Source of the DNA: an uncultured Anaeroplasmataceae bacterium
Lineage (GTDB): Bacteria; Bacillota_I; Bacilli_A; Acholeplasmatales; Anaeroplasmataceae
Direction: 5' to 3'
DNA length: 64,000 nucleotides
Assembly: GCA_944325035.1 (NCBI GenBank)
Contig: CALUYM010000001.1
Coordinates: 248,001-312,000 of the forward strand
The notes below the pieces were generated by a model. The model searched no databases. It saw only the letters and a program-made list of their open reading frames with translations, and was not told the origin of the DNA. A program made the position numbers and the translations under genes. Of this stretch, positions 1 through 64,000 are shown one piece after another. Each line of letters starts with the position of its first letter. Position 1 is the first letter of the stretch.

Positions 1-87
1 AAGCATCTTTTTATGTTAGAAGAGTGTTTAAAACTTGATAATATCGACCAAATAAAAGAACTAATTTCAAAAATAATTGAGGAGTGA
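1..87 (+). CDS. ylxM: YlxM-like protein, C-terminal end (partial)
   Basis: The frame is open from the first base to a TGA at 85-87 and encodes the last 28 residues of a longer protein that starts outside the window. The tail is rich in Leu, Ile and Glu (ending LISKIIEE). In Bacillota, YlxM is a small HTH protein encoded immediately before ffh and linked to the signal recognition particle; position and helical character fit. The identification rests mostly on synteny. The stop lies 4 bases before the ffh ATG, so the two genes are co-transcribed. Confidence 0.6.
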   Translation, partial: KHLFMLEECLKLDNIDQIKELISKIIEE

Positions 88-91
88 TTGT

Positions 92-1513
92 ATGGCATTT
101 GATTCTTTATCAAGCCGTTTACAAATGGCATTACGCCGTGTTACAGGTAAGGGCAAATTAAATGAATCTGATATCGATGATATGTTAAAGGAAGTTCGTC
201 TTTCTTTACTAGAAGCCGATGTAAATTTTAAAGTTGTAAAAGATTTTTTAAATCGCATTAAGCAAGAAGCATACGGCGAAAAGATAATGAAAGGTCTTAA
301 TCCAGGCCAACAAGTTGTCAAAATTGTTAGAGAAGAACTAAAAAATACATTAGGTAGTGAAACTGTTGAACTTAATTTAAAGCCACAAGGTAAACCTACT
401 GTGATTATGATGGCAGGGTTACAAGGTGCAGGTAAAACAACGGCAGTAGGAAAAATGGCTGTTTATTATCGTAAAAAATTTAATAAAAAGCCGTTCTTAA
501 TCGCTGCTGATATTTACCGTCCTGCTGCAATTGATCAATTAGTTACAATTGGTAAACAAATTGGTGTTCCTGTTTTTGAGATGGGAACTAAAGTTAAGGC
601 TGAAAAAATCGTTAAAGAAGGTTTGAAAGAAGCACAAAATCAAGGCGCTGATTTTATCATTATCGATACAGCTGGTCGTTTACATATTAATGAAGAATTA
701 ATGGAGGAATTAGTTAATGTTAAATCAGAAGCTAATCCTGATGAAATTTTATTAACAGTTGATGCGATGACTGGTCAAGACGCTGTTAATGTTGCACTAT
801 CTTTCCATGAAAAGTTAAATGTTACAGGTATTATTTTAACTAAGATGGATGGTGACACACGTGGTGGTGCTGCCTTATCAATTAAGACTATGACTGGTGT
901 ACCTATTAAATTAATGTCAACTGGTGAAAAATTAGATCAAATCGAAATTTTTTATCCTGATCGCTTGGCAGATAGAATTCTTGGAATGGGTGATGTTTTA
1001 TCACTAATTGATACAGTTACTGAAAATGTCGATGAAGATGAAATGATGGATATGGCTGAAAAGCTTATGTCTAACAAATTTAACTACAATGACTTATTAA
1101 AACAATTAAAAATGTTTAAGCGCATGGGTTCAATTTCTAAGATTTTAGGATTCTTACCTGGATTAGGCAAAATTAAAGATGCTATGAAGAATGTAGATGG
1201 AACTAAAGAATTTGAGCGTATCGAAGTTATTATTGGCTCTATGACTGAAGAAGAACGACGCAATCCACAATTGATTAATCAAAGTGCTACAAGACGTAGT
1301 CGTATTGCTAAGGGTAGTGGAACTAGCGTTACAGAAGTGAATAGATTAAGAGATATGCTTGAACAACAAATAAAAACAATGAAAAAAATGTCTACAATGA
1401 GTGAAACCGATATGATGCGCATGAGCCAACAAATTCAAAATGGACAAATGCCAAACCAAATGGGTCGTCAAAGACAAGGTAAGGGTAAGGGAAAAGGAAA
1501 CTTTAGATTTTAA
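92..1513 (+). CDS. ffh: Signal recognition particle GTPase Ffh (SRP54)
   Basis: 473-residue SRP GTPase that binds signal peptides on nascent membrane and secreted proteins and, with SRP RNA and FtsY, delivers ribosomes to the Sec translocon. An N-terminal helical bundle is followed by the G domain with P-loop GLQGAGKTT, DTAGRLH and TKMDGD, then a methionine-rich M domain ending in a basic Gly/Lys tail. ATG at 92 is preferred over an upstream in-frame TTG at 77 because GGAG at 81-84 is spaced correctly for it and the protein then begins MAFDSLSSRL, as in the family. Length is normal. Confidence 0.98.
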   Translation: MAFDSLSSRLQMALRRVTGKGKLNESDIDDMLKEVRLSLLEADVNFKVVKDFLNRIKQEAYGEKIMKGLNPGQQVVKIVREELKNTLGSETVELNLKPQGKPTVIMMAGLQGAGKTTAVGKMAVYYRKKFNKKPFLIAADIYRPAAIDQLVTIGKQIGVPVFEMGTKVKAEKIVKEGLKEAQNQGADFIIIDTAGRLHINEELMEELVNVKSEANPDEILLTVDAMTGQDAVNVALSFHEKLNVTGIILTKMDGDTRGGAALSIKTMTGVPIKLMSTGEKLDQIEIFYPDRLADRILGMGDVLSLIDTVTENVDEDEMMDMAEKLMSNKFNYNDLLKQLKMFKRMGSISKILGFLPGLGKIKDAMKNVDGTKEFERIEVIIGSMTEEERRNPQLINQSATRRSRIAKGSGTSVTEVNRLRDMLEQQIKTMKKMSTMSETDMMRMSQQIQNGQMPNQMGRQRQGKGKGKGNFRF

Positions 1514-1531
1514 TATTAAGGAGGGATTTTA

Positions 1532-2413
1532 ATGGAGTTAATTGGTGCAATTTATGATGCATCAACAATTTCTAAAATTCTGCCTTTTGTCGATGGAATA
1601 GTCGTTTACTCAAGCGACTTTTCTTCTTTTTCGATGAATGGTCTAAAAAAAGATGAGATCTTAGAAATTGTTAAAAGTACAACCAAAGAAGTATATATTA
1701 ATTTGGAATTTATGTTTGAAGATGAAGAAGAAACAGCACTGACTTCATTTATTACTACATTTACACCTTATGGTAATGTTAGTTTTATTGTATCTGATTT
1801 AGGAGTTTTCCAAATTTTAAAGGAACACAATAAAGCAAATAAAACAATTTATAATCCGAATACATTAATAACAAATGAATTTGATTTAAATTTTTATCAT
1901 ATGGTTGGTGCTAAAGCTGCAGCTTTAAGTTTGGAAATAACGCTTGAAGACCAAGTTAAAATTCTTGATAAAAAAGAAGGTAAAGCATTTATGGAAGTAT
2001 TTGGGTATCATTTGATGTTTCACTCAAAAAGAAAACTTATTTCTTTATATCAAGAATTTATTGGTTCAAATGTCGAAATTGATAATAAAAATTCATATTT
2101 GATTGAACAAACAAGAGATGATAAATATCATATTTATGAATCAAGTCGAGGAACAGGGTTATTTAGACCATATGTTACTTCATATTTTGATTCATTAGAT
2201 AAGTTATCAAAACTTGATTATGCTTTTATAAGTAATTTGTTTATTTCAGAAGATGAATATTTAATTATTTTAAAAATATTTAATGATTATAAAAAAGGTC
2301 TAATTTCAAAAGATGAAGGTATTTTATTTTTAAATAAATTAGATTTAAAATATGAAGATGGTTTTAAATATCAAGATACAATTTATCAAAAGGAGAAAGT
2401 ATGCATAAGGTAG
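1532..2413 (+). CDS. trhP1: U32 family protein, TrhP1/YrrN type (tRNA U34 hydroxylation)
   Basis: 293-residue protein similar in length and arrangement to B. subtilis YrrN, the smaller of two adjacent peptidase U32-family proteins. In B. subtilis YrrN and YrrO (TrhP1/TrhP2) are needed for prephenate-dependent 5-hydroxylation of U34 in tRNA, a role established there and inferred here. It lacks the Cys-rich U32 signature seen in its neighbour. A strong AAGGAGGG (1518-1525) sets the ATG. It overlaps trhP2 by 13 bases, so translation is coupled. Confidence 0.72.
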   Translation: MELIGAIYDASTISKILPFVDGIVVYSSDFSSFSMNGLKKDEILEIVKSTTKEVYINLEFMFEDEEETALTSFITTFTPYGNVSFIVSDLGVFQILKEHNKANKTIYNPNTLITNEFDLNFYHMVGAKAAALSLEITLEDQVKILDKKEGKAFMEVFGYHLMFHSKRKLISLYQEFIGSNVEIDNKNSYLIEQTRDDKYHIYESSRGTGLFRPYVTSYFDSLDKLSKLDYAFISNLFISEDEYLIILKIFNDYKKGLISKDEGILFLNKLDLKYEDGFKYQDTIYQKEKVCIR

Positions 2414-3597
2414 AATTATTAGCACCAGCTGGCGATTTAGAAAAATTAAAGATAGCTGTAATGTATGGAGCTAATGCTGTTTTTATTGGCGGCGAAAAGT
2501 TCTCACTACGTGCAAGAGCTTCTAATTTCACTATAGCTGATATTAAAGAAGGTTGTGAATTTGCTCACAAACATAATGTTGATGTCCATGTCACATGTAA
2601 TATCTTACCGCACGAAATGGATATGGAAGGACTAAAAGATTATTTAAAAAGTCTTGAAGAAGCAGGGGTTGATGCAGTAATTTGTGCATCTCCACTTGTT
2701 ATCATGACAGCATTAAAAGAGACAAAAATGGAAGTTCATGTTTCAACGCAAGAATCAAGTTTAAGTTCTAAAATGGTCAAATTTTGGGAAGAACTTGGTG
2801 TAAAACGTGTTGTTTTAGGACGTGAATTATCGACAGATGAGATTAAGAAAATCAAAGCTAACACAAATATTGATATAGAAGCATTTATTCATGGCGGAAT
2901 GTGCGTAAGTTATAGTGGTCGCTGTATGTTATCAAATATTATGACTAATCGCGATGCTAATCGTGGTGGTTGTGCTCATAGTTGTCGCTGGAATTATGAT
3001 TTAGTTATTAATAGTAAAAAAATTAATCCAGATGGAAATTACTTCCAAATGTCATCAAAAGATCTTTGTTCAATTGAAGATTTAGTTTCATTAATGGAAA
3101 CTAAAGTTGATTCATTTAAAATAGAAGGACGTATGAAGAGTCTTCATTATATCGCTACTGTCGTTAAAACATATCGGATGATGATAGATGAATATAATGA
3201 AACAGGTACAATAAAAGATTATTCATATTATCAAAAGTTTTTATCTAAGGCTGAAAACCGTCTTACAAGTCATGGTTTTTTACGAAATGATTTAGGTATT
3301 TCAGAACAACTTTATAATTCAAGAAGTGAAAACCCAACTCAGGATTTTGTCGGAATTGTTAAAGCATATGATAAAGAGACAAAAGAAGCTATCATCGAAG
3401 TTAGAAATTTTTTCTTACCACATTCAAAATTAGAAATTTTTGGACCACATAAGCGAGATACAATAGTTGAAGTTGAAGATATTTTTGATTTAGATGGAAA
3501 TACCTTAGATGCTTGCCGTCATCCTAAAGATTTAGTAAAATTCAAGTGTGAATTATGTTTAGAAGAGTATGATATGATTCGCTGGGTGAATAAATGA
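2401..3597 (+). CDS. trhP2: U32 family protein, TrhP2/YrrO type
   Basis: 398-residue U32-family protein. The N-terminal barrel begins VELLAPAGDLEKLKIA, and the family signature appears as EAFIHGGMCVSYSGRCMLS, followed by GGCAHSCRW, whose cysteines match those proposed to bind an Fe-S cluster in U32 proteins. KIEGRMKS is also typical. Its partner is the preceding U32 protein; together they are inferred to be the prephenate-dependent tRNA uridine-34 hydroxylase rather than a protease. An AAGGAG inside the end of trhP1 fixes the start. It ends in TGA and overlaps the next gene by 4 bases. Confidence 0.85.
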   Translation: MHKVELLAPAGDLEKLKIAVMYGANAVFIGGEKFSLRARASNFTIADIKEGCEFAHKHNVDVHVTCNILPHEMDMEGLKDYLKSLEEAGVDAVICASPLVIMTALKETKMEVHVSTQESSLSSKMVKFWEELGVKRVVLGRELSTDEIKKIKANTNIDIEAFIHGGMCVSYSGRCMLSNIMTNRDANRGGCAHSCRWNYDLVINSKKINPDGNYFQMSSKDLCSIEDLVSLMETKVDSFKIEGRMKSLHYIATVVKTYRMMIDEYNETGTIKDYSYYQKFLSKAENRLTSHGFLRNDLGISEQLYNSRSENPTQDFVGIVKAYDKETKEAIIEVRNFFLPHSKLEIFGPHKRDTIVEVEDIFDLDGNTLDACRHPKDLVKFKCELCLEEYDMIRWVNK

Positions 3598-4280
3598 TCT
3601 ATGAAATTTTAGATTTAAAAGTTGATATCGAACTTATTTATAAACCGGAAAATCGTAATACATATTTGCGAGTAAGAGATGGAAAAATCATTATTACAAC
3701 ACCGCGTCGTTTAACAGAAAAAGCAATAATAAATTTTGTCACAGAGAACTATTCATTTGTAAAAAAACATTTAGAAAAAAACAAAAACTTAAATAGATCA
3801 AATCATATTATCCATTTATTTGGAAAACCTTATAATTTTAAAATAATTGAATGCAATGAAAATACTGTTATTTTAGAAAATGATATGATTTTAATTAAGA
3901 CAAGTTATAATTCATATAATGAAATTAAATTTCTTGTTACAAAATTTTATGCATCGTATTTATTAGATTTTTTAAAAAATCATTATTTAGAGATATTTGC
4001 TTTATTTGCAGATATTTATCAAGTACCACCAACATATAAAATTAAAGATTATAAAACATGTTTTGCTAAATATGTTTATCCAAATCATGAAATTATTTTT
4101 TCAACATTACTTGCTAAATATGATCCATTTTATATTAAATTAGTTATTGCCCATGAACTTTGTCATATAAAGCATAAAAACCATCAAGCTCCTTTTTATG
4201 CCTTATTCGAACAAAAATTCCCTCATGCTAAGAAACACCAGCATGATTTGAGAAAAATTGTTTATAACGACTATTTTTAA
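3594..4280 (+). CDS. YgjP-like (DUF45) zinc metallopeptidase
   Basis: 228-residue protein with the gluzincin motif HELCHIKHKNH near residue 184, in which HExxH is followed by a further His, as in the YgjP/WLM-like metallopeptidase family. No signal peptide or membrane segment is visible, so it should be cytosolic. The YRNTYLRVRDGKI-like N-terminal strands match the family. It overlaps trhP2 by four bases (ATGA) and closes the ffh-trhP operon. Substrate unknown. Confidence 0.8.
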   Translation: MIYEILDLKVDIELIYKPENRNTYLRVRDGKIIITTPRRLTEKAIINFVTENYSFVKKHLEKNKNLNRSNHIIHLFGKPYNFKIIECNENTVILENDMILIKTSYNSYNEIKFLVTKFYASYLLDFLKNHYLEIFALFADIYQVPPTYKIKDYKTCFAKYVYPNHEIIFSTLLAKYDPFYIKLVIAHELCHIKHKNHQAPFYALFEQKFPHAKKHQHDLRKIVYNDYF

Positions 4281-4287
4281 AAAAATA

Positions 4288-4317
4288 CTTTAATAATAAT
4301 TTAAGATAGGTTATAAT
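4288..4317 (+). promoter_or_regulatory. Putative greA promoter
   Basis: A perfect TATAAT at 4312-4317 lies 30 bases before the greA ATG. The -35 region near 4289-4294 (TTTAAT) is poor, so only the -10 is convincing. Confidence 0.45.
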
Positions 4318-4346
4318 ATTAAAAGAAAAAAATGCGGAGGTCCTTT

Positions 4347-4820
4347 ATGGAAAATAAAAAATATTATGAATTAACAGAAGAAGGTCGTGCTAACTTAGAA
4401 GCCGAAAGACAACATCTAATTGACGTTGAAAGACCTAATAATATTAAAGCATTACAAGATGCACGTAGCCAAGGAGACTTATCTGAAAATGCTGACTATG
4501 ATGCAGCGCGTGATGAACAAAGCCGTATTGAAGCACGTATTGCAGAAATTACGGAAATTTTAAAGAACGTAAAGATTATCACAAAAGATAAATCAACACG
4601 TGTTGCGACTGGTAAAGAAGTCACAATTAAATTTATAGAAATGGATAAGATCGAAGTATATAATATAGTAGGTACAATAGAAGCTGATCCATTTGAACAT
4701 AAGATTTCTAATGAATCACCTTTAGGAAAAGCAATTATTGGACATGATAAAGGCGCAGTTGTTACAGTTGTAACTGAAAAAGGAAAAGAATTCAAAGTAG
4801 AAATTCTAGATATTAAATAA
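4347..4820 (+). CDS. greA: Transcription elongation factor GreA
   Basis: 157-residue Gre factor that stimulates transcript cleavage by backtracked RNA polymerase. The N-terminal coiled coil carries the acidic tip motif (ARSQGDLSENADYDAARDEQ), and the C-terminal FKBP-like domain has the family SPLGKAIIGHDKGAVVTV segment. The ATG at 4347 follows GGAGG at 4336-4340; an in-frame ATG at 4332 lies upstream of that site and is rejected. Monocistronic, with its own promoter-like -10 and terminator. Confidence 0.97.
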   Translation: MENKKYYELTEEGRANLEAERQHLIDVERPNNIKALQDARSQGDLSENADYDAARDEQSRIEARIAEITEILKNVKIITKDKSTRVATGKEVTIKFIEMDKIEVYNIVGTIEADPFEHKISNESPLGKAIIGHDKGAVVTVVTEKGKEFKVEILDIK

Positions 4821-4825
4821 AAATG

Positions 4826-4859
4826 TGCTCTATAGTAAAATCTATAGAGCATTTTTATT
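4826..4859 (+). terminator. Rho-independent terminator of greA
   Basis: TGCTCTATAG (4826-4835) pairs perfectly with CTATAGAGCA (4842-4851) around a TAAAAT loop, followed by a T-rich tract. Confidence 0.9.
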
Positions 4860-4973
4860 TAGTAAAGAAATGATAGATTAAACTTTTTACAAAGTATTAA
4901 GCAATTCAAACTAGGAAAGATCTATTTTTAGTAGATAATAAAAATTTAATATCTTTGCAAATAATGATAGAAA

Positions 4974-5642
4974 TTATTTTGTTTCTGTTAAATGTAAATA
5001 AAGCTTCATTAAAGCTCTTTTTTCAATGCGAGATACATAACTGCGAGATATATTCATAAAAGCGGCGATTTCTTTTTGAGTCATTGCTTTTTTATTATTC
5101 AATCCATAACGTTGCTCTATAATTTCCATCTCACGTGAGTTTAGTACATCTAATGATTTTCTCAATTCATCTATTTTGTATTGATGTTCCATTTTATCAA
5201 GTACTGATTCACTATTATCTTTGATTAAATCGATTAATTCAATTTTATTTCCATTATCAAGACCAACAGTTTCGAATAAATAAGTATAATTTCGTTTGTT
5301 TTTATTTGAACGGATATTCATTAAAATTTCATTTTCAATACATCGCGAACAATATGTAGATAATTTATTTTTCGTATCTATCTTGAATGTGTCAATTCCT
5401 TTAATTAATCCGATGATACCTATTGATAGAATATCATCTTTTTCTTCTTTAGTGTTTTCATATTTTTTTGCAATATGTGCAACTAAACGTAAATTGTGTT
5501 CAATTAATTTAGCTCTGGCTTTTTGATCTCCTTTTGACCAAAGCTCTAAATAATGTGTCTCGTCACTTTCTGATAATCTCTCAGGGTAGGATTCTTTTTT
5601 AACTGAACCAATAAGTGGCAATATAAGTAAAAAGCTTAACAT
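4974..5642 (-). CDS. sigK: RNA polymerase sporulation-type sigma factor, SigK-like
   Basis: 222-residue sigma-70 family protein. Region 2 (LIEHNLRLVAHIAKKYENT, DILSIGIIGLIKGIDTF) and region 4 (MTQKEIAAFMNISRSYVSRI) match the SigK/SigE subgroup closely. The first ~20 residues are hydrophobic (MLSFLLILPLIGSVKK), resembling the removable pro-sequence of pro-sigma-K. Sigma-K drives late mother-cell gene expression in endospore formers, so this hints that the organism sporulates or descends from sporulators. The gene is uninterrupted, with no skin-type element. An AAGGAG lies 7 bases before the start. It is encoded alone, divergent from yqeG. A SigE assignment is less likely given the length and N-terminus. 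Confidence 0.88.
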   Translation of the reverse strand: MLSFLLILPLIGSVKKESYPERLSESDETHYLELWSKGDQKARAKLIEHNLRLVAHIAKKYENTKEEKDDILSIGIIGLIKGIDTFKIDTKNKLSTYCSRCIENEILMNIRSNKNKRNYTYLFETVGLDNGNKIELIDLIKDNSESVLDKMEHQYKIDELRKSLDVLNSREMEIIEQRYGLNNKKAMTQKEIAAFMNISRSYVSRIEKRALMKLYLHLTETK

Positions 5643-5660
5643 AAAAATCTCCTTTAATAT

Positions 5661-5689
5661 TTTACAAAATCGATAATTCTTGTTATAAT
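5661..5689 (+). promoter_or_regulatory. Promoter of the yqeG operon
   Basis: TTTACA (5661-5666), a 17-base spacer and TATAAT (5684-5689) preceded by TGT form an extended -10 promoter just upstream of yqeG. Confidence 0.75.
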
Positions 5690-5706
5690 GTACGGCAGGT
5701 GATATT

Positions 5707-6279
5707 ATGCTTCAATGGTTTATACCGTATAAAAACATCGTACCGGATGAATATGTTTCTACAATTTTCGATATTGATTATAATAAACTATATTCACAAG
5801 GTAAAAGATTAATACTTACAGATTTAGATAATACCTTAATTTCTTACATTGCAACTCGTCCCACAGAAGAGCTTTTTAAATGGAAAGAACTGGTTGAGCA
5901 AATTGGTTTTGAAGTTATTATTGTTTCCAATAGCCGTAAAACACGTGTAAGTGAATTTGCAACGGAATTACAACTACCATTTGTTAAATTTGCTAAAAAA
6001 CCTACTAAATTTGGTTTTAAAAAAGCTTTAAAATTAGCTTCTCGCAAATATGAAAGAAGTGAAGTTATAGAATTAGGAGATCAGCTAATGACTGATGTCT
6101 ATGGTTCAAAAAGAATGAAGTTTTATACTATTTTAGTAAAAGCAATTGATAAAAAAACTGAAAAATGGGTTACTAGATGTAATCGTAATTTAGAACGTAA
6201 AATGTTGAAAAAGGCAAAAAAGAAAGATTTAAACCTGTATCAAAGTAAATTAGAAAAATATGAAAAGGAGAACTTATGA
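5707..6279 (+). CDS. yqeG: YqeG family HAD IIIA-type phosphatase
   Basis: 190-residue HAD-superfamily protein. Motif I is DLDNTL with the nucleophilic Asp in LTDLDNTLIS, motif II is IIVSNS, and motif III/IV is ELGDQLMTDV. YqeG is conserved beside yqeH in Bacillota; its physiological substrate is unsettled. It overlaps yqeH by 4 bases, and an extended -10 promoter lies immediately upstream. Confidence 0.93.
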   Translation: MLQWFIPYKNIVPDEYVSTIFDIDYNKLYSQGKRLILTDLDNTLISYIATRPTEELFKWKELVEQIGFEVIIVSNSRKTRVSEFATELQLPFVKFAKKPTKFGFKKALKLASRKYERSEVIELGDQLMTDVYGSKRMKFYTILVKAIDKKTEKWVTRCNRNLERKMLKKAKKKDLNLYQSKLEKYEKENL

Positions 6280-7379
6280 TAAGATATTGTCAAGGTTGTG
6301 GTGCAAAGCTACAAACTGAAGAACCTAAACAAAGAGGTTTTGTACCTAAAATAGACATCAAAGCTGATAAAATATACTGTCAAAGATGTTTCAGATTAAA
6401 TAATTATAATGAAATGCCTAAGATAGTTGCTACAAATCAAGAATATGAAAGTGTTGTTGATGACTTATTAAAGAAAAATGGATTAATAGTACTTATAGTT
6501 GATTTGTTTGATTTTACTGGAACATTTATTCCAAAAATAATTGACCGCCTACGTGAGAAGAATGTTATTCTAGTCGCTAATAAATTAGATTTATTACCAC
6601 GTTCTGTTAAAGTAGAACATATTGTTGAATGGTTAAGTCAAATGGCGAATCGAATGTTTTTCCGTTTGGATGCGATTCATGTTGTCTCAAGTAAGAAGGG
6701 ATACTATCTAGATGATTTAATGCAAACAATTGATATAGCGCGTCGTGATAGAGATGTATATTTTATGGGATGCGCAAATGTTGGAAAATCTAGTTTAATT
6801 AATGCTTTGATTAAGAGATTTACAACTGAGGTAAAAGATGTAATTTCTACATCACCAATTCCAGGCACAACTCTAAATTCGATAAAGATTCCTTTTTTTA
6901 CAGAAGATAATAAATCATTCATAGATACTCCAGGTTTAATTAATGAACATAATGTCTTAAATCACATTTTACCTGTATCATATGATAAAATTTTACCGAA
7001 AAAAGAAATTAAACCGATTACTTATCAATTAGAAGTTGGTAATATGGTTTTTATATCAGGACTAGCAAGTGTTGCTTTAGTGGATGGAGAAAATGCAAGT
7101 TTTACATGTTATTTTTCGGAAAATCTTTTAATTCATCGTCGTAAAATTAAGGGAAGTGAAGAATTCCTAGAACGTCATGTTGGTGAACTATTAATTCCAC
7201 CTACTAAAGAAGAATTTCCACATTTAGAATATGAAACTTTTGAATTTGAAATGAGTCAAAAGAAAAAAGAAGATATCGTGATTTCTGGTCTAGGATTTAT
7301 TGCTATTAATAAACCTTGTAGAATTATAGTAAAAGTTATTAAAAATACGGATGTGTTTAAACGTGCTGCCATTATCTAA
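6276..7379 (+). CDS. yqeH: Ribosome biogenesis GTPase YqeH
   Basis: 367-residue circularly permuted GTPase needed for 30S subunit assembly. The N-terminal zinc finger has CQGCG and CQRCFRLNNYN. The G motifs come in permuted order: NKLD (G4) first, then GCANVGKSSLINAL (G1), a TxPGTT-type G2 and DTPG (G3). The C-terminal RNA-binding portion is complete. It overlaps both flanking genes. The genes usually next in this cluster (aroE, yhbY, nadD) are absent, and yqeK follows directly. Confidence 0.96.
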   Translation: MIRYCQGCGAKLQTEEPKQRGFVPKIDIKADKIYCQRCFRLNNYNEMPKIVATNQEYESVVDDLLKKNGLIVLIVDLFDFTGTFIPKIIDRLREKNVILVANKLDLLPRSVKVEHIVEWLSQMANRMFFRLDAIHVVSSKKGYYLDDLMQTIDIARRDRDVYFMGCANVGKSSLINALIKRFTTEVKDVISTSPIPGTTLNSIKIPFFTEDNKSFIDTPGLINEHNVLNHILPVSYDKILPKKEIKPITYQLEVGNMVFISGLASVALVDGENASFTCYFSENLLIHRRKIKGSEEFLERHVGELLIPPTKEEFPHLEYETFEFEMSQKKKEDIVISGLGFIAINKPCRIIVKVIKNTDVFKRAAII

Positions 7380-8289
7380 AGAACTAGTTGAAAAAGTATA
7401 TTTTAAGGTTAAAGAAAAATATGAATCTTTAGGAAAAGATAAAATGAGTCGTTTTTATCATATCGATGGTGTTTATAAAATGGCTTCGCAATTAGCTTTA
7501 ATATATGAAGTTGATATTTATAAGGCACAAATTTGTGCGCTTTTACATGACTATTATAAATATGAAGACTATAAAATTATGTCTTCTTTTTTAAGTGAAG
7601 ATGAGATTAAAGAATGTGAAGAGTGTAAGGTCTTATATCATTCTTATGCCAGTTCTAAACAATTAAAAATATTATTTAATATCAATGATAAAGAGATGGA
7701 AAATGCGATTAAATACCATGTTTTTGGGCATCCTAATATGACAAGGTTAGAAAAGATTATTTTAATATCTGATTATACTGAAGAAAATAGAAAATATGAA
7801 GATTGTATTAAGGTGAGAAAAATTTTATTTGAAAAAGGTATTAATCAAGCAATTTATGAATCTACGCTAGCCACTATTAATCATTTGAAAAATAATAATA
7901 TAGAACCTCATAAATTACAACTAGAGGTACTTAATGAATATGAAAGGAAGTTAAAAATGCAAAAAATAGAAGTAGTAAATGAAGCGTTAAAAAAAGTTAA
8001 TGCGACCAATGTTTTATGTTATGATACAAATGAAAAATCACCATTTTTTAGTAATGTAATTGTTGCATCAGTTGATTCTGTTCGTCAATTAAATGCTTCT
8101 TTAGAGTATATAAAGGAGAAGTTAAGTGAAGCAGGATATCAAATAAAAAATACGACTGGAGCTAATTCAGAATGGGTGATTGTAGATGCATGTGATTTAT
8201 TAGTACATGTATTTTATAAAGAAGAACGAGATCGTTTCCAAATTGATAAATTATATTTAGATTCACCAGTTATAAATTTAAGTGAATAA
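7351..8289 (+). CDS. Fusion of HD-domain hydrolase YqeK and ribosome silencing factor RsfS
   Basis: 312 residues in two domains. Residues ~10-190 are a YqeK HD-domain protein (H37, HD at 66-67, a distal H-x8 stretch and ISDYTEENR); YqeK hydrolyses Ap4A and related dinucleotides. Residues ~203-312 are RsfS, which binds ribosomal protein uL14 and blocks subunit joining; typical blocks are NVLCYDT, GANSEWVIVDACDLLVHVF and the C-terminal DRFQIDKLYLD. Elsewhere these are two adjacent genes (yqeK, rsfS). A ribosome binding site and ATG inside the frame (7943-7959) could also make RsfS alone. The start overlaps yqeH by 29 bases; a GTG at 7363 is an alternative. Confidence 0.88.
   Translation: MCLNVLPLSKELVEKVYFKVKEKYESLGKDKMSRFYHIDGVYKMASQLALIYEVDIYKAQICALLHDYYKYEDYKIMSSFLSEDEIKECEECKVLYHSYASSKQLKILFNINDKEMENAIKYHVFGHPNMTRLEKIILISDYTEENRKYEDCIKVRKILFEKGINQAIYESTLATINHLKNNNIEPHKLQLEVLNEYERKLKMQKIEVVNEALKKVNATNVLCYDTNEKSPFFSNVIVASVDSVRQLNASLEYIKEKLSEAGYQIKNTTGANSEWVIVDACDLLVHVFYKEERDRFQIDKLYLDSPVINLSE
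7943..7959 (+). promoter_or_regulatory. Internal Shine-Dalgarno and ATG for free RsfS
   Basis: AAAGGAAG (7943-7950) lies 6 bases before an in-frame ATG (7957-7959) exactly at the domain boundary. Translation here would give a 110-residue protein, about the length of stand-alone RsfS. This is an inference from spacing and position. Confidence 0.6.
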
Positions 8290-8330
8290 TTAAATTTAAA
8301 AATAAGATAAGTTTTAATAATATTAAAATT

Positions 8331-8399
8331 AGACTAACTTAGTTTCCAAAAGGGCGAATAAGCTTTTATTCCTTTTTAAATCGGTTAGTCTATTTTTAT
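8331..8399 (+). terminator. Terminator of the yqeG-yqeH-yqeK/rsfS operon
   Basis: AGACTAAC (8331-8338) pairs with GTTAGTCT (8384-8391), enclosing a second hairpin (GAATAA/TTATTC with flanking AAAAG/CTTTT), followed by ATTTTTATTT. The two-tier stem is longer than the other terminators in the window. Confidence 0.75.
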
Positions 8400-8439
8400 T
8401 TATCCAAAATAAATCATCATGATAGCTAGTAAATAGATA

Positions 8440-8478
8440 ATTAAAAAGGTATGACACATGAATAGATGTCATACCTTT
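8440..8478 (-). terminator. Terminator of the minus-strand gene 8483-9445
   Basis: Perfect 12-bp stem AAAGGTATGACA (8445-8456)/TGTCATACCTTT (8467-8478). Read on the minus strand it is followed by a run of T, directly after the stop codon. Confidence 0.8.
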
Positions 8479-8482
8479 ATTA

Positions 8483-9445
8483 TTAAGTAAAGTTATTATT
8501 ATTTGTACTATTTTTAAATATCCTTTTCCTAAATTTTATTTTCTTATCTTTTTTATTTTCACTTATTTTTTTATTTCTTAAAATTTCATCTTCTTTTTGC
8601 TTATTCATAAAATCATAGTATTCAACAATTGAATTCCAATTGTAGAATTTTGCATATTCAACAAGGGTTGAAACCTTATCCAAAAATAAAGCATCATTGA
8701 TAGCTTCAAGAAATAAAAGGCTTTTGTTACTGACAATTTCTAAAAATTTAGCAAAGTCCATTTCTTCATCATCATAGGTAACTTTTAAATCGGGAATTAT
8801 CTCATACTTATTTTTACATATAAATTGTTTAAATTTTGTCTCACTATTTTTATAAATTGTAAAATCCATTAATGCAGCATAAGCTTTAAATATAGGATTT
8901 GGATTTAAACAATTTTTAAAAATTTTCATAGATTCGCTGATATAGGTATCAATTTTTGGTAGTAAGTAAGTTTGGCTTAAAGTTTCCTTTAAAAAATCAA
9001 GCTCAGTAAATGAGTAAATAACGCAATTTTTAAATTTTATATAAAGTCGTTTTCCACTATTATCAACATTTTTACTATGAGCAAAATTATAATCATATTT
9101 TGAGTAATCGTCTTTTTTTAGATTGGTTTTTTTTAATTCCTCATAAAAGATGATTGATATAGATATAGAGTAAAGAAGTAACATATTATTTGGATAATAT
9201 TTATTTTTAATCGTTTCTTTTGTCATATTTTTTATAAACATATCTTGTTTATAATTTGTCATTTTTTTATATAAATCATAATCGAATGAATGAATTTTAG
9301 TTAATCGAAATAATTCGGGAATTTGATAAGAATTAGCGTATAAGAATAATTTTGTGTTTTCAACATCAAAGTATTTGTGATATTTATACTCAAGGCGATT
9401 AATGGTCTTTTTAGCCAAATAATACGAAGTATAAAAAAAACTCAT
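8483..9445 (-). CDS. Uncharacterised 320-residue protein
   Basis: I do not recognise this protein. It is rich in Lys, Asn, Tyr and Phe, has no signal peptide or clear membrane segment, and ends in a strongly basic tail (KKDKKIKFRKRIFKN) followed by Asn and Thr. Helical stretches dominate. A ribosome binding site (AGGAAGTGA-like) precedes the ATG, it has its own terminator, and it stands alone between two plus-strand operons. The composition and isolation suggest a lineage-specific gene. A remote relation to zinc-dependent phospholipase C-like proteins crossed my mind, but no metal-binding His pattern supports it. Confidence 0.6.
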   Translation of the reverse strand: MSFFYTSYYLAKKTINRLEYKYHKYFDVENTKLFLYANSYQIPELFRLTKIHSFDYDLYKKMTNYKQDMFIKNMTKETIKNKYYPNNMLLLYSISISIIFYEELKKTNLKKDDYSKYDYNFAHSKNVDNSGKRLYIKFKNCVIYSFTELDFLKETLSQTYLLPKIDTYISESMKIFKNCLNPNPIFKAYAALMDFTIYKNSETKFKQFICKNKYEIIPDLKVTYDDEEMDFAKFLEIVSNKSLLFLEAINDALFLDKVSTLVEYAKFYNWNSIVEYYDFMNKQKEDEILRNKKISENKKDKKIKFRKRIFKNSTNNNNFT

Positions 9446-9537
9446 AAATTCACTTCCTTTTTATTTTTATTATATCATATTTAAAAACAGTGTTTAAGCT
9501 ATTCATTTTAATTTATATTAAGAAAATGTGTTTCTAC

Positions 9538-9566
9538 TTTCAAATTAAGTCAATTTATTATATAAT
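9538..9566 (+). promoter_or_regulatory. Promoter upstream of gene 9585
   Basis: TATAAT at 9561-9566 with a weak TTTCAA 17 bases upstream, 18 bases before the start codon. Confidence 0.5.
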
Positions 9567-9584
9567 ATTGTTCGGAGGTTTAAC

Positions 9585-10460
9585 ATGGAAAAAATTACGA
9601 AAAATGATTTAGCTGAAATTGAAAGACAAATGTTTAATAAAGCACGTGATATCGATGTATGTGCATTTAATTGTCTTTTTACGGATTTTCCTAAAGAGTT
9701 ATTAATCGATGCCTTATCAATGTATCAAAATAAAGATGGTGGCTTTGGTCATGGTGTCGAGCCTGATAATTTAAATCCAAATTCAACCGTTTATGAAACC
9801 TATATGGCTTTACTATATTGTTTCCAAGGCGGATTTAAAAACTATAAAGAAAACGAAATGTTAGAACAAATGCTTAATAAAGCTTTTAATTTCTTATATA
9901 ATCGTAAACCTGATTGGTCATTATTTGATGAGAGTAATTTAAAGTTTGCAGCAGCTAGCCGTTTTCAAAATGATAGTAATTCAACATACCCAAAAATGGC
10001 TATAGTAGCATTAACTATTTATCTTTTAGATGATAAGAAAGTCTATTATAAAAAAGCACTAGAAAAGTTAGGTCAAATTGAAAAAGAATTAACTTTAAGT
10101 GATAGTTTAACATTTGAAGAAGCTTTTGGATATGAATTGTTATTCAACATTTTAAACAATAAACAAATTTCATATGCAAAAAATGTTTATGATTATTATA
10201 TTAAACTTAAAGAAATATTACTTAATGAAAATATTTTGTCTGAATCGAATGCAATTTACTATGTATTATTAAATAGTAAGTTAAAAGAAGAAGCATTAGA
10301 CTTAATTGTCAAATCTAGAAAGAATCATGGTTTATGGGAAGTTACTCATGAATGGGGTAATATGTATCCAGAAGCTGAAAGTGCTAAGCTTAAATGGTTA
10401 GGGCTTGTTACTTATCGCGATTTATATATCTTAAAACAAAATGGAAGAATCGAGGAATAA
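9585..10460 (+). CDS. Alpha/alpha-toroid (prenyltransferase/squalene cyclase-like repeat) protein
   Basis: 291 residues, probably cytosolic. The segment NKDGGFGHGVEPDNLNPNS resembles the QDGGFG motif of the (alpha/alpha)6 toroid superfamily (terpenoid cyclases and protein prenyltransferases), with later W- and Y-rich helices (KNHGLWEVTHEWGNMYPE). Bacillota carry many such proteins of unknown function; no catalytic DxDD motif is visible, so no enzyme activity is claimed. CGGAGG precedes the ATG. It lies 3 bases before gpmI and is co-transcribed with it, a pairing whose meaning is unclear. Confidence 0.7.
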   Translation: MEKITKNDLAEIERQMFNKARDIDVCAFNCLFTDFPKELLIDALSMYQNKDGGFGHGVEPDNLNPNSTVYETYMALLYCFQGGFKNYKENEMLEQMLNKAFNFLYNRKPDWSLFDESNLKFAAASRFQNDSNSTYPKMAIVALTIYLLDDKKVYYKKALEKLGQIEKELTLSDSLTFEEAFGYELLFNILNNKQISYAKNVYDYYIKLKEILLNENILSESNAIYYVLLNSKLKEEALDLIVKSRKNHGLWEVTHEWGNMYPEAESAKLKWLGLVTYRDLYILKQNGRIEE

Positions 10461-10463
10461 AAT

Positions 10464-11999
10464 ATGAAAAATAGACCTGTTGTATTATGTATTATGGATG
10501 GTTTTGGACTAGCAAAACCAGGAAAAGGAAATGCAGTTGATTTAGCTAAAAAACCTAATTTAGATAAGATTTTTGCAACATATCCACATACACATCTAGA
10601 CGCTTCTGGTGAAGCGGTTGGCCTACCTGAAGGTCAAATGGGAAACTCAGAAGTAGGGCATATGAATCTTGGTGCTGGAAGAATTGTGTATCAATCTTTA
10701 ACAAGAATTAATATTGCAATTAAGAATGGAGATTTCTTTAAAAATGAAGCTATTCGTAGTGCAATCGAAAATGCTAAGAATAATGGAAAGAAAGTTCATA
10801 TTTTAGGGTTAGCTTCAAATGGTGGTGTTCATTCGCATACAAATCATATAAAAGCTATTGGAATGCTTGCAAGCACTATGGGAGTTGACAAGGTATACTA
10901 CCATGCATTCTTAGATGGACGTGATGTACCACCTACAAGCGCCAAAGAATTCCTAACAGATATTTTAACTCAAGAAAATATAAGCGTTGCTACTGTATCT
11001 GGTCGTTACTATGGTATGGATAGAGATAAAAACTGGAATCGTATTCAATTATCATTTGATGCTATGACTAATATGAAAGGTATAGTATATAAGACTTGTT
11101 TTGAAGGAATTGATGCGTCATATGCGCAAAACATTTTAGATGAGTTTATGATACCTTTTATTGTTGATACAAATGGTCAAATTGAAGATGGAGATTCAGT
11201 AATTTTTGCAAACTTCCGTCCTGACCGTGCTATTCAAATTGCTACAGCTTTATCTAATCCAGAAGCAACATTTAGTTTAGTTAAGAATGAAACTGATCCA
11301 AAGTTAGATATTACTCATGCACCTAAGAATATTACTTTTGTTTCAATGATGAAATACGCTGATAGTGTTAAAGGTAGTCTTGCTTTCCCACTACAATCAT
11401 TTGATAATTTGTTTGGTGATGTTATTGCTAAAAATCATATGAAACAATTACGTATTGCTGAGACTGAAAAATATGCGCATGTTACTTTCTTCTTTGATGG
11501 TGGGGCTGATCGAGTAATTGAAGGTTCAGATCGTATTTTAGTTAATTCACCAAAGGTAGCTACTTATGATTTACAACCTGAAATGTCAGCATATGAGGTT
11601 TCAGATAAGTTATGTGAAGCAATTAAATCAGGCAAATATGATACAATTATTGTAAACTATGCAAACTGTGATATGGTAGGTCATACTGGAAATATTGAAG
11701 CTGCTATTAAGGCTGTTGAGGTCGTAGATGAATGTGTAGGGCGTTTAGTTGACACATTAAATGAAGTAGGTGGTGTAGCCTTAATTACTGCTGATCATGG
11801 TAATGCTGAAAGAATGTTAGATGAAGATGGAAATGCATATACAGCTCATACTACTAATTTAGTACCATTTGTTTTAACAAGTAATGAGTATAAATTAAGA
11901 GATGGTGGAATCTTATCAGATATTACTCCAACAATGTTAGAACTTCTAGAAATTGAAAAACCAATGGAAATGACTAGTACATCTTTAATTGTGAAATAA
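10464..11999 (+). CDS. gpmI: 2,3-bisphosphoglycerate-independent phosphoglycerate mutase
   Basis: 511-residue alkaline-phosphatase-superfamily enzyme that interconverts 3- and 2-phosphoglycerate in glycolysis, with two Mn ions. Metal-site motifs are CIMDGFG at the N-terminus, GNSEVGHMNLGAGR with the catalytic Ser, FLDGRDVPP, the Arg-rich NFRPDRA segment, and NCDMVGHTG plus ADHGNAE near the C-terminus. Full length. Enolase, the next glycolytic enzyme, is encoded 2.4 kb downstream but under a separate promoter. Confidence 0.98.
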   Translation: MKNRPVVLCIMDGFGLAKPGKGNAVDLAKKPNLDKIFATYPHTHLDASGEAVGLPEGQMGNSEVGHMNLGAGRIVYQSLTRINIAIKNGDFFKNEAIRSAIENAKNNGKKVHILGLASNGGVHSHTNHIKAIGMLASTMGVDKVYYHAFLDGRDVPPTSAKEFLTDILTQENISVATVSGRYYGMDRDKNWNRIQLSFDAMTNMKGIVYKTCFEGIDASYAQNILDEFMIPFIVDTNGQIEDGDSVIFANFRPDRAIQIATALSNPEATFSLVKNETDPKLDITHAPKNITFVSMMKYADSVKGSLAFPLQSFDNLFGDVIAKNHMKQLRIAETEKYAHVTFFFDGGADRVIEGSDRILVNSPKVATYDLQPEMSAYEVSDKLCEAIKSGKYDTIIVNYANCDMVGHTGNIEAAIKAVEVVDECVGRLVDTLNEVGGVALITADHGNAERMLDEDGNAYTAHTTNLVPFVLTSNEYKLRDGGILSDITPTMLELLEIEKPMEMTSTSLIVK

Positions 12000-12028
12000 G
12001 CATGTTGCTTTATTTAAAATTTAATATA

Positions 12029-12037
12029 TGTTATAAT
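12029..12037 (+). promoter_or_regulatory. Extended -10 promoter of the FMN riboswitch leader
   Basis: TGTTATAAT at 12029-12037, 8 bases before the aptamer; the -35 is weak (TTTATT at 12009-12014). Confidence 0.55.
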
Positions 12038-12044
12038 AAAAATG

Positions 12045-12145
12045 TCTTCAGGGTCGGGTGAAATTCCCAATCGGCGGTAAACTCCGCGAGCTTCGGCAGG
12101 AACTGGTGTAATTCCAGTAGCGACAGTATAGTCTGGATGGAAGAA
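12045..12145 (+). ncRNA. FMN riboswitch (RFN element)
   Basis: The leader has the conserved RFN blocks in order: AGGGTCGGGTGAAATTCCC, ATCGGCGGTAA, CGCGAGC, GCAGGAACTGGTG, TTCCAGTAGCGACAGTATAG and GTCTGGATGGAAGAAG, with TCTTC/GAAGA closing P1. TCAGGGTC (12048-12055) can also pair with GACCCTGA of the downstream terminator, giving a mutually exclusive antiterminator. FMN binding should release the terminator and shut off ribU. Confidence 0.95.
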
Positions 12146-12169
12146 GAAAAAATTTTTTATTGACGTCAT

Positions 12170-12200
12170 GACCCTGAGTTAATATCTCGGGGTCTTTTTT
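12170..12200 (+). terminator. Riboswitch-controlled terminator
   Basis: GACCCTGAG (12170-12178) pairs with CTCGGGGTC (12186-12194), followed by six T, directly upstream of ribU. It is the expression platform of the FMN riboswitch. Confidence 0.9.
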
Positions 12201-12218
12201 ATGGAAAGGAATTTTATT

Positions 12219-12851
12219 ATGAAAAATGTAAAAATAAAACGAATGATTTTAATTGCTATGTTAACTGCAATTTCACTGGTACTATATATATTAGGGCCTA
12301 AATTTGCATTGCCTATTTTCCCTAGTTTTTTAGAAATTAATTTTAGTATGTTACCAATTTTTATTGGTTTGTTTATACTAGGACTTAAAGATAGTTTGTT
12401 GATTATTTTACTACGTTTTTTAATTAAACTACCGTTTAGTTCAACAGCTTCAGTTGGAGAAATCGCAGATTTAATATTAGCAATTATAACAGTAGTACCT
12501 AGTCACCTTCTAATGAATTATGTTAAGGGTAGAGGACATAGTATAATTCAGTTTATTGGAATTTTAATTTCATGGAGTATTGCAGGGGTTATCTCTAATT
12601 GTTTTTCACTTCCGTTATATATGGAAATGTATGGAGGAAAAGAGGTAATAATTGGTGCAATGAGTATGGTTTCAAATGTTAATGCAAGCAATTATTTTTG
12701 GAAATATTTACTTATTTGTGTTATTCCGTTTAATTTAATTATTGCTAGTTCTGTTTTAATCATAACATTCCCTGTTCATTCAAGATTAAAAATTGTTTAT
12801 AAAAATTTTAGATTAGAAAAGACAATCGGAGAAAAAAATGAAAAAATGTAG
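12219..12851 (+). CDS. ribU: Riboflavin ECF transporter S component RibU
   Basis: 210-residue integral membrane protein with about six hydrophobic segments, the substrate-binding S component that works with the shared ECF module (EcfA, EcfA', EcfT, none in this window). The N-terminus IKRMILIAMLTAISLVLYIL and LEINFSMLPIFIGLFILG are typical of RibU. The FMN riboswitch independently supports riboflavin as substrate. ATG 12219 follows AAAGGA at the right spacing; an ATG at 12201 sits inside the terminator's T-tract end and is rejected. No riboflavin biosynthesis genes are present here. Confidence 0.93.
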   Translation: MKNVKIKRMILIAMLTAISLVLYILGPKFALPIFPSFLEINFSMLPIFIGLFILGLKDSLLIILLRFLIKLPFSSTASVGEIADLILAIITVVPSHLLMNYVKGRGHSIIQFIGILISWSIAGVISNCFSLPLYMEMYGGKEVIIGAMSMVSNVNASNYFWKYLLICVIPFNLIIASSVLIITFPVHSRLKIVYKNFRLEKTIGEKNEKM

Positions 12852-13140
12852 AATTATAATTTTAAAAAAAGTTACTCACTTCGATTTGATTGAAAAATTT
12901 GAAAATCCGATACTAAATGCTTGTAACTTAAATATTGGTGATACTTTTATTTCAGTTGACGCTAAAATTCCTCAAAATTTTTGTGAAAGTGCATGGCAAA
13001 ATTTATATCCATATGTTTTAGCATTGGCATCTGGTGGAACAGATATTTTTAATGGTTGGATGAAAAATAAGAATCAAGTAGTTATTTCTTGTAATGATGG
13101 TTTTAGACCAGTTAGTTTTTTAATTGAAAGTATTGAATAA
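12838..13140 (+). CDS. TIGR04076 family protein
   Basis: 100-residue soluble protein matching the TIGR04076 family: an N-terminal CRIIILKK strand, CNLNIGDTF, FCESAW and a conserved LASGGTDIFNGWM followed by CNDGFRPVSFLIE. Function unknown. The cysteines at conserved positions suggest metal or redox chemistry, but this is not established. It overlaps ribU by 14 bases and therefore falls under the FMN riboswitch, which hints at a flavin connection. Confidence 0.8.
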   Translation: MKKCRIIILKKVTHFDLIEKFENPILNACNLNIGDTFISVDAKIPQNFCESAWQNLYPYVLALASGGTDIFNGWMKNKNQVVISCNDGFRPVSFLIESIE

Positions 13141-13158
13141 AATTAAGAATATTATCTA

Positions 13159-13200
13159 AAAATAAGTTGAAACTATATATGATTTCAACTTATTTTTATA
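13159..13200 (+). terminator. Terminator of ribU operon
   Basis: AATAAGTTGAAA (13161-13172)/TTTCAACTTATT (13183-13194), a perfect 12-bp stem with a T-rich tail. Confidence 0.88.
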
Positions 13201-13229
13201 TTGTTTAAAGAAATGTAGATAAAAAATAG

Positions 13230-13258
13230 TTTATTTTAAATAACTTTTTTGCTATAAT
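13230..13258 (+). promoter_or_regulatory. Putative promoter of the DegV gene
   Basis: TATAAT at 13253-13258 with a weak TTTATT 17 bases upstream. Confidence 0.45.
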
Positions 13259-13318
13259 TCATTTGAAATTCAAAAGATTGTAATAAAATATTAAATTGAT
13301 TGGAATGGAGAAAATAAT

Positions 13319-14203
13319 ATGTGTAATTATGTGATTGTTAGTGACTCGACTTGTGATTTAACTGATGAGTTAACTTCTAAGTGGGATGTTAAAATTCAAC
13401 CAATGACATTTCGTATAAATGATAATGAATATAAAAACTATTTTGACGAAAGAGATATTTCATTGAAAGATTTCTATGACAAAATGAGGGCTGGAAATAA
13501 CGCATCAACTTCGCAATTAAATACCGTTGAAGTTGAGGATTTCTTTCGCCCATATTTAAAAGAAGGCAAAGATATTTTATGTATTGCTTTCTCATCTGGT
13601 CTTTCAGGCAGCTATAATTCGATTCGTATTGCTAAAGATTTGTTACTAGAAGAATATCCTGAGCGTAAGATAATAATAGTTGATTCGCTTTGTGCTTCAG
13701 CTGGAGAAGGGTTATTAGTTTATGAAGCAGCTAAAAACCGAAATAAAGGATTAAGTCTGGAAGATAATGCTAAAAACTTAGAAGAATTTAAATTTAAAAT
13801 TCAACATTGGTTTACAGTTTATGATATTGATACTCTACGTCGAGGAGGAAGACTTTCTAATTCAACTGCATTTGTAGCTAAAATGTTAAACATTAAACCT
13901 GTTTTAAATGTGGATAACGAGGGACATTTACAAGCTATCTATAAGAAAGTTGGACGTAAAGTAGCAATGCGTCAACTTATAGACTCAACCATTGCTGGGT
14001 ATAATAAAATGGAAGAAAATATTACAATTATATCACATGCTGATTGTAAAGAAGATGCTGAATTATTAAAGAATATGTTAGAAAAAGCATATGTAAACGA
14101 AGGAATAAAGTCAGAAATTTATATTACTAAAATAGGCCCTGTTATTGGTTCTCATGCAGGACCAGGAACTCTCGCTTTATTTACAGTTGGTCATAAACGT
14201 TAA
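13319..14203 (+). CDS. DegV family fatty-acid-binding protein
   Basis: 294 residues. The N-terminus VIVSDSTCDLT, the STSQLNTVEVEDFF block, AFSSGLSGSYNS, and C-terminal GPVIGSHAGPGTLALF are the hallmarks of DegV (FakB-type) proteins, which bind a fatty acid and, in species with FakA, present it for phosphorylation. RRGGRLS and a helical cap domain are present. No fakA-like kinase is nearby. The organism also makes fatty acids de novo (operon at 41.7 kb), so this protein may serve uptake of exogenous fatty acids. Monocistronic. Confidence 0.93.
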   Translation: MCNYVIVSDSTCDLTDELTSKWDVKIQPMTFRINDNEYKNYFDERDISLKDFYDKMRAGNNASTSQLNTVEVEDFFRPYLKEGKDILCIAFSSGLSGSYNSIRIAKDLLLEEYPERKIIIVDSLCASAGEGLLVYEAAKNRNKGLSLEDNAKNLEEFKFKIQHWFTVYDIDTLRRGGRLSNSTAFVAKMLNIKPVLNVDNEGHLQAIYKKVGRKVAMRQLIDSTIAGYNKMEENITIISHADCKEDAELLKNMLEKAYVNEGIKSEIYITKIGPVIGSHAGPGTLALFTVGHKR

Positions 14204-14304
14204 ATTTAATTGATATCAAGAAATTATCTGGATTCTTTTTAAATCTAACAATAATAAAAATTGCCTTTTTCTGTTAACTTTTAAATAAATCAAGAATAAT
14301 ATAG

Positions 14305-15694
<1,390 letters not shown>

Positions 15695-15700
15695 TAATAA

Positions 15701-15739
15701 AAAAGCTAGTGAGGCATATCTCGCTGGCTTTTATTTTTG
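15701..15739 (+). terminator. Terminator of eno
   Basis: AAAAGCTAGTGAG (15701-15713) pairs with CTCGCTGGCTTTT (15720-15732) around GCATAT, followed by ATTTTTG. Confidence 0.9.
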
Positions 15740-16063
15740 TTAAAACAAATAGTTTTCTATATAACGTATTAATAACATAAAACAATAAAATATAATTTAC
15801 AATAAACTTAGTTAAATATGCAATATAAGCATGAAAAACTATAAATTAAAGGTATTAGACATATATAAAAAAAAATTTTATAATAAAGTAGTCAGCCTAT
15901 ATTAAGAATATAGAAGCTTTATCAAAGAATCAAATAAAAATATGAATAGTTAATGCGATATAAGTTTATTATTTTTTTGAAATATTACTCTTAAAAATAA
16001 TAGAAAAATATTTAGCTTTTTAATAATACTACTAATTTAAATAAATTAAAGATAACAATTTTA
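15740..16063. other. AT-rich intergenic stretch
   Basis: About 320 bases with stop codons in all frames, several poly-A/T runs and no convincing hairpin, RNA gene or coding remnant. I see nothing beyond low-complexity AT-rich sequence. Confidence 0.5.
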
Positions 16064-16072
16064 TGATATAAT
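16064..16072 (+). promoter_or_regulatory. Extended -10 promoter of the DUF3737-patB operon
   Basis: TGATATAAT at 16064-16072; no good -35. The leader is about 75 bases. Confidence 0.5.
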
Positions 16073-16155
16073 AATATTGATATAAAGTTTTTAATTAATA
16101 TATTACATATAAAAAGATAGCTACTTTTGACATTAAACAGTTAGAGGTGTATGAT

Positions 16156-17022
16156 ATGGGTAAAAAAATAGAAATTTATAATCAAGTATATACTGGTGAA
16201 CGTTCACTTTTTATGATAAAAGATGCATTTATTAAAGGATGTCGTTTTTATGATGGAGAATCTCCACTAAAAGAAACAAAAAATTTAGAGATAGATGATT
16301 GTGATTTTGAATGGAAATACCCTTTATGGTATGCTACTAATATAAAGGTTTCAAACTCAACTTTTAAAGACAGTGCCCGTTCAGGTATTTGGTATACTAA
16401 GAATATTGAAATTACAAACACAGCATTATTTGCACCTAAGCTTTTTAGAAGATCAACTAATATTACAATTAAAGATAGTGTATTATCGCATGCATTAGAA
16501 ACTTTATGGAATTGTCAAAATATCGAACTTGATAATGTAGTAATTAAAGGAGATTATGTTGGGTTAAACTCAGAGAATATTAAACTGAATAATGTCGTTG
16601 TAGATGGAAATTACTTTTTAGATGGGGCTAAAGAAGTTGTTATTAGAAATTCTAAGATTATTTCTAAGGATGCTTTTTGGAATTGTGATAATGTTTATGT
16701 TGAAAACAGTATCATAAATGGTGAATATTTAGCTTGGAATACTAAAAATATAGTTTTTAAAAATTGTATTATTAAAAGTGAGCAAGGTTTGTGTTATATT
16801 GATAATTTAGTCTTAGATAATTGTGAACTATTAAATACAAGTTTGGCATTTGAATACTCAAGCGTTAAAGCTAAAATTAATAATATAGTAGATAGTATCA
16901 AAAATCCCAATAAGGGAATTATTGAGGCATTAGGAATTAAAGAGATCATTTTTGATCAAAACATAAAGACAAGTCCTGATGCCACAAACATTATTATTGA
17001 AGAGGGTGAAAATAATGTATAA
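16156..17022 (+). CDS. DUF3737 family right-handed beta-helix-like protein
   Basis: 288 residues, no signal peptide. It starts MGKKIEIYNQVYTGERSLF and consists of repeated strands of the form xxIxNSxxxxxDxxWNxxNI, giving a ladder of Asn, Trp and Asp residues typical of pectate-lyase-like beta-helices. DUF3737 proteins of Bacillota share WKYPLWYA and GIWYTKNI as seen here. Function unknown. ATG 16156 follows AGAGGTG; an upstream in-frame GTG overlaps that site and is rejected. The gene overlaps the PatB-like gene by 8 bases, implying coupled expression. Confidence 0.85.
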   Translation: MGKKIEIYNQVYTGERSLFMIKDAFIKGCRFYDGESPLKETKNLEIDDCDFEWKYPLWYATNIKVSNSTFKDSARSGIWYTKNIEITNTALFAPKLFRRSTNITIKDSVLSHALETLWNCQNIELDNVVIKGDYVGLNSENIKLNNVVVDGNYFLDGAKEVVIRNSKIISKDAFWNCDNVYVENSIINGEYLAWNTKNIVFKNCIIKSEQGLCYIDNLVLDNCELLNTSLAFEYSSVKAKINNIVDSIKNPNKGIIEALGIKEIIFDQNIKTSPDATNIIIEEGENNV

Positions 17023-18181
17023 TTTTGATGAGGTTGTAACTAGATATAATACGGCATCTTCTAAATGGGATGTTAAGAATAATGAATTGCCAATGTCTAT
17101 CGCAGATATGGATTTTAAAACATGTCCTGTTGTAATTGAAGCTATTGAAAATAGAATAAAAATTGGTGCATTTGGATATTCATATCCAACAGAAGAATGG
17201 AAAGAAAGTATTATTAATTGGTGGAAAAATTATCATAATTTTACTTTTGATTCTCAAAATATTATTTTTTCAACAGGGGTAATCCCTTCTATTTCTGCTT
17301 GTGTTAATAGATTAACAAATATTGGGGATAATATTGTCTTATTAACTCCAGTTTATAATATTTTTGTAAATTCTATTGTAAACCATGGGCGTCATTTGGT
17401 AGAATCTGAGCTATTGTACAAAGATAATGAATATTCTATTGATTATCTTGATTTAGAGGAAAAACTTTCCCATCCATTAACTACAATGCTAATTTTATGT
17501 AATCCACATAATCCTATTGGTAAAATTTGGGATAAAGATGATTTATATAAAATAGCTAAATTATGTAAACAATATGGTGTAATTGTTTTAAGTGATGAAA
17601 TCCATTGTGATTTATGTGACGCAAACAGTTCCTATACTCCATTTTTAAGTGTTTCAAGAGATGCTCAAGAGATAGGCGTAATGCTTTTATCTGCTAGTAA
17701 GGCTTTTAATTTAGCTGGCCTTCAAGGATCAGCGGTAGTCATTTTAAATGAATTAACCTTTAATAAAGTCCAAAGAGCTTTAAACTCGTATGAAGTAGCA
17801 GAACCTAACTTCTTCGTTATTGATGCAATGATATCAGCTTTTAATAATGGTAGAGAATGGTTGCTAAATCTTAATGATTATTTAGAAAAAAATAAAAATT
17901 ATGCCAAAACATTTATAAGAAACAATTTACCTAATCTAAAAGTAATAGATGGTAAGGCAACTTATTTGCTTTGGATTGATTGTAGAGAAATTACAAGTAA
18001 TACAGATGAACTTCAGGAGTTCTTAAAAAATGAGACTGGACTTATTTTGTCTAATGGTTCAAGCTACAAAGGAAACGGACATTATTTTTTACGTATGAAT
18101 ATTGCAACTCAACGTATTCGTTTAGAAGATGGATTAAAACGTTTAGAAAATGGTATTAGAAGATTTTTGAAACGAAAATAA
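17015..18181 (+). CDS. PatB/MalY-type PLP-dependent C-S lyase (cystathionine beta-lyase family)
   Basis: 388-residue fold-type I PLP enzyme of the aminotransferase class I/II superfamily, MalY/PatB branch. It begins NFDEVVTRYNTASSKWD and has MSIADMDFKTCP, NPHNPIGK, SDEIHCDL and the PLP-lysine motif SASKAFNLAGLQG. Such enzymes cleave cystathionine or cysteine conjugates to release homocysteine, ammonia and pyruvate; some, like MalY, also modulate regulators. The convergent AraC-type gene next door may regulate it, but that is only proximity. ATG 17015 follows GAGGGTG. Confidence 0.9.
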   Translation: MYNFDEVVTRYNTASSKWDVKNNELPMSIADMDFKTCPVVIEAIENRIKIGAFGYSYPTEEWKESIINWWKNYHNFTFDSQNIIFSTGVIPSISACVNRLTNIGDNIVLLTPVYNIFVNSIVNHGRHLVESELLYKDNEYSIDYLDLEEKLSHPLTTMLILCNPHNPIGKIWDKDDLYKIAKLCKQYGVIVLSDEIHCDLCDANSSYTPFLSVSRDAQEIGVMLLSASKAFNLAGLQGSAVVILNELTFNKVQRALNSYEVAEPNFFVIDAMISAFNNGREWLLNLNDYLEKNKNYAKTFIRNNLPNLKVIDGKATYLLWIDCREITSNTDELQEFLKNETGLILSNGSSYKGNGHYFLRMNIATQRIRLEDGLKRLENGIRRFLKRK

Positions 18182-18185
18182 AATT

Positions 18186-18213
18186 GATGAGGAACTAATC
18201 CTCATCATCTTTT
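18186..18213 (+). terminator. Terminator of the patB operon, overlapping the araC-type 3' end
   Basis: GATGAGGA (18186-18193)/TCCTCATC (18199-18206) around ACTAA, then seven T. The 3' arm is also the last codons (Asp-Asp-Glu-Asp) of the convergent gene. Confidence 0.85.
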
Positions 18214-19061
18214 TTTAAATATATCTTTTTATATGTAAGTGGTGTTTGACCAAAATATTTTTTAAAAACTTCAGTAAAATAAGACGAACTATTAAATCCG
18301 ACTAAATCACAAATTTCTGTAATATTTGTTTTATTTGAAAGAAGTAAATCTAGACTTTTTTCTAGTCTAAATTTGATTAAATATTCTGTAAAAGTAGTAT
18401 TAAGGCTTTCTCTAAATAATTTACAAATCTCACTGCGGCACAAATTAACCTCTTTTGACAAATCATCAATTTTGATTTTTTTGGAAAAATTCTGATTAAT
18501 GTAGTCTATAATACGTTTCAATCTATAAGAAGATATTTTTGAAGTATTCTTATCTTCAATTGGTCTTTTAACAACACTCAACCACAGTTGATATAAGTTA
18601 GAAATAATTTCTAATTCATAATCAAATATTTCTTCGTAGTATGAATTGATTATAGATTGTGTAATTTTAATTTCATTTTGATTTAATAAAATATTATTAA
18701 AATTAAAATTTTTGAAATATTTTTCATAAATAATGCTATCTTGATTTTGGAAAATTAAACGAGGATTAATTAACAAAGCATACCAAGTAGCATCGGACAC
18801 ATAGTTAGCTCCGTGGAGTTGATTTGGCATCACAAGCATTGCATCTCCCTCGTTTAAAATATATTTCTGTTCACCAACATTATAATTAATTGTACCACTT
18901 TGCACATATACAATCTCAATTTCAGGATGCCAATGAAAGTTAATAAATTTTAAATTATTTTCAGAAAACTGGTTTTTATATATACTAAATGGAAAATCAA
19001 GTGTGCCATGGAATTTCGTCTCATACAAGTTTTCATTTATTTCATTATCAAGTTCAAACAT
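18195..19061 (-). CDS. AraC family transcriptional regulator with cupin sensor domain
   Basis: 288 residues. The N-terminal ~150 residues form a cupin/AraC-type sensor (NFHWHPEIEIVYVQSGTINY, LNEGDAMLVMPNQLHGANY) that would bind a small ligand. The C-terminal ~100 residues hold two helix-turn-helix motifs (IDDLSKEVNLCRSEICKLF; ITEICDLVGFNSSSYFTEVF, then KKYFGQTPLTYKK). AAGGTGAG precedes the ATG. It is convergent with patB and divergent from secG. The likely target is its own upstream region, which holds a perfect palindrome, or the neighbouring DUF3737-patB operon. Confidence 0.93.
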   Translation of the reverse strand: MFELDNEINENLYETKFHGTLDFPFSIYKNQFSENNLKFINFHWHPEIEIVYVQSGTINYNVGEQKYILNEGDAMLVMPNQLHGANYVSDATWYALLINPRLIFQNQDSIIYEKYFKNFNFNNILLNQNEIKITQSIINSYYEEIFDYELEIISNLYQLWLSVVKRPIEDKNTSKISSYRLKRIIDYINQNFSKKIKIDDLSKEVNLCRSEICKLFRESLNTTFTEYLIKFRLEKSLDLLLSNKTNITEICDLVGFNSSSYFTEVFKKYFGQTPLTYKKIYLKKDDED

Positions 19062-19080
19062 AGTATCTCACCTTGAATTT

Positions 19081-19109
19081 ATTATAATTGTTTTTTTTAT
19101 TAAATTAAA
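19081..19109 (-). promoter_or_regulatory. Putative promoter of the araC-type gene
   Basis: On the minus strand TATAAT (complement of 19081-19086) with TTTAAT 17 bases upstream. Confidence 0.5.
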
Positions 19110-19132
19110 TACTATTTTTTTAAAATAGTATT
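19108..19132. promoter_or_regulatory. Perfect 11-bp inverted repeat upstream of araC-type gene
   Basis: AATACTATTTT (19108-19118) and AAAATAGTATT (19122-19132) around TTT. It abuts the predicted -35 of the minus-strand regulator, so it may be an operator; AT-richness makes a chance palindrome possible. Confidence 0.4.
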
Positions 19133-19244
19133 AATTTTTTATAAAAATAATGTTTTTTTAAACTTTTTTTATAAGAATTATCGGTTATAAGCATGATAAT
19201 TGTGATTATAATTTATCAATATTTTTATAAAAATAAAATTCTAA

Positions 19245-19273
19245 TTGTAATATAGACTTTAAAATGATATAAT
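19245..19273 (+). promoter_or_regulatory. Promoter of secG
   Basis: TTGTAA (19245-19250), 17-base spacer, TATAAT (19268-19273) with TGA directly upstream (extended -10). Confidence 0.75.
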
Positions 19274-19327
19274 TGTAATGACTTATGAAATATACTTTTT
19301 ATAAATAGAAATACTTGGAGGTATCCT

Positions 19328-19555
19328 ATGCATGTTATAGATTATTTTATCTTATTCATTTCGATTTTTTTAATTATCATTGTAATGATGCAAAATTCTA
19401 AAGATGACATTAATGATGCATTCAGTGGTAGCAAAACCGATTTATTTAAGAACCAAAAAACAAGAGGATTAGATTTATTTCTTGAACGTGGAACTTTAGT
19501 TCTTGCCACAATCTTTTTTGTGTTAGTTATCGTTGCGGCAGCTCTTTATTTATAA
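19328..19555 (+). CDS. secG: Preprotein translocase subunit SecG
   Basis: 75 residues with two hydrophobic segments (YFILFISIFLIIIVMMQ and LATIFFVLVIVAAALYL) flanking a short polar loop, the layout of SecG. SecG assists SecYE/SecA in protein export. The MQNSKDD after the first helix and the FLERGTLVLA before the second match the family. The order secG-rnr-smpB-ssrA is widespread in Bacillota and strengthens the call. GGAGG precedes the ATG. Confidence 0.95.
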   Translation: MHVIDYFILFISIFLIIIVMMQNSKDDINDAFSGSKTDLFKNQKTRGLDLFLERGTLVLATIFFVLVIVAAALYL

Positions 19556-19557
19556 GA

Positions 19558-19590
19558 AAAGATTTCGTGAGCGAAATCTTTTTATTTTTT
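19558..19590 (+). terminator. Attenuator/terminator between secG and rnr
   Basis: AAAGATTTCG (19558-19567)/CGAAATCTTT (19572-19581) around TGAG, followed by TTATTTTTT. It sits only 3 bases past the secG stop and before the rnr ribosome binding site, so it probably lowers read-through into rnr. Confidence 0.88.
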
Positions 19591-19604
19591 AAAGGAGGAC
19601 TTTT

Positions 19605-21707
19605 ATGGACCAAATAGAAGAAAGAATTATTGATTTTTGCAAAAAATACGATTATATAAAGGTGAATCGTTTAGCTAAACTAGAAAATATTTCAAGAGAT
19701 ATTGCCAAAACATTACTAGATGATTTAAAATCACGCAAAATTTTATATAAAGAAGGACAGGATTATTACTTAATCAGAAATGGTATTATCCAAGTTAAAG
19801 AACGAGGATTTGGCTTTATTACTGTTGATGATAGTAATGAAGATTATTATGTTCCAGCTGACAATATAAATGGCGCATTAAACGGCGATAAAGTCTCATT
19901 TATCGCATATGATGTTCGTGGCAATAAAAAAGAGGCTTTTGTTTTAAAAATAACTGAACATGGAAACAAATTTGTTGTTGGTGAAGTTGTAAAAAAAATG
20001 ACTAGCAAAGGAATTACATACTATGTTGATTCGAAAGTAGAAACATTTGATTGTAAATGTTATATTGAGGAAAAAGATTTAAATGATGCAGTACCTGGAA
20101 ATATTGTTTCTGCGCAAATTTTAAGTTTTAAAGATAATAATAGTTGTACAGGTATAGTTACCAAAATAATTGGATATGTCGATGATCCTGGAATGGATAT
20201 TTCGATAATTGCATCTAAACATAATTTCTTCGTAGACTTTCCTGATTCGGTTATAGAAGAAATCAAATTAATTCCTAACTCTATTAATGCTGCTGATTAT
20301 CCTAATCGTAAAGATTTTCGTGATAAGTTGATTATTACTATCGATGGTGATGATTCAAAAGATTTTGATGATGCTGTCAATGTTGAAATTTTGCCAAATG
20401 GAAACTACTATTTAGGAGTTTATATTGCAGATGTCGCTGAATATGTAAAAGAAAACACAACATTAGATAATGAGGCTTTATTTAGAGCTACATCAGTATA
20501 CTTGGCTGACCGCGTAATTCCCATGTTACCGCATAAACTTTCCAATGGAATTTGCTCATTAAATGAAGGAGAAGACCGTCTTGTTTTAGCTTGTGAGATG
20601 GAATATTCTCCAGCCGGTGAACTATTAGATTATAAAATATCAGAAGGAATTATTCGAAGTCATCGCAGAATGACATATAATAATGTAAATAAAATTTTAA
20701 AACAGGATGAAGAAACGATTGAAAAATATAAAGATATTTATCAGCTTATTTTAAATATGGAAAAGTTGTCTAAATTACTACGTGGATTACGAACCAAAGC
20801 AGGCGCTATTGATTTTGATGTACCTGAATATAAAGTAATCATGGATGAAAAAGGTAATCCAGTGGAATTCCAGTTAAGAACACGAGATGTGGCTGAGATG
20901 TTGATTGAAGATTTTATGTTAGCCGCTAACCAAACAGTTGCTTATCATATGGCTAATTTACATTTACCATGCGTTTATCGTATTCATGAAAACCCTGATG
21001 ATGAAAGTGTTGCTAAAGTATATCAAATGATTAATTCGCTAGGCTATAAAGTTTTTTTACCTAAAAATAAAATTTTGCCTAAAGATATTCAAAAAACAAT
21101 GACATTAGTCAAAGGTAGTGAATCATTTTATGTTGTGAATCAAATGATGCTTCGAGCAATGGCTAAAGCTAAGTATAGTGAATCAAATATTGGACATTAT
21201 GGGCTTGCAATGCGCTATTATTGTCATTTTACATCGCCAATTAGACGTTATCCAGACTTAATGGTTCATCGCTTAATTAAAGAATTGATTATTCATACTG
21301 AAGATTTTGATGATAAGTTTACTCATTTTGCAAGTATGATTCATGAAATTGCCACTCAATCATCTATAAAAGAAAGAGCAGCGATTGAATGCGAGCGGGA
21401 AGTTGTTGATATGCTAATGGCTCAATTTATGGAAAATCATATAAAAGAAGTTTATGAAGGTATGATTGATAGTATTACTAAATTTGGCATGTTTGTATTA
21501 TTAGATGATGGTGTTGAAGGTTTAGTTCATATCTCAACATTAAAAGGATATTTTAATTTTGATGAAATAAAAATGCGTTTATATTCCTCAAGGCGAGAAT
21601 ATAAAGTGGGTGACAAAGTAAAGATAATTGTCACTGGTGCTTCTAAAGCTAAACGCAGAGTTGATTTTATGCTATTAGAAGATTATAATGAAACGTTTGG
21701 AGTGTAG
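19605..21707 (+). CDS. rnr: Ribonuclease R
   Basis: 700-residue 3'-to-5' exoribonuclease of the RNase II/RNB family that degrades structured RNA and acts with tmRNA-SmpB in decay of non-stop mRNA. An N-terminal winged-helix region (~1-60) is followed by cold-shock domains beginning ERGFGFITVDD, the RNB catalytic domain with ITIDGDDSKDFDDAV (metal-binding Asp residues), and a C-terminal S1 domain starting GMIDSITKFGMFVLLDDG. The protein ends without the long basic tail found in some RNase R. AAAGGAGGA precedes the ATG. Confidence 0.98.
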   Translation: MDQIEERIIDFCKKYDYIKVNRLAKLENISRDIAKTLLDDLKSRKILYKEGQDYYLIRNGIIQVKERGFGFITVDDSNEDYYVPADNINGALNGDKVSFIAYDVRGNKKEAFVLKITEHGNKFVVGEVVKKMTSKGITYYVDSKVETFDCKCYIEEKDLNDAVPGNIVSAQILSFKDNNSCTGIVTKIIGYVDDPGMDISIIASKHNFFVDFPDSVIEEIKLIPNSINAADYPNRKDFRDKLIITIDGDDSKDFDDAVNVEILPNGNYYLGVYIADVAEYVKENTTLDNEALFRATSVYLADRVIPMLPHKLSNGICSLNEGEDRLVLACEMEYSPAGELLDYKISEGIIRSHRRMTYNNVNKILKQDEETIEKYKDIYQLILNMEKLSKLLRGLRTKAGAIDFDVPEYKVIMDEKGNPVEFQLRTRDVAEMLIEDFMLAANQTVAYHMANLHLPCVYRIHENPDDESVAKVYQMINSLGYKVFLPKNKILPKDIQKTMTLVKGSESFYVVNQMMLRAMAKAKYSESNIGHYGLAMRYYCHFTSPIRRYPDLMVHRLIKELIIHTEDFDDKFTHFASMIHEIATQSSIKERAAIECEREVVDMLMAQFMENHIKEVYEGMIDSITKFGMFVLLDDGVEGLVHISTLKGYFNFDEIKMRLYSSRREYKVGDKVKIIVTGASKAKRRVDFMLLEDYNETFGV

Positions 21708-21708
21708 T

Positions 21709-22164
21709 ATGTCTAATATTATTTGTGAAAATAGAAAAGCAAGACATGATTATTTTATTGTCGATACATATGAAGCGGGAATTAAATTGACTGGAACTGA
21801 AATTAAATCTATTAGAGCTCATAAAGTAAACATTAATGATTCATATGCAATTGTTAGAAATAATCGAGTTGAAATTTTAAATATGCATATTTCAAAATAT
21901 GATTTAGGAACAGTTTTTAATCATGATGAAACAAGAAGTCGTGAGTTATTACTTCACAAAAATGAGATTATAAAATTATTTAATAAAATCAAACAGGAAG
22001 GTATGACTTTAATTCCATTATCACTGTATTTTAAAGGCAGTTTGGTAAAAGTTGAATTAGGTCTTTGTAAAGGTAAAAATTTACGTGATAAAAGAGAAGC
22101 TTTAAAAGAAGCTGATGCAAAACGAAATATAGAAAAAGTACTTAAAAATATGAACCGCTATTGA
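21709..22164 (+). CDS. smpB: tmRNA-binding protein SmpB
   Basis: 151-residue partner of tmRNA in trans-translation. Family blocks are NRKARHDYFI, YEAGIKLTGTEIKSIRAHKVNI, DSYAIVRNNRVEILNMHIS and the C-terminal ALCKGKN-like LGLCKGKNLRDKREALKEADAKR. ATG 21709 lies one base after the rnr stop and follows GGAG at the end of rnr; an in-frame ATG at 21688 inside rnr is rejected. ssrA follows 550 bases downstream. Confidence 0.98.
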   Translation: MSNIICENRKARHDYFIVDTYEAGIKLTGTEIKSIRAHKVNINDSYAIVRNNRVEILNMHISKYDLGTVFNHDETRSRELLLHKNEIIKLFNKIKQEGMTLIPLSLYFKGSLVKVELGLCKGKNLRDKREALKEADAKRNIEKVLKNMNRY

Positions 22165-22219
22165 TATCAAATATGTAGAATTAATTAAAACTAAATGGTA
22201 CTTTAAATATTAGATAAAT

Positions 22220-22257
22220 AGGTGTTTAAGTTAAGATTTAAGCACCTAGTTTCTTTT
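22220..22257 (+). terminator. Terminator of the secG-rnr-smpB operon
   Basis: AGGTGTTTAA (22220-22229) pairs with TTAAGCACCT (22238-22247) with one G-T wobble, then TTTCTTTTT. Confidence 0.85.
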
Positions 22258-22270
22258 TATAATTGTTTTA

Positions 22271-22462
22271 CTAAAAAAATAAAGCTAGGTGATTAAACAT
22301 TATAGGATATTCTTCCTGAATTTCAAGCCATCTATAGCTTTCAAATTCATGCAATCCCAGGCTAAAGATTATATTATACCATCCGCAAAGTATATCCAAT
22401 TTTTCCTTACATTCACCATAGCTTTCTTTTGAACTAATTTCATATCTAACAAAATTAGACAT
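22271..22462 (-). CDS. Small hypothetical protein or gene remnant
   Basis: 63 codons with a natural-looking composition (KEKLDILCGWYNIIF, HEFESYRWLEI). No ribosome binding site is visible before the ATG and I do not recognise the family. It may be a fragment of a decayed gene; it lies between the smpB terminator and the ssrA promoter. Confidence 0.3.
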   Translation of the reverse strand: MSNFVRYEISSKESYGECKEKLDILCGWYNIIFSLGLHEFESYRWLEIQEEYPIMFNHLALFF

Positions 22463-22663
22463 TTCTGTGATAATAGAATTTATAATAATAAAAAAATGAA
22501 AATATTATTATTGCTATGGAAATAAAAAAATTTTCTAGCAGCTTATTAATCAATATTTTAGAGATGAAATAGTTAGTCTAATCAATTGTAAAGCCGATTT
22601 GTTGATTCAAATACGACTATGAAAGACTAAAATAAAGTGGAAAACATATACTTAAGTTTTTAC

Positions 22664-22692
22664 TTGCTTAATTTTGATTTAAACGTTATAAT
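22664..22692 (+). promoter_or_regulatory. Promoter of ssrA
   Basis: TTGCTT (22664-22669), a 17-base spacer and TATAAT (22687-22692). Transcription would begin about 16 bases before the mature tmRNA 5' end, leaving a short leader for RNase P to remove. Confidence 0.7.
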
Positions 22693-22714
22693 AACTATGC
22701 ACATGTGCATATTT

Positions 22715-23090
22715 GGGCTAGTTTTTGGATTCGCCAAGATAGATGAAGACTTGTAAGCATGTTATGGTTGCGCATATAAAAACGCCGAGGTTTAAATTAA
22801 CCGCAAAAACACATTTATTTGCTAACAACAATGTTAGCATGCAATTAGCTTGCTAATTTAATCAAGCTCGTCACCTCTCTATTTTCCTATGGTAGGGACT
22901 GCTGACGTTTAGAATAGTAGGATATATTGATTTGTCGCCACCTTAGGCAAGTTTACGAATTTAATAAGGTTAGTCTATATTATGTTTGCATAGTAGCTAG
23001 ATATAGATGAAATTAATTACTATGCTAAACATGTAGAAATCAAGGCATAGTCTTTTTTGTACCGGGGTTCGACTCCCCGCTGGTCCACCA
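22715..23090 (+). ncRNA. ssrA: Transfer-messenger RNA (tmRNA)
   Basis: 376-nt tmRNA. GGGCTAG at the 5' end pairs with CTGGTCC before the 3' ACCA to form the alanine-tRNA-like acceptor stem, and GGGGTTCGACTCCCC is the T-arm with TTCGA loop. The resume codon GCA at 22803 opens the tag frame, which reads A-KTHLFANNNVSMQLAC and stops at TAA 22854-22856. The first residues resemble the B. subtilis tag (GKTNSFNQNVALAA), but the C-terminus is Leu-Ala-Cys instead of Leu-Ala-Ala. smpB and rnr are directly upstream. Confidence 0.96.
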
Positions 23091-23103
23091 AAATGAAAGC
23101 ATA

Positions 23104-23141
23104 GGTTTGATACAGTGAAAATAGCTGTTCAAACTTTTTTT
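23104..23141 (+). terminator. Terminator of ssrA
   Basis: GTTTGATACAG (23105-23115) pairs with CTGTTCAAAC (23125-23134) with one bulged T, followed by seven T. Confidence 0.85.
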
Positions 23142-24277
23142 ATGCCCAAATATAGGGATTCAAACCTTTAAAGCGTAAATATTTTTTTGAAGTTCTTATT
23201 AAATATCTCAAATCAGAAGATTTTTAATTTGCACAAAAAACATTTAATGAGCATAGATGGATATTATATATGTATAATATAATTCTTTTATAAATTATAA
23301 ATCTTTTCTAAAATAATGTAATTTTTCTGGGTATGCTGAAAATTGGTTAAAAAAAACATTTTAAGCCGAATCAATCTAAATAAAATTTTTATAGATATAG
23401 AAAATCCTAGAACTGATCAAGGAGCTGCTCATGATAAGTTCGAATGGCATAGCCATGTAATTGGCATTAGCAAATATAAAACTAATGGTAAAGAATAATC
23501 AAATCTAGGATGTATTAATGCGACTTGACTCGTCCACTTTTATTTGAGCAATGTCATTCTACAGCAAGGCAAGTATATATGTAAATTACTATTATGATTC
23601 TAAAACTTAGATCAACAATTTTAAAAATAGTTACATTTTCTTTTAAAAATTGGTATTTTAGTTAATTTATTTAAAAATAGAAAACAAAACAATGAAAATG
23701 ACGTGGAATAACAATAGCAAGAAACACTAAAGTTGAATATGAATGGGAAAAGGAACGCTATTTTCGTTTTGTAGCAAGACTTGTAAAAGAAGAGGAAATT
23801 TAAAGTGAAAACATGTTATATATAATTACTTAACATTAGTACTAAATATTAAGTCAGACTGTTGGCAAATTAAGACAACACTCTGAAATAAGGTTTTGAG
23901 ACATAATTTTTTTATTTTTATCGTTATAAAATTATAAAAATAAGTTATTTTTTTATTAATCGTTACTTGAAAATTAATTTTAATATAAAATTAGAAGGGC
24001 TATAAGGAATCTATACGTATTTTAGTACAACATGACTTAATATTCATATTTTTTAATAAAGTAATAAATTAAAGTTTTTACTTTCTTTCCTTTTCTATCT
24101 TTTTACAAAAAATTTAAGAAACTTCTTTTTATAGTATTTTTTCATAATGTAAGCTACTTTTCATAAGTTAAAAACTAAAAAAAGAAAGAAAAAAAAGCTT
24201 CTCTATCTTTTTTAATATCAAAATGATAATATCAACTTGTAAAAATGAACGAATTATTTTAGCAGGAGGAATAAATT
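23142..24277 (+). other. Decayed DNA downstream of ssrA
   Basis: More than 1.1 kb without an intact gene. Two stretches read like protein remnants. 23340-23498 is open for 52 codons without a proper start and includes DIENPRTDQGAAHDKFEWH, ending in TAA. Around 23728-23802 a frame reads KVEYEWEKERYFRF and ends in TAA. I do not recognise either family. The position just after a tmRNA 3' end, a common integration site, suggests remains of an inserted element; no intact integrase or direct repeat of the ssrA end was found. Confidence 0.45.
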
Positions 24278-24526
24278 ATGTACGAATATGAATTATTTTA
24301 CAATGGTGAAATTTTTAAAGGTGTTGTTTCAGAAGAAATTATTCAAAAAATGTTAAGGACATATGATCGTAATTGTTTTAGCTATGAAAAATTAGCAAGT
24401 GCATTCAAATCTAAATCAGACACTACATGTTTTTGTCCTAATGTGCATTGTTCACATTTGATAACCATAAAAAAGAATCAACATGTATATACTTGTCCAT
24501 GTTGTGGGAAAAAATTTCACATCTAA
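24278..24526 (+). CDS. Small zinc-ribbon-like protein
   Basis: 82 residues. The C-terminal half has a CxC/CPN..CSH pair and a second CPCCGKKFH knuckle, a likely zinc-binding ribbon. The N-terminal YELFYNGEIFKGVVSEE looks like a short strand pair. Family not recognised. A clear GGAGG precedes the ATG, so it is probably translated. It sits inside the decayed region after ssrA and is likely a cargo gene or remnant. Confidence 0.6.
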   Translation: MYEYELFYNGEIFKGVVSEEIIQKMLRTYDRNCFSYEKLASAFKSKSDTTCFCPNVHCSHLITIKKNQHVYTCPCCGKKFHI

Positions 24527-24672
24527 TTTAAATTGATTTGGCTAGAGAAAAATTATTTTGAATCTTCTTTTAAATATGATTATTTGAGAAAATATATACA
24601 AAAATTAATAAAATCATTTGTTTTTATTAATAAAATTGTTAAAATTAAACAAAGTATTTAATATTAATTAAG

Positions 24673-25152
24673 GTGTATAAATGTGAATGTGGAAATGAAG
24701 TTGAAGTAAATATTAATAAACTACATACAGGCCATACAAAATCCTGTGGTTGTTTAAAATATATTGTTAAGGATTTAATAGGAATTAGAAATAAAAAGAA
24801 TTATTGGAAATGTAAATGTGATTGTGGAAATTATTGTGAAGTATCAACTGCTTCATTAATGAATGGAACAACTACTTCTTGTGGGTGTAAAAACAAAGAA
24901 AACCAAAATAATATTGTCAATTATCGCAATGATTTTATAGATGGAACTTTAATTACAGCTATTATTTCAAATCGAAAAATGAATAAAAATAATAAATCAG
25001 GATATCGAGGAGTTTATTTAGATAAAAATAAAAAAATGGGTAGCTAATATAATGTTAAAAAAAAATCATATCAACTTGGAAGATATGGTAATATAAATGA
25101 TGCAATTCAGGCGCGTAAACAAGCTGAAAAAAATATTTTGAAAATTTTTTGA
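24673..25152 (+). pseudogene. Broken AP2-domain protein (phage or homing-type)
   Basis: The frame opens with YKCECGNEVEVNINKLHTGH and has a second W-x-C-x-CDCGN repeat ending in SCGC, followed by KSGYRGVYLDKNKK of an AP2/HNH-associated DNA-binding domain. It stops at 25047, but the next frame continues the domain (KKKSYQLGRYGNINDAIQAR) to a TGA at 25152. A one-base change in the run of seven A near 25030 explains the break. The usual N-terminus (a conserved GxxFGRLxV segment) and an ATG are missing. Such proteins accompany prophages and mobile DNA. Confidence 0.75.
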
Positions 25153-25629
25153 ATAATCTAAAAAACAAATGACTAAACTTAATTTTAATTTAAAAATAAA
25201 ATATTGATGAGAGTAAGCCAATACCTGACAATTTTATAAAGAGTACGAGTGTATTTGCGGTTGTATATATTGGAAAAGTTATTTGTTCAACAAGGATGCA
25301 TGATTATATCGAAGCAGACTTAGAAGAAAATAGTAATGAAAAAGGCTGTAAGATCGGTTATATCTTAAATAAAGATTACTAAAATAGAGGGATAATGAAT
25401 GAAGATTTAAGTCTGCTTGTAATTATTTATTTGAAACTGCGGATATCAATTTTATAATTGTTATATATTTCATAGATAATCCTATATCTGGTCGTGTACA
25501 AGAAAAGTACGAATTTAAAAAGGTTAAAATGTTAAAATTCCTAACTAATTATGGAATATAAAAGATTTATAAGTTTGTGTTTAAAAAAGAATTAATAAAT
25601 AATTTGATTAAAATGAATAAAAAAATCAT
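25153..25629 (+). other. Further gene remnants
   Basis: A frame at 25206-25382 is open for 58 codons without a start codon (includes VFAVVYIGKVICSTRMHDYI) and is followed by other short broken frames to about 25600. No family recognised. It looks like the decayed end of the element inserted downstream of ssrA. Confidence 0.35.
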
Positions 25630-25671
25630 AAAGGTTGAAAACTAATATATGCTAACTTTTCAACCTTTTTT
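25630..25671 (+). terminator. Terminator-like hairpin
   Basis: AAAGGTTGAAAA (25630-25641)/TTTTCAACCTTT (25657-25668), perfect 12 bp, followed by TTTATTACTTT. It marks the end of the remnant region. Confidence 0.75.
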
Positions 25672-25690
25672 ATTACTTTAAATAAAAATA

Positions 25691-25719
25691 TTGACATTTT
25701 TAAAAAAAAGTATTAAATT
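25691..25719 (+). promoter_or_regulatory. Promoter of the DUF3793-flavodoxin operon
   Basis: A consensus TTGACA (25691-25696) with TAAATT 17 bases downstream (25714-25719). Confidence 0.65.
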
Positions 25720-25721
25720 AG

Positions 25722-25777
25722 AATTAGTTAGGAGCAACTAACTAATTTTTTAAACAATAAGTTAGACAAAACTAACT
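25722..25777. promoter_or_regulatory. Two palindromic operators, GTTAG-N6-CTAAC
   Basis: AATTAGTTAG (25722-25731) and CTAACTAATT (25738-25747) flank six bases; AGTTAG (25760-25765) and CTAACT (25772-25777) flank another six. The centres are 34 bases apart and lie between the -10 and the start codon. Two copies of the same palindrome downstream of a promoter look like repressor sites. The half-sites recall those of DtxR-type metalloregulators, but with wider spacing. Confidence 0.6.
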
Positions 25778-25788
25778 AAGGAGGATAT

Positions 25789-26310
25789 ATGTACAATTTA
25801 CAAAATCTATTGATATTTCATGCATCTTCAACTTTACTAGGAATAAAACCTTCCAATTTAATAAGAATGCCTAATACTAATTTGAAAGAGTTTATTGAAG
25901 AATATAATAAAAAAAATATATTTATAAAAGGAAGAATAGTGCATTTTTCTGAAAAAGAAAGCTTAGTATTAATATATAATGTACGATTACTTTCAAAAAA
26001 TTTAAATAAGCATAAAATTAAGAAAATACTCAAACAATATGGTTATACAGGTGATTTAGAGGAAAAATTAATTTTTTTAGAAAAACGACTGAACTCTCTT
26101 AATTCATTTCCCCATGAAATTGGTTTATTTCTAGGTTATCCTTTAAGTGATGTTTTAGGTTTTATTAAGAAAAAAGAATGTAAATTTGTAGGATATTGGA
26201 AGGTTTATGGCGATGTCTTAAATGCAAAAGAAACATTTAAATTGTATAATATTTGCCGCAACAACTTGTTAGAAGCGTTTTGTCAAAATGAATTAGGTTT
26301 AAATATATAG
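25789..26310 (+). CDS. DUF3793 family protein
   Basis: 173 residues of the DUF3793 family. The diagnostic C-terminal block reads FPHEIGLFLGYPLSDVLGF, followed by CKFVGYWKVYGD and a helix with the YNICRNNLLEAF segment. The N-terminus HASSTLLGIKPSNLI is also typical. Function unknown; the gene is commonly found next to flavodoxin, as here (8 bases apart). AAGGAGG precedes the ATG. Under the palindromic operators upstream, it is probably controlled by metal or redox state together with flavodoxin. Confidence 0.88.
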   Translation: MYNLQNLLIFHASSTLLGIKPSNLIRMPNTNLKEFIEEYNKKNIFIKGRIVHFSEKESLVLIYNVRLLSKNLNKHKIKKILKQYGYTGDLEEKLIFLEKRLNSLNSFPHEIGLFLGYPLSDVLGFIKKKECKFVGYWKVYGDVLNAKETFKLYNICRNNLLEAFCQNELGLNI

Positions 26311-26318
26311 GAGGAAAT

Positions 26319-26726
26319 ATGAAAACGATTGTAATATATTATTCAAGTACTGGAAATACAGAAATGATGGCAAATGCCATGGCAAATAGCATTGGGGCTC
26401 AAATTGTACCTGTTGAGAAAGCAGCTATAGATATGCTAAAAGATAAAGATGTTGTTTTATTAGGATGTTCTGCAATGGGGGCTGACCAATTAGAAGAATT
26501 CTATTTTGAACCTTTTTATGAAAATGCAGCTTCAGAATTGAAAAATAAGAAATTAGGATTTTTTGGGTCTTATGAATGGAGCGAAGGAGGTCCATGGATG
26601 GATATATGGTTAGAAGATGCTAGGAAAAAGGGATTAAATGTTTTAGGCGACTTAAGGGTTTATGGCACTCCTACTGAAAATGATTTAAAAGAATGTGAAG
26701 AATTTGCAAAAAATATAGCAAAATAA
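26319..26726 (+). CDS. Flavodoxin
   Basis: 135-residue FMN-binding electron carrier. The phosphate-binding loop YYSSTGNTEMMA follows the first strand, GCSAMGADQLEE and FGSYEWSEGGPWMDIW supply the FMN-binding 50s and 90s loops. Flavodoxin replaces ferredoxin under iron limitation in many bacteria. AGGAGG precedes the ATG. It is the second gene of a two-gene operon with DUF3793. Confidence 0.95.
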   Translation: MKTIVIYYSSTGNTEMMANAMANSIGAQIVPVEKAAIDMLKDKDVVLLGCSAMGADQLEEFYFEPFYENAASELKNKKLGFFGSYEWSEGGPWMDIWLEDARKKGLNVLGDLRVYGTPTENDLKECEEFAKNIAK

Positions 26727-26771
26727 TCTATTTTAAGATAAATATTAAAATATAAAATATTTTTTAAATTT

Positions 26772-26806
26772 AAAAGAGAACAGCATAGTTAAGCAAGTTC
26801 TCTTTT
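26772..26806. terminator. Shared terminator between flavodoxin and mscL
   Basis: AAAAGAGAAC (26772-26781)/GTTCTCTTTT (26797-26806). T-rich sequence on both sides lets it serve the convergent genes in both directions. Confidence 0.8.
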
Positions 26807-26813
26807 GATTATT

Positions 26814-27320
26814 TTATTCTTTAGTTTTTGTATCTTCTATTACATTATTTTGTTTTTTTAATAACTCCACAATTTCCTTTAAATAATCTTCTTGAGTTGG
26901 TTTAGGTTCTTTCTTTGGTTCTTCTTTTGCTTGTTCAGCAACTACATTTCCATTTTTATCTAAACGTTTTTTAGCTTGTTCGGCAACATTTTTAGATTTG
27001 TTTACAAATTTAACAAATGTAAATACAACTAATCCGATAATAAAGAAGTTTATGATAGCTTGAATGAAATTACCATAATTCCAAGTAAGAGCTTCTTTAA
27101 TAATTTCGCCAGCTTCATCAACTTGAGCTTCTTTTAAGACAATTGATAAATCAGCTAAACTATCTACAGGTGTGGCCCATACAATAAGCGGAGTTATAAT
27201 ATCTTTAACAAGACTATTGACAATAGCTGTGAAAGCAGAACCGATGATAATACCAACTGCAAGGTCTACTACATTTCCACGTTTCAAAAATGTTTTAAAT
27301 TCATTAAAAAATTTTCTCAT
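26814..27320 (-). CDS. mscL: Large-conductance mechanosensitive channel MscL
   Basis: 168 residues. The amphipathic N-terminus FKTFLKRGNVVDLAVGIIIG and first transmembrane helix with FTAIVNSLVKDIITPLI are the MscL signature; the second helix is FIQAIINFFIIGLVVFTFV. The cytoplasmic tail is longer than usual (~45 extra residues rich in Lys, Glu and Pro) before the final YLKEIVELLKKQN helix, which matches the normal C-terminal bundle. It opens under osmotic downshock. GGAGTA precedes the ATG. Monocistronic. Confidence 0.96.
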   Translation of the reverse strand: MRKFFNEFKTFLKRGNVVDLAVGIIIGSAFTAIVNSLVKDIITPLIVWATPVDSLADLSIVLKEAQVDEAGEIIKEALTWNYGNFIQAIINFFIIGLVVFTFVKFVNKSKNVAEQAKKRLDKNGNVVAEQAKEEPKKEPKPTQEDYLKEIVELLKKQNNVIEDTKTKE

Positions 27321-27423
27321 AATCTACTCCTTACTCCTAAATTTGACTATATTATAACTTTTTTTATGCTTAAATTTCAACTAGAACAATTTTTTTATGA
27401 TATTTAGTTTTTTCTTCTTTACT

Positions 27424-27451
27424 TTTACTAAATTTTGAAGTAGACTATAAG
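27424..27451 (+). promoter_or_regulatory. Putative promoter of the riboswitch leader
   Basis: TTTACT (27424-27429) and TATAAG (27446-27451) with a 16-base spacer. Confidence 0.4.
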
Positions 27452-27494
27452 AGTAAATAAAAAATGAACAAGAGGAGCAAGACAAATGAGTAAA

Positions 27495-27625
27495 CTATGG
27501 AGGAGGCATCCTAAGAAGTAGTTGAAAGGTAAGCTTGCCGAACGAGAATCTAGGCATAGATTTGTCGTGGGGTTATAAAGAACATTTATAACACTCCTGC
27601 TAGATTTAGCAGAGGCGCTTAAGTA
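27495..27625 (+). ncRNA. Lysine (L-box)-like riboswitch with shortened P2
   Basis: Blocks appear in L-box order: GGAGGC, AAGTAG, TTGAAAGG, TGCCGAA, a P3 stem (ACGA-GAATCT/AGATTT-GTCGT), GTGGGGTTATAAA with a P4 hairpin (TTATAAA/TTTATAA), a P5 hairpin (CTGCTA/TAGCAG) and GAGGCGC. The AGTA and GAAAGG segments that border the long P2 arm in known lysine riboswitches are almost contiguous, so that arm is missing, and P1 is not obvious. A terminator follows and the downstream genes are an amino-acid transporter, which fits. The ligand is inferred. Confidence 0.6.
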
Positions 27626-27657
27626 TTTTTGAACAGAAAATTATTTAAACTATTTAG

Positions 27658-27687
27658 GCGTCTATTTTTTAGACGCATTTTTTATTT
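27658..27687 (+). terminator. Leader terminator upstream of the ABC transporter
   Basis: GCGTCTA (27658-27664)/TAGACGC (27670-27676), then ATTTTTTATTT. It lies between the L-box-like element and the coding region and is probably the regulated terminator. Confidence 0.85.
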
Positions 27688-27713
27688 AATAAACTTTTCA
27701 AGGAGTGAGTATT

Positions 27714-29378
27714 GTGAAAAAATTTTTAACATTTTTAATGATTATGCTGTTTGGTATAACATTGTCAAGTTGTAAAACAGATAATCGAATTAGTGAAGAT
27801 GCCTTGGTTATTGGATTAGAGGCGGGGTATCAACCATTTAACTGGACGGTATATCAAAGTTCAGAACATACTTTACCTATTTATGGAACTGAAGGTGAAT
27901 ATGCAGATGGATATGATATAGCAGTTGCTAAGTATCTATCACAAGATTTAGGTCGTGATGTAATTATTAAGCGTACCGCTTGGGATAGTTTAATTCCAGA
28001 TTTAAATAAAGGTGAAATTAATATGGTTCTTGCTGGTATGACAGCTACAGAAGAACGAAAGAAAGAAATTGATTTTACTGTTCCGTATCTTGAGAGTAAT
28101 TTAGCTTTCTTAATTCAAAAAAATAATATACCAGCTGGAAACAGCGAAGAAAATCCATTAGGATACGAAGAATTATTAAAACTATTTGAAAATAAAGCTT
28201 TAATTTGTCAGGCAAATGTAGTTGGAGATGGATTTATTGATACTTATTTTGCAAATGAAGAAAATAGTTCATTTAATATTAGACATTTAGATCCAGCTAA
28301 AACTTACCCTCTTGCTGCTCAAGATGTTGCTTCTGGTGCTGCTTTTGCAATGCCGGCTGAACAACCTGTTATTGAAGCTATGGTCAATATCGATGAAGCT
28401 AGTTTAGGTATTTTATATGTAGATTCTTCATTTTTATCTGAAGAAGACAAGGTTGGTCTAACTGTTTCAATTGGTGTAAAAAAAGGCAATGATGACTTAT
28501 TAAATGCTTTAAACGAAGCATTAATGCGTCTTACGACAGAACAACGTGCTGAAATGATGGGGCAAGCTGCGATTCGTTCAGCTCAAAATGCAGATGATAC
28601 AAAAGGAAATAGTGTGTGGTCTTTAATCAATAATAATGCAAAATGGATAGTATATGGTACTATTTCTACGCTAGTTTTAGCAATTGTTGGTACTGTTGTC
28701 GGGTTAATTATAGGTATTTTTATTGCTTATGGTAAAAATATTAAAATCAAAGAAATGGATAGTACCTTTGTCAAAGTAATTAAGGGATTTATTTTAGGTA
28801 TATGTAATATTTACTCAACAATACTGCGTGGTACACCGATGATGGTTCAAGCTTTACTGTTTAAATATGCATGTTTAGCTTTAGGACTTAACTGGGCCTT
28901 GATTAAAATCCCTGGGGAAGTTGGAAATGTAGTTAATGGTTGGTTAGTAGCTGGTATTATTGTAATTACATTAAATACAGCTGCATACATGGCTGAGATT
29001 GTAAAATCAGGTTTAAATGGTGTTGATGCTGGTCAAAGAGAAGGTGCTCTATCACTAGGATTTAGTGAATTCAAGACATCAATTACAGTTATTTTACCTC
29101 AAGCGATTCGCAATGCCTTACCAACGATCGGAAATGAATTAATTGTTAATATTAAAGATTCATCAGTTTTAAACGTTATAGCAGTTACTGAGTTATATTT
29201 TAGAATGAATACTATTGCTACATCTACTTATTCATTCCTAACTTGTTATATAATTCTTGCATGTATTTACTTAATATTAACTTTAATAGCTTCATTTATT
29301 TTAAAGTTAATTGAAAAGAAGTTAGATGGAGTTAAGTTTAATTTGAATCCATTTAGAAGAAAAAGAGGTGAATTCTAA
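27714..29378 (+). CDS. Amino-acid ABC transporter, substrate-binding lipoprotein fused to permease
   Basis: 554 residues. A lipobox (ITLSSC near residue 20) anchors an extracellular family-3 solute-binding domain (~25-300: [37 protein letters not shown]). Residues ~310-540 are a HisM/GlnP-type permease with about five helices, [12 protein letters not shown] and the EAA loop ([19 protein letters not shown]). Binding-protein-permease fusions of this sort (GlnP-like) occur in Bacillota. The L-box-like leader suggests lysine or another basic amino acid. GTG 27714 is chosen because AAGGAG ends 10 bases earlier; GTG 27705 would touch that site. Confidence 0.92.
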
Positions 29379-30379
29379 TGAAAGTATTAGAAATTAAAAA
29401 TATCGCTAAATTTTATGGACCTAATAAGGTTTTAAAAGATATCTCTTTGGATGTTGAAAAAGGTGATGTTATCTCAATAATTGGGCCATCGGGGTCTGGA
29501 AAGTCTACTTTCTTACGTTGTTTAAACTTATTAGAAGTTCCAACACGTGGTAATTTAGTTTTTGAAGGAAAAAACTACTTTAACATTAAGTATTGTAAAG
29601 ATGATTTTGTAGACTATGATGCATATAATCATACTTTAAATGAATATAATGAAAAATTAATAGAAACAGAAGATGAGTTAGCAATTTGGGAAAATCAATT
29701 TTTAGTAGATAAATCAAAGGAACTTAAGGCAAAAATTAAGGATGCTAGAAAACAATTTAAAGCGATTCGTAATAATCCAATTTTAAAACGTGATTTTTTC
29801 AATGAAGAAGCTTATAAAAAAGCAGTTGAATCTAGTCCTAATACTATCATACCTTCTAAAGATATAAATCAAATTCGTTCTCGTGTGGTAATGGTTTTTC
29901 AAAGTTTTAATTTGTTTAATAATTTTAATGTCTTAGAAAATTGTATTTTAGCTCAAACTAAAATTTTAAAGAGAAATTATCAAGAGGCTAAAGAAATTGC
30001 GATTAAACATCTTAAAAGTGTAAATATGCATGATAGAATGAATTATAGAATCTCTGAATTATCCGGAGGACAAAAACAAAGAGTTGCAATTGCTAGAGCT
30101 CTTTGCATGGACCCTGAAGTCATTTTATTTGATGAACCAACTTCAGCTTTAGATCCAGAAATGGTCGGAGAAGTGTTACAAGTTATGAAGGATTTGGCTA
30201 AAAAGGGTATGACTATGATAGTTGTTACTCATGAAATGCAATTTGCTAAAGAAGTATCTAATAAAGTTATCTTTATGGAAGGCGGGCACATTGTTGAACA
30301 AGCTCATCCAACAGATTTATTCAACAATCCAAAAGAAGAAAGAACTAAGGAGTTCTTAAAAAGATATCTTGCAAGATAA
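29378..30379 (+). CDS. Amino-acid ABC transporter ATP-binding protein with a large insertion
   Basis: 333 residues, about 90 more than GlnQ/HisP-type ATPases. Walker A is GPSGSGKST (36-44), Q-loop VFQSFNLF (Q175), signature [15 protein letters not shown] (228-242), Walker [13 protein letters not shown] and the switch His in VTHEMQF. Between the Walker A strand region and the Q-loop, residues ~68-158 are an extra charged, helical, probably coiled segment (Lys, Glu, Asp and Asn rich). The core is intact, so activity is expected. The start overlaps the permease stop by one base (TAATG). Confidence 0.93.
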
Positions 30380-30403
30380 GGATAAATAATAATTAAATAT
30401 AAT

Positions 30404-30450
30404 AGTTTATCATAAAAAATGCTAGGCTTTTTTATGATAAACTTTTTTTA
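30404..30450 (+). terminator. Terminator of the ABC transporter operon
   Basis: Perfect 16-bp stem AGTTTATCATAAAAAA (30404-30419)/TTTTTTATGATAAACT (30428-30443) followed by a T run. Confidence 0.93.
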
Positions 30451-30469
30451 TTTTTTTGATTTAAAATTA

Positions 30470-30498
30470 TTGAAAAAAATAAATTTTTTTAGTAAAAT
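30470..30498 (+). promoter_or_regulatory. Promoter of the c-di-GMP-controlled operon
   Basis: TTGAAA (30470-30475), a 17-base spacer and TAAAAT (30493-30498), about 25 bases before the aptamer. Confidence 0.75.
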
Positions 30499-30519
30499 CT
30501 AGGTGAAATAGATGTTCTT

Positions 30520-30588
30520 TTTTAGGCAAAACTAGAGTAATCTAGTGACGCAAAGCTAGAGGGTCCTGTGATGGATAGCCAGTTGCAG
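30520..30588 (+). ncRNA. Cyclic di-GMP-I (GEMM) riboswitch
   Basis: GGCAAAACTAGAGTAATCTAG forms the first hairpin, followed by the invariant GACGCAAAGCTAGAGGGTCC core and ATGGATAGCCAGTTGC, as in GEMM-I aptamers. The 3' end of the aptamer (GTTGC) is shared with the terminator stem, so ligand binding and termination are probably mutually exclusive (an ON switch). It lies ahead of the large surface-protein genes. Confidence 0.9.
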
Positions 30589-30604
30589 TAATGCAACTTT
30601 TTTT
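30581..30604 (+). terminator. Riboswitch expression-platform terminator
   Basis: AGTTGCA (30581-30587)/TGCAACT (30592-30598) around GTAA, followed by TTTTTT. Its 5' arm overlaps the aptamer. Confidence 0.85.
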
Positions 30605-30624
30605 GTGTAAAAAAGGAAATAAAT

Positions 30625-31374
30625 ATGAGAAAAAGAATACTTTACATTTCCATTTTTGTTAGCATTTTACTTACACTAGGCGTAACTGTATACGCCATGT
30701 TTACCTACAATAATAAATTTAAAACTAATATAAATACTTATACTATTAACAATACTTCAATAGTAGAACCAACATCAAGTCTTGATATAACATTTAATAA
30801 TTCAGGTGAGGTAGTTGATTTTACGTATGGAGTTACGAATAATGATAGTAATGCCTATTTTTATAATTTTGTTCTAATTGGAGATAGCGTAGATTCAACA
30901 CTTACAAATATGATTTATGTTTACTTTGATTCAAAATATATCGGTGTCCTTTCATCTTTATTAAATAAAGAGATTTCAACAGATTTATTTATTAATTCAA
31001 GTGAAACAAGAACAAATCAAATTAGTTTTGAATTACATAATTCATCTAATTTACTTAAAAATTCAGCAATAAGAATTAGAATAAGAGCCTTGGTTAAAAC
31101 AATTGATAAATCTAAATTCATATTAGCCAATAATGAAGAAACATTTATAAAAGCCATAAATGATGTTAATCAAAGTAGTAGTGATAGAAATGTCATTTTA
31201 ACTGACGATATCACTTTAAATACTGATCTTACCTTGATAAATGGTGTTAATTTGGATTTATGTGGTAAAAATCTTGTACTGAATAACTCATTATTAATTA
31301 ATGGCGTCAATGAACAAGTAGTAAAATTAGCAATTCAAGAAATACAGGTAGTATCACTGGCAATATTAACTTAA
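30625..31374 (+). CDS. Giant surface protein, N-terminal part before a frameshift
   Basis: 249 codons, starting with a signal anchor (ILYISIFVSILLTLGVTVYAMF). A CalY/TasA-like beta segment follows (STLTNMIYVYFDSKYIG), then a strand pattern NVILTDDITLNTDLTLINGV resembling the equivalent region of the next gene. The frame ends abnormally at 31372-31374; the protein clearly continues in another frame (next entry). Restored, the gene would encode about 1,620 residues. Exported and probably surface-attached. AAAGGA precedes the ATG. Either a real mutation or a sequence error. Confidence 0.75.
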   Translation: MRKRILYISIFVSILLTLGVTVYAMFTYNNKFKTNINTYTINNTSIVEPTSSLDITFNNSGEVVDFTYGVTNNDSNAYFYNFVLIGDSVDSTLTNMIYVYFDSKYIGVLSSLLNKEISTDLFINSSETRTNQISFELHNSSNLLKNSAIRIRIRALVKTIDKSKFILANNEETFIKAINDVNQSSSDRNVILTDDITLNTDLTLINGVNLDLCGKNLVLNNSLLINGVNEQVVKLAIQEIQVVSLAILT

Positions 31375-34300
31375 ATAGTGAACATGCCCTAGTAATACCT
31401 TATGTAGATTTAACGAATAATTTAAATATTAATAGTTATAATCACGATTTGCTCGTTAAAGTCTTTCAAGATTATTTAAATAATCATCAGTATAATAATA
31501 AAGAATCAGTTTTTGGTTATTTGTCGATATATATTGGGCATAATTTAAATGTGTCAATCGATGGAGTAGAAGTTCTAAATGATGGACTTTATCAGTATAA
31601 CGGTAATATCAGTCAAATTTTAGATGTAGTATTAACCTTTGGTGAAAAAGAGGTCTTATTGGAATTAAATGTTTTTAGTCAAGACGATATTTTAACTACA
31701 ATTTTTAGTAAGGAATTATTACACCTTGAGCAATTTGCATCTAGTGATAATACTATTCAATTAGGATATAATTTATATTTACCAACCATTTTAAAATCAT
31801 ATAATGCTACAGTAAGTTACTTTTCTTCGGATGATTCGATTATGACAAATGAAGGTAAATTAATGCCAGAAAAACAAGGTAATATAACATTAACAGCCCA
31901 TATTTATGTAAATAATAAAATCTATACAAAAGTCTATTATATTCATGTAGTGCAGCAAGATAATCAAGATAAACTCCAATATCTAGCGATTTTAATTGAA
32001 GGAAGTATTAGTCCATTTACAAGTTTATATGATAGTTCAAATGAAAGCACATATTATAGTTTACCGACAATTGATACATATCAAACATTATTCAATATTA
32101 GGAATTTAGGAATTCTTGAATTAAGCTATGAACTTGAAAGTAACTATTATTACATGGGATTAGACATTCAAACGGAAAATTTACCGGATGCGGTATTAAT
32201 TCCAAATTCTAAAATGACATCAGCTATTATTTATTTAAAACAAATTACGTATCAAAAGACGGCCAGACTTACAATAAAAGCTCGTTTTGATAATGATGAA
32301 GTAGTCCAAGCATATATAAACTTAAATATAAGTCTTGATCAAGGAACTCTTCAAAACCAAATTTTTAGCGATGTACAAACATATTTAGATAGCGTTGATA
32401 TTTTAGGACTTATGCTTGAGTCAAGAAACACTTTAGGAGTAAAAAATGTTAATGCTGATTTTAGTTTGCCAAAAGAAATTGGTACAGTGAACCTAAGTTA
32501 TAAAGCTAAATCAGATAGCCCTTATATACTAGAAATAAAAGATGGAGTTACATATGTCTCTTTTAAAAATAAATTTAAAGAGTTTGATATAACTGATAAA
32601 CGAATTCCATTAACGGTCGTAATTAAAGGTTATGACGAACTAGGAAATGAGAAGGATATCGAAAGAGATTTATATTTTATTATTCCTGGAGCTTTAACAC
32701 CAGTTAGTTTCGCACCATTTCAAGATATCGAAACTGATCATATCGTGAAAAGTTTTTACTATAGTTTGTTATATCAAGTTTTATTACAAACAAACGAATT
32801 AATGAAGTATGATGAAAACATTAATTTAATTGATGCAAATATCACTAACATTTTAGCTTTAGAATCATATATTCTAATCAATGACTTAGTTAATGTTAAA
32901 GAATTTGTGTTTGAATATGGAAATGAGTCAGTAATTCTTGACAAATATGATTTATCTTTTTTAAGTAATATTTTTACATGGGCAAGTTCAAGTTCAACTG
33001 ATACATTTATTAAATGGGCAGAGGCTAATAATATTACAGTTATAAATATTGATAAACATATCAGTTGGATTCAAGCCGATGGAATTTCAACTTTAAGTGA
33101 TGGTGAAATTGAATTTATTATAAGGTATGGGGATAAATACTCATTCTTTAAATCAATTTTTAGTAAGTATATTAATACTTTAGATAACACATTAAGCAGT
33201 TCTGATATTTCTGATTTAACTTCAATTTTAGCAACTGACCAAATATTTGCAAATATTTTAGATTGGATTATGAATTCTACTGAATACGTCACAATTTCTG
33301 AATATTTGAATGAACAAGGTGTAACAGGTTTTGAAACATATTTCCAGTCAAACCAAGCACTATTAAATACTTATAATGATGAACTAGAAACAATTAGTAA
33401 TGAAGAAGAACGTGTAATTTTATTTTATGTTTATAATCGATATATTTTAACTGAAAATAATCTAGTAAAATACGAAGCTTTTTATAATGTATGGGTAGAA
33501 ACTGTAGAGAGAAATAATGCCATTAATGATGGTACTGTAAAACGTTTTGATGGACTTAAATACACTGGTTCTAAATTTAGTACAACTGTAGGATGTTATG
33601 ATATTATCTTTCCAATTATTTTAGGTTGGGCTTTAGATTATGGAACATCATTGACACTAAGCAGTGCTTTGTTGGGTGCTGGAGTTAGTAGTGAAGAAAT
33701 GGTCAATATTTTTAGTGAAACGGAATTGGCATATACAAACACATGGTTAACTAACTCTAGCACAAGTGCAGCTATGGTTACTAAAAATGAATGGCGGATT
33801 ATTGAAAAATATTTAAGTTTTTATGGAATCAGTTATTCCAATTTAGGTATTACAGTTGATGTATTTTATGATGATAGACAATCAAACCAGCCAACTGTGA
33901 CAAGTCAATACATTGAAGTGACAAAAGCATCTTTTCTATTTTGGACCTATTATGCAACTAACCTAAATAGTTCCTTTGTCACAATGGCAATTAATGATAT
34001 TAATAGTAAATACACGGAAATTTTATATAAGAATGAATCGTTTATTAACCAATATAATACAATTTATGACGAAGCGATTAAAACATATGAGCAAAATCCT
34101 AAATATCAAATTGTAAATGGTTTAATGTTTAGTGATGGAAAATCAAAAATTTCATACGATGAATATTGTCTTTTAAATGAATTATTTATTACATTTAAAG
34201 AAAGTATAAGTAATAAAACGGTTATTTTAGAAAATACATATCAAATTAGTGATGTAATCATTAACTATTATTGGTCAAAAGCTTCTAACGAATTTGAAGA

Positions 34301-35495
34301 TATTACAAGTCAAAAATTAGATCAAAATAGAGCAAAATTGATTAATACTATTGAAAATCTTGCAACATTTCAAGAGATAATTGATAAAATAACATCATTA
34401 GGAAGTTCATCAAGTCTAGATACTGATTATTTTGATAATTTATCAACAATCAGTAAAGAAGAATTACAATATTTAGTTGATGCATACAAGGATAATTTAG
34501 ATTTTATTAAAAAGTTAAATGAACTTATAACTAGTTTTAGAATTAATTTAGAAACATTTATTGTTGAAACAGTAACTGATGGAGTAGACCGAGAATTAAG
34601 TTCAAATGAAATTAATGAGATTCTTACCAGTTTAGCTACAATATTAGGCGGAAATGGAAAAAAATTCCAATATTTAGTAATTCCGCAAATAGATGCATTG
34701 CATACTGATTTGTTTACTGTATTACAATATTTTCCACATTTAGAATCATTAGCACTAAAAGGCAATGAATTTACATCACTGTTTAAAGATGCAACTATAG
34801 GGGATATGATTTATTCAGCTAATTATGCTGCAAACATAGTATTCCAAACAATTGTAAATTCTAATGTTAACTTGATGAGTTTAGTATTTAATTATTCTAG
34901 TTTATATAGTATTCAAGGTCTAGAAAACTTACTTGAACTACAATATTTAGAAATCAAAGGAAATTCATCACCAGTTCAAGGAGAAACTGGCTTATCAGAT
35001 GTGAGTGAGTTTTTATTGTTACTTGCGAAAAAGCTATCTAACAATAAAAATCCATTAACCTATTTAAACATATATGGAAATGATATTGAAGAAAGCTATG
35101 CAGAAATTTATCTTATGCAGCTATATAATGCATATAAAGATTACAACTTATATTATTTTTATTCTATGAACGGTGAAGAAACAATATTTAAGTTTGATGA
35201 TGCAAACATGGTAGCATCTGAACTTGCAAGCTTAATAAAAAAAATTGGTTCGATAACTACTCAATATTTATATTTACCAACTCAAGTTACAAATGGTACC
35301 TATATTGGTAATATTACATGGAGCATCGTTTCTGGTGCTACATATATTTCAATTTTTGATAATAAATATATTGAAAATCTTAACATTAATGGTACAGCGA
35401 TAGTTATGGCAACAGTAACTGTAGACATTAATAATGATGGATTAATAGATCAGTCCTATTCAAGATATTTTGTAATTGAAGTAAAGAAATTTTAG
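31314..35495 (+). CDS. Giant surface protein, main part (Ig-like and leucine-rich regions)
   Basis: Continues the preceding frame after a one-base shift between 31314 and 31374 (NSRNTGSITGNINLNSEH follows on directly). Near its start a bacterial Ig-like stretch is visible (SYFSSDDSIMTNEGKLMPE, then NITLTAHIYVNN). The middle is a long helical, Ser/Thr/Asn-rich region. The C-terminal third has LRR-like segments (FPHLESLALKGNEF, LLELQYLEIKGN, LTYLNIYGND), and the end is another beta-rich domain (ITWSIVSGATYISIF). No LPxTG sorting signal or C-terminal membrane anchor was seen. An independent start at TTG 31449 is possible but has no good ribosome binding site. Role inferred: adhesion or matrix. 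Confidence 0.75.
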   Translation, partial: TSSKISNSRNTGSITGNINLNSEHALVIPYVDLTNNLNINSYNHDLLVKVFQDYLNNHQYNNKESVFGYLSIYIGHNLNVSIDGVEVLNDGLYQYNGNISQILDVVLTFGEKEVLLELNVFSQDDILTTIFSKELLHLEQFASSDNTIQLGYNLYLPTILKSYNATVSYFSSDDSIMTNEGKLMPEKQGNITLTAHIYVNNKIYTKVYYIHVVQQDNQDKLQYLAILIEGSISPFTSLYDSSNESTYYSLPTIDTYQTLFNIRNLGILELSYELESNYYYMGLDIQTENLPDAVLIPNSKMTSAIIYLKQITYQKTARLTIKARFDNDEVVQAYINLNISLDQGTLQNQIFSDVQTYLDSVDILGLMLESRNTLGVKNVNADFSLPKEIGTVNLSYKAKSDSPYILEIKDGVTYVSFKNKFKEFDITDKRIPLTVVIKGYDELGNEKDIERDLYFIIPGALTPVSFAPFQDIETDHIVKSFYYSLLYQVLLQTNELMKYDENINLIDANITNILALESYILINDLVNVKEFVFEYGNESVILDKYDLSFLSNIFTWASSSSTDTFIKWAEANNITVINIDKHISWIQADGISTLSDGEIEFIIRYGDKYSFFKSIFSKYINTLDNTLSSSDISDLTSILATDQIFANILDWIMNSTEYVTISEYLNEQGVTGFETYFQSNQALLNTYNDELETISNEEERVILFYVYNRYILTENNLVKYEAFYNVWVETVERNNAINDGTVKRFDGLKYTGSKFSTTVGCYDIIFPIILGWALDYGTSLTLSSALLGAGVSSEEMVNIFSETELAYTNTWLTNSSTSAAMVTKNEWRIIEKYLSFYGISYSNLGITVDVFYDDRQSNQPTVTSQYIEVTKASFLFWTYYATNLNSSFVTMAINDINSKYTEILYKNESFINQYNTIYDEAIKTYEQNPKYQIVNGLMFSDGKSKISYDEYCLLNELFITFKESISNKTVILENTYQISDVIINYYWSKASNEFEDITSQKLDQNRAKLINTIENLATFQEIIDKITSLGSSSSLDTDYFDNLSTISKEELQYLVDAYKDNLDFIKKLNELITSFRINLETFIVETVTDGVDRELSSNEINEILTSLATILGGNGKKFQYLVIPQIDALHTDLFTVLQYFPHLESLALKGNEFTSLFKDATIGDMIYSANYAANIVFQTIVNSNVNLMSLVFNYSSLYSIQGLENLLELQYLEIKGNSSPVQGETGLSDVSEFLLLLAKKLSNNKNPLTYLNIYGNDIEESYAEIYLMQLYNAYKDYNLYYFYSMNGEETIFKFDDANMVASELASLIKKIGSITTQYLYLPTQVTNGTYIGNITWSIVSGATYISIFDNKYIENLNINGTAIVMATVTVDINNDGLIDQSYSRYFVIEVKKF

Positions 35496-35512
35496 AAAGG
35501 AGATGAATTTAG

Positions 35513-38500
35513 ATGCGAAAAAAAATAATAGTTAGTTTATCTATAATTTCAATTTTGATTTTATGTAGTACGATAATATATGGCTATTTCTATAAAGCCC
35601 TAGATTCATCAAATCCTCATAATTTTAGTCAAAATATATCAAATGGAATAATCGAAATTAATTCATTGGATGAATTTTACCAAGCCATAACGTATCAAAA
35701 TTCTACTGCAAATAATACAAATATTAGTTCCAAAGATGAAAGAATCACTATCAAAGTTAATGTTGATTTAACATTAACGACTGATGTTAGTATTTTGCGC
35801 GATGCGCATTTATATTTAAATAACGTTTCAATTGATCTTAATGGTTATACTTTAGAATTTAAAAATAAGTATGATGGGTTATTTATGGTGTATGGAATAG
35901 GAACATTTAAAGATAGCACGGGAACAAATAATATCTATTTAGATGTTCCAAATGCATATGTTTTATTTTCTGATACGATTAAAGTGTTAGATGATATATC
36001 TATTATAGAGAAAAATATTTCAGATAGTGTATTAGTAAACACAGCCATGAATTATATAGTTTTAAATTTAGTCTATGCAGGAATAGGTAATATTAATAGT
36101 TTAATTGGCAAAGAATTGCATTATAATCAACAGCTTTGTAGTTTTGAACACAAAAATATCACCGATTATTGCTTGTATACTTATACAGATTTATTATTTG
36201 AATATAATTATTTTAATCATCGTGATTTAAATATTACATATAAGTCATCTGACACAAATGTTTTATCAGATACTGGCAATATAAAAGGGCAGGGACAAGC
36301 TATTTTAAGTATTAGTATTAGCTATAAGAACCTATCGATTACTAAGACAATTACGGTCCATAGTGTATCAGAAGCTGAATATGCTAAAGCTAGTTTAATT
36401 AATTTACAAAGTTATTTATATGTTAATTATTTCGATGATACAGAAAATAAATATGTATTTAAAACATCTTTTATGATACCTCGACAAAATGAATACTTTA
36501 ATCAAAATTACACAATAACATTAAATTCTGGTCTAACAAGTGAGATTATTATTAATGATACTAATTTAAGTGATTATTTTGATATTTTCGATACATATTA
36601 TGTATTATATTTAAATTCTGATATTACAAATATGGTTCTAACTAGTAGTAATGGTAGTGTTTCTTATGCAAGTGATGTCTTACCTGTAAATGCCACATCA
36701 AGTAAATTAATTGATGACAATTATTCATATGTATTAAACTTTGTAGTTGAAGAAATTGGAAATCAGCTTATGGTCTATGATGATTCTACCTTTGTAAATA
36801 GTGGTTATACTGAATATGATTTGCCATTAAACGCATATGATTTAGGTTATACCAGAATAAAAAGCATTTCATATTCTTTAGTTAGTAATGATGAGGCAAC
36901 ATATAAATTAGAAACAAGTGATAATTATGTTAAATTATCGGTTTCTAAAGATGGAGTTTTACCTTATTTAGGACAAAATGTTTTTATATCAATTTTAGCA
37001 ACTTTTCATACTGATGAAACAATAACTATTCAAATTCCTATCACATATGCAGTACGTGATACAGGAGAAGGTTTGGATTATTTTGCATCATTTTATACGT
37101 ATTTTAATAATCAATTTGTATATAAAACTAATAACTACACTTATAATAGTTTCAATTTGCCATTTGCATATCAAAGAAATTTACCGACATATACATTTAT
37201 TGTTTATGAAAAAAATTCGGATGGCTCATTTAAGCGTGTTCCTACAAGTGATGGATTATTTACTATTTATGTGGTTAGTGGAAGTTCTACAATACAAATT
37301 GATGATTTAACATCTATTAACTTGAATAATTTTATTAAGAATAGTAATACTGAAGTTTTGATCAAGATTAATCCATATTATATTAATAAAATAGATACAG
37401 AGTATTACTTTGCATATGTTCCGATTTATCAAAATGCGAGTAATTATTATTATGATTTATCATACACTGATGAAAATGGAATATATCAAAAGTTAAATTT
37501 TATGAACTTAGATGATGTTGAGGCAAATTTAAATAGTAGAATAGATTCATACGAATATATTAGTCATCTAACAATTCCTGGAATTGTTAGATATCAAAAT
37601 GCGAATTCTATAATGGAAGAAGCATTTGAAAGTTCATATTTTTATCTACTAGTATATGAAATTCTTCATTTTGACTCAGCATATGTCGATGGTAAAACTT
37701 TTATTCAATCAACTAGATTAACTCAAAAAATTGATGAAATAGTTCTTACAAGTTCGAATTCAAATTCATCATTATCAACATATATTTCATCATTAAAAGG
37801 TATTAATTTATTAACAGGGTTGGTAAAATTGACATTAACAGGGTTTAATTTTCCATCACTTGGTGAAAATTGGCCGATTAATATGACATATATATCAGAA
37901 ATTGTTAGTTTAAAATCGCTAAATTTATCAAATACAGCAATATATGACCAAGCAGAAAGTTCCAATACTTTTCCTACTGGTACGTCAAATGAATTTTTAC
38001 GTACATTAAGCAATTTAAATAATCTTGAAACTTTAGATTTGAGTAACAATAAGATTTATAATTTTGAAGCATTGACTAATTTTCCATCGCTAAAGACTGT
38101 TAATGTCACAAATAATGTTTTTGAGGCTACTAGTAGTTCTTTTGATTGGTTTAATAATATTTTTGAAGGTATTGTTAACTCGATGTATGGTTCAAGTGGA
38201 AGCATTAACCAAGCAACTTATGCGATATTAATAGCTAATGGAGTAACAGTAACGCTAGGTGATTCAAGTATTACTCTAACAGACGATCAAAAAAAGATTA
38301 TATCTGCTTTAACATCACTTCTTTATCAAGATAAGCTTAGCCAAACACAGTCTATCGAAGATGCTTATAAATATATTGATTTAAGTAATATTATAAATTA
38401 TTTGACTAATACATTTATCATTGAAAATGGTGATACGAGGGTTAAATATGTTTTCAACGAAATTGGATTTAGTTATGATAGTACAGCTGATAGTAAGTTT

Positions 38501-38632
38501 ATTTTCCATATTAAATATAGTATAAGCTATTCAACTAAAAATATTTTTGGTGGATGGAGTGCGTATAAAACTGATAACTTGCCAACTACAATTATAGATT
38601 ACAATTTTACTTATTCGGTTTATCGATATTAG
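35513..38632 (+). CDS. Large secreted/anchored protein with Ig-like and LRR regions
   Basis: 1,039 residues; signal anchor IIVSLSIISILILCSTIIYGYF. Residues ~83-160 resemble the strand region of the previous gene (DLTLTTDVSILRDAHLYLN, SIDLNGYTLEF). Residues ~215-285 are Ig-like (NITYKSSDTNVLSDTGNI). Residues ~755-880 are leucine-rich repeats (GLVKLTLTGF, LKSLNLSNTAI, LETLDLSNNKIYNFEAL, LKTVNVTNNVF). Ser, Asn and Tyr are abundant; no sorting motif is seen at the C-terminus. It is a paralogue of the upstream giant gene in order of domains. AAGGAGATG precedes the ATG, 17 bases after the upstream stop. Confidence 0.85.
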   Translation: MRKKIIVSLSIISILILCSTIIYGYFYKALDSSNPHNFSQNISNGIIEINSLDEFYQAITYQNSTANNTNISSKDERITIKVNVDLTLTTDVSILRDAHLYLNNVSIDLNGYTLEFKNKYDGLFMVYGIGTFKDSTGTNNIYLDVPNAYVLFSDTIKVLDDISIIEKNISDSVLVNTAMNYIVLNLVYAGIGNINSLIGKELHYNQQLCSFEHKNITDYCLYTYTDLLFEYNYFNHRDLNITYKSSDTNVLSDTGNIKGQGQAILSISISYKNLSITKTITVHSVSEAEYAKASLINLQSYLYVNYFDDTENKYVFKTSFMIPRQNEYFNQNYTITLNSGLTSEIIINDTNLSDYFDIFDTYYVLYLNSDITNMVLTSSNGSVSYASDVLPVNATSSKLIDDNYSYVLNFVVEEIGNQLMVYDDSTFVNSGYTEYDLPLNAYDLGYTRIKSISYSLVSNDEATYKLETSDNYVKLSVSKDGVLPYLGQNVFISILATFHTDETITIQIPITYAVRDTGEGLDYFASFYTYFNNQFVYKTNNYTYNSFNLPFAYQRNLPTYTFIVYEKNSDGSFKRVPTSDGLFTIYVVSGSSTIQIDDLTSINLNNFIKNSNTEVLIKINPYYINKIDTEYYFAYVPIYQNASNYYYDLSYTDENGIYQKLNFMNLDDVEANLNSRIDSYEYISHLTIPGIVRYQNANSIMEEAFESSYFYLLVYEILHFDSAYVDGKTFIQSTRLTQKIDEIVLTSSNSNSSLSTYISSLKGINLLTGLVKLTLTGFNFPSLGENWPINMTYISEIVSLKSLNLSNTAIYDQAESSNTFPTGTSNEFLRTLSNLNNLETLDLSNNKIYNFEALTNFPSLKTVNVTNNVFEATSSSFDWFNNIFEGIVNSMYGSSGSINQATYAILIANGVTVTLGDSSITLTDDQKKIISALTSLLYQDKLSQTQSIEDAYKYIDLSNIINYLTNTFIIENGDTRVKYVFNEIGFSYDSTADSKFIFHIKYSISYSTKNIFGGWSAYKTDNLPTTIIDYNFTYSVYRY

Positions 38633-38643
38633 GTGGTGAAAAA

Positions 38644-39390
38644 ATGAAAAAGATATATATTACGCTACATGGTTTATTAATAGTTACGGTACTTATTTTA
38701 ACAGGCACCTTACTTTACGCTTGGTTTAGTAATAATAATAGAGCTCATATTAATGATATGTTTGGTTCAATTGATAGTGCAAAGGGAATTGAAGTGATAT
38801 CGTTTGAGGCGTTTGATAAAGATTATGCTGAAATAAACAATGATATTTTGCAAAAACCTTTCACGAATAACAGTTATCCTATAAATGACTTGTTACCAGG
38901 GGAATTCTTTTATACCTCTATTTCATTTAAAACAGTTAAAGATTCAATTGATAAGGTTAATATTGTTTTAGATGATATTAAAGCTGATGCCTTATTGAAT
39001 TCATTAGGTAATCCATATATAAATGGAGATACATATTTTAATATGACCGATGTATTTAAGATTCAAGTTGATTCGTTCTGGAGTCTTAATAATGATAACT
39101 ATGAAAGAATAGAAATTGATACATTAATTCAAACGGGTAATCTTAATTCTAATGTTAAAGATGATATATATTTTACTGGCAGCAAAATCCAAAGTAACAA
39201 CAAAGTTTTAATTTCACGACAAAACTTAGTTACATATTTTAATCCAGTTAAAAATCAAGAGATAATTATTACCTTTAAGTTTACCTTTGATTTTGGACTA
39301 TTAAGTAAAAAAGAAAATGCTTCAAATATTTCAATAGAATCTATTTCAGATAAATTTATTGACTTTGGAAGCTTCATGATTTATGGTTAG
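38644..39390 (+). CDS. Small CalY/TasA-like secreted protein
   Basis: 248 residues. The signal segment ends LLIVTVLILTGTLLYAWFSN, the kind of YAxFS boundary seen in camelysin/TasA proteins processed by SipW-type signal peptidase. The mature part is beta-rich, with LLPGEFFYTSISFKTVKDS and ITFKFTFDFGLLS. Family assignment is by pattern, not alignment. It lies 11 bases after the large LRR gene. It may polymerise into a fibre or cap the giant proteins, which is inference. No SipW gene is present here. Confidence 0.65.
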   Translation: MKKIYITLHGLLIVTVLILTGTLLYAWFSNNNRAHINDMFGSIDSAKGIEVISFEAFDKDYAEINNDILQKPFTNNSYPINDLLPGEFFYTSISFKTVKDSIDKVNIVLDDIKADALLNSLGNPYINGDTYFNMTDVFKIQVDSFWSLNNDNYERIEIDTLIQTGNLNSNVKDDIYFTGSKIQSNNKVLISRQNLVTYFNPVKNQEIIITFKFTFDFGLLSKKENASNISIESISDKFIDFGSFMIYG

Positions 39391-39403
39391 GAAGTGTTTT
39401 AAG

Positions 39404-40102
39404 ATGAAATGAAGAATTACTTTAATTTCTATAGGATTATTTTTAGTCTCAACACTTTTCATAACAACTTTATTTGCATGGTTTATTGAAATGGATAATT
39501 CACCTTCATTTTCAATAAAAAGTGCTAATGTTAGTTCACGAGTTCAACTTTATAAAGGAATCGATTATAATTATGATGGAAATCTTGATTTAATTAAGGA
39601 TGAATTTAATAATTTAATCCCAAATTATGAAACAAGTGATGACTGGATTCGCAACCCGGCAGATACAAGTGCCAATGCTCTTCCACTAGATTTAGTTAAC
39701 ATTATGCCATCTGAGGTATATACATTTAAAATTAACGTTATTAATATGGGAGATGTAGATGCATATATTAAAGTTGTATTAGAACAAGAATTCTTAAATA
39801 ATGATATTTCTAACTTTTTTGATATTAGTATCTTTAAGCTTGGCGATGAAGAAATATTTGAAAAAACAGATGATATTATCTACGGTGGAAGAGATACAGA
39901 TTTTATAAAATGTCCAGAGCTAGTTGATGGAAGTATCAAATACTATCCAATTGATTTGATAATTAAAATTAAATTTCTGCGTTATGAAGAATTATCAAAT
40001 GAGATTAAAGCTCAAATTTCACATGAAAGATATAATAATTATCAAGGAATTGATGTAAGTAGTATGAGTTTATTTACTTTAATATTGTCTAGTTCGCTTT
40101 AA
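39404..40102 (+). pseudogene. CalY/TasA-like protein with nonsense codon at position 3
   Basis: ATG 39404 follows AGGAAGTG at ideal spacing, but codon 3 is TGA (39410-39412). The same frame then runs open for 230 codons: a signal segment RITLISIGLFLVSTLFITTL with FAWF at its end, and a mature part with VNIMPSEVYTFKINVINMGD and AYIKVVLEQEF, typical of CalY-type beta-sandwich proteins. Without the TGA the protein would be 232 residues. A CGA-to-TGA change would explain it. Internal starts such as ATG 39491 would lack the signal peptide. Confidence 0.75.
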
Positions 40103-40137
40103 AAAGTTTACAACTATTTGTTGTAAGCTTTTTTTAC
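40101..40137 (+). terminator. Terminator of the c-di-GMP-controlled operon
   Basis: A 14-bp stem (40101-40114 with 40120-40133, one G-T wobble) around TATTT, followed by T. It starts at the stop codon of the last gene. Confidence 0.88.
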
Positions 40138-40310
40138 TTGTGCATTTTATAAAAATCATCTTATCTAAATAAAAAGAAACATTCAATATTTATAAAATGA
40201 TTATGTATATATTAAACATATAATATTTTTTCATTCAATAATTATAAAAATGCTTGATATTTGGATAAATAAGAATATAATTATTTATGTTTGTAGAAAG
40301 AAGTCTTAGT

Positions 40311-40727
40311 ATGAATTATATTAAAGAGTTATTAATCATTTTATTCATATCATTTATTGGAGAGATACTTAATCATTTTATTCCTTTACCAATTCCCGCT
40401 TGTGTATATGGTTTAGTTATTATGTTTTTAGCTTTATGCTTAAAGATTATAAAAATTGATAAAGTAAAAAATACTTCTAAGTTTTTAATCGAAATAATGC
40501 CGTTAATGTTCATACCAGCAGGTGTTGGTCTTATAAGTTCATTTAATGAATTAAAACCAATGTTACTATCAGTAAGTATTATCACAGTTATTACGACAAT
40601 ACTTGTCATGGCTGTAACAGGTGTAGTTAGTCAAAAAGTATGCAATCATGATGAAAGAAGAACAAAAAGTAGTAAAATGGTAAAACAAATTAATCAAGAA
40701 ATAGATGAGGTGAATGATTGTGAATAA
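40311..40727 (+). CDS. lrgA: CidA/LrgA family holin-like protein
   Basis: 138 residues with four hydrophobic segments. FIGEILNHFIPLPIPACVYGLVIMF and IMPLMFIPAGVGLISSF are diagnostic of the CidA/LrgA family, small membrane proteins implicated in control of autolysis and in pyruvate transport. A charged C-terminal tail follows. ATG 40311 is preferred over ATG 40287 because a purine-rich AGAAAGAAG precedes it. It overlaps the lrgB gene. Confidence 0.92.
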   Translation: MNYIKELLIILFISFIGEILNHFIPLPIPACVYGLVIMFLALCLKIIKIDKVKNTSKFLIEIMPLMFIPAGVGLISSFNELKPMLLSVSIITVITTILVMAVTGVVSQKVCNHDERRTKSSKMVKQINQEIDEVNDCE

Positions 40728-41436
40728 TTTTTTAGTAAGTGAATCAGAAAGTTTTGTTTCAAATTCACTTTTTTTTGGAGTATTTATAAGTATAGTTGCA
40801 TATATGATAGGTGTTTTAATTAAAAGAAAATTTAAGCTAGCTATATTTAATCCATTACTGATATCAATAATAATCACAATACTTTTTCTATTAATTTTTA
40901 AAATAGAATACAAAACTTATGAAACCAGTGCAAAGTATTTAAATTATTTATTGACACCTGCTACCGTAGCTCTTGCTATACCACTTTATGAACAATTGAA
41001 TCTTTTAAAAAAACATTACAAAGCTATATTAATTGGTGTCACAACAGGAGTTCTTACAAGTTTAACAAGCGTATATTTACTAGCATTGATATTTAATTAT
41101 AATCATACTGAATATGTTACTTTACTGCCTAAATCCATTACTACTGCAATTGGAATGGAGCTTTCAAATCAATTCAATGGTTATACTACAATTACTGTTG
41201 CTGTTATAATTGTAACTGGAATTGTTGGCAATATGATTGCTTGTTTTGTTTTTAAAATATTCAATATTAATAATTCTATTGCAAAAGGACTTGCATTAGG
41301 AACTTCAAGTCATGCAATTGGTACAGCTAAGGCAATGGAATTAGGCGAAATAGAAGGAGCAATGAGTAGTTTATCAATTGCACTTAGCGGTATTTTAACC
41401 GTGATTTTAATTAATTTATTCCAAATGTTTATTTAA
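40714..41436 (+). CDS. lrgB: LrgB/CidB family membrane protein
   Basis: 240 residues, about six to seven membrane segments. LNYLLTPATVALAIPLYEQ, LLPKSITTAIGMELS and GTSSHAIGTAKAMELGE are conserved LrgB blocks. It pairs with LrgA; together they affect murein hydrolase activity and, in B. subtilis (PftAB), pyruvate transport. ATG 40714 is close to GAGG (40707-40710); GTG 40720 has better spacing and is an alternative. Overlaps lrgA by 14 bases. Confidence 0.93.
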   Translation: MIVNNFLVSESESFVSNSLFFGVFISIVAYMIGVLIKRKFKLAIFNPLLISIIITILFLLIFKIEYKTYETSAKYLNYLLTPATVALAIPLYEQLNLLKKHYKAILIGVTTGVLTSLTSVYLLALIFNYNHTEYVTLLPKSITTAIGMELSNQFNGYTTITVAVIIVTGIVGNMIACFVFKIFNINNSIAKGLALGTSSHAIGTAKAMELGEIEGAMSSLSIALSGILTVILINLFQMFI

Positions 41437-41454
41437 AAATAATTAATCAAAATG

Positions 41455-41484
41455 AAGAGGTTATATAAGTAACTTCTTTTTTAT
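41455..41484 (+). terminator. Terminator of lrgAB
   Basis: AAGAGGTTA (41455-41463)/TAACTTCTT (41470-41478) around TATAAG, then TTTTTATT. Confidence 0.8.
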
Positions 41485-41630
41485 TTACTTTTAAAATATA
41501 AAAAATTCAATAAAACTTTTTAGTTACTAAATTTATAATATTTTTTTCATTTTTTTAATAATTTACAAAAAAGAATTTTAAATAATTTTTTTGAGATAAA
41601 TATAAATTTTTTTAGCTTTTTATAGATACT

Positions 41631-41647
41631 ATTTTGAGTTTCAAAAT
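41631..41647. promoter_or_regulatory. FabT-like operator 1
   Basis: ATTTTGA-GTT-TCAAAAT, a perfect 7-bp inverted repeat 17 bases upstream of the -35. It resembles the TTTGA-N3-TCAAA sites of the MarR-family fatty-acid repressor FabT of lactic acid bacteria. Confidence 0.6.
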
Positions 41648-41664
41648 TATTTTGTAAAATAGGC

Positions 41665-41693
41665 TTTACAAAAGAATGCAATTTTTATATAAT
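41665..41693 (+). promoter_or_regulatory. Promoter of the fatty acid synthesis operon
   Basis: TTTACA (41665-41670), a 17-base spacer and TATAAT (41688-41693), one of the best promoters in the window. Confidence 0.82.
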
Positions 41694-41704
41694 GTAATAG
41701 AATA

Positions 41705-41719
41705 TTTTGATATTCAAAA
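41705..41719. promoter_or_regulatory. FabT-like operator 2
   Basis: TTTTGA-TAT-TCAAAA directly downstream of the predicted transcription start, ending at the acpP ribosome binding site. It has the same half-sites and 3-base spacer as operator 1. Confidence 0.6.
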
Positions 41720-41732
41720 GGAGTGTTTTTTA

Positions 41733-41954
41733 ATGTTTGAAAGAGTGAAGAATATTTTAGTAGATGCTTTAAATGTTGATGAAAATTTAGTAACACCTGA
41801 AGCATCTTTAAAAGATGACTTAGGAATTGATTCACTATCAGCTGCAGAAATGTCATTAGAACTTGAATCAGAATTTAACTGCGTTTTAAGTGATGAAGAA
41901 CTTCAAAACTTAGTGACAGTTGATGATGTAGTTAAACTGGTAGAAAGTAAATAA
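41733..41954 (+). CDS. acpP: Acyl carrier protein
   Basis: 73-residue four-helix carrier with the phosphopantetheine Ser34 in GIDSLSAAEM, acidic throughout. It shuttles acyl chains between the enzymes encoded downstream. Its ATG follows AAGGAG; an in-frame ATG at 41676 lies upstream of the -10 and cannot be used. It is first in the operon and is followed by a hairpin rather than a terminator, which may raise its expression relative to the rest. Confidence 0.97.
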   Translation: MFERVKNILVDALNVDENLVTPEASLKDDLGIDSLSAAEMSLELESEFNCVLSDEELQNLVTVDDVVKLVESK

Positions 41955-41960
41955 TTTTAA

Positions 41961-41980
41961 GGCTATAGTTCGCTATAGCC
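41961..41980 (+). other. UUCG-capped hairpin between acpP and accB
   Basis: GGCTATAG-TTCG-CTATAGCC is a perfect 8-bp stem with a UUCG tetraloop. The following sequence is TAAAAAATTA, so there is no terminator T-tract; it is likelier an mRNA 3'-end stabiliser or processing signal. Confidence 0.7.
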
Positions 41981-42006
41981 TAAAAAATTATGTTATGGAG
42001 GCAAAT

Positions 42007-42402
42007 ATGCAAGAAAAAATTGATGATGTAAAACAAATTATCAGTCTCTTTGAAAATTCAAAGTTACAAACTTTAGAATTAGAGATTGAAAATTTTAAGA
42101 TAAAACTAGAAGCAAAAAAATTAAATGAAAAAACAGAAGTAAAAATTGAAAACAAGAAAGAAAATGGACGTTTCATAGAATCTCCTCTTGTTGGAACTTT
42201 TTATTCAAGACCTAACCCAAATTCAAAAAGTTTTATTGAAGTTGGTCAATATATAAAAAAAGGAGAGCCTTTATTTATAATTGAGGCAATGAAGGTTATG
42301 AATGAAATTAAGGCAGACCAGGATGGAACAATTTTAGAAATTTTAGTTAAGGATGGAGCAGTTGTTGATTTTGGCGCTCCGATCATTAGATTGGGTGATT
42401 AG
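42007..42402 (+). CDS. accB: Biotin carboxyl carrier protein of acetyl-CoA carboxylase
   Basis: 131 residues. A charged helical N-terminal part, then a biotinyl domain from ~60 with SPLVGTFYSRPNPNS and the biotinylation motif IEAMKVMNEIKA. AccC carboxylates its biotin; AccD-AccA transfer the carboxyl to acetyl-CoA. ATG 42007 follows GGAGG; ATG 41995 precedes that site. The biotin ligase gene ends the same operon. The stop abuts the accC start. Confidence 0.97.
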   Translation: MQEKIDDVKQIISLFENSKLQTLELEIENFKIKLEAKKLNEKTEVKIENKKENGRFIESPLVGTFYSRPNPNSKSFIEVGQYIKKGEPLFIIEAMKVMNEIKADQDGTILEILVKDGAVVDFGAPIIRLGD

Positions 42403-43767
42403 ATGATAAAAAAGATTTTAATTGCTAACAGAGGAGAAATCGCTTGTCGAATTATAAGGACTTGCAAAGAAATGGGCATTTATACTGTGGCAATTTATTC
42501 AAAAGCTGATAAAGAAGCTTTACATACAAAGTTAGCCAATGAAGCCATTTGTGTAGGAGATGCTCCATCGAAGGATAGTTATTTGAATATGAATAATATT
42601 ATTCAAGCTGCGTGTCTAACAGGATGTGATGCAATTCATCCTGGATTTGGGTTTTTAAGTGAAAATGCTAAATTTGCTAAATTGGTAGAAGAATGTGGCT
42701 TGATTTTTATAGGTCCTAATCCTGATGTAATAGAGAAAATGGGAAATAAAGATGAAGCAAGAAAAATGATGAAAGAAGCTAAGGTTCCAATTATTCCTGG
42801 TACGATGGATGCTGTTTTAACACCTGAAGAGGGTTTAAAAATTGCTAAATCATTAAAATTTCCTGTAATTATTAAAGCTGTTCATGGTGGCGGAGGACGT
42901 GGAATGCGAGTTTGTACATCTGAACATACTTTCAAGGATTTATTTTTACAAGCTAAGGCTGAAGCTATGACTTGTTTTTTAAATGATGAGTTATATATTG
43001 AGAAGTATTTTGGAAAAACTAAACATATAGAAGTTCAAATTATAGCGGATAAATTTGGAAATGTTTGTCATCTATATGAACGTGATTGTTCATTTCAGCG
43101 TAGAAATCAAAAAATAATCGAAGAAGCACCATCGAGTTTTATTTCAGATGATTTAAGAAAAAGAATGACAAAAGATGCTGTTAAGGCAGCCAAATATGTT
43201 GGATATGATTCAATTGGAACAATTGAGTTTTTAGTTGATGAAGAAAACAACTATTATTTCATGGAAATGAACACAAGAATTCAGGTTGAGCATCCCATCA
43301 CTGAACTTGTTACAGGTGTAGATTTAGTAAAACAACAAATTAGAATTGCGCAAGGACAAAAACTTAATTTTAGTCAAAAAGACATTATTTTAAAAGGACA
43401 CGCTATTGAGTGCCGTATTAATGCTGAATCAATTAAGGATGATTTTAAACCTTGCACAGGAAAAATTTCTTTTTTACATCTACCAGTAGGAGCTAATATT
43501 AGAGTAGAGACGGGAATTTATCAAGGATTTGAGATATCTCCGTTTTATGATTCAATGATTATGAAAGTAATTGCTTATGGAAATACTAGATTAGAATGTA
43601 TTAAAACAATGAGAAGAGCTTTAGAAGAATTAATCATAGATGGAGTAAATACAAATATTGAATTTTTATACTTAACGATGTATCAAAAGAAATTTATTGA
43701 TGGTAGATATCAAACAAATTATGTAAGTGAATATATAGAGGAGTTGCGAAATGAGAGATTTATTTAA
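42403..43767 (+). CDS. accC: Acetyl-CoA carboxylase biotin carboxylase subunit
   Basis: 454-residue ATP-grasp enzyme that carboxylates biotin on AccB. It begins IKKILIANRGEIACRIIRT, with the ATP-binding glycine loop KAVHGGGGRGMRV, the catalytic EMNTRIQVEHPITE segment and GHAIECRINAE. Full length. It overlaps accD by 17 bases. Confidence 0.98.
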   Translation: MIKKILIANRGEIACRIIRTCKEMGIYTVAIYSKADKEALHTKLANEAICVGDAPSKDSYLNMNNIIQAACLTGCDAIHPGFGFLSENAKFAKLVEECGLIFIGPNPDVIEKMGNKDEARKMMKEAKVPIIPGTMDAVLTPEEGLKIAKSLKFPVIIKAVHGGGGRGMRVCTSEHTFKDLFLQAKAEAMTCFLNDELYIEKYFGKTKHIEVQIIADKFGNVCHLYERDCSFQRRNQKIIEEAPSSFISDDLRKRMTKDAVKAAKYVGYDSIGTIEFLVDEENNYYFMEMNTRIQVEHPITELVTGVDLVKQQIRIAQGQKLNFSQKDIILKGHAIECRINAESIKDDFKPCTGKISFLHLPVGANIRVETGIYQGFEISPFYDSMIMKVIAYGNTRLECIKTMRRALEELIIDGVNTNIEFLYLTMYQKKFIDGRYQTNYVSEYIEELRNERFI

Positions 43768-44602
43768 TGAACGCCAAGCAAAAATAAATGAGTATTTAAA
43801 TCATCGCAATAAACTACCTAATTCGCAAAGAAAAGATATTCCGGATAATATTTTTATCAAATGTGATAGTTGTGGTCATGTGATTTTAAAAGAGGAATTT
43901 GAAAAACAATTAAATGTTTGCCCAAACTGTAACTTTCATGCTTATATTAAACCGCGTCAAAGAATTTTAAATATGTGTGATAGTTTTCAAGAAATTAATC
44001 AAGAATTAATAACAAAAGATAATGGTTTTCCAGGATATAAAGAAAAACTTATTAAGGCTGAAGAAATCAGTAAAGAAAACGAGGCTATTTTAACAGGTAT
44101 TGCTAAAATCAATGATATTGAATTTGCACTAGGAATTATGAATAGTCAATTCATGATGGGCAGTATGGGGAGTGTACTTGGGGAAAAAGTTGCTAGACTT
44201 GCTGAAATATCAATTCAAAAGAAGATTCCATTAGTAATATTTTGTGCATCTGGTGGTGCAAGAATGCAAGAAGAAATTATTTCATTAATGCAAATGGCAA
44301 AAACAACGGCAATAATTTCTAAATTAAAATCAATGAATTTAGGATATATAACAATAATCACAAATCCTACTTATGGAGGGGTTAGTGCATCTTTTGCTTC
44401 ACTTGGTGATATTACAATTGCTGAACCAAAGGCTAATTTTGGTTTTGCAGGAAGAAGAGTAATAGCAAATACAATAAAAGAAGAACTACCTACTGATTTC
44501 CAAAGTGTAGAGACTTCTTTAAAACAAGGAATGATTGATATGATTATTAATCGTAAAGACTTAAGAAAGGTGTTATATGATTTAATGTCATATTTAGGAT
44601 AG
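43751..44602 (+). CDS. accD: Acetyl-CoA carboxylase carboxyltransferase subunit beta
   Basis: 283 residues. An N-terminal zinc ribbon (CDSCG...CPNC) precedes the crotonase-fold carboxyltransferase domain with MGSMGSVLGEK, FCASGGARMQEE and FGFAGRRVI. It acts with AccA to make malonyl-CoA. Confidence 0.98.
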   Translation: MRDLFNERQAKINEYLNHRNKLPNSQRKDIPDNIFIKCDSCGHVILKEEFEKQLNVCPNCNFHAYIKPRQRILNMCDSFQEINQELITKDNGFPGYKEKLIKAEEISKENEAILTGIAKINDIEFALGIMNSQFMMGSMGSVLGEKVARLAEISIQKKIPLVIFCASGGARMQEEIISLMQMAKTTAIISKLKSMNLGYITIITNPTYGGVSASFASLGDITIAEPKANFGFAGRRVIANTIKEELPTDFQSVETSLKQGMIDMIINRKDLRKVLYDLMSYLG

Positions 44603-44605
44603 ACT

Positions 44606-45373
44606 ATGCAAGAAAATTATTTTTTAATAGCAAGAGATAAAAGTCGAACTAATTTTAAAGATGTTATAAGACATATATTTACCGATTTTTATGAATTAAC
44701 AGGAGATAGATCTGGTTTTGAAGATAAGGCTATAATTGGTGGATTAGCGAAATTTAATGGTCAAAAAGTCATGATTGTTGGCCATAATAAGGGTCATAAT
44801 ATAGATGAAGATTTAGAGTGTAATTTTGGAATGCCAAGCCCAGAAGGATTTCGCAAAGCAATTAGATTATTTGATTTAGCTAATTGTTTTAAACTTCCAG
44901 TTATTACATTTATTGATACACCTGGCGCATATCCTGGTAAGGATGCAGAAGAAAGAGGACAAAGTGAAGCGATTGCTACATCAATGATGAAAATGTTAGA
45001 AATTGAAGTACCTATTTTAAGCATTGTTCTATCTGAAGGTTCATCAGGTGGAGCCTTAGGTTTATCACTTGGCAATAGGCTTTGTATGCTAGAAAAAGCT
45101 ACATATTCAATTTTGAGTCCAGAAGGTTTTGCAAGCATTTTATTTAAAGACGAATCAAAAGTAGATGAAGTTTCAAACTTGATTAAAGCAAGAGCGAAAG
45201 ATTTATATGATTTAAATATAGTTGATGAAATTATTAAAGAGGATGATCCACTAAAAAATATTGCATTAACAATTGCAAATTTTTTAGAAGAAAATAAAAA
45301 ATATAAAGCTTCGCAAATAGTTGCTAAACGATTTAAAAAGTATAGGATGATTGATAAATATGAAGGGAATTAA
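44606..45373 (+). CDS. accA: Acetyl-CoA carboxylase carboxyltransferase subunit alpha
   Basis: 255 residues, shorter than the ~320 of many AccA because the N-terminal helical region is reduced. It retains ELTGDRSGFEDKAIIGG, GMPSPEGFRKA, FIDTPGAYPGKDAEERGQ and SEGSSGGALGL. It partners with AccD. Overlaps fabH by 14 bases. Confidence 0.97.
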   Translation: MQENYFLIARDKSRTNFKDVIRHIFTDFYELTGDRSGFEDKAIIGGLAKFNGQKVMIVGHNKGHNIDEDLECNFGMPSPEGFRKAIRLFDLANCFKLPVITFIDTPGAYPGKDAEERGQSEAIATSMMKMLEIEVPILSIVLSEGSSGGALGLSLGNRLCMLEKATYSILSPEGFASILFKDESKVDEVSNLIKARAKDLYDLNIVDEIIKEDDPLKNIALTIANFLEENKKYKASQIVAKRFKKYRMIDKYEGN

Positions 45374-46310
45374 ACTATTAGGTTTTGGTCATTCGCATGG
45401 AGATGTAAGTGTTAGCAATAGCGATTTTACCCAAATTGAAACAAGTGATGAATGGATAGTATCGAGAACAGGTATTAAAAGTCGCTATTTAGCGGTTGAT
45501 AAAACTACATCAAAAATGGCTTTAGAAGCGGCTTTGATGGCAATTGATGAAGCAAATATTGATAAAAATCAAATTAAAGTCATTATTGTTGCGACAATGA
45601 CACCAGATAATTTTACACCTGGCGTTAGTTCTAATTTAGTCAAATCATTAGGAATTAATGCATATGCTTTTGATATAAATGTAGCATGTAGTGGCTTTAT
45701 CTATGCTCTAGATATAGCGACTAAAATATTAACAGAAGGGTATGCATTAGTAGTTGGTGCAGATAAAGTATCTAATATTATTGATTTTAAAGATCGTAAC
45801 ACTTGTATTTTATTTGGTGATGGTGCAGGTGCTGTTGTTATAAAAAAAGCTTCGTTAGCTTATAAATCGTATATTAATACAATTCCTGATGATAAAGATG
45901 TTTTAATTGCAAGTGGTTTAAAAAAAGATAAAGTTATGGAGAATAGTTATGCGCATGGTTTTTTAAGCATGCAAGGTCAAGATGTATTTAAATTAGCATT
46001 GAATAGTATTAAAGATGTAATTCAAAATTTAGGGGAAAATTTTGATCAATTAGTACTTCATCAAGCAAATAAAAGAATTATTGATTTTGCCATAAAATAT
46101 TTAAATATTGATGCTGCTAAGGTCTATACAAATCTACAACATTATGGAAATACCTCAGCAGCAAGTATTCCAATTGCACTATCTGAGATGAGTAAATTAG
46201 GACTTTTAAAAAACTGTAAGAATCTACTTTTAATTGGATTTGGGGCTGGACTTTCTTACGGGGGAATTTTATTAGAAATGGACGGAAAAAACAATGAAAT
46301 TAATCAATGA
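45360..46310 (+). CDS. fabH: Beta-ketoacyl-ACP synthase III
   Basis: 316-residue condensing enzyme that starts fatty acid synthesis from acetyl-CoA (or branched acyl-CoA) and malonyl-ACP. The triad is visible: Cys in NVACSGFIYA, His in LVLHQANKRI and Asn in HYGNTSAASIP. The usual N-terminal DEWIVSRTGI is present. ATG 45360 follows AGGATG; an upstream TTG is rejected. Overlaps fabK by 17 bases. Confidence 0.97.
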   Translation: MKGIKLLGFGHSHGDVSVSNSDFTQIETSDEWIVSRTGIKSRYLAVDKTTSKMALEAALMAIDEANIDKNQIKVIIVATMTPDNFTPGVSSNLVKSLGINAYAFDINVACSGFIYALDIATKILTEGYALVVGADKVSNIIDFKDRNTCILFGDGAGAVVIKKASLAYKSYINTIPDDKDVLIASGLKKDKVMENSYAHGFLSMQGQDVFKLALNSIKDVIQNLGENFDQLVLHQANKRIIDFAIKYLNIDAAKVYTNLQHYGNTSAASIPIALSEMSKLGLLKNCKNLLLIGFGAGLSYGGILLEMDGKNNEINQ

Positions 46311-47190
46311 ATTATTAAATATTAAATATCCAATTATTCAAGGAGCAATGGCAAATATTACAACTGGAACTTTTGCAGCTGCTGTGTCAAACGCAGGTGG
46401 TTTAGGAATTATTGCAAGTGGAGCAATGAATAAGGAACAAATTCTTAAAGAAATAAAAGTGTGTAAAAATTTAACTGACAAACCATTTGGAGTGAATGTC
46501 ATGCTTATGAATCATTATGCTGATGATATTATTGAAGCATGTATTGAAGAAAAAGTAAGCGTTGTAACGACTGGTGCCGGTAATCCAGGCAAATACGTTG
46601 AACGTTTAAAACAAGCTGGTATAAAGATAATACCTGTTGTTCCAAGTGTTGCACTTGGTATGAGAATGGCTCGTTTAGGTGTAGACGCTATTATAGCTGA
46701 AGGTACTGAAGCAGGAGGACATGTAGGTGAACAAACAACAATGACATTAGTTCCCCAAATGGTAGATGCTGTTGATGTACCAGTTATTGCAGCTGGGGGA
46801 ATTGCGGATAAAAGAGGTTTTAATGCAGCATTAGCTTTGGGTGCCCAAGGAGTTCAAGTTGGTACCTGCTTGTTAGCTTCCGAAGAATGTCCTATTCATG
46901 TAAATTACAAAGAAGCTGTTAAAAAAGCAAAGGATACTGATACTGTTGTAACCGGAAGAAGTTTAAATGCTCCGGTTAGAATTTTAAAAAATGTTATGTC
47001 ACGTAAATATTTAGAACTTGAACGTCAAGTAGCAAGCCGTGATGAATTGGAAAGTCTAACTTTAGGTGCATTAAGAAGAGCTGTATTTGAAGGCGACATT
47101 CAAAATGGTTCTGTAATGCTAGGTCAAATTGCTGGATTAGTTAAAACTATTCGTCCTGTAAAAGAAATTTTAGAAAGTATTTGTGAGTAA
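46294..47190 (+). CDS. fabK: Enoyl-ACP reductase II (FMN-dependent)
   Basis: 298-residue TIM-barrel flavoprotein of the nitronate monooxygenase superfamily. IQGAMANITTG, FGVNVMLM, EGTEAGGHVGEQTTM and VIAAGGIADKRG are conserved FabK blocks. It performs the last reduction of each elongation cycle and is used in place of FabI (no FabI is present), so triclosan insensitivity would be expected from family knowledge. Its place between fabH and fabD matches streptococcal-type clusters. Confidence 0.96.
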   Translation: MKLINELLNIKYPIIQGAMANITTGTFAAAVSNAGGLGIIASGAMNKEQILKEIKVCKNLTDKPFGVNVMLMNHYADDIIEACIEEKVSVVTTGAGNPGKYVERLKQAGIKIIPVVPSVALGMRMARLGVDAIIAEGTEAGGHVGEQTTMTLVPQMVDAVDVPVIAAGGIADKRGFNAALALGAQGVQVGTCLLASEECPIHVNYKEAVKKAKDTDTVVTGRSLNAPVRILKNVMSRKYLELERQVASRDELESLTLGALRRAVFEGDIQNGSVMLGQIAGLVKTIRPVKEILESICE

Positions 47191-47191
47191 T

Positions 47192-48106
47192 ATGAAAATA
47201 GGTTTTTTATTTGGTGGACAGGGTTGTCAATATAAAGGAATGGGACTTGATATTTTTGAAAAATATAGCTCATATTTTGATGAGTTTAAGTCGTTATTTG
47301 ATTTAAATACTATGTTTTATTCAGATAGTATTGATGAAACAATTAATTCACAACCGGCTATCTTAATATTTGAATTGATAGTAGCTAAAATATTAATAGA
47401 CAAAAAGATAATCCCTCAAGCATTAGGCGGGTTAAGTCTAGGTGAATATGCAGCTTTAGGATTAGCTGATGTTATTAAAACGAATGATTTAGTGGAATTA
47501 GTGAAAAAAAGAGGAATATATATGCAAGAAGCGTTAGAGAATTCTAATTCTGGTATGTATGCTTTAATCGGAGTAAATGAAGATTTATTAAAAGAAGCTG
47601 TTAATTATGGAAGCTCTAGTGGAGTAGTTAGCGTGGCTAATTATAATAGTTTTAAACAAATTGTTATAACTGGAGAAAATAAAGCATTAGAAACAACTTT
47701 ATCGTATCTAAAAGAAAAAGGCTTTTCAAAAGCTATAAAATTAAATGTTACTGGTGCTTTCCATTCATCAATGCTAGAAGAGGCTAGTTTAAGGTTGCAA
47801 AAAGATCTTAAGGCAATTAATTTTTCAAAATCAATATGCGACTTATATTTTAACTACTATGGTTCTCATCAAAATCTTGATGAAGAAGGATATATTGAAA
47901 ATTTAACAATGCAAATAAAATCACCTGTTAAATTTAGAGAATTAGTTCTTGATATGTATAATAATGGCATTGACACTTTTGTTGAAATATCACCTAAAAA
48001 AGTCTTAGAACCATTAATTAAAAATATTGTCCCTAATGCTAATATTTATTCAATTTATAATTTAGAAACTTTAAATAAAGTGAGTGAGGTCTTAAAAAAT
48101 GCGTAA
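47192..48106 (+). CDS. fabD: Malonyl-CoA:ACP transacylase
   Basis: 304 residues. LFGGQGCQYKGMG is the N-terminal GQGxQ motif, GGLSLGEYAAL carries the nucleophilic Ser, and NVTGAFHSSML the active-site His. It loads malonyl groups onto ACP. ATG 47192 comes one base after the fabK stop; the ribosome binding site is weak, so translation probably depends on coupling. It overlaps fabG by 8 bases. Confidence 0.96.
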   Translation: MKIGFLFGGQGCQYKGMGLDIFEKYSSYFDEFKSLFDLNTMFYSDSIDETINSQPAILIFELIVAKILIDKKIIPQALGGLSLGEYAALGLADVIKTNDLVELVKKRGIYMQEALENSNSGMYALIGVNEDLLKEAVNYGSSSGVVSVANYNSFKQIVITGENKALETTLSYLKEKGFSKAIKLNVTGAFHSSMLEEASLRLQKDLKAINFSKSICDLYFNYYGSHQNLDEEGYIENLTMQIKSPVKFRELVLDMYNNGIDTFVEISPKKVLEPLIKNIVPNANIYSIYNLETLNKVSEVLKNA

Positions 48107-48833
48107 AGTAGCACTTGTTACAGGTGGAAGTAGAGGAATTGGTAAAGCAATCGTATTAGAGCTTGCAAAAAATGAATACGATATTGTCTTTAATTATAGT
48201 GGAAATGAAACAAAAGCTTTAGAGACTGCAAAGGAAGTTGAGGCTATAGGTGTAAATTGCGATACTTTTAAATGTGATGTTAGAGATTTTGAATTAGTGT
48301 CACAAATGGTTGATTCAATTATTAAAAAATATGGACGAATTGATTTACTTGTAAATAATTCTGGAATAACTAAGGATAATTTAATGCTAAGAATGAGCAA
48401 AAATGATTTTACTGATGTTATTGATGTAAACTTAGTTGGTACTTTTAATTTAATTAAAGCAGTTACTAAACCTATGTTTAAACAAAAAGCTGGAAATATT
48501 ATTAATATTTCAAGTGTAATTGGTGAAATTGGAAATGTTGGACAAGCTAATTATTCAGCAAGTAAAGCTGGTGTGATTGGTTTGACAAAATCAATTGCTA
48601 AAGAATATGGTACTAGAAATATTCGTGTTAATTGTATTTGTCCAGGTTTTATTCAAACTGATATGACTGATAAATTAAGTGATGAAATGAAAGAAGCTAT
48701 TTTAAAACAAATAGTATTAAAACAACTAGGTAAACCAGAAGATGTTGCTAACTTAGTTTGCTTTTTAGCAAGTGATAAAGCTTCATATATAACAGGTCAA
48801 GTTATTAATGTTTGTGGAGGTATGGTTATATGA
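48099..48833 (+). CDS. fabG: 3-oxoacyl-ACP reductase
   Basis: 244-residue short-chain dehydrogenase. TGGSRGIGKAI binds NADPH, NNSGIT and ISSVIGEIGNVGQANYSASK supply the catalytic Ser-Tyr-Lys residues, and the C-terminus is complete. It reduces 3-oxoacyl-ACP in each cycle. Ends in TGA overlapping the fabF ATG. Confidence 0.97.
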   Translation: MRKVALVTGGSRGIGKAIVLELAKNEYDIVFNYSGNETKALETAKEVEAIGVNCDTFKCDVRDFELVSQMVDSIIKKYGRIDLLVNNSGITKDNLMLRMSKNDFTDVIDVNLVGTFNLIKAVTKPMFKQKAGNIINISSVIGEIGNVGQANYSASKAGVIGLTKSIAKEYGTRNIRVNCICPGFIQTDMTDKLSDEMKEAILKQIVLKQLGKPEDVANLVCFLASDKASYITGQVINVCGGMVI

Positions 48834-50050
48834 GACGTGTATGCATAACTGGTCTTGGAGTAGTTAGTCCAATTGGTTGTTCTAAAGAAGAAGTCTTAAC
48901 TTCACTTTTAGAAAAAAAATGTGGAATTGATTTAATTACTCAATTTGATACAACTGAATTTAAGACCAAACTTGCAGCTGAGGTTAAAAACTTTGAAACA
49001 AAGTACTTCACACAACGAGATTTTAAATTTAATGATCGTTTCGTAAAGTTTGCGAGAGAAGCTGCTAAAATGGCAGTTACTGATAGTAATTTAGATGTAG
49101 ATAGTATAGATAATTCAAGATTTGGCGCAATTATTTCATCAGGAATTGGCGGTATTGGAACTATTGAAAAGTTCGCAGATGTTATGAAAGAGCGTGGACC
49201 GTCAAGAATTAGTCCATATTTTATACCGATGATTTTAATAAATTTAGCAGTCGGAAACATTAGTATTGATAATAAAATAAAAGGTCATACTTCAAGTATT
49301 GTAACTGCATGCGCAGCATCAGCTAATGCAATTGGAGAAGCTTTTTTAAAAATTCGTGATGGATATCAAGATATCATGTTAGCAGGTGGTGCTGAAGCAA
49401 GCATTACTCCACTTAGTGTGGGCGGCTTTGAAGCAATGCGGGCTTTATCATTTGAAACAGATAAAACTAAAGCAAGTATTCCATTTGATCAAGGAAGAAA
49501 TGGATTCGTAATGGGAGAAGGAAGTGCTATTTTAGTTTTAGAAGAATATGAACATGCTAAGAAAAGAAATGCTCATATTTATGCTGAAATTGTCGGATAT
49601 GGAGAGTCATCTGATGCTTACCATATAACAAGTCCAGATGTTAGTGGTGAAAGTGTAGCATTAGCTATGGAGAAAGCTATAAAAATGGCTAATATTAAAA
49701 AAGAAGAAATTTCATATATTAATGCACATGGAACTAGTACAAAGTTAAATGATGAAACAGAAGCAAAGGCGATTAATAAACTTTTTGAACATAAACCATA
49801 TGTTTCCAGTACAAAAAGCTACACAGGCCATTTATTAGGTGCTGCAGGTGCTATAGAGGCATTAATTAGTGCCATTTCATTAGAAAATTCATTAATACCA
49901 CCTAGTATTAATGTGTTAAATCCAGAAGATAATGGATTAAATTTAGTGTTAAATGAATGTATAAAAACTAATGTTAATTATATTATGTCAAATAGTTTAG
50001 GATTTGGTGGACATAATGTTAGTTTAATTTTTAAAAAGTATGAGGAATAG
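48830..50050 (+). CDS. fabF: Beta-ketoacyl-ACP synthase II
   Basis: 406-residue elongating condensing enzyme. The active-site Cys is in VTACAASANAIGEA, with His residues in NAHGTSTKLND and KSYTGHLLGAAGA. ATG 48830 overlaps the fabG stop (ATGA) and follows GGAGG at 48816-48820; an upstream ATG is rejected. Full length. Confidence 0.97.
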   Translation: MRRVCITGLGVVSPIGCSKEEVLTSLLEKKCGIDLITQFDTTEFKTKLAAEVKNFETKYFTQRDFKFNDRFVKFAREAAKMAVTDSNLDVDSIDNSRFGAIISSGIGGIGTIEKFADVMKERGPSRISPYFIPMILINLAVGNISIDNKIKGHTSSIVTACAASANAIGEAFLKIRDGYQDIMLAGGAEASITPLSVGGFEAMRALSFETDKTKASIPFDQGRNGFVMGEGSAILVLEEYEHAKKRNAHIYAEIVGYGESSDAYHITSPDVSGESVALAMEKAIKMANIKKEEISYINAHGTSTKLNDETEAKAINKLFEHKPYVSSTKSYTGHLLGAAGAIEALISAISLENSLIPPSINVLNPEDNGLNLVLNECIKTNVNYIMSNSLGFGGHNVSLIFKKYEE

Positions 50051-50052
50051 AT

Positions 50053-50478
50053 ATGTTAGATATTAATCAAATTAAAGAGATAATCCCCCATCGTTACCCA
50101 TTCTTATTAGTTGATAAAATTATCAAACTTGATTTAGAAAATAATGAGGTGATTGGATTAAAATGTGTTAGTGCTAACGAAGAATTCTTCAATGGACACT
50201 TTCCACAAATGCCAATAATGCCGGGGGTTTTAATAGTTGAAGCTTTAGCACAAACTGGTGCTGTAATGTTACTTTCAGCAGAAGAAAATAAGGGAAAAAT
50301 TGCATATTTTGCAGGAATTAATAAGATTTCATTTGTAAATAGTGTATTTCCAGGTGATGTTTTAGAGTTAAATGTTAAATTTACTAAATCAAAATTTGGT
50401 ATTCATTTTGCAGATGTAGTGGCTAAGGTTGATAGTAAAATAGTATGCAAAGGTGAGATAATGTGTGCAGTTAAATAA
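50053..50478 (+). CDS. fabZ: 3-hydroxyacyl-ACP dehydratase
   Basis: 141-residue hot-dog fold enzyme. IPHRYPFLLVDKI and FNGHFPQMPIMPGVLIVEAL contain the catalytic His and Glu. It dehydrates 3-hydroxyacyl-ACP to the enoyl form that FabK reduces. Overlaps the biotin ligase gene by 14 bases. Confidence 0.97.
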   Translation: MLDINQIKEIIPHRYPFLLVDKIIKLDLENNEVIGLKCVSANEEFFNGHFPQMPIMPGVLIVEALAQTGAVMLLSAEENKGKIAYFAGINKISFVNSVFPGDVLELNVKFTKSKFGIHFADVVAKVDSKIVCKGEIMCAVK

Positions 50479-51049
50479 TTTTAAAGATGTGATTGTTTTA
50501 GATGAAGTTGATTCTACAAACGATTATATTAAAAATTTACCCACAATGTTTAATTATGTTGTTATTGCAAAATCTCAAACGAAAGGTAAAGGTACGCAGG
50601 GAAAAACTTTTTTTAGTCCTAAGAATAAAGGATTATATATGAGTTTTACAGATGATTTTGAAGAGTTTAATTCAAATTATCTTGTAGCTTTAGTAGCGTT
50701 AAGTTTTAAAAAAACTATTTTTGAGCTATATAATAAAAATTTAACTATCAAATGGATTAATGATTTATACTATAATAATCGGAAATTAGGTGGGATTTTA
50801 GTTGAAACCATTTTTAATGGCTCACACTATCAAAAAACAGTTTTTGGAATTGGAATAAATATATTTAAATCTGAAGTTCCCGTTGATTTAAAAAATAAAA
50901 TAATCTCATTAGATGAATTCGTACCTAATATAGATTTAGATATTATCATAAAACAATTTTTTCAGAATTATATTTATTATAAAAGTCTAGAAATTGACTT
51001 TGTTAATTCATTGTATTTAAAATCGGTTAGATATTATACTAACCATTAG
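50465..51049 (+). CDS. birA: Biotin--[acetyl-CoA carboxylase] ligase, minimal form
   Basis: 194 residues. It has the DEVDSTNDYI start of the catalytic domain, a biotinyl-AMP loop (KGKGTQGKTFFSP, a variant of GRGRxxR), and KWINDLYYNNRKLGGILVE. There is no N-terminal HTH and the C-terminal SH3-like domain is mostly absent, so it should only biotinylate AccB and not repress genes. The start is GTG 50465 with GGTGAG 7 bases upstream, inside the end of fabZ. Location in the operon links biotin loading with malonyl-CoA synthesis. Confidence 0.93.
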   Translation: MQLNNFKDVIVLDEVDSTNDYIKNLPTMFNYVVIAKSQTKGKGTQGKTFFSPKNKGLYMSFTDDFEEFNSNYLVALVALSFKKTIFELYNKNLTIKWINDLYYNNRKLGGILVETIFNGSHYQKTVFGIGINIFKSEVPVDLKNKIISLDEFVPNIDLDIIIKQFFQNYIYYKSLEIDFVNSLYLKSVRYYTNH

Positions 51050-51058
51050 TATAAGAAT

Positions 51059-51090
51059 AAACTGTTGACAACATAGTCAGCAGTTTTTAT
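51059..51090 (+). terminator. Terminator of the fatty acid synthesis operon
   Basis: ACTGTTGAC (51061-51069)/GTCAGCAGT (51076-51084) with one wobble pair, then TTTTATT. Confidence 0.83.
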
Positions 51091-51151
51091 TATCTTAATA
51101 TTAATAAATTTTTATTAATTATAAAAAAATCTTTTCTAGAATTGAGACTTT

Positions 51152-51160
51152 TGATATAAT
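51152..51160 (+). promoter_or_regulatory. Extended -10 promoter of the YwaF-like gene
   Basis: TGATATAAT at 51152-51160; the -35 is weak (TTTTCT). Confidence 0.5.
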
Positions 51161-51187
51161 TATGAAAAAGTCGTGGAAGTGTTATAT

Positions 51188-52438
51188 ATGAAAAATAAAT
51201 TAAACTTAAATGGTTTATTAACATTAATTTTTTTAATTTTATTTTTATTGAATTCTTTCTCAGCAAGTTTAATGAGGCAATTTAATTATTTGAACCATCC
51301 TAACTTATCACTTGGAATAATTTTTAGATTTTTAAGTATTATTTCATTTATTTTAATACCATTAATTCTTTTATTCAATATAGACAAAGCTAAAAGATGT
51401 TTAATTTGTATTTCTTTACCATCAACTATATTAGCTTTCTTTTTCATTCCTCAATATGAAAGAATTAATTCCTTAAGTACTTTTGATTTGACCTCATACT
51501 TATTGTTAAATTTTTTTAAAGTATTTATATGCATTTACATTATTATTAAAGAACCGAATAAGAAAAATCTTTTGTTTAATTGTAAAAGTATACCATTTTT
51601 ACTAATAGTTATTGGACTTAGTTTACCGCTAAATATATTTCATTTACTCCCTTTTAAAAATAATAAACTTTTTATTTATCAATTTTTTAAACCTTGGTAT
51701 TTTATTTTTCTAATAACATTCATTTTATCTGCAATATTCACTTTTAAATATTTAAAACAAAAAAATATGGACTATGTAGAGAAAGTCTTATTTATTCTTT
51801 CTTTAGCTATGCTAATGCATTTATTTGAAAGATTTAGCTTTGTAAGAACTAGACCATATCAAACTGCAATAGATATAGTAGGAGCATTACCTTTTTATGT
51901 ATGTAGTTTTGGAACGCTATTATTGCCATTTGCTATTTATTCAAAAAATGATATTTTTCGCAAACTCATCTTTTTAATTAATGCTCCAGGAGCAATTATC
52001 GTTTTTGTGCAGCCATCTATGAATAATGTATCTATTTTTGATTATGATGTGACATATTTTATCTATAATCATATTTTATTATTTATAACATCTCTATCAT
52101 TATCATTATTATTTAAACAGAAAATGACTATTCGAGGAATGATAAAGCCTCTATCAGTAAGTTTGTTAGTGTATTTTTCTTTTATATTTGTTTTAAATGC
52201 TATTTTTGCCAATTTTTGGATATATGATCCTAATTTTTCATATGTTGCAAAATCTCCTATACCTGCTGATTTTGTTTGCAATCAGCACATTCGTTTAGGT
52301 AAAGCTATTTTTTATCCATTTTATATACTGCTTCTTGTAATGGTACACTTCACAATTAGCATGATTACTCTTTTCATATATAAGATTTGCTTAAGACTTA
52401 ATAAAAAGCAAAATCTTCTAAAAACAGTTAATAACTAA
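51188..52438 (+). CDS. YwaF-like multi-pass membrane protein
   Basis: 416 residues with about ten to twelve hydrophobic segments. The second half contains LPFYVCSFGTLLLPFAIYSKN and a later YNHILLF helix, the pattern of the YwaF/TIGR02206 family; the first half is an additional set of helices. Function unknown. ATG 51188 follows GGAAGTG; an upstream in-frame GTG lies in that site. Monocistronic with its own terminator overlapping the 3' end. Confidence 0.7.
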   Translation: MKNKLNLNGLLTLIFLILFLLNSFSASLMRQFNYLNHPNLSLGIIFRFLSIISFILIPLILLFNIDKAKRCLICISLPSTILAFFFIPQYERINSLSTFDLTSYLLLNFFKVFICIYIIIKEPNKKNLLFNCKSIPFLLIVIGLSLPLNIFHLLPFKNNKLFIYQFFKPWYFIFLITFILSAIFTFKYLKQKNMDYVEKVLFILSLAMLMHLFERFSFVRTRPYQTAIDIVGALPFYVCSFGTLLLPFAIYSKNDIFRKLIFLINAPGAIIVFVQPSMNNVSIFDYDVTYFIYNHILLFITSLSLSLLFKQKMTIRGMIKPLSVSLLVYFSFIFVLNAIFANFWIYDPNFSYVAKSPIPADFVCNQHIRLGKAIFYPFYILLLVMVHFTISMITLFIYKICLRLNKKQNLLKTVNN

Positions 52439-52471
52439 TCAAAATTAGGTTAAGTTTTTAACTGTTTTTTT
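52420..52471 (+). terminator. Terminator overlapping the 3' end of the YwaF-like gene
   Basis: AAAACAGTTA (52421-52430) pairs with TAACTGTTTT (52459-52468) with a large loop holding a small CTAA/TTAG stem; a T run follows. Confidence 0.65.
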
Positions 52472-52510
52472 ATTATTTAAATATTAATAAAAGCATAGTA
52501 ACTTCCATTT

Positions 52511-52537
52511 TTTACAATTTCTTTACAATGTTTTACA
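52511..52537 (+). promoter_or_regulatory. PhoP-box-like direct repeats upstream of pstS
   Basis: Three exact TTTACA repeats at 52511-52516, 52522-52527 and 52532-52537, spaced 11 and 10 bases. This matches the TT(A/C/T)A(C/T)A tandem repeats bound by PhoP dimers in B. subtilis. A PhoP-type regulator is encoded in the same operon. TATAAA (52553-52558) or TATAAT (52570-52575) would be the -10. Confidence 0.75.
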
Positions 52538-52604
52538 TTATTATGTAAGAATTATAAAGAGTTTTTGCTTATAATAATAACTGTAAAAGGAGATAGAATT
52601 ATTT

Positions 52605-53597
52605 ATGAAAAACAGAAAAAAATTTGTCAAATCTTTAGGAACATTAGGTGCAGTTGCGTGCTTAGGATTAGGATTAGTTGCATGTAACGGGGATAATCCG
52701 TCAACTTCTCAAGGTGATTCTAATCAAAGTACCAATTCAAACTTTGATACAAGTAAAACTATCAAACTTTATACAAGAGATAGAGCAAGCGGAACTAGAG
52801 ATGGTTTTTTCACAGGAATTGGTTTTGAAGAAGCTAAAGCAGATAACACAAAACTTCGTAATGGATATGTAGAAGTAGCTACAAACGGTGATATGATTAC
52901 TGCGGTAAAAAATGATGAATATGGTATTGGTTATGTATCTTTATCATCTTTAGAAAACTCTGGTGTTAAAGGATTAATATATGAAGGAGTTGAACCTACA
53001 GTAGATAATGTTATTAATGAATCATATAAATTAACTAGAAATTTTAACTATTGTATTCGTTCAACATACCAAGATCCGCGTGTTGAAGAATTAGTAGATG
53101 CTTTTATTGCCTATATGAATACTTATGAAGGACAATCTACTATTGAATCAGAAGGAGGAATTATTAAAACTCCTGCTGAACAATCATGGCAAGAAATTAA
53201 ATCACAATATTCAGTGATAACTGAAGATACTAAAGGTATTACTGTTAAAATTGGTGGTTCAACTTCAGTTAAAAGTATTGTGGACGAACTAGTAACTGAG
53301 TTTAATGCAATTGTAAAAGGCGGTGCTAAATTTGAATATAACGGAACTGGTTCAAGTGATGCATATAAAGGAATTGTAGCATCTGAGAGTGATGCTAAAG
53401 CATTACATATTGGTTTTGCATCAAGAGAATTTAAAAGTGATGAGGTTTTAACAACTGAACAAAAAGGCACTATGTGTACAGATGCGATTGTTCCAGTTGT
53501 TAATATTAAAAATCTAATAACACAAGTTACTGCTTTACAGTTAAAAGCAATGTACGGTGTAGATGGAAATATTTCGAAATGGAGCGACGTTAAGTAG
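52605..53597 (+). CDS. pstS: Phosphate-binding lipoprotein PstS, apparently circularly permuted
   Basis: 330 residues; lipobox LGLVAC with Cys27, then a Ser/Asn/Gln linker. Residues ~50-205 match the second half of ordinary PstS (LYTRDRASGTRDGFF, the phosphate loop; YGIGYVSLSSLENSGVK). Residues ~210-330 match its first half (VKIGGSTSVKSIVDEL, YNGTGSSDAYKGI, HIGFASREF, then NLITQVTALQLKAMYG and SKWSDVK, the point where the normal protein enters its second half). All phosphate-contacting motifs are present but in swapped order. It delivers phosphate to PstCA. AAAGGAGA precedes the ATG. Confidence 0.92.
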   Translation: MKNRKKFVKSLGTLGAVACLGLGLVACNGDNPSTSQGDSNQSTNSNFDTSKTIKLYTRDRASGTRDGFFTGIGFEEAKADNTKLRNGYVEVATNGDMITAVKNDEYGIGYVSLSSLENSGVKGLIYEGVEPTVDNVINESYKLTRNFNYCIRSTYQDPRVEELVDAFIAYMNTYEGQSTIESEGGIIKTPAEQSWQEIKSQYSVITEDTKGITVKIGGSTSVKSIVDELVTEFNAIVKGGAKFEYNGTGSSDAYKGIVASESDAKALHIGFASREFKSDEVLTTEQKGTMCTDAIVPVVNIKNLITQVTALQLKAMYGVDGNISKWSDVK

Positions 53598-53600
53598 TTT

Positions 53601-54548
53601 ATGATTAGTGCAACTTTTGAACAAAAAGTTGGTAGAAAAACGGTTATAGATAAGGTATTGAGATATATGTTTATGGCAATTGCAGTATTATGTTCAATGG
53701 CAATTGCCATTATTGCTGTCTTTATTTTTTATCGAGGAAGTCTACCATTTATTAAAAATTATCAAATTGATGGTCAAAATTACCATGTAAACTTGTGGCG
53801 TTTTTTAACAGGAAATATTTGGTTTCAACCACCGAATTTATATGGCGCCGGATTTATTATTTTGAATACACTATATGTGACCTTTTTATCTTTAGTATTA
53901 GCTGTCCCTATTTCAATTTTAACAGCATTATTTATAGTTAGAATTGCTCCAAAAAAGATAGGAAATATTTTGAATTCAGTAATTGAATTACTAGCAAGTG
54001 TTCCTTCAGTTATTTATGGTCTTTTTGGTGTAGGTGTAATAAATGTAATGGTAAAAAATATCTCAAATGCAGTTGGTTATCAGTCAGCAGGAGGATTATC
54101 AGTTTTATCTACAGTTTTAGTTCTTGCAATGATGATTATGCCAACTATTACGATGGTATCTGTCACTACAATTAAGTCTGTTAAACAAGAATTAATTACT
54201 GGATCTCTTGCATTAGGAGCATCACATGCTCAAACAAATTACAAAGTAGTTTTAACATCTGCAAAATCAGGTATTTTTTCAGGGATAATTTTAGGTGTTG
54301 GTCGTGCATTAGGGGAAGCTACTGCTGTATCAATGGTATGTGGTAACTCTGGGGCAGGTTTTACTTTAAATATATTTGATACAACTAGCACACTAACATC
54401 AACAATGTTATTAGGCTTACATGAAACATCAGGTGTCGATTATGATATTCGTTTTAGTGTTGGTATTCTTTTAATTGTAATTATTATTGTTACAAATGTC
54501 ATTTTAAATACAATAAAAAATAGGATTGGTAAAGTTTATGCAAGATAA
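53601..54548 (+). CDS. pstC: Phosphate ABC transporter permease PstC
   Basis: 315 residues, about six membrane helices. The first helix (FMAIAVLCSMAIAIIAVFIFY) is followed by a periplasmic-side segment, and the coupling region reads SLALGASHAQTNYKVVL, with GRALGEATAV downstream. It forms the phosphate channel with PstA. No clear ribosome binding site precedes ATG 53601, 3 bases after pstS, so coupling is likely. Confidence 0.95.
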   Translation: MISATFEQKVGRKTVIDKVLRYMFMAIAVLCSMAIAIIAVFIFYRGSLPFIKNYQIDGQNYHVNLWRFLTGNIWFQPPNLYGAGFIILNTLYVTFLSLVLAVPISILTALFIVRIAPKKIGNILNSVIELLASVPSVIYGLFGVGVINVMVKNISNAVGYQSAGGLSVLSTVLVLAMMIMPTITMVSVTTIKSVKQELITGSLALGASHAQTNYKVVLTSAKSGIFSGIILGVGRALGEATAVSMVCGNSGAGFTLNIFDTTSTLTSTMLLGLHETSGVDYDIRFSVGILLIVIIIVTNVILNTIKNRIGKVYAR

Positions 54549-55821
54549 TAATCAAACAAATGAGATTAAAAATATAGAAAAAAATAAAAAAATGAATGCT
54601 AAACAATCTGTTAAAAGAATTCAAACTGTATCGTGGATTTTTAATGGTATTACAGGACTATTTTCATCAATAAGCTTTGTTATTCTAATTATTCTATTTG
54701 TTTATATTTTTAAAAATGGATTTAGTTCACTTTCATTTAATACAATCGTAAGTGATTATAATTCAAGTGCATATTTTGGGACTGTCACAAGAGATGAAAA
54801 TTCACGTATTTTTGATTTGCCTGATGAAGAAGATGGAGTTTTGTTTTCTAAATATTGGGGAGTCGGCTTATCTTATGGAACTGATTTAAATGGTGATGAA
54901 GTTATAATTTTTAAATATGTTGATAATGAATCTCCATTTAAAGAAATGGTAAATCACAATAATAATGATGAACCTTCTTCGTTAGATACAGGAATGGTTT
55001 TTAAAAGAATCACCGTTGTAGAGCGTGATTCAGGTAGGACAAGAGTATATAATTCTAAAACTGATTTAAAGACGATTGTTACGGCATTAGATAATACTGA
55101 TAATGTTAAAGAAATCTATTTTCAAAGTCTTGGTGGAGGAATTAGAGGTTCGATAGTAACTACTCTATATTTAATTCTTTTAACTTTAGTAATTGTAATT
55201 CCTTTTGGTGTATTAGCAGCAATCTATTTAGCTGAATATGCTCCTCGTAATAAATTTACAAATGTTGTAAGAACAATGATTGATATGATAAGTGGAATTC
55301 CTTCTGTAATTTTTGGTTTAGTATCAATGATTGTATTCGTACCATTTGTAAGCAGTATAACAGGAAAGACTGGTGGTAGTATTATGGCTGGTGCTTTAAC
55401 TCTTTCAGTAATGCTATTGCCGGTAGTTATTCGTACAACCGAAGAAGCCATTAATACTATCCCCAAAACATACCGTGATGCATCATTAGCACTTGGTGCA
55501 AGTAAAACAGAAACTACATTTAAAGTAATCCTTCCAAATGCATTACCTGGTATTTTGACTTCAGTTTTATTATGCATTGGTCGTATCATTGGTGAAAGTG
55601 CAGCCTTAATTTTTGCCATTGGAACTATAATTCAAGATAAAATTTCTATAACAAGTTCTTCAACAACCTTGGCTGTTCACATTTGGACTGTCATGAGTGG
55701 TGATAAACCAAATTATTCGCAAGCATGTGCGATTAGTATTGTCATTTTAATAATTGTACTTTTACTTAATATTTTGGTAAAATTAATAGGTAAACGTTTG
55801 AATCGATTTGAGGTAAAATAA
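54538..55821 (+). CDS. pstA: Phosphate ABC transporter permease PstA with long external loop
   Basis: 427 residues, against ~280-300 for ordinary PstA. After the first helix ([14 protein letters not shown]), residues ~55-195 form an extra hydrophilic, probably extracellular domain ([20 protein letters not shown]), before the permease core with [25 protein letters not shown], the EAA-like [17 protein letters not shown] and [15 protein letters not shown] 54538 overlaps the end of pstC by 11 bases; an upstream TTG is rejected. The added domain might contact the permuted PstS. Confidence 0.93.
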
Positions 55822-56570
55822 TGAAAACAGTATTTGAAGTAAAAAATTTAGATTTAAAATATGGTGAAAAACATGTTTTAAAAGATTTAAACATTGATTT
55901 ATATGAAAAGCAAGTTACGGCTTTTATCGGTCCATCTGGTTGTGGTAAGTCAACATTCTTGCGTTGTTTAAATCGCATGAATGACTTGGTAGATTCTTGT
56001 AAAATAACAGGTTCTTTAAAATATGAAGGAGAAGAAGTTAAAGATATTAATCCGATGATTTTAAGAACAAATGTCGGAATGGTTTTCCAACAACCTAATC
56101 CATTCCCGATGTCAATTTTTGACAATATTGCTTATGGCCCTCGTTGTCATGGTATTAAAGACAAAAAACGTTTGCAAGAAATTGTAGTTAATTCTTTAAA
56201 GAAAGCTGCTTTATATGATGAAGTTGCTGATCGATTAAAAGATTCAGCACTTGCTTTGTCAGGTGGACAGCAACAACGTCTATGTATAGCACGTGCTATT
56301 GCAATGGAACCAACTGTTTTATTAATGGATGAGCCTACATCAGCACTTGATCCAATTGCAACTTTAAAAATTGAGGAATTAATTAGTGAATTAAAAAAGG
56401 ATTATACAATAATAATTGTTACGCATAACATGCAACAAGCCACTCGTATTAGTGACTATACAGCCTTTTTTATGATGGGTGAAATCGTTGAATATGCAAA
56501 AACAGATGAATTATTCAAAAATCCTAAACAAAAGAAAACAGAAGATTATATTACAGGAAGGTTTGGTTAA
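55821..56570 (+). CDS. pstB: Phosphate ABC transporter ATP-binding protein PstB
   Basis: 249 residues. Walker [10 protein letters not shown], the PstB-typical [11 protein letters not shown]-loop [15 protein letters not shown], signature [15 protein letters not shown], Walker [13 protein letters not shown] and [13 protein letters not shown]. Start overlaps the pstA stop by one base. Confidence 0.98.
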
Positions 56571-56571
56571 A

Positions 56572-57207
56572 ATGAAAATTGATATTGAATTAGAAGAATT
56601 AGTAAAATTATTATTAAAGATGGCTCAGATTGTTGAAGAAAACCTTAAAAAAGCTTTTGCTTTTTATAAAGGTGAAATTGAAGATTGTAGTATAGACGAT
56701 GATATAGTTGATAAAATGGAACGTCAAATTGAGGAAACATGTCTTGATATTATGCTTCGTGAGCGTCCATTTGCTAAAGATATGCGTGAGTTATCAGGTA
56801 TCTTAACATTAGTTTCAGATATTGAAAGATTAGGAGATCATGCTGAAGATATTTATAATTTATCAGTTCGACTTCATAAATTAGGAAATTTTAATATTCA
56901 AAGTGTAGATAATATGTATGAAAAAGCTATGAAAATGGTTCATGATGCTATTATTAGTTTTATCAATAAGGATGAAATTTTAGCTACAAAAGTTATTGAT
57001 TCAGATGATTTAATTGATGAATTATATTTAAAAGAAATTAATCATATTATTGATTTAGACAATTCAAACGAAATTTCAAGCGAACTTGCTATTTTAACAA
57101 CACTAGTGGTAAAATATATAGAGAGAATCGCTGATCATTCAGTTAATATAGCTGAATGGGTTATTTTCTTAATAAGAGGATTCTATAAAGATAAACAAAT
57201 TTTCTAG
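56572..57207 (+). CDS. phoU: Phosphate signalling protein PhoU
   Basis: 211 residues of two three-helix bundles with the repeated metal-binding pattern (VSDIERLGDHAEDIYN and VKYIERIADHSVNIAEW). PhoU links Pst transport state to the PhoR kinase. ATG 56572 follows AGGAAGG; the frame continues upstream into pstB but that start has no site. It lies one base after the pstB stop. Confidence 0.96.
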   Translation: MKIDIELEELVKLLLKMAQIVEENLKKAFAFYKGEIEDCSIDDDIVDKMERQIEETCLDIMLRERPFAKDMRELSGILTLVSDIERLGDHAEDIYNLSVRLHKLGNFNIQSVDNMYEKAMKMVHDAIISFINKDEILATKVIDSDDLIDELYLKEINHIIDLDNSNEISSELAILTTLVVKYIERIADHSVNIAEWVIFLIRGFYKDKQIF

Positions 57208-57219
57208 GAGTTTAAGCAT

Positions 57220-57879
57220 ATGGACTTTTTAATTTATTCAATTGAAGATGACCAAAATATCGCAAAAATTATCAACAAAACACTATCCAATCAAGGTTTT
57301 ATTGTTAAATCATTTTATGATGGGTATTCTTTTTTCAAGGCGCTTGAAAAAGAGATTCCCAATATGATTTTATTAGATATGATGTTACCTGATATCAGTG
57401 GAGCAGAAATTTTAAAACGTGTTCGTGCTAACGAAATATATGATGATGTCGATATAATTATTATATCTGCAAATCATATGCTTATGGATAAAGTTGATGG
57501 TCTTGATTTAGGGGCGGATGATTATATTGAAAAGCCGTTTGATATTTTAGAATTAATTTCAAGAGTAAATGCTAAGTTTCGCCGTCTTAAAAGACAAACA
57601 ATTTATGTTTCAGGTGACTTAACACTTGATTCGTTAAAACATGTTTGTACATATAAAAATGAAAAAGTCCAATTGACATTAAAAGAATTTCAAATTCTTG
57701 AATTATTATTAAAAAATAAAGGGAATATCGTTACTAGAGATGAAATACTTTTAAAAATTTGGGATGAAGATAAAGCATTTCAAACTAGAACGATTGATAT
57801 GCATATTCGCTCAATTCGTAAGAAAACGAGTGATGATTTAATTCAAACTATTTATGGTGTTGGATACCAATTAAACTGA
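57220..57879 (+). CDS. phoP: Response regulator, OmpR/PhoP type
   Basis: 219 residues. A receiver domain with acidic pocket EDD near residue 9, phospho-acceptor Asp in ILLDMMLPDISG and Lys in DYIEKPFD, then a winged-helix DNA-binding domain (LTLKEFQILELLLKNKGNIV ... TIDMHIRSIRKK). Place within the pst operon indicates PhoP. It probably binds the TTTACA repeats before pstS, making the operon autoregulated. Confidence 0.93.
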   Translation: MDFLIYSIEDDQNIAKIINKTLSNQGFIVKSFYDGYSFFKALEKEIPNMILLDMMLPDISGAEILKRVRANEIYDDVDIIIISANHMLMDKVDGLDLGADDYIEKPFDILELISRVNAKFRRLKRQTIYVSGDLTLDSLKHVCTYKNEKVQLTLKEFQILELLLKNKGNIVTRDEILLKIWDEDKAFQTRTIDMHIRSIRKKTSDDLIQTIYGVGYQLN

Positions 57880-57880
57880 T

Positions 57881-59548
57881 ATGAAAAGAAAATTTATCAC
57901 AATTAATATCTTAGTAAGTTTTTTATCTTTATCTATATTTGTCTTTCTTCTTAGCTTTATAATAAAAGATTTTTATAATCGTAGTATAGAACATGAAATC
58001 ACTGGCTATTTGAATGTGATTTTAGAAGTATATGAAGATGATGAGAAATCCTCGGCTGATATTTTATTAAAAGCTGATGATAAAATTCGTATTACATTCA
58101 TTGATAAGAGTGGCAAAGTAATCTATGATACTAAAAAGATTAGTCATGATAACCACTTAAATCGACCTGAAATAGAAGAATTAGGTAAAATTGTTTATCG
58201 TGATTCGGATACAATTTTAAAAGAATGTGTTTATATTGCTGGAATGAAAAATAATACATATATTCGTATTTCAATCGAAAAAAAATCCATATTTACATTT
58301 TTTTCATCACTTTTTTTAGGAGCTGCAATTATTTTAATTGTAATTTTAGTTTTATCAATTATTTTTGATAATTATTATTATAAGAAAATGATGAAACCCT
58401 TGCAAAAAGAGATTGCGAAACTGGGACAAATAGTTGGAAATGATAGCGATGGATTAGATGATATTCACCAATTAAGTACCAGAATTGATAAGGTTCATTC
58501 ATTAATTGATGAAAAAATTGAGAGTTTAGAAACGGAAAAAAATAAGCTCAATTATATAATTGAACACATGAATCAAGGCTTGATTATCATATCTGGGGAT
58601 GGTAAGGTCTTAATCAGTAATAAATATGCATTAAATTTATTAGAATATTATAATGATGATTACATAGGCAAAAATTATGTGTACTTACTTCATAATTTTA
58701 ATATTACTGATGTTATTGATAAAGCATTCATCACGCCTTTTAATGAAAATAAGATTATAAAACAAAATGAAAAATATTATTCAGTTTCGATAATTTCTTT
58801 AGAAGGCAGTTTTGCAAGTGTTGATAAGAAAAATGGAATCGCAATCTTTATATTAGATATATCTGAGCAAAAACGAATTGAGCAGATAAAAACTGATTTC
58901 TTTCAAAATGCTTCGCATGAACTAAAAAGTCCACTTACTACCATCTTAGGTTATCAACAAATGATTCAAGCTGGAATTATTAGTGATGAAGATGAAATAA
59001 AAAAAGCGACAGAAAATACTATTAAAGAGGCGAAACGCATTAATAATATTGTTATTGAAATGCTTGAATTATTTAAATTAGAAAGTAAACTATCTAGTTT
59101 TAAAGAAACTTTAAGTATTAGCAATTGTATTGAATCACTTACTAATTCTGTTATTCCGCAGCTTGAACAAAGAAATATTAGTTTTCGCTTTGAAGGAGAA
59201 AATTTTAATGTTTTAATGAATAAAGAAGATTTAACAAGGCTATTAAGAAATATAATTGATAATGCTATTAAGTATAATAAGGACAATGGTTTTTTAACAA
59301 TTAGTTTACGAGCCAATTTGTGTATAATTAAAGATGGAGGAATTGGTATTCCTAAAATTTATCAAGATCGTATTTTTGAGCGTTTTTTCCGAGTTGATAA
59401 GGCAAGAAGTAGAGCAATAGGTGGGACAGGCTTAGGATTGGCGATAGTAAAACATATTTGTTTAAATTATGGTATTTTTATCTCAGTTGAAAGTGAAGAA
59501 GGATTAGGTACAACCTTCACACTTGATTTTAAAAATGTTATTATTTAA
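57881..59548 (+). CDS. phoR: Phosphate regulon sensor histidine kinase, PhoR type
   Basis: 555 residues. Two membrane helices (~8-28 and ~140-165) flank an extracellular sensor; a HAMP-like and PAS region (~165-335, EHMNQGLIIISGDGKVLISN) follows, then HisKA with phospho-acceptor H346 in ASHELKSPLTTILGY and HATPase motifs NAIKYN, GGIGIP and GGTGLGLAIVKH. The start lies one base after the phoP stop. Domain layout is that of B. subtilis PhoR. Confidence 0.94.
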   Translation: MKRKFITINILVSFLSLSIFVFLLSFIIKDFYNRSIEHEITGYLNVILEVYEDDEKSSADILLKADDKIRITFIDKSGKVIYDTKKISHDNHLNRPEIEELGKIVYRDSDTILKECVYIAGMKNNTYIRISIEKKSIFTFFSSLFLGAAIILIVILVLSIIFDNYYYKKMMKPLQKEIAKLGQIVGNDSDGLDDIHQLSTRIDKVHSLIDEKIESLETEKNKLNYIIEHMNQGLIIISGDGKVLISNKYALNLLEYYNDDYIGKNYVYLLHNFNITDVIDKAFITPFNENKIIKQNEKYYSVSIISLEGSFASVDKKNGIAIFILDISEQKRIEQIKTDFFQNASHELKSPLTTILGYQQMIQAGIISDEDEIKKATENTIKEAKRINNIVIEMLELFKLESKLSSFKETLSISNCIESLTNSVIPQLEQRNISFRFEGENFNVLMNKEDLTRLLRNIIDNAIKYNKDNGFLTISLRANLCIIKDGGIGIPKIYQDRIFERFFRVDKARSRAIGGTGLGLAIVKHICLNYGIFISVESEEGLGTTFTLDFKNVII

Positions 59549-59576
59549 AGGGAACGCTTATAAAGTTCCCTTTTAC
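59547..59576 (+). terminator. Terminator of the pst-pho operon
   Basis: AAAGGGAAC (59547-59555)/GTTCCCTTT (59565-59573) followed by T-rich sequence, starting at the phoR stop. Confidence 0.88.
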
Positions 59577-59669
59577 TATTTTTAATAAATTATTAATATA
59601 AAATGCTATGAAAAAATGGAATATGGAATTTAATTATGCTAAAATAGTAAATGTCTAGGTGGTGATTTG

Positions 59670-60191
59670 ATGGTCGATAAATTTTTTGATAAATTCTTTT
59701 ATATTGCATTGTTTTTTATTGTTATAGGAATTCTTTTATTTTGTTTGCCATCAAAAAGTGTTTTAATAATTTGTTATAGCTTCGTATGTTTTTTAATATG
59801 TATAACTGGAATTATAAAATTAGTGTTTTTAGATAAAAGTGTTTTAACAAATGATGATTATTATTTAGACTTAATAGAAGGATTCATAAGTATTTTTGTA
59901 AGTGTTATTTGTTTAAATTTTTATGAATACTACTTAGTAAGTTTAATTTTAGGAATAGTTTATTTGATTATTCCGATTGTGAGAATTGTTTTATCCACTA
60001 ATAAAATAAATCAATTCATTATGGATATTTTTAAATTTATATTTGCTAGTGTTCTTTTCACTGCAACTTATCATGCACCATTATTAACTAAAATATATAC
60101 AGCTTTAATTTTCTTGATAATAGGTATTGGAATTTTAGTTTTAAAAATTATTTTCTATTATAAACATAAAGATGATGAGGGGTTATTTTAA
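59670..60191 (+). CDS. Uncharacterised membrane protein
   Basis: 173 residues with about six hydrophobic helices in three pairs (FYIALFFIVIGILLFCL; SVLIICYSFVCFLICITGI; later LVSLILGIVYLIIPIVRIVL). The pattern recalls HdeD/DUF308 small membrane proteins, but I do not claim the family. ATG 59670 follows AGGTGGTG; the TTG directly before it is less likely. It overlaps the next gene by one base and forms a two-gene unit with it. Confidence 0.65.
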   Translation: MVDKFFDKFFYIALFFIVIGILLFCLPSKSVLIICYSFVCFLICITGIIKLVFLDKSVLTNDDYYLDLIEGFISIFVSVICLNFYEYYLVSLILGIVYLIIPIVRIVLSTNKINQFIMDIFKFIFASVLFTATYHAPLLTKIYTALIFLIIGIGILVLKIIFYYKHKDDEGLF

Positions 60192-61159
60192 TGAATAAGA
60201 AGACAATTAAACGAGTATGGTATCTAATTGCGATTAGTTGCCTTATTGTATTTAGTTTAATTTTAATAAGTTCAATGTTATCAATTGGTGAAAGATTACG
60301 TAAAATCCATTTATCAGTTGAAATTATTTTCTATGTTTTAGTTTTCATTCTTGTTTTCTTTTGTATAATTAATCCGATAAGAATTATTTTAACAAGTCCT
60401 AGCTTTGAAGTAACTACAACTTTGGATAAAGAAGATAGAAAGACTAAAGCTGTTTATAGAAAAGTAGCTAAAAATATTATAAAGGAACATAATTTAACAG
60501 CTGAACAAACTACACTTTTAACTAATTATAAGACGAATTCTGAACTTGAATTAAATTTACAAATTATATTTAATGACGTAATTAAAGGACAACTGAATGC
60601 TATAATGATTAAGAATGCTAAAACAGTTTTGATATCTACTGCGATTTGCCAAAATTCACGCATGGATATGTTTACTGTTTTTGCAGTCAATTTAAATTTA
60701 GTTAAAACATTAGTTGTAAAATGTGGTTTTAGACCAAATATGAAAAATTTAAGTAAATTGACATTGAATGTATTTACCACTGCTTTGATTGCCGAAGGCT
60801 TAGAGTCAATTTCATTAGATGATATACTACCACAGAGTGCAAATAATTTTTTAGGAGAAATTCCATTTATCAAACCGGTTATGTCGTCTGTAACTCAAGG
60901 TATTGCTAACGCATTACTAACTTTAAGAATTGGGATGGTAACCAGGAAATATCTATTTAAAGATGGAACTTGTATAACTAAAGAAGACATACGAAAACAA
61001 GCATTTAAAGATTCTTTACTTTTATTACCACAAGTTATTTATGGCACACTTACATTCTTTCCTAAAAAAATTGTAAAGTTATTTAGTCGTAAAAAAGATG
61101 AAGATGATATAAATGATAAAAAATTTAAAACTTCTAAGGAAAATTTAATAGAGGTATAA
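60191..61159 (+). CDS. DUF697-like membrane protein
   Basis: 322 residues. Two N-terminal membrane helices (WYLIAISCLIVFSLILISS and VLVFILVFFCIINPI), a soluble helical part, and a C-terminal region with AIMIKNAKTVLISTAICQNS, VFAVNLNLVKTLVVKCGFRP and GIANALLTLRIGMVTRKYL that matches the DUF697 pattern. The role is unknown; relatives are often stress- or envelope-associated. Overlaps the preceding membrane-protein gene by one base. Confidence 0.7.
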   Translation: MNKKTIKRVWYLIAISCLIVFSLILISSMLSIGERLRKIHLSVEIIFYVLVFILVFFCIINPIRIILTSPSFEVTTTLDKEDRKTKAVYRKVAKNIIKEHNLTAEQTTLLTNYKTNSELELNLQIIFNDVIKGQLNAIMIKNAKTVLISTAICQNSRMDMFTVFAVNLNLVKTLVVKCGFRPNMKNLSKLTLNVFTTALIAEGLESISLDDILPQSANNFLGEIPFIKPVMSSVTQGIANALLTLRIGMVTRKYLFKDGTCITKEDIRKQAFKDSLLLLPQVIYGTLTFFPKKIVKLFSRKKDEDDINDKKFKTSKENLIEV

Positions 61160-61195
61160 AAATAATTTATAAGTTTTATTAATTCTAAAATTAAG

Positions 61196-61268
61196 AGTAA
61201 CCTTAACTTATATAATAGTTATCGTAATTGGTAATTTTATATAGGTTATAAGGTTACTTTTATTATTT
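61196..61268 (+). terminator. Terminator after the DUF697-like gene
   Basis: AGTAACCTT (61196-61204) pairs with AAGGTTACT (61250-61258), with further internal pairing, followed by TTTATTATTTT. Confidence 0.7.
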
Positions 61269-61412
61269 TATAATCTATTACTATATTAATTTGATATAAA
61301 TACTTAAATATTTGGTGATAATTTGTAATACTATTTAAATTTTTTCTAAAAAAGTAATATAATACTATCATATTATATACATATGATTTCATTTATAAAG
61401 AAAGGAATTATT

Positions 61413-61615
61413 ATGGAATATTCAAAATTAATCAAAGATATAAGAGAAGAATTGATTGTAACACAAACGAACTAGCAGAAATGCTTGACGTTTCTTATGA
61501 ATCAGTTAACAGATGGGAAAATGGTCACTATTGTCCTACTATAAAGGTTAGAAGAAAAATAAAGAAGTTACGTATAGAAAAAGGTTTTGATTTTAACATA
61601 TACCATTACAAATGA
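61413..61615 (+). pseudogene. XRE-type helix-turn-helix regulator, frameshifted
   Basis: ATG 61413 after AAAGGAAT begins EYSKLIKDIREELIVTQ and then meets TAG. Shifted by one base, the frame continues NELAEMLDVSYESVNRWENG and HYCPTIKVRRKIKKLR to TGA at 61613-61615. Together they are a complete XRE HTH domain with the typical NRWENG recognition segment. A single-base deletion near 61470 explains the break. Such regulators often precede restriction or other defence genes. Confidence 0.8.
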
Positions 61616-61695
61616 GCAGTAAATCATTAATAGATTAAAAAAACAAGCTTAGAATTGTTCCTAATAATGCTAAAATTTAAACTTGGTTCTATTTC

Positions 61696-62553
61696 TTGAT
61701 AAATGAAGGAATCAGACCATATCAAGGAAGCAGATTTAAAGAACGAATAGAATGGATTATATTCGTAAACGGGCAGTGTATTACATTCGAGGTAAAAGAA
61801 TTTAATAGTTACTTTGCCAGTCAGAATAAGATATACACGGATAAATTATCCGAATGTGACATAGAGCTGAATATTAAATCTCTAGGAAAAGTTTTTGAAC
61901 GAATATCGAAAATGTATGATCGTATTTATATAGATGAAATACAAGATATGATAGGATATGATTTGGAAATTTTAAAAAATTTAATTGCAACTAAAACTGA
62001 AGTTATAATGGTAGTAGATCCAAGGCGATGTACATATTCAACACATTCGACTAAAAAATATAAGAAATATAGTTTTGGTAAGATAGATGAATTCTTAAAA
62101 AAGAATGCAGAAATTCAGATGTTGAAATTGACTAATATACCCTAAATTGCACATATAGGAATAATGATTTGATTTGTTCTTTTGCTAATAAGTTATATCA
62201 AAATAGAACTCCTGCAACTTTTATAAACAAAGCTTATGATGAAGTAGATGGTGTAAAAATAATAGGAATTGAAGATGTTGATGCATACATTAAAAAAACA
62301 AAGCTGTTCAATTAAGAGATAACAAAAAAATTAATGTTAATACGAAATATCCATGTTATAACTTTGGAGAATCAAAAGGATTAGAATTTAAGAGAACATT
62401 AATTTATCCTACTAACCAATGTGCGATTGGATTATTGACAAATTTAAAGAATTAAAAGATCAAAGTAAGTCAAAGTTATATGTTGCAATTACTCGTGCAT
62501 TTGATAATGTTGTTATAGTGCGCAAGGATAAACAAAATGTGATTTACCTATGA
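61696..62553 (+). pseudogene. UvrD-like superfamily I helicase, fragmented
   Basis: The first piece (61696-62145) has RPYQGSRFKERIEW, the Walker B-like IYIDEIQDMIGYDLEIL and VVDPRRCTYSTHSTKKYKKY. Other frames continue: YRNNDLICSFANKLYQN (to ~62313), YNFGESKGLEFKRTLIYP, and PMCDWIIDKFKELKD with SKLYVAITRAFDNVV to the TGA at 62551-62553. These are UvrD motifs in the right order across at least three frameshifts. The N-terminal Walker A part is missing. Non-functional as read. Confidence 0.82.
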
Positions 62554-62598
62554 TAAAATTATAAATTGGTATAAACGAAAGAAATATGTGTATGTCTA

Positions 62599-62865
62599 AT
62601 GAAAAATATTGAGATTTCTATACTGACTGACAATGACGGATATGTTCTGTTAAAGTGTCTTACTTGTGGTGAAATATTTATGCTCAAGCCTTCTGATATT
62701 GAAGAAGAAAGCAAGATAGATATCTGGTGCCCTAAGTGTGGACTTAAACATGATACTTATTTAGATGACGAAGTCTATGAATTGACAAATAGAATGGTAC
62801 AGAATTATGTTACAGACATGTTAAATGTTTTTACAAAAAATATTAAGAAAATATTTAAAAAATAA
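62599..62865 (+). CDS. Zinc-ribbon protein, N-terminal part (probably frameshifted)
   Basis: 88 codons. A zinc ribbon is visible (LKCLTCGEIF ... WCPKCG), followed by an acidic-to-basic helix ending KNIKKIFKK. The run of six A near 62857 probably contains one extra base: with five, the protein would continue into the next frame (KNNKNIKVKTRKITKKEPEL), giving one product of about 150 residues with two zinc knuckles. Ribosome binding site weak. Part of the decayed cassette. Confidence 0.55.
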   Translation: MKNIEISILTDNDGYVLLKCLTCGEIFMLKPSDIEEESKIDIWCPKCGLKHDTYLDDEVYELTNRMVQNYVTDMLNVFTKNIKKIFKK

Positions 62866-63055
62866 TAAGAATATAAAAGTTAAGACGAGAAAAATAACAA
62901 AAAAGGAGCCAGAATTACCAATAAGTAGAAAAATTGGGGATTTTGAAATAAAGAATTATTGTTGTTGCGATATACAAGCGAAGATTAAGAGTATAAATAG
63001 TTTTGAGGGTGGTTACTGCCCATTTTGTGGAGAGATTTTAGATGGAAATAACTAA
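62825..63055 (+). CDS. Zinc-ribbon protein, C-terminal part (probably same gene)
   Basis: The frame covers 76 codons, but its natural portion starts near 62860. It ends in a second zinc ribbon (IKNYCCCDIQAKI ... GGYCPFCGEIL). No ribosome binding site precedes ATG 62825, which supports it being the displaced second half of the upstream gene rather than a gene of its own. Confidence 0.5.
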   Translation: MFLQKILRKYLKNNKNIKVKTRKITKKEPELPISRKIGDFEIKNYCCCDIQAKIKSINSFEGGYCPFCGEILDGNN

Positions 63056-63844
63056 AAATAACTTAGAAAAATTAGTAGAAAATTTAGAGTTTTAGTCTCT
63101 AATGTAATGAATGCGTATTTTCAAGAACAAGGGGATGCTTTGAAATAACTTATCAATTGCATTAATGAAACACCATTGATATATGATTATTTGCAAAGTA
63201 TATCTTATTATATTACTGTCTTAGAAGAAACTCTAGATAGTATTAATTCTTCTTATGGAAGAGAAGCTTTGAATTTAGATGCTAACAGTAAGCAAAGGGC
63301 ATATTTACTATATAAAATATTTGAGTATATTTTACATAAGAACATATCAACATATATTTTTGGATCACATTATACAAACGAAAATAAGTATCAAGACATG
63401 GCAAAATCATTTGGATATCGATTAGTATATCCGTTTGTTACTGAAATTGATGAATACATTAAAGATATTGCAACAGATATGGCTTTCGATGATGTAAATA
63501 AGTATAATATTAATAAAAATTGCTTTAGTGTTCAAGTTAACATAGCAGAACATGGTGGAACGGTTCATGCTGAACAAGAAAATGCTCTCAGAGTAGAGGA
63601 ATTAGAAAATACTATAAAAAAAGTCTCTAATATTATCGATAATTTAGATAATCAAGAATGGAAGTCAATACTTATTCAAAATCTTGATACTATAAAAAGT
63701 GAAATTCAAGAAAAAAAACCTAAAAAATTGAGTATCAATTCTTGTTTAAATACGATGAAATTTATAGCATCGTCTGTAGCGATGATACCAGATTTATCAT
63801 CTGGCATACAGATGATAGCAACATTATTAGGGATAACTATTTAA
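63042..63844 (+). pseudogene. Uncharacterised protein with frameshift and nonsense codon
   Basis: ATG 63042 follows GGAGAG and reads EITKNNLEKLVENL, then runs into TAG. Shifted by one base it reads RVLVSNVMNAYFQEQGDALK to a TAA at 63146-63148, and past that stop the same frame stays open for 230 codons to 63844 (LINCINETPLIYDYLQSISYY; later VNIAEHGGTVHAEQENALR). CAA-to-TAA would explain the stop. A hydrophobic C-terminus (FIASSVAMIPDLSSGIQMI) could insert in or touch a membrane. Family not recognised. TTG 63176 is the only late start and has no site. Confidence 0.6.
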
Positions 63845-63846
63845 AT

Positions 63847-63873
63847 GTGTTATATTATCTATCTAACACTTTT
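63847..63873. terminator. Possible shared terminator hairpin
   Basis: GTGTTA (63847-63852)/TAACAC (63864-63869) between convergent genes, followed by TTTT on the plus strand. Short stem. Confidence 0.4.
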
Positions 63874-64000
63874 CCAATATATATTCATAATTCTTTTTGA
63901 TTTGATATAGCAAAATTTCAGATTTATGTTCTTCAAAAAGCGCTCTTTCATTGATATCCTTTAAAGCCATAAGAATTTTAATTTCCATTTGCATAGTAAG
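63863..64000 (-). CDS. Partial gene at window edge, C-terminal 45 residues
   Basis: On the minus strand the frame is open from the window end to a TAG at 63863-63865. The visible tail is helical and charged (EIKILMALKDINERALFEEH, then LLYQIKKNYEYILEKC). Not recognised. Confidence 0.45.
   Translation of the reverse strand, partial: LTMQMEIKILMALKDINERALFEEHKSEILLYQIKKNYEYILEKC

Follow-up and report, generated by a model that had tools for sequence, protein, structure and literature searches.

The stretch of DNA analyzed here, 64,000 nucleotides from an uncultured Anaeroplasmataceae bacterium (the window), contains at positions 30,470 to 40,137 what is probably an operon whose products are exported to the surface or matrix and whose c-di-GMP-I (GEMM-I) riboswitch most likely turns transcription on, and this locus would be one module of a lineage-wide regulon. 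An earlier note, made from the sequence alone, had proposed a c-di-GMP-switched matrix or adhesion apparatus at this place. The Rfam match, the recurrence of the gene order in relatives and a weak TasA fold match support that proposal. The features of the locus, all on the forward strand, are as follows.

30470..30498, +, sigma-70-like promoter candidate TTGAAA-17-TAAAAT (10/12 matches; plausible only)
30515..30590, +, c-di-GMP-I (GEMM-I) riboswitch aptamer (RF01051, 56 bits)
30581..30598, +, intrinsic terminator AGTTGCA-gtaa-TGCAACT followed by T7, its 5' arm overlapping the 3' strand of the aptamer (predicted ON switch)
30625..35495, +, gene 1 (c10), giant surface protein of ~1,620 aa with the frame restored; SipW-type leader YAMF, atrophied Ig domain, one frameshift
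35513..38632, +, gene 2 (c11), 1039 aa; SipW-type signal YGYF, beta-rich stretches, internalin-type LRR at residues ~744-883
38644..39390, +, gene 3 (small A), 248 aa; SipW-type leader with YAWF at its end
39404..40102, +, gene 4 (small B), leader MK(TGA)RIT...LFAWF, then 203 aa; DxNxDGxxD motif, TasA-like fold candidate
40101..40133, +, intrinsic terminator at the end of the operon (terminator scan)

The encoded proteins and their partners in the genome

All four genes carry SipW-type leaders (in gene 4 the FAWF leader is interrupted by a stop at codon 3), a class of signal peptides in which P2' is aromatic (PMC10269814). These signals were called by our own motif rule; none of the window proteins was scored by the NCBIfam model TIGR04088. 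Stretches of the genome totalling 510 kb and 391 ORFs served as the background for ORF and signal counts. A strict SipW-type signal was found there in 7 ORFs, and all 7 lie inside the genome's three GEMM-I units, in each of which the switch precedes genes with SipW/TasA-type signal peptides.

The giant sizes claimed previously, ~1,620 aa for the restored gene 1 and 1039 aa for gene 2, were reproduced. The LRR assignment was confirmed in gene 2, where the region at residues ~744-883 matches solved internalin LRR domains with E values around 1e-9 (InlA 4.5e-10, InlH 1.5e-9, InlB 1.6e-8). Gene 2 also matches a designed LRR structure with an E value of 3e-18. The LRR_4 score is just below the Pfam cut-off. 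Foldseek also matched this region to InlB (1.4e-6); the full-length AlphaFold model of gene 2 has a pLDDT of 51.5, with only the LRR region usable. The Ig-like stretch corresponds to an aBig_2 match in gene 1, which at 26.6 bits falls just short of the cut-off of 27, and a relative of gene 1 found no match among PDB sequences.

The description of the two small proteins as CalY/TasA-like held only in part. No TasA/CalY match at E<=1 was found for the window proteins in Pfam and NCBIfam or for nine small B homologues against the TasA/CalY profiles of these collections, and comparison of the small proteins with PDB sequences gave nothing useful. The fold search with small B, however, was topped by the TasA fibre (8aur), albeit weakly (E 3.9e-3, probability 0.93, TM 0.36, model pLDDT 66). 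A TasA-like fibre is suggested by the SipW-type signal peptides, the context and this weak fold match rather than by family membership. The surface assembly would consist of two small beta-rich TasA-like subunits together with the giant and the internalin-type LRR protein, and the latter two could serve adhesion.

The earlier note had pointed out that the window contains no diguanylate cyclase, PilZ or SipW gene, but all three are encoded elsewhere in the same genome, with 14 GGDEF matches, one PilZ protein and two SipW-like peptidases, by which the leaders might be processed. Both peptidases sit inside another GEMM-I-led operon. This tasA-like/sipW operon (C3), which lies outside the window, contains several further genes with SipW-type signals and in addition encodes a DUF2357 protein and an ATPase of the McrB-like membrane type. 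The scores were an E value of 0.0015 for AAA_5 (below the Pfam cut-off), 51.3 bits for DUF2357, and 73.7 and 46.6 bits for TIGR02228. The AAA_5/McrB-like protein has an NxD motif (TANKDD) and appears to be membrane-anchored, its membrane and coiled-coil parts being read from the sequence only.

The same operon and riboswitch could alternatively produce host-directed or cell-cell adhesins of the internalin kind, with the small proteins acting as accessory subunits or chaperones and with no TasA-type fibrous matrix. Such products would fit the internalin-type LRR being the best-supported domain, the lack of a TasA family match and the presence of conventional Sec-signal proteins of 500-770 aa among the other GEMM-I targets of the family. 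We nevertheless find this somewhat unlikely, as SipW-type leaders are present on all four genes, the fold search with small B ranks TasA first, and the genome's remaining GEMM-I units are of the tasA/sipW kind.

Conservation of the gene order and lesions of the window copy

The gene order that the earlier note had suggested looking for behind GEMM in related genomes was found there. The succession of a giant, an internalin-type LRR protein of ~1000 aa and two small SipW-signal proteins is found again in seven other genomes, one of them from another family, and in a truncated copy: it is complete in G003, G007, G009, G010, G022 and G075, lacks small A in G054 and is truncated in G038. GEMM-I is located directly upstream of the giant in six relatives (G003, G007, G010, G016, G022 and G054); upstream of the cassettes of G009 and G075, the search detected no aptamer core. 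Gene 2 and its G054 homologue are 32% identical (E 7e-143), and the corresponding E value for small B is 7e-12.

The window copy has lesions in two of its four genes. Gene 1 is read as 30625-31374 plus 31449-35495, with a single frame change between about 31310 and 31330. In gene 4, the ORF proper (39491-40102, 203 aa) is preceded by an in-frame signal peptide ending in FAWF, whose leader starts with an ATG at 39404 and has an in-frame TGA as codon 3. A TGA=Trp code was ruled out as the explanation, as 46 of the 391 sampled ORFs end in TGA, which is a genuine stop. The copy may therefore be decaying or mis-assembled. That the locus is a decaying relic in this strain with no functional apparatus, a reading to which the frameshifted giant and the true stop in the fourth leader lend some weight, is in our opinion unlikely. 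No lesion affects genes 2 and 3, the aptamer or either terminator, 4 kb of gene 1 run without further stops, and errors of a draft assembly would look alike. Furthermore, relatives have open frames at the corresponding places, those of gene 1 encoding 1,571-2,138 aa in L086, L059, L094, L116, L054 and L282.

Polarity of the riboswitch

The "good promoter" of the earlier note is present as a 10/12 match, but shuffled sequences contain matches of this quality at least as often (63 observed versus 88 shuffled). Both terminators that it had described were found, the one overlapping the 3' end of the aptamer at 30581-30598 and the single one at 40.1 kb; the region 30300-40300 contains 5 terminator-like sites versus 1.3 expected from shuffles. 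Since the 5' arm of the first terminator is the aptamer's own 3' strand, the aptamer and terminator folds are mutually exclusive. In the absence of ligand, this AGUUGCA strand would pair with UGCAACU and form a terminator ahead of gene 1. With c-di-GMP bound, it would be kept in the aptamer and transcription would proceed through the four genes. The riboswitch is most likely transcriptional and ON at high c-di-GMP, an architecture for which the pilM GEMM-I switch is an experimental precedent (PMC9262584).

A switch of the opposite polarity, by which c-di-GMP silences the operon, would resemble the class-I switches confirmed with reporters in C. difficile, all of which were OFF (PMC6200980). 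We regard this as quite improbable, as the aptamer's 3' strand doubles as the terminator's 5' arm here and as separate, OFF-type terminators occur in the family specifically ahead of stand-alone diguanylate cyclase genes.

This last distinction emerged from a wider comparison. In the order, 91 of 160 genomes carry GEMM-I switches, and in the family they are mostly found ahead of matrix-like operons. The 94 riboswitch units of 36 family genomes include 57 that control matrix modules, 21 that control c-di-GMP enzymes and 14 with other, mostly secreted, targets. When only perfect stems with loops of no more than 9 were accepted, 69 of 101 sites lacked a terminator, and another classification was used instead. 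The ratio of overlapping to separate terminators was 0:8 for stand-alone GGDEF genes versus 61:3 for all other target classes (Fisher P 1.4e-8, with related genomes counted as independent). Antiterminator pairing in the OFF-type leaders is clear in some (z -2.0 to -3.5) and weak in others. From the terminator architecture, matrix genes are predicted to be switched ON and stand-alone diguanylate cyclases OFF. The ON prediction is weaker for phosphodiesterase genes than for matrix genes because the automatic rule classed only 3 of their 11 leaders as overlapping (1 was separate and 7 unclassified). If matrix operons and phosphodiesterases are indeed switched ON and stand-alone cyclases OFF across the lineage, the signal would therefore limit itself. 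GEMM-I also co-occurs with the AAA/SipW module, which is present in 19/19 GEMM-I-bearing versus 1/15 GEMM-I-free genomes of at least 90% completeness (P 1.1e-8 by the same test, again treating relatives as independent).

The aptamer and its ligand

The Rfam covariance model RF01051 agrees with the earlier assignment to GEMM-I, matching 30515-30590 over its full length (1-87) with 56.0 bits, compared with a gathering score of 35. The aptamer helices are backed by covariation among relatives: in 30 family aptamers 98.8% of the cells are paired, and there are 87 double changes versus 26 in shuffles and 7-12 in slid controls. Folding of the entire leader does not exceed that of shuffled sequences (z -1.3). 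At the ligand-selectivity position, equivalent to Vc2 G20 in a mapping that we made guided by the Cd1 G11/Vc2 G20 equivalence in PMC9262584, the window aptamer has a G. This nucleotide is a selectivity factor for c-di-GMP over cGAMP, rather than a hard filter (PMC9262584), and we infer that the window RNA binds c-di-GMP. A response to another cyclic dinucleotide (3',3'-cGAMP) is highly improbable, for although 23 of 101 related aptamers have an A at this position, the window aptamer and all seven giant-cassette aptamers have a G, and the median number of GGDEF matches per family genome is 17.5 with GEMM-I versus 3 without.

Comparison with known systems

The Bacillus TasA system is under SinR/AbrB control. 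The locus resembles Bacillus TasA/CalY-SipW(-TapA) in its SipW-type signals, the SipW-like peptidases of the genome, the small beta-rich exported proteins and the TasA fibre as the best fold match. It differs in that its proteins are missed by TasA/CalY models, the small proteins have giant and LRR partners, a c-di-GMP riboswitch is present and sipW is in a different operon. The BsaA-SipW operon of Clostridium perfringens likewise makes a SipW-dependent extracellular polymer with a surface matrix role in a Firmicute, but responds to temperature and to a two-component system that controls it; the parts of that report available to us describe neither GEMM-I control nor a giant/LRR cassette (PMC7395162). 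The c-di-GMP-I/II regulon of C. difficile similarly has several GEMM switches in one genome on surface and envelope genes, whereas its class I acted uniformly as OFF (PMC6200980) and class I is predicted here to turn surface genes ON and stand-alone cyclases OFF. Gene 2 shares its LRR region with Listeria internalins, but has a SipW-type rather than a conventional signal and a different overall architecture.

CoCoPALM, named in PMC11090510, comprises a McrB-like GTPase with a transmembrane/coiled-coil part, a McrC homologue and a signal peptidase. In the C3 operon, a McrB-like AAA protein with a membrane part, the McrC-like DUF2357 protein and signal peptidases stand side by side in the same way. 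Unlike CoCoPALM as described, this operon is tied to TasA-like secreted proteins and GEMM-I, and the module is absent from the window. Neither TasA nor SipW is mentioned in the main text of PMC11090510.

Implications

Combining these observations, we tentatively propose, with slightly less than even confidence, that in Acholeplasmatales, some of which have no penicillin-binding proteins, c-di-GMP directly switches through RNA a modular extracellular TasA/SipW-type assembly with giant and LRR adhesins and a membrane McrBC-like (CoCoPALM) partner, and that oppositely wired phosphodiesterase and cyclase switches make the signal self-limiting. According to a 2024 paper, Acholeplasma laidlawii is the only mollicute known to use c-di-GMP (PMC11535214). 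We found no description of TasA or SipW in conjunction with c-di-GMP riboswitches in the literature, nor of such a lifestyle-control circuit, in which GEMM-I acts on matrix genes and signal enzymes, in this lineage. If the proposal is true, an RNA-only path leads from the second messenger to the matrix, and the unexplained association of McrBC with signal peptidases gains a candidate function in the export or assembly of TasA-like proteins. Biophysics would also gain a family in which class-I switches of both polarities occur naturally on near-identical aptamers, and bacteria of the rumen and gut would provide adhesion factors that can be tested.

The idea of a wall-less lineage is limited to relatives without transpeptidase domains, of which the window's genome has three matches. 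GEMM-I carriers include relatives without penicillin-binding proteins.

A conserved cassette behind a c-di-GMP riboswitch

The coordinates and sizes given for the locus in the earlier note were borne out on re-examination, as were its GEMM-I (c-di-GMP-I riboswitch) aptamer, the overlap of the aptamer's 3' end with a terminator, and the four genes sharing a single terminator at 40.1 kb:

30515-30590, + strand: aptamer, a full-length match to the Rfam c-di-GMP-I model (56 bits)
30581-30598, + strand: intrinsic terminator, its 5' arm supplied by the aptamer's 3' strand
30625-35495: gene 1, with one frame change between ~31310 and 31330
40101-40133: closing terminator, 3' of the four-gene set

The leader of gene 4 reads M-K-stop-RITLISIGLFLVSTLFITTLFAWF, followed by a 203-aa ORF, and TGA does function as a stop in this genome (G000). 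This stop and the frame change in gene 1 could be either mutations or assembly errors. Elsewhere the window contains a lysine riboswitch (27462-27628) preceding an amino-acid ABC transporter, an FMN riboswitch (12040-12152), both above the Rfam cut-off, and a tmRNA (22715-23090).

The order giant-LRR-small A-small B, which had been proposed for checking in relatives, recurs in G003, G007, G009, G010, G022 and G075, the last a member of another family of the same order. G054 has the giant, LRR and small B genes, and a copy in G038 is cut off by a contig end. Compared with G054, identity is 29% and 32% for the two pieces of the giant (E 3e-111 and 2e-25), 32% for gene 2 (7e-143) and 28% for small B (7e-12). 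The giant lies immediately 3' of a GEMM-I switch in G003, G007, G010, G016, G022 and G054; no aptamer core was found 5' of the G009 and G075 cassettes. Across the order, long matches to the LRR protein were restricted to cassette-bearing genomes, the remaining ones being short and local. The main points of the earlier reading, namely a surface apparatus switched by c-di-GMP and a gene order that is conserved, are supported. Its individual elements are of known kinds, and we found no description of the same combination, lineage and wiring in the open-access literature searched, from which most subscription papers are absent.

The four proteins

Of the Ig-like and LRR stretches suggested earlier, the internalin-type LRR is present in gene 2 (residues ~744-883), whereas the Ig-like part, an atrophied domain in gene 1, scores slightly below the Pfam cut-off. 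All four leaders have a hydrophobic stretch ending in Y/F-A/G-x-F/Y. Since TasA, whose cleavage site has an aromatic P2' residue, is a SipW substrate (PMC10269814), such sites would be expected to require a peptidase of their own. In small B, a DxNxDGxxD-type loop that is conserved across nine homologues may bind calcium. The AlphaFold model of small B (pLDDT 66, pTM 0.65) had the TasA fibre 8aur as top match among 350,542 PDB chains; the match is weak (E 3.9e-3, TM 0.36), but it favours the anticipated TasA-like fold, short of proof. The locus likely makes a TasA-like fibre.

The genome and its other GEMM-I units

The 1.55 Mb genome (92% complete; the window is G000:C1:248001-312000) encodes 14 GGDEF matches, one PilZ protein and three transpeptidase-domain matches; no transpeptidase-domain match was found in G001, G003, G007, G009 or G010. 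It has three GEMM-I switches, two of them outside the window:

C3:89592: GEMM-I, 5' of a YAWF protein and a YAWF/HLYNLAWL protein
C3:121681: GEMM-I, directly 3' of two EAL genes
C3, locus L006:5708-19171: operon with the two EAL genes, the C3:121681 switch and five small secreted-type genes

Downstream of the C3:121681 switch, the five small genes are accompanied by two SipW-like peptidases (TIGR02228), an AAA_5/McrB-like membrane protein and a DUF2357 protein. The operon resembles the CoCoPALM association (PMC11090510), to which it adds TasA-like cargo and riboswitch control. A strict SipW-type signal occurs in 7 of 391 ORFs in 510 kb of the genome, all seven within the three GEMM-I units. 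Two adjacent, more distant AAA relatives (E ~1e-118) lie apart from these sites, at C1:323044-327707.

A predicted regulon in the family

GEMM-I sites numbered 101 in 36 of 55 family genomes, or 94 units once tandems were merged. The first gene is matrix-type in 57 units (c1 family 26, c4 family 21, giant 7, SipW 3), a c-di-GMP enzyme in 21 (11 EAL, 10 GGDEF-only), another, mostly secreted, protein in 14, and absent in two. In 80 AAA-gene loci, all 103 aptamer matches are on the strand of the AAA gene, and an aptamer lies upstream in 33 of the 42 loci having 8 kb of upstream sequence, Izemoplasmatales and records labelled Clostridia included. At completeness of at least 90%, a strong AAA match was present in 19/19 genomes with GEMM-I and 1/15 without. 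One genus (g3, G030-G037) has no GEMM-I, hardly any GGDEF domains and no strong match to the AAA module, so that signal, switch and matrix module are apparently absent together. Tandems of two or three aptamers precede matrix operons in G021:C58 (L043), G040:C1 (L057), L201, L197, L171 and L180. The ligand-selectivity position is A rather than G in 23 of the 101 aptamers, and some of these may therefore prefer 3',3'-cGAMP.

Terminator architecture and predicted polarity

Outside stand-alone GGDEF units, the best terminator overlaps the aptamer's 3' strand in 61 cases, is separate in 3 and was not classified in 18; for GGDEF-only genes the counts are 0, 8 and 2 (both separate by eye), a comparison whose P values are inflated by kinship among genomes. 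Because the aptamer's closing helix uses the same 3' strand as the 5' arm of the overlapping terminator, the two would be mutually exclusive, and c-di-GMP binding should allow read-through. The Geobacter pilM GEMM-I switch offers a precedent for this mode (PMC9262584); class-I switches of C. difficile were OFF, c-di-GMP shutting the gene (PMC6200980). With opposite polarity on cyclase genes, the signal would limit itself. The OFF-type leaders of GGDEF-only units, among them G004:C10:20884-20959 (L070), G006:C70 (L097) and G007:C74 (L062), have the terminator entirely 3' of the aptamer. In some of them, the terminator's 5' arm is able to form a duplex with the aptamer's conserved core (z -2.8 to -3.5). 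Polarity is less certain for phosphodiesterase genes (3 leaders overlapping, 1 separate, 7 unclassified).

In the leaders of three c12-family units (L102, L091, L055), base pairing is possible between the aptamer segment GGTCCCTC, or a similar one, and a GGAGGGAC-type ribosome-binding site, which suggests that the same aptamer may exert translational control. These units encode Sec-type proteins of 500-590 aa.

Follow-up and report, generated by a model that had tools for sequence, protein, structure and literature searches.

The gene at positions 52605-53597 of the window (by which we mean the whole 64,000-nucleotide stretch analysed) encodes a PstS protein in which the two halves of the chain are swapped: the half that normally comes second (C) stands first and the normal first half (N) stands last. 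We are almost certain that this is the permuted PstS of the adjacent PstCAB importer, inherited in that form, and that the form arose, most likely, via duplication. We also consider it likely that within a single bacterial order, that of the window, the chain ends of PstS have shifted three times or more (from the ordinary order to C-N, from C-N to N-C, and from a permuted form to a third cut in the C half), by way of tandem dimers and trimers that survive today. This would amount to a natural reversal with its intermediates, each form being the sole Pst binding protein that these searches found in its genome.

The ORF is intact, lies on the forward strand, and specifies a lipoprotein of 330 amino acids followed by a stop codon. 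Another frame or the reverse strand was considered and rejected, since the minus strand is full of stops in the frame read. In a profile search of the 1.55 Mb genome this ORF was the only PstS-like gene found. It is the first gene of a pstS-pstC-pstA-pstB-phoU-response regulator-histidine kinase operon (Table 1). The sequence-only reading that first drew attention to the gene took this pstCAB-phoU-phoPR context as confirming its function, and the context is sound: PstC, PstA, PstB and PhoU all score above curated cut-offs, and the regulator and kinase genes lie downstream. It is of note that the PstA of the window has 431 residues, and that PstA in the related operons that were read is also about 400 residues long (397-413). 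Upstream of pstS, a membrane protein gene (51173-52438) has a match to the Pfam family TMEM164, and fatty-acid genes (by inspection) and a biotin/lipoate ligase gene are also upstream.

Table 1. The pstS operon of the window and the parts of the permuted protein (positions are those of the window, residues those of PstS)
Feature	Position	Strand	Basis
pstS, permuted: lipoprotein signal, then 'second' half, then 'first' half	52605..53597	+	Profile, PDB, model, rotation scan
Signal peptide and lipobox, residues 1-27	52605..52685	+	Cys27 invariant in 20 relatives
Low-complexity tether, residues 28-48	52686..52748	+	pLDDT mostly <50 (residues 1-43)
C half, residues 49-185	52749..53159	+	Corresponds to about 144-276 of ordinary PstS 4GD5
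RDRASGTR phosphate loop (predicted), residues 58-65	52776..52799	+	R58, S62, G63, T64 invariant in 20-sequence alignment
New linker, old C-terminus to old N-terminus, residues 186-212	53160..53240	+	Alignments, model
N half, residues 213-330	53241..53594	+	Corresponds to residues 38-145 of the 4GD5 chain sequence
GGSTSV phosphate-contact loop (predicted), residues 217-222	53253..53270	+	Sequence, 20-sequence alignment
NGTGSSD motif, residues 246-252	53340..53360	+	Sequence, 20-sequence alignment
GFASRE motif, residues 270-275	53412..53429	+	Sequence, 20-sequence alignment
pstC, permease	53601..54548	+	TIGR02138 222.7 bits, cut-off 196
pstA, permease, long extra segment before the permease domain	54526..55821	+	TIGR00974 233.4 bits, cut-off 193, match from residue 201
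pstB, ATPase	55821..56570	+	TIGR00972 413 bits, cut-off 343
phoU (start codon by inspection)	56572..57207	+	TIGR02135 143.7 bits, cut-off 130
PhoB/PhoP-type response regulator	57220..57879	+	Database matches
PnpS/PhoR-type sensor kinase	57881..59548	+	Database matches

The swapped order is seen with profiles, with PDB sequences and in a rotation scan. The family profile TIGR02136, which presumes N-C order, matches the protein in two pieces: profile positions 161-291 come first, on residues 50-185, and positions 27-157 come after, in the last part of the gene. The two stretches total 94.7 bits (5.6e-27), which is below the NCBI cut-off of 206.6 bits. PF12849 matches above its cut-off (2.2e-16), with profile positions 7-125 on residues 209-328. 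In phmmer alignments the Clostridium perfringens structures 4Q8R and 4GD5 match in two pieces in reversed order, whereas Streptococcus pneumoniae 4H1X matches in a single piece (48-330 with 6-265). When the mature sequence was rotated against four ordinary PstS proteins, the local score rose from 105-151 unrotated to 174-228 rotated (shuffled null about 39 +/- 6), the best cut falling at about residue 205-213. Against 4H1X the native order was best (score 224), and the PstS of Acholeplasma granularum likewise gave its best fit without rotation. The halves are thus in C-N order, far above chance, as had been claimed from the order of the motifs; all four ordinary proteins fitted best after rotation, not in normal order.

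Residues R58, S62, G63, T64, S219, S250 and S273, which come from both halves, are invariant across 20 permuted sequences and are predicted by analogy to belong to the phosphate site. The R-x3-S-G-T spacing is that of E. coli PstS. Could the protein nevertheless be a permuted solute-binding protein that has switched from phosphate to another ligand? It falls below the TIGR02136 cut-off and is only 25% identical to 4H1X, as such a protein might be, but the low score is due at least in part to the permutation itself because the match is in two pieces. Moreover, the gene heads pstCAB-phoU, no second PstS was found in the genome, and all the phosphate-site motifs are kept. A change of ligand is therefore very improbable.

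The fold was approached with an AlphaFold2 model (pLDDT 88, pTM 0.80; core pLDDT about 95, signal and tether disordered) that was built on 20 sequences, all permuted relatives, and is not independent of them. Foldseek found one strong match to this model in the PDB, 4H1X (E 5.6e-24, TM 0.86 by target length), the next match being at 7e-5. With VIA-align the model superposed on 4H1X over 253 of 257 residues (Z 28.9, rmsd 2.3) but on the ordinary PstS structures 4GD5, 4Q8R, 1TWY and pneumococcal PstS1 (4EXL) over about 133 residues, i.e. one half (Z 9-11). Because the match to 4H1X extends over the whole length and that to ordinary PstS over one half, the model supports a true circular permutant with one PstS-type binding domain. 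The alternative outcome of such a superposition, a pair of incomplete domains, was not seen.

The sequence-only reading placed the end of the protein precisely at the point where an ordinary PstS passes into its second half. This is correct for the sequence but not for the lobes, which are discontinuous in ordinary PstS; thus the N domain of SAR11 PstS consists of residues 24-111 plus 279-324 (PMC12421899). Given this layout, we expect the cut in the window protein to fall within lobe II rather than at the hinge, namely in the loop that leads from the W-s-D-V helix to the strand preceding SGTR. The old termini, both in lobe I, are bridged by the new linker.

The sequence-only reading knew of no described permuted PstS and implied that the form was unique. 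Neither point stands. 4H1X, an experimental structure that has been in the PDB since its release in 2012, is itself permuted and is collinear with the window protein in both sequence and structure, although its permutation was apparently not remarked upon. We found no paper describing the permutation of 4H1X, or any permuted PstS, in the open-access literature. A paper on the pneumococcal Pst1 and Pst2 systems covers the physiology of Pst2 and, in the part of the text examined, terms the two systems evolutionarily distinct; that part makes no mention of the topology of PstS2 (PMC4913102). The permuted branch of PstS is, then, widespread and has a solved structure, yet has apparently gone unremarked.

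A search for other PstS proteins with the same order, as the sequence-only reading had advised, was productive. Among 296 sampled genomes of the window's class, 111 matched a permuted alignment at a threshold of 1e-10, a query that favours permutants and gives no fair ratio to ordinary PstS. By hand count, 89 of these have a collinear C-N protein, 20 have ordinary N-C only, one has a fragment, and one has a third form. Matches were found in 72 of the 160 genomes of the window's order, and the majority of these hits were collinear C-N proteins. Named carriers from a contig motif scan (which used motifs of the window's clade and yields a taxon list biased to Acholeplasmatales-like genomes) include Acholeplasma granularum, Paracholeplasma vituli and Candidatus Izimaplasma ZiA1. 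With 4H1X as query, full-length one-piece matches were found in Monoglobus pectinilyticus (Clostridia, 47.5%) and Treponema saccharophilum (Spirochaetota, 43%). In both, the gene is on a plasmid, adjoins pstCAB-phoU, and is annotated only as 'substrate-binding domain-containing protein'. This distribution bears on whether the window gene could be an assembly artefact or chimaera, with two halves of PstS genes misjoined in what is a draft genome of 10 contigs. The same order recurs in dozens of assemblies made independently, some of them complete chromosomes or from cultured strains, and in the crystal structure 4H1X, which refutes an artefact and leaves it practically no chance of being the explanation.

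Two further observations were made on permuted genes. Among the IMG/VR contigs L112 (3926-4930) and L111, a virus-assigned contig has a permuted pstS next to genes for ribonucleotide reductase and to a further gene that resembles a binding protein; this pstS is possibly a phage-borne auxiliary gene. In G216, G507 and CP076021 (L077) the permuted pstS is frameshifted or its profile match contains a stop, and these may be decaying genes, match overruns or sequence errors.

Not all forms are simple permutants. There are also other ARRANGEMENTS: 200 distinct ORFs comprised 156 of C-N order, 29 N-C, seven C-N-C-N, one C-N-C-N-C-N and one C'-N-C'', the rest being fragments. The C-N-C-N-C-N trimer is a single ORF of 910 amino acids (L185/L037), and the tandem dimers, likewise single ORFs, include L012, L013, L016, L017, L186 and L007. 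The units of a dimer are often near-identical in DNA, the C lobe at 99% or more in three cases (up to 99.8%) and the N lobe less so, pointing to duplication or conversion in the recent past. A frameshift interrupts one of the dimers, from a complete genome.

Of the N-C proteins, three nest deep within the permuted clade whether the tree is built from the N lobe, the C lobe or both: L026 and L027, which come from the genus of the window, and L233, which comes from its family. Are these ordinary ancestral PstS proteins from which the permutants nearby were derived, with no reversal at all? Their order is the ordinary one, and TIGR02136 covers L027 in one stretch. However, a tree that groups the three with ordinary PstS is 201 log units worse (AU p 3e-6), and one that excludes them from the permutants of the main and f15 groups is worse by 89 log units (AU p 5e-5). 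The AU tests thus reject an ordinary ancestry, which we regard as improbable, and details of the chains also argue against it. All three match the C-lobe model, in which the final 20 positions represent the C-to-N bridge, as far as position 158. Permutants do the same, but in 25 ordinary PstS proteins the match stops at 130-140. The N-to-C junctions have 8-13 residues, compared to 7-18 in dimer junctions and 1-6 in ordinary PstS, and in two of the three (L026 and L027) an FDTSK-type tether motif lies between the lobes. These junctions resemble the permutant tether and the dimer junctions, not ordinary PstS, and look like fossils of a permutant. L026, L027 and L233 are therefore probably a natural reversal of a circular permutation. 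For two of the three, the operon was followed downstream of pstS, where by inspection it continues with pstC, pstA, pstB, phoU and the regulator. The window protein is not the sister of its N-C congeners L026 and L027 in the tree, so that these give no evidence of a change in place, and they may owe their position to transfer or to old paralogy.

A third cut is found in one genome only (G235). The locus L184:546-1472 (-) encodes a lipobox, the last two helices of the C half, the N half, and then the first part of the C half (C'-N-C''); it ends LKRPFMFVTRY-stop, and pstC begins 13 bases after the stop. Two TAA codons lie inside a longer profile match, but a pseudogene was rejected because the ORF is intact, with its lipobox, and runs to within this distance of pstC. 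L184 is collinear in order with the middle of the trimer and with that of all dimers tested; in the tree it is sister to the C-N protein of A. granularum. Its model (pLDDT 87, pTM 0.81), built on dimer middles, matches residues 34-244 of 4GD5 at Z 23.0 over 211 residues, but 4H1X over 152 only.

We propose that the window gene supplies the adjacent PstCAB importer with its phosphate-binding lipoprotein in permuted form. The chain would run from lipid anchor and tether through the SGTR half, a 27-residue bridge and the GGSTSV/NGTGSSD/GFASRE half to its end at the tryptophan helix. On the model, it would fold to the normal two-lobed shape of PstS; it would then close on phosphate with ligands from both halves and dock on PstCA, its lipid anchor now presumably on lobe II instead of lobe I. 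The arrangement would have been inherited from an old permuted lineage whose first origin was most likely permutation by duplication, that is, in-frame tandem duplication followed by loss of the outer halves. The same process would still be under way in the window's order, where living intermediates of permutation by duplication appear to be present. Free trees separate the 4H1X group from the window's clade (with group f15), but a single clade of the two is not rejected (AU p 0.23 and 0.25). The cut region that they share fits one origin but could have recurred.

Is the permutation itself functional? The authors of the TpMglB-2 study raised this idea for their permuted glucose-binding lipoprotein (PMC4990184), and anchoring by lobe II might suit a tethered binding protein in a Gram-positive or wall-less cell. 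In line with this, the permutants are lipoproteins, relatives of TpMglB-2 likewise occur in treponemes and Gram-positives (PMC4990184), and one permuted PstS is in a Treponema. That said, L184 and the reversed N-C forms are lipoproteins too, and their operons are of the same kind, so that neither the order nor the anchored lobe looks strictly required, and ordinary N-C PstS is common in the window's class. We consider a functional advantage rather unlikely.

Family profiles miss permuted PstS although it is common, as the score of the window protein illustrates, and relatives beside pstCAB are under-annotated. Because it is both missed and vaguely annotated, tables of PstS presence and absence, and sequence trees blind to the order of the halves, can err there. 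Within the window's order, permuted, tandem, reversed and third-cut forms occur in like operons and make up a natural series. It could be used to ask if transport depends on the chain order of a Venus-flytrap binding protein and on where its anchor sits, and its real intermediates could serve to test the model of permutation by duplication.

Ordinary PstS (E. coli; C. perfringens 4GD5 and 4Q8R; TIGR02136) has halves homologous to those of the window protein, the same phosphate motifs and the same pstCAB-phoU context, but its order is N-C with both termini in lobe I, and alignment in one stretch is impossible. S. pneumoniae PstS2 (SP_2084, 4H1X, of the Pst2 system) is also a Pst phosphate-binding protein and has the same half order and the same cut region; it differs in being only about 25% identical, in its shorter C-to-N linker, and in belonging to a separate branch. 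TpMglB-2 (Tp0684), termed 'type Ic', is another natural circular permutation of an ABC binding protein, but it has a type I fold and a sugar ligand and is affected in the N lobe (PMC4990184), and it is not homologous at this level. Finally, permutation by duplication, as described for saposin/swaposin and DNA methyltransferases, predicts functional tandem intermediates (PMC3320104), which are met here as dimers and a trimer; unlike the known cases, PstS has been cut at several sites and has probably regained its original order, all within one bacterial order.
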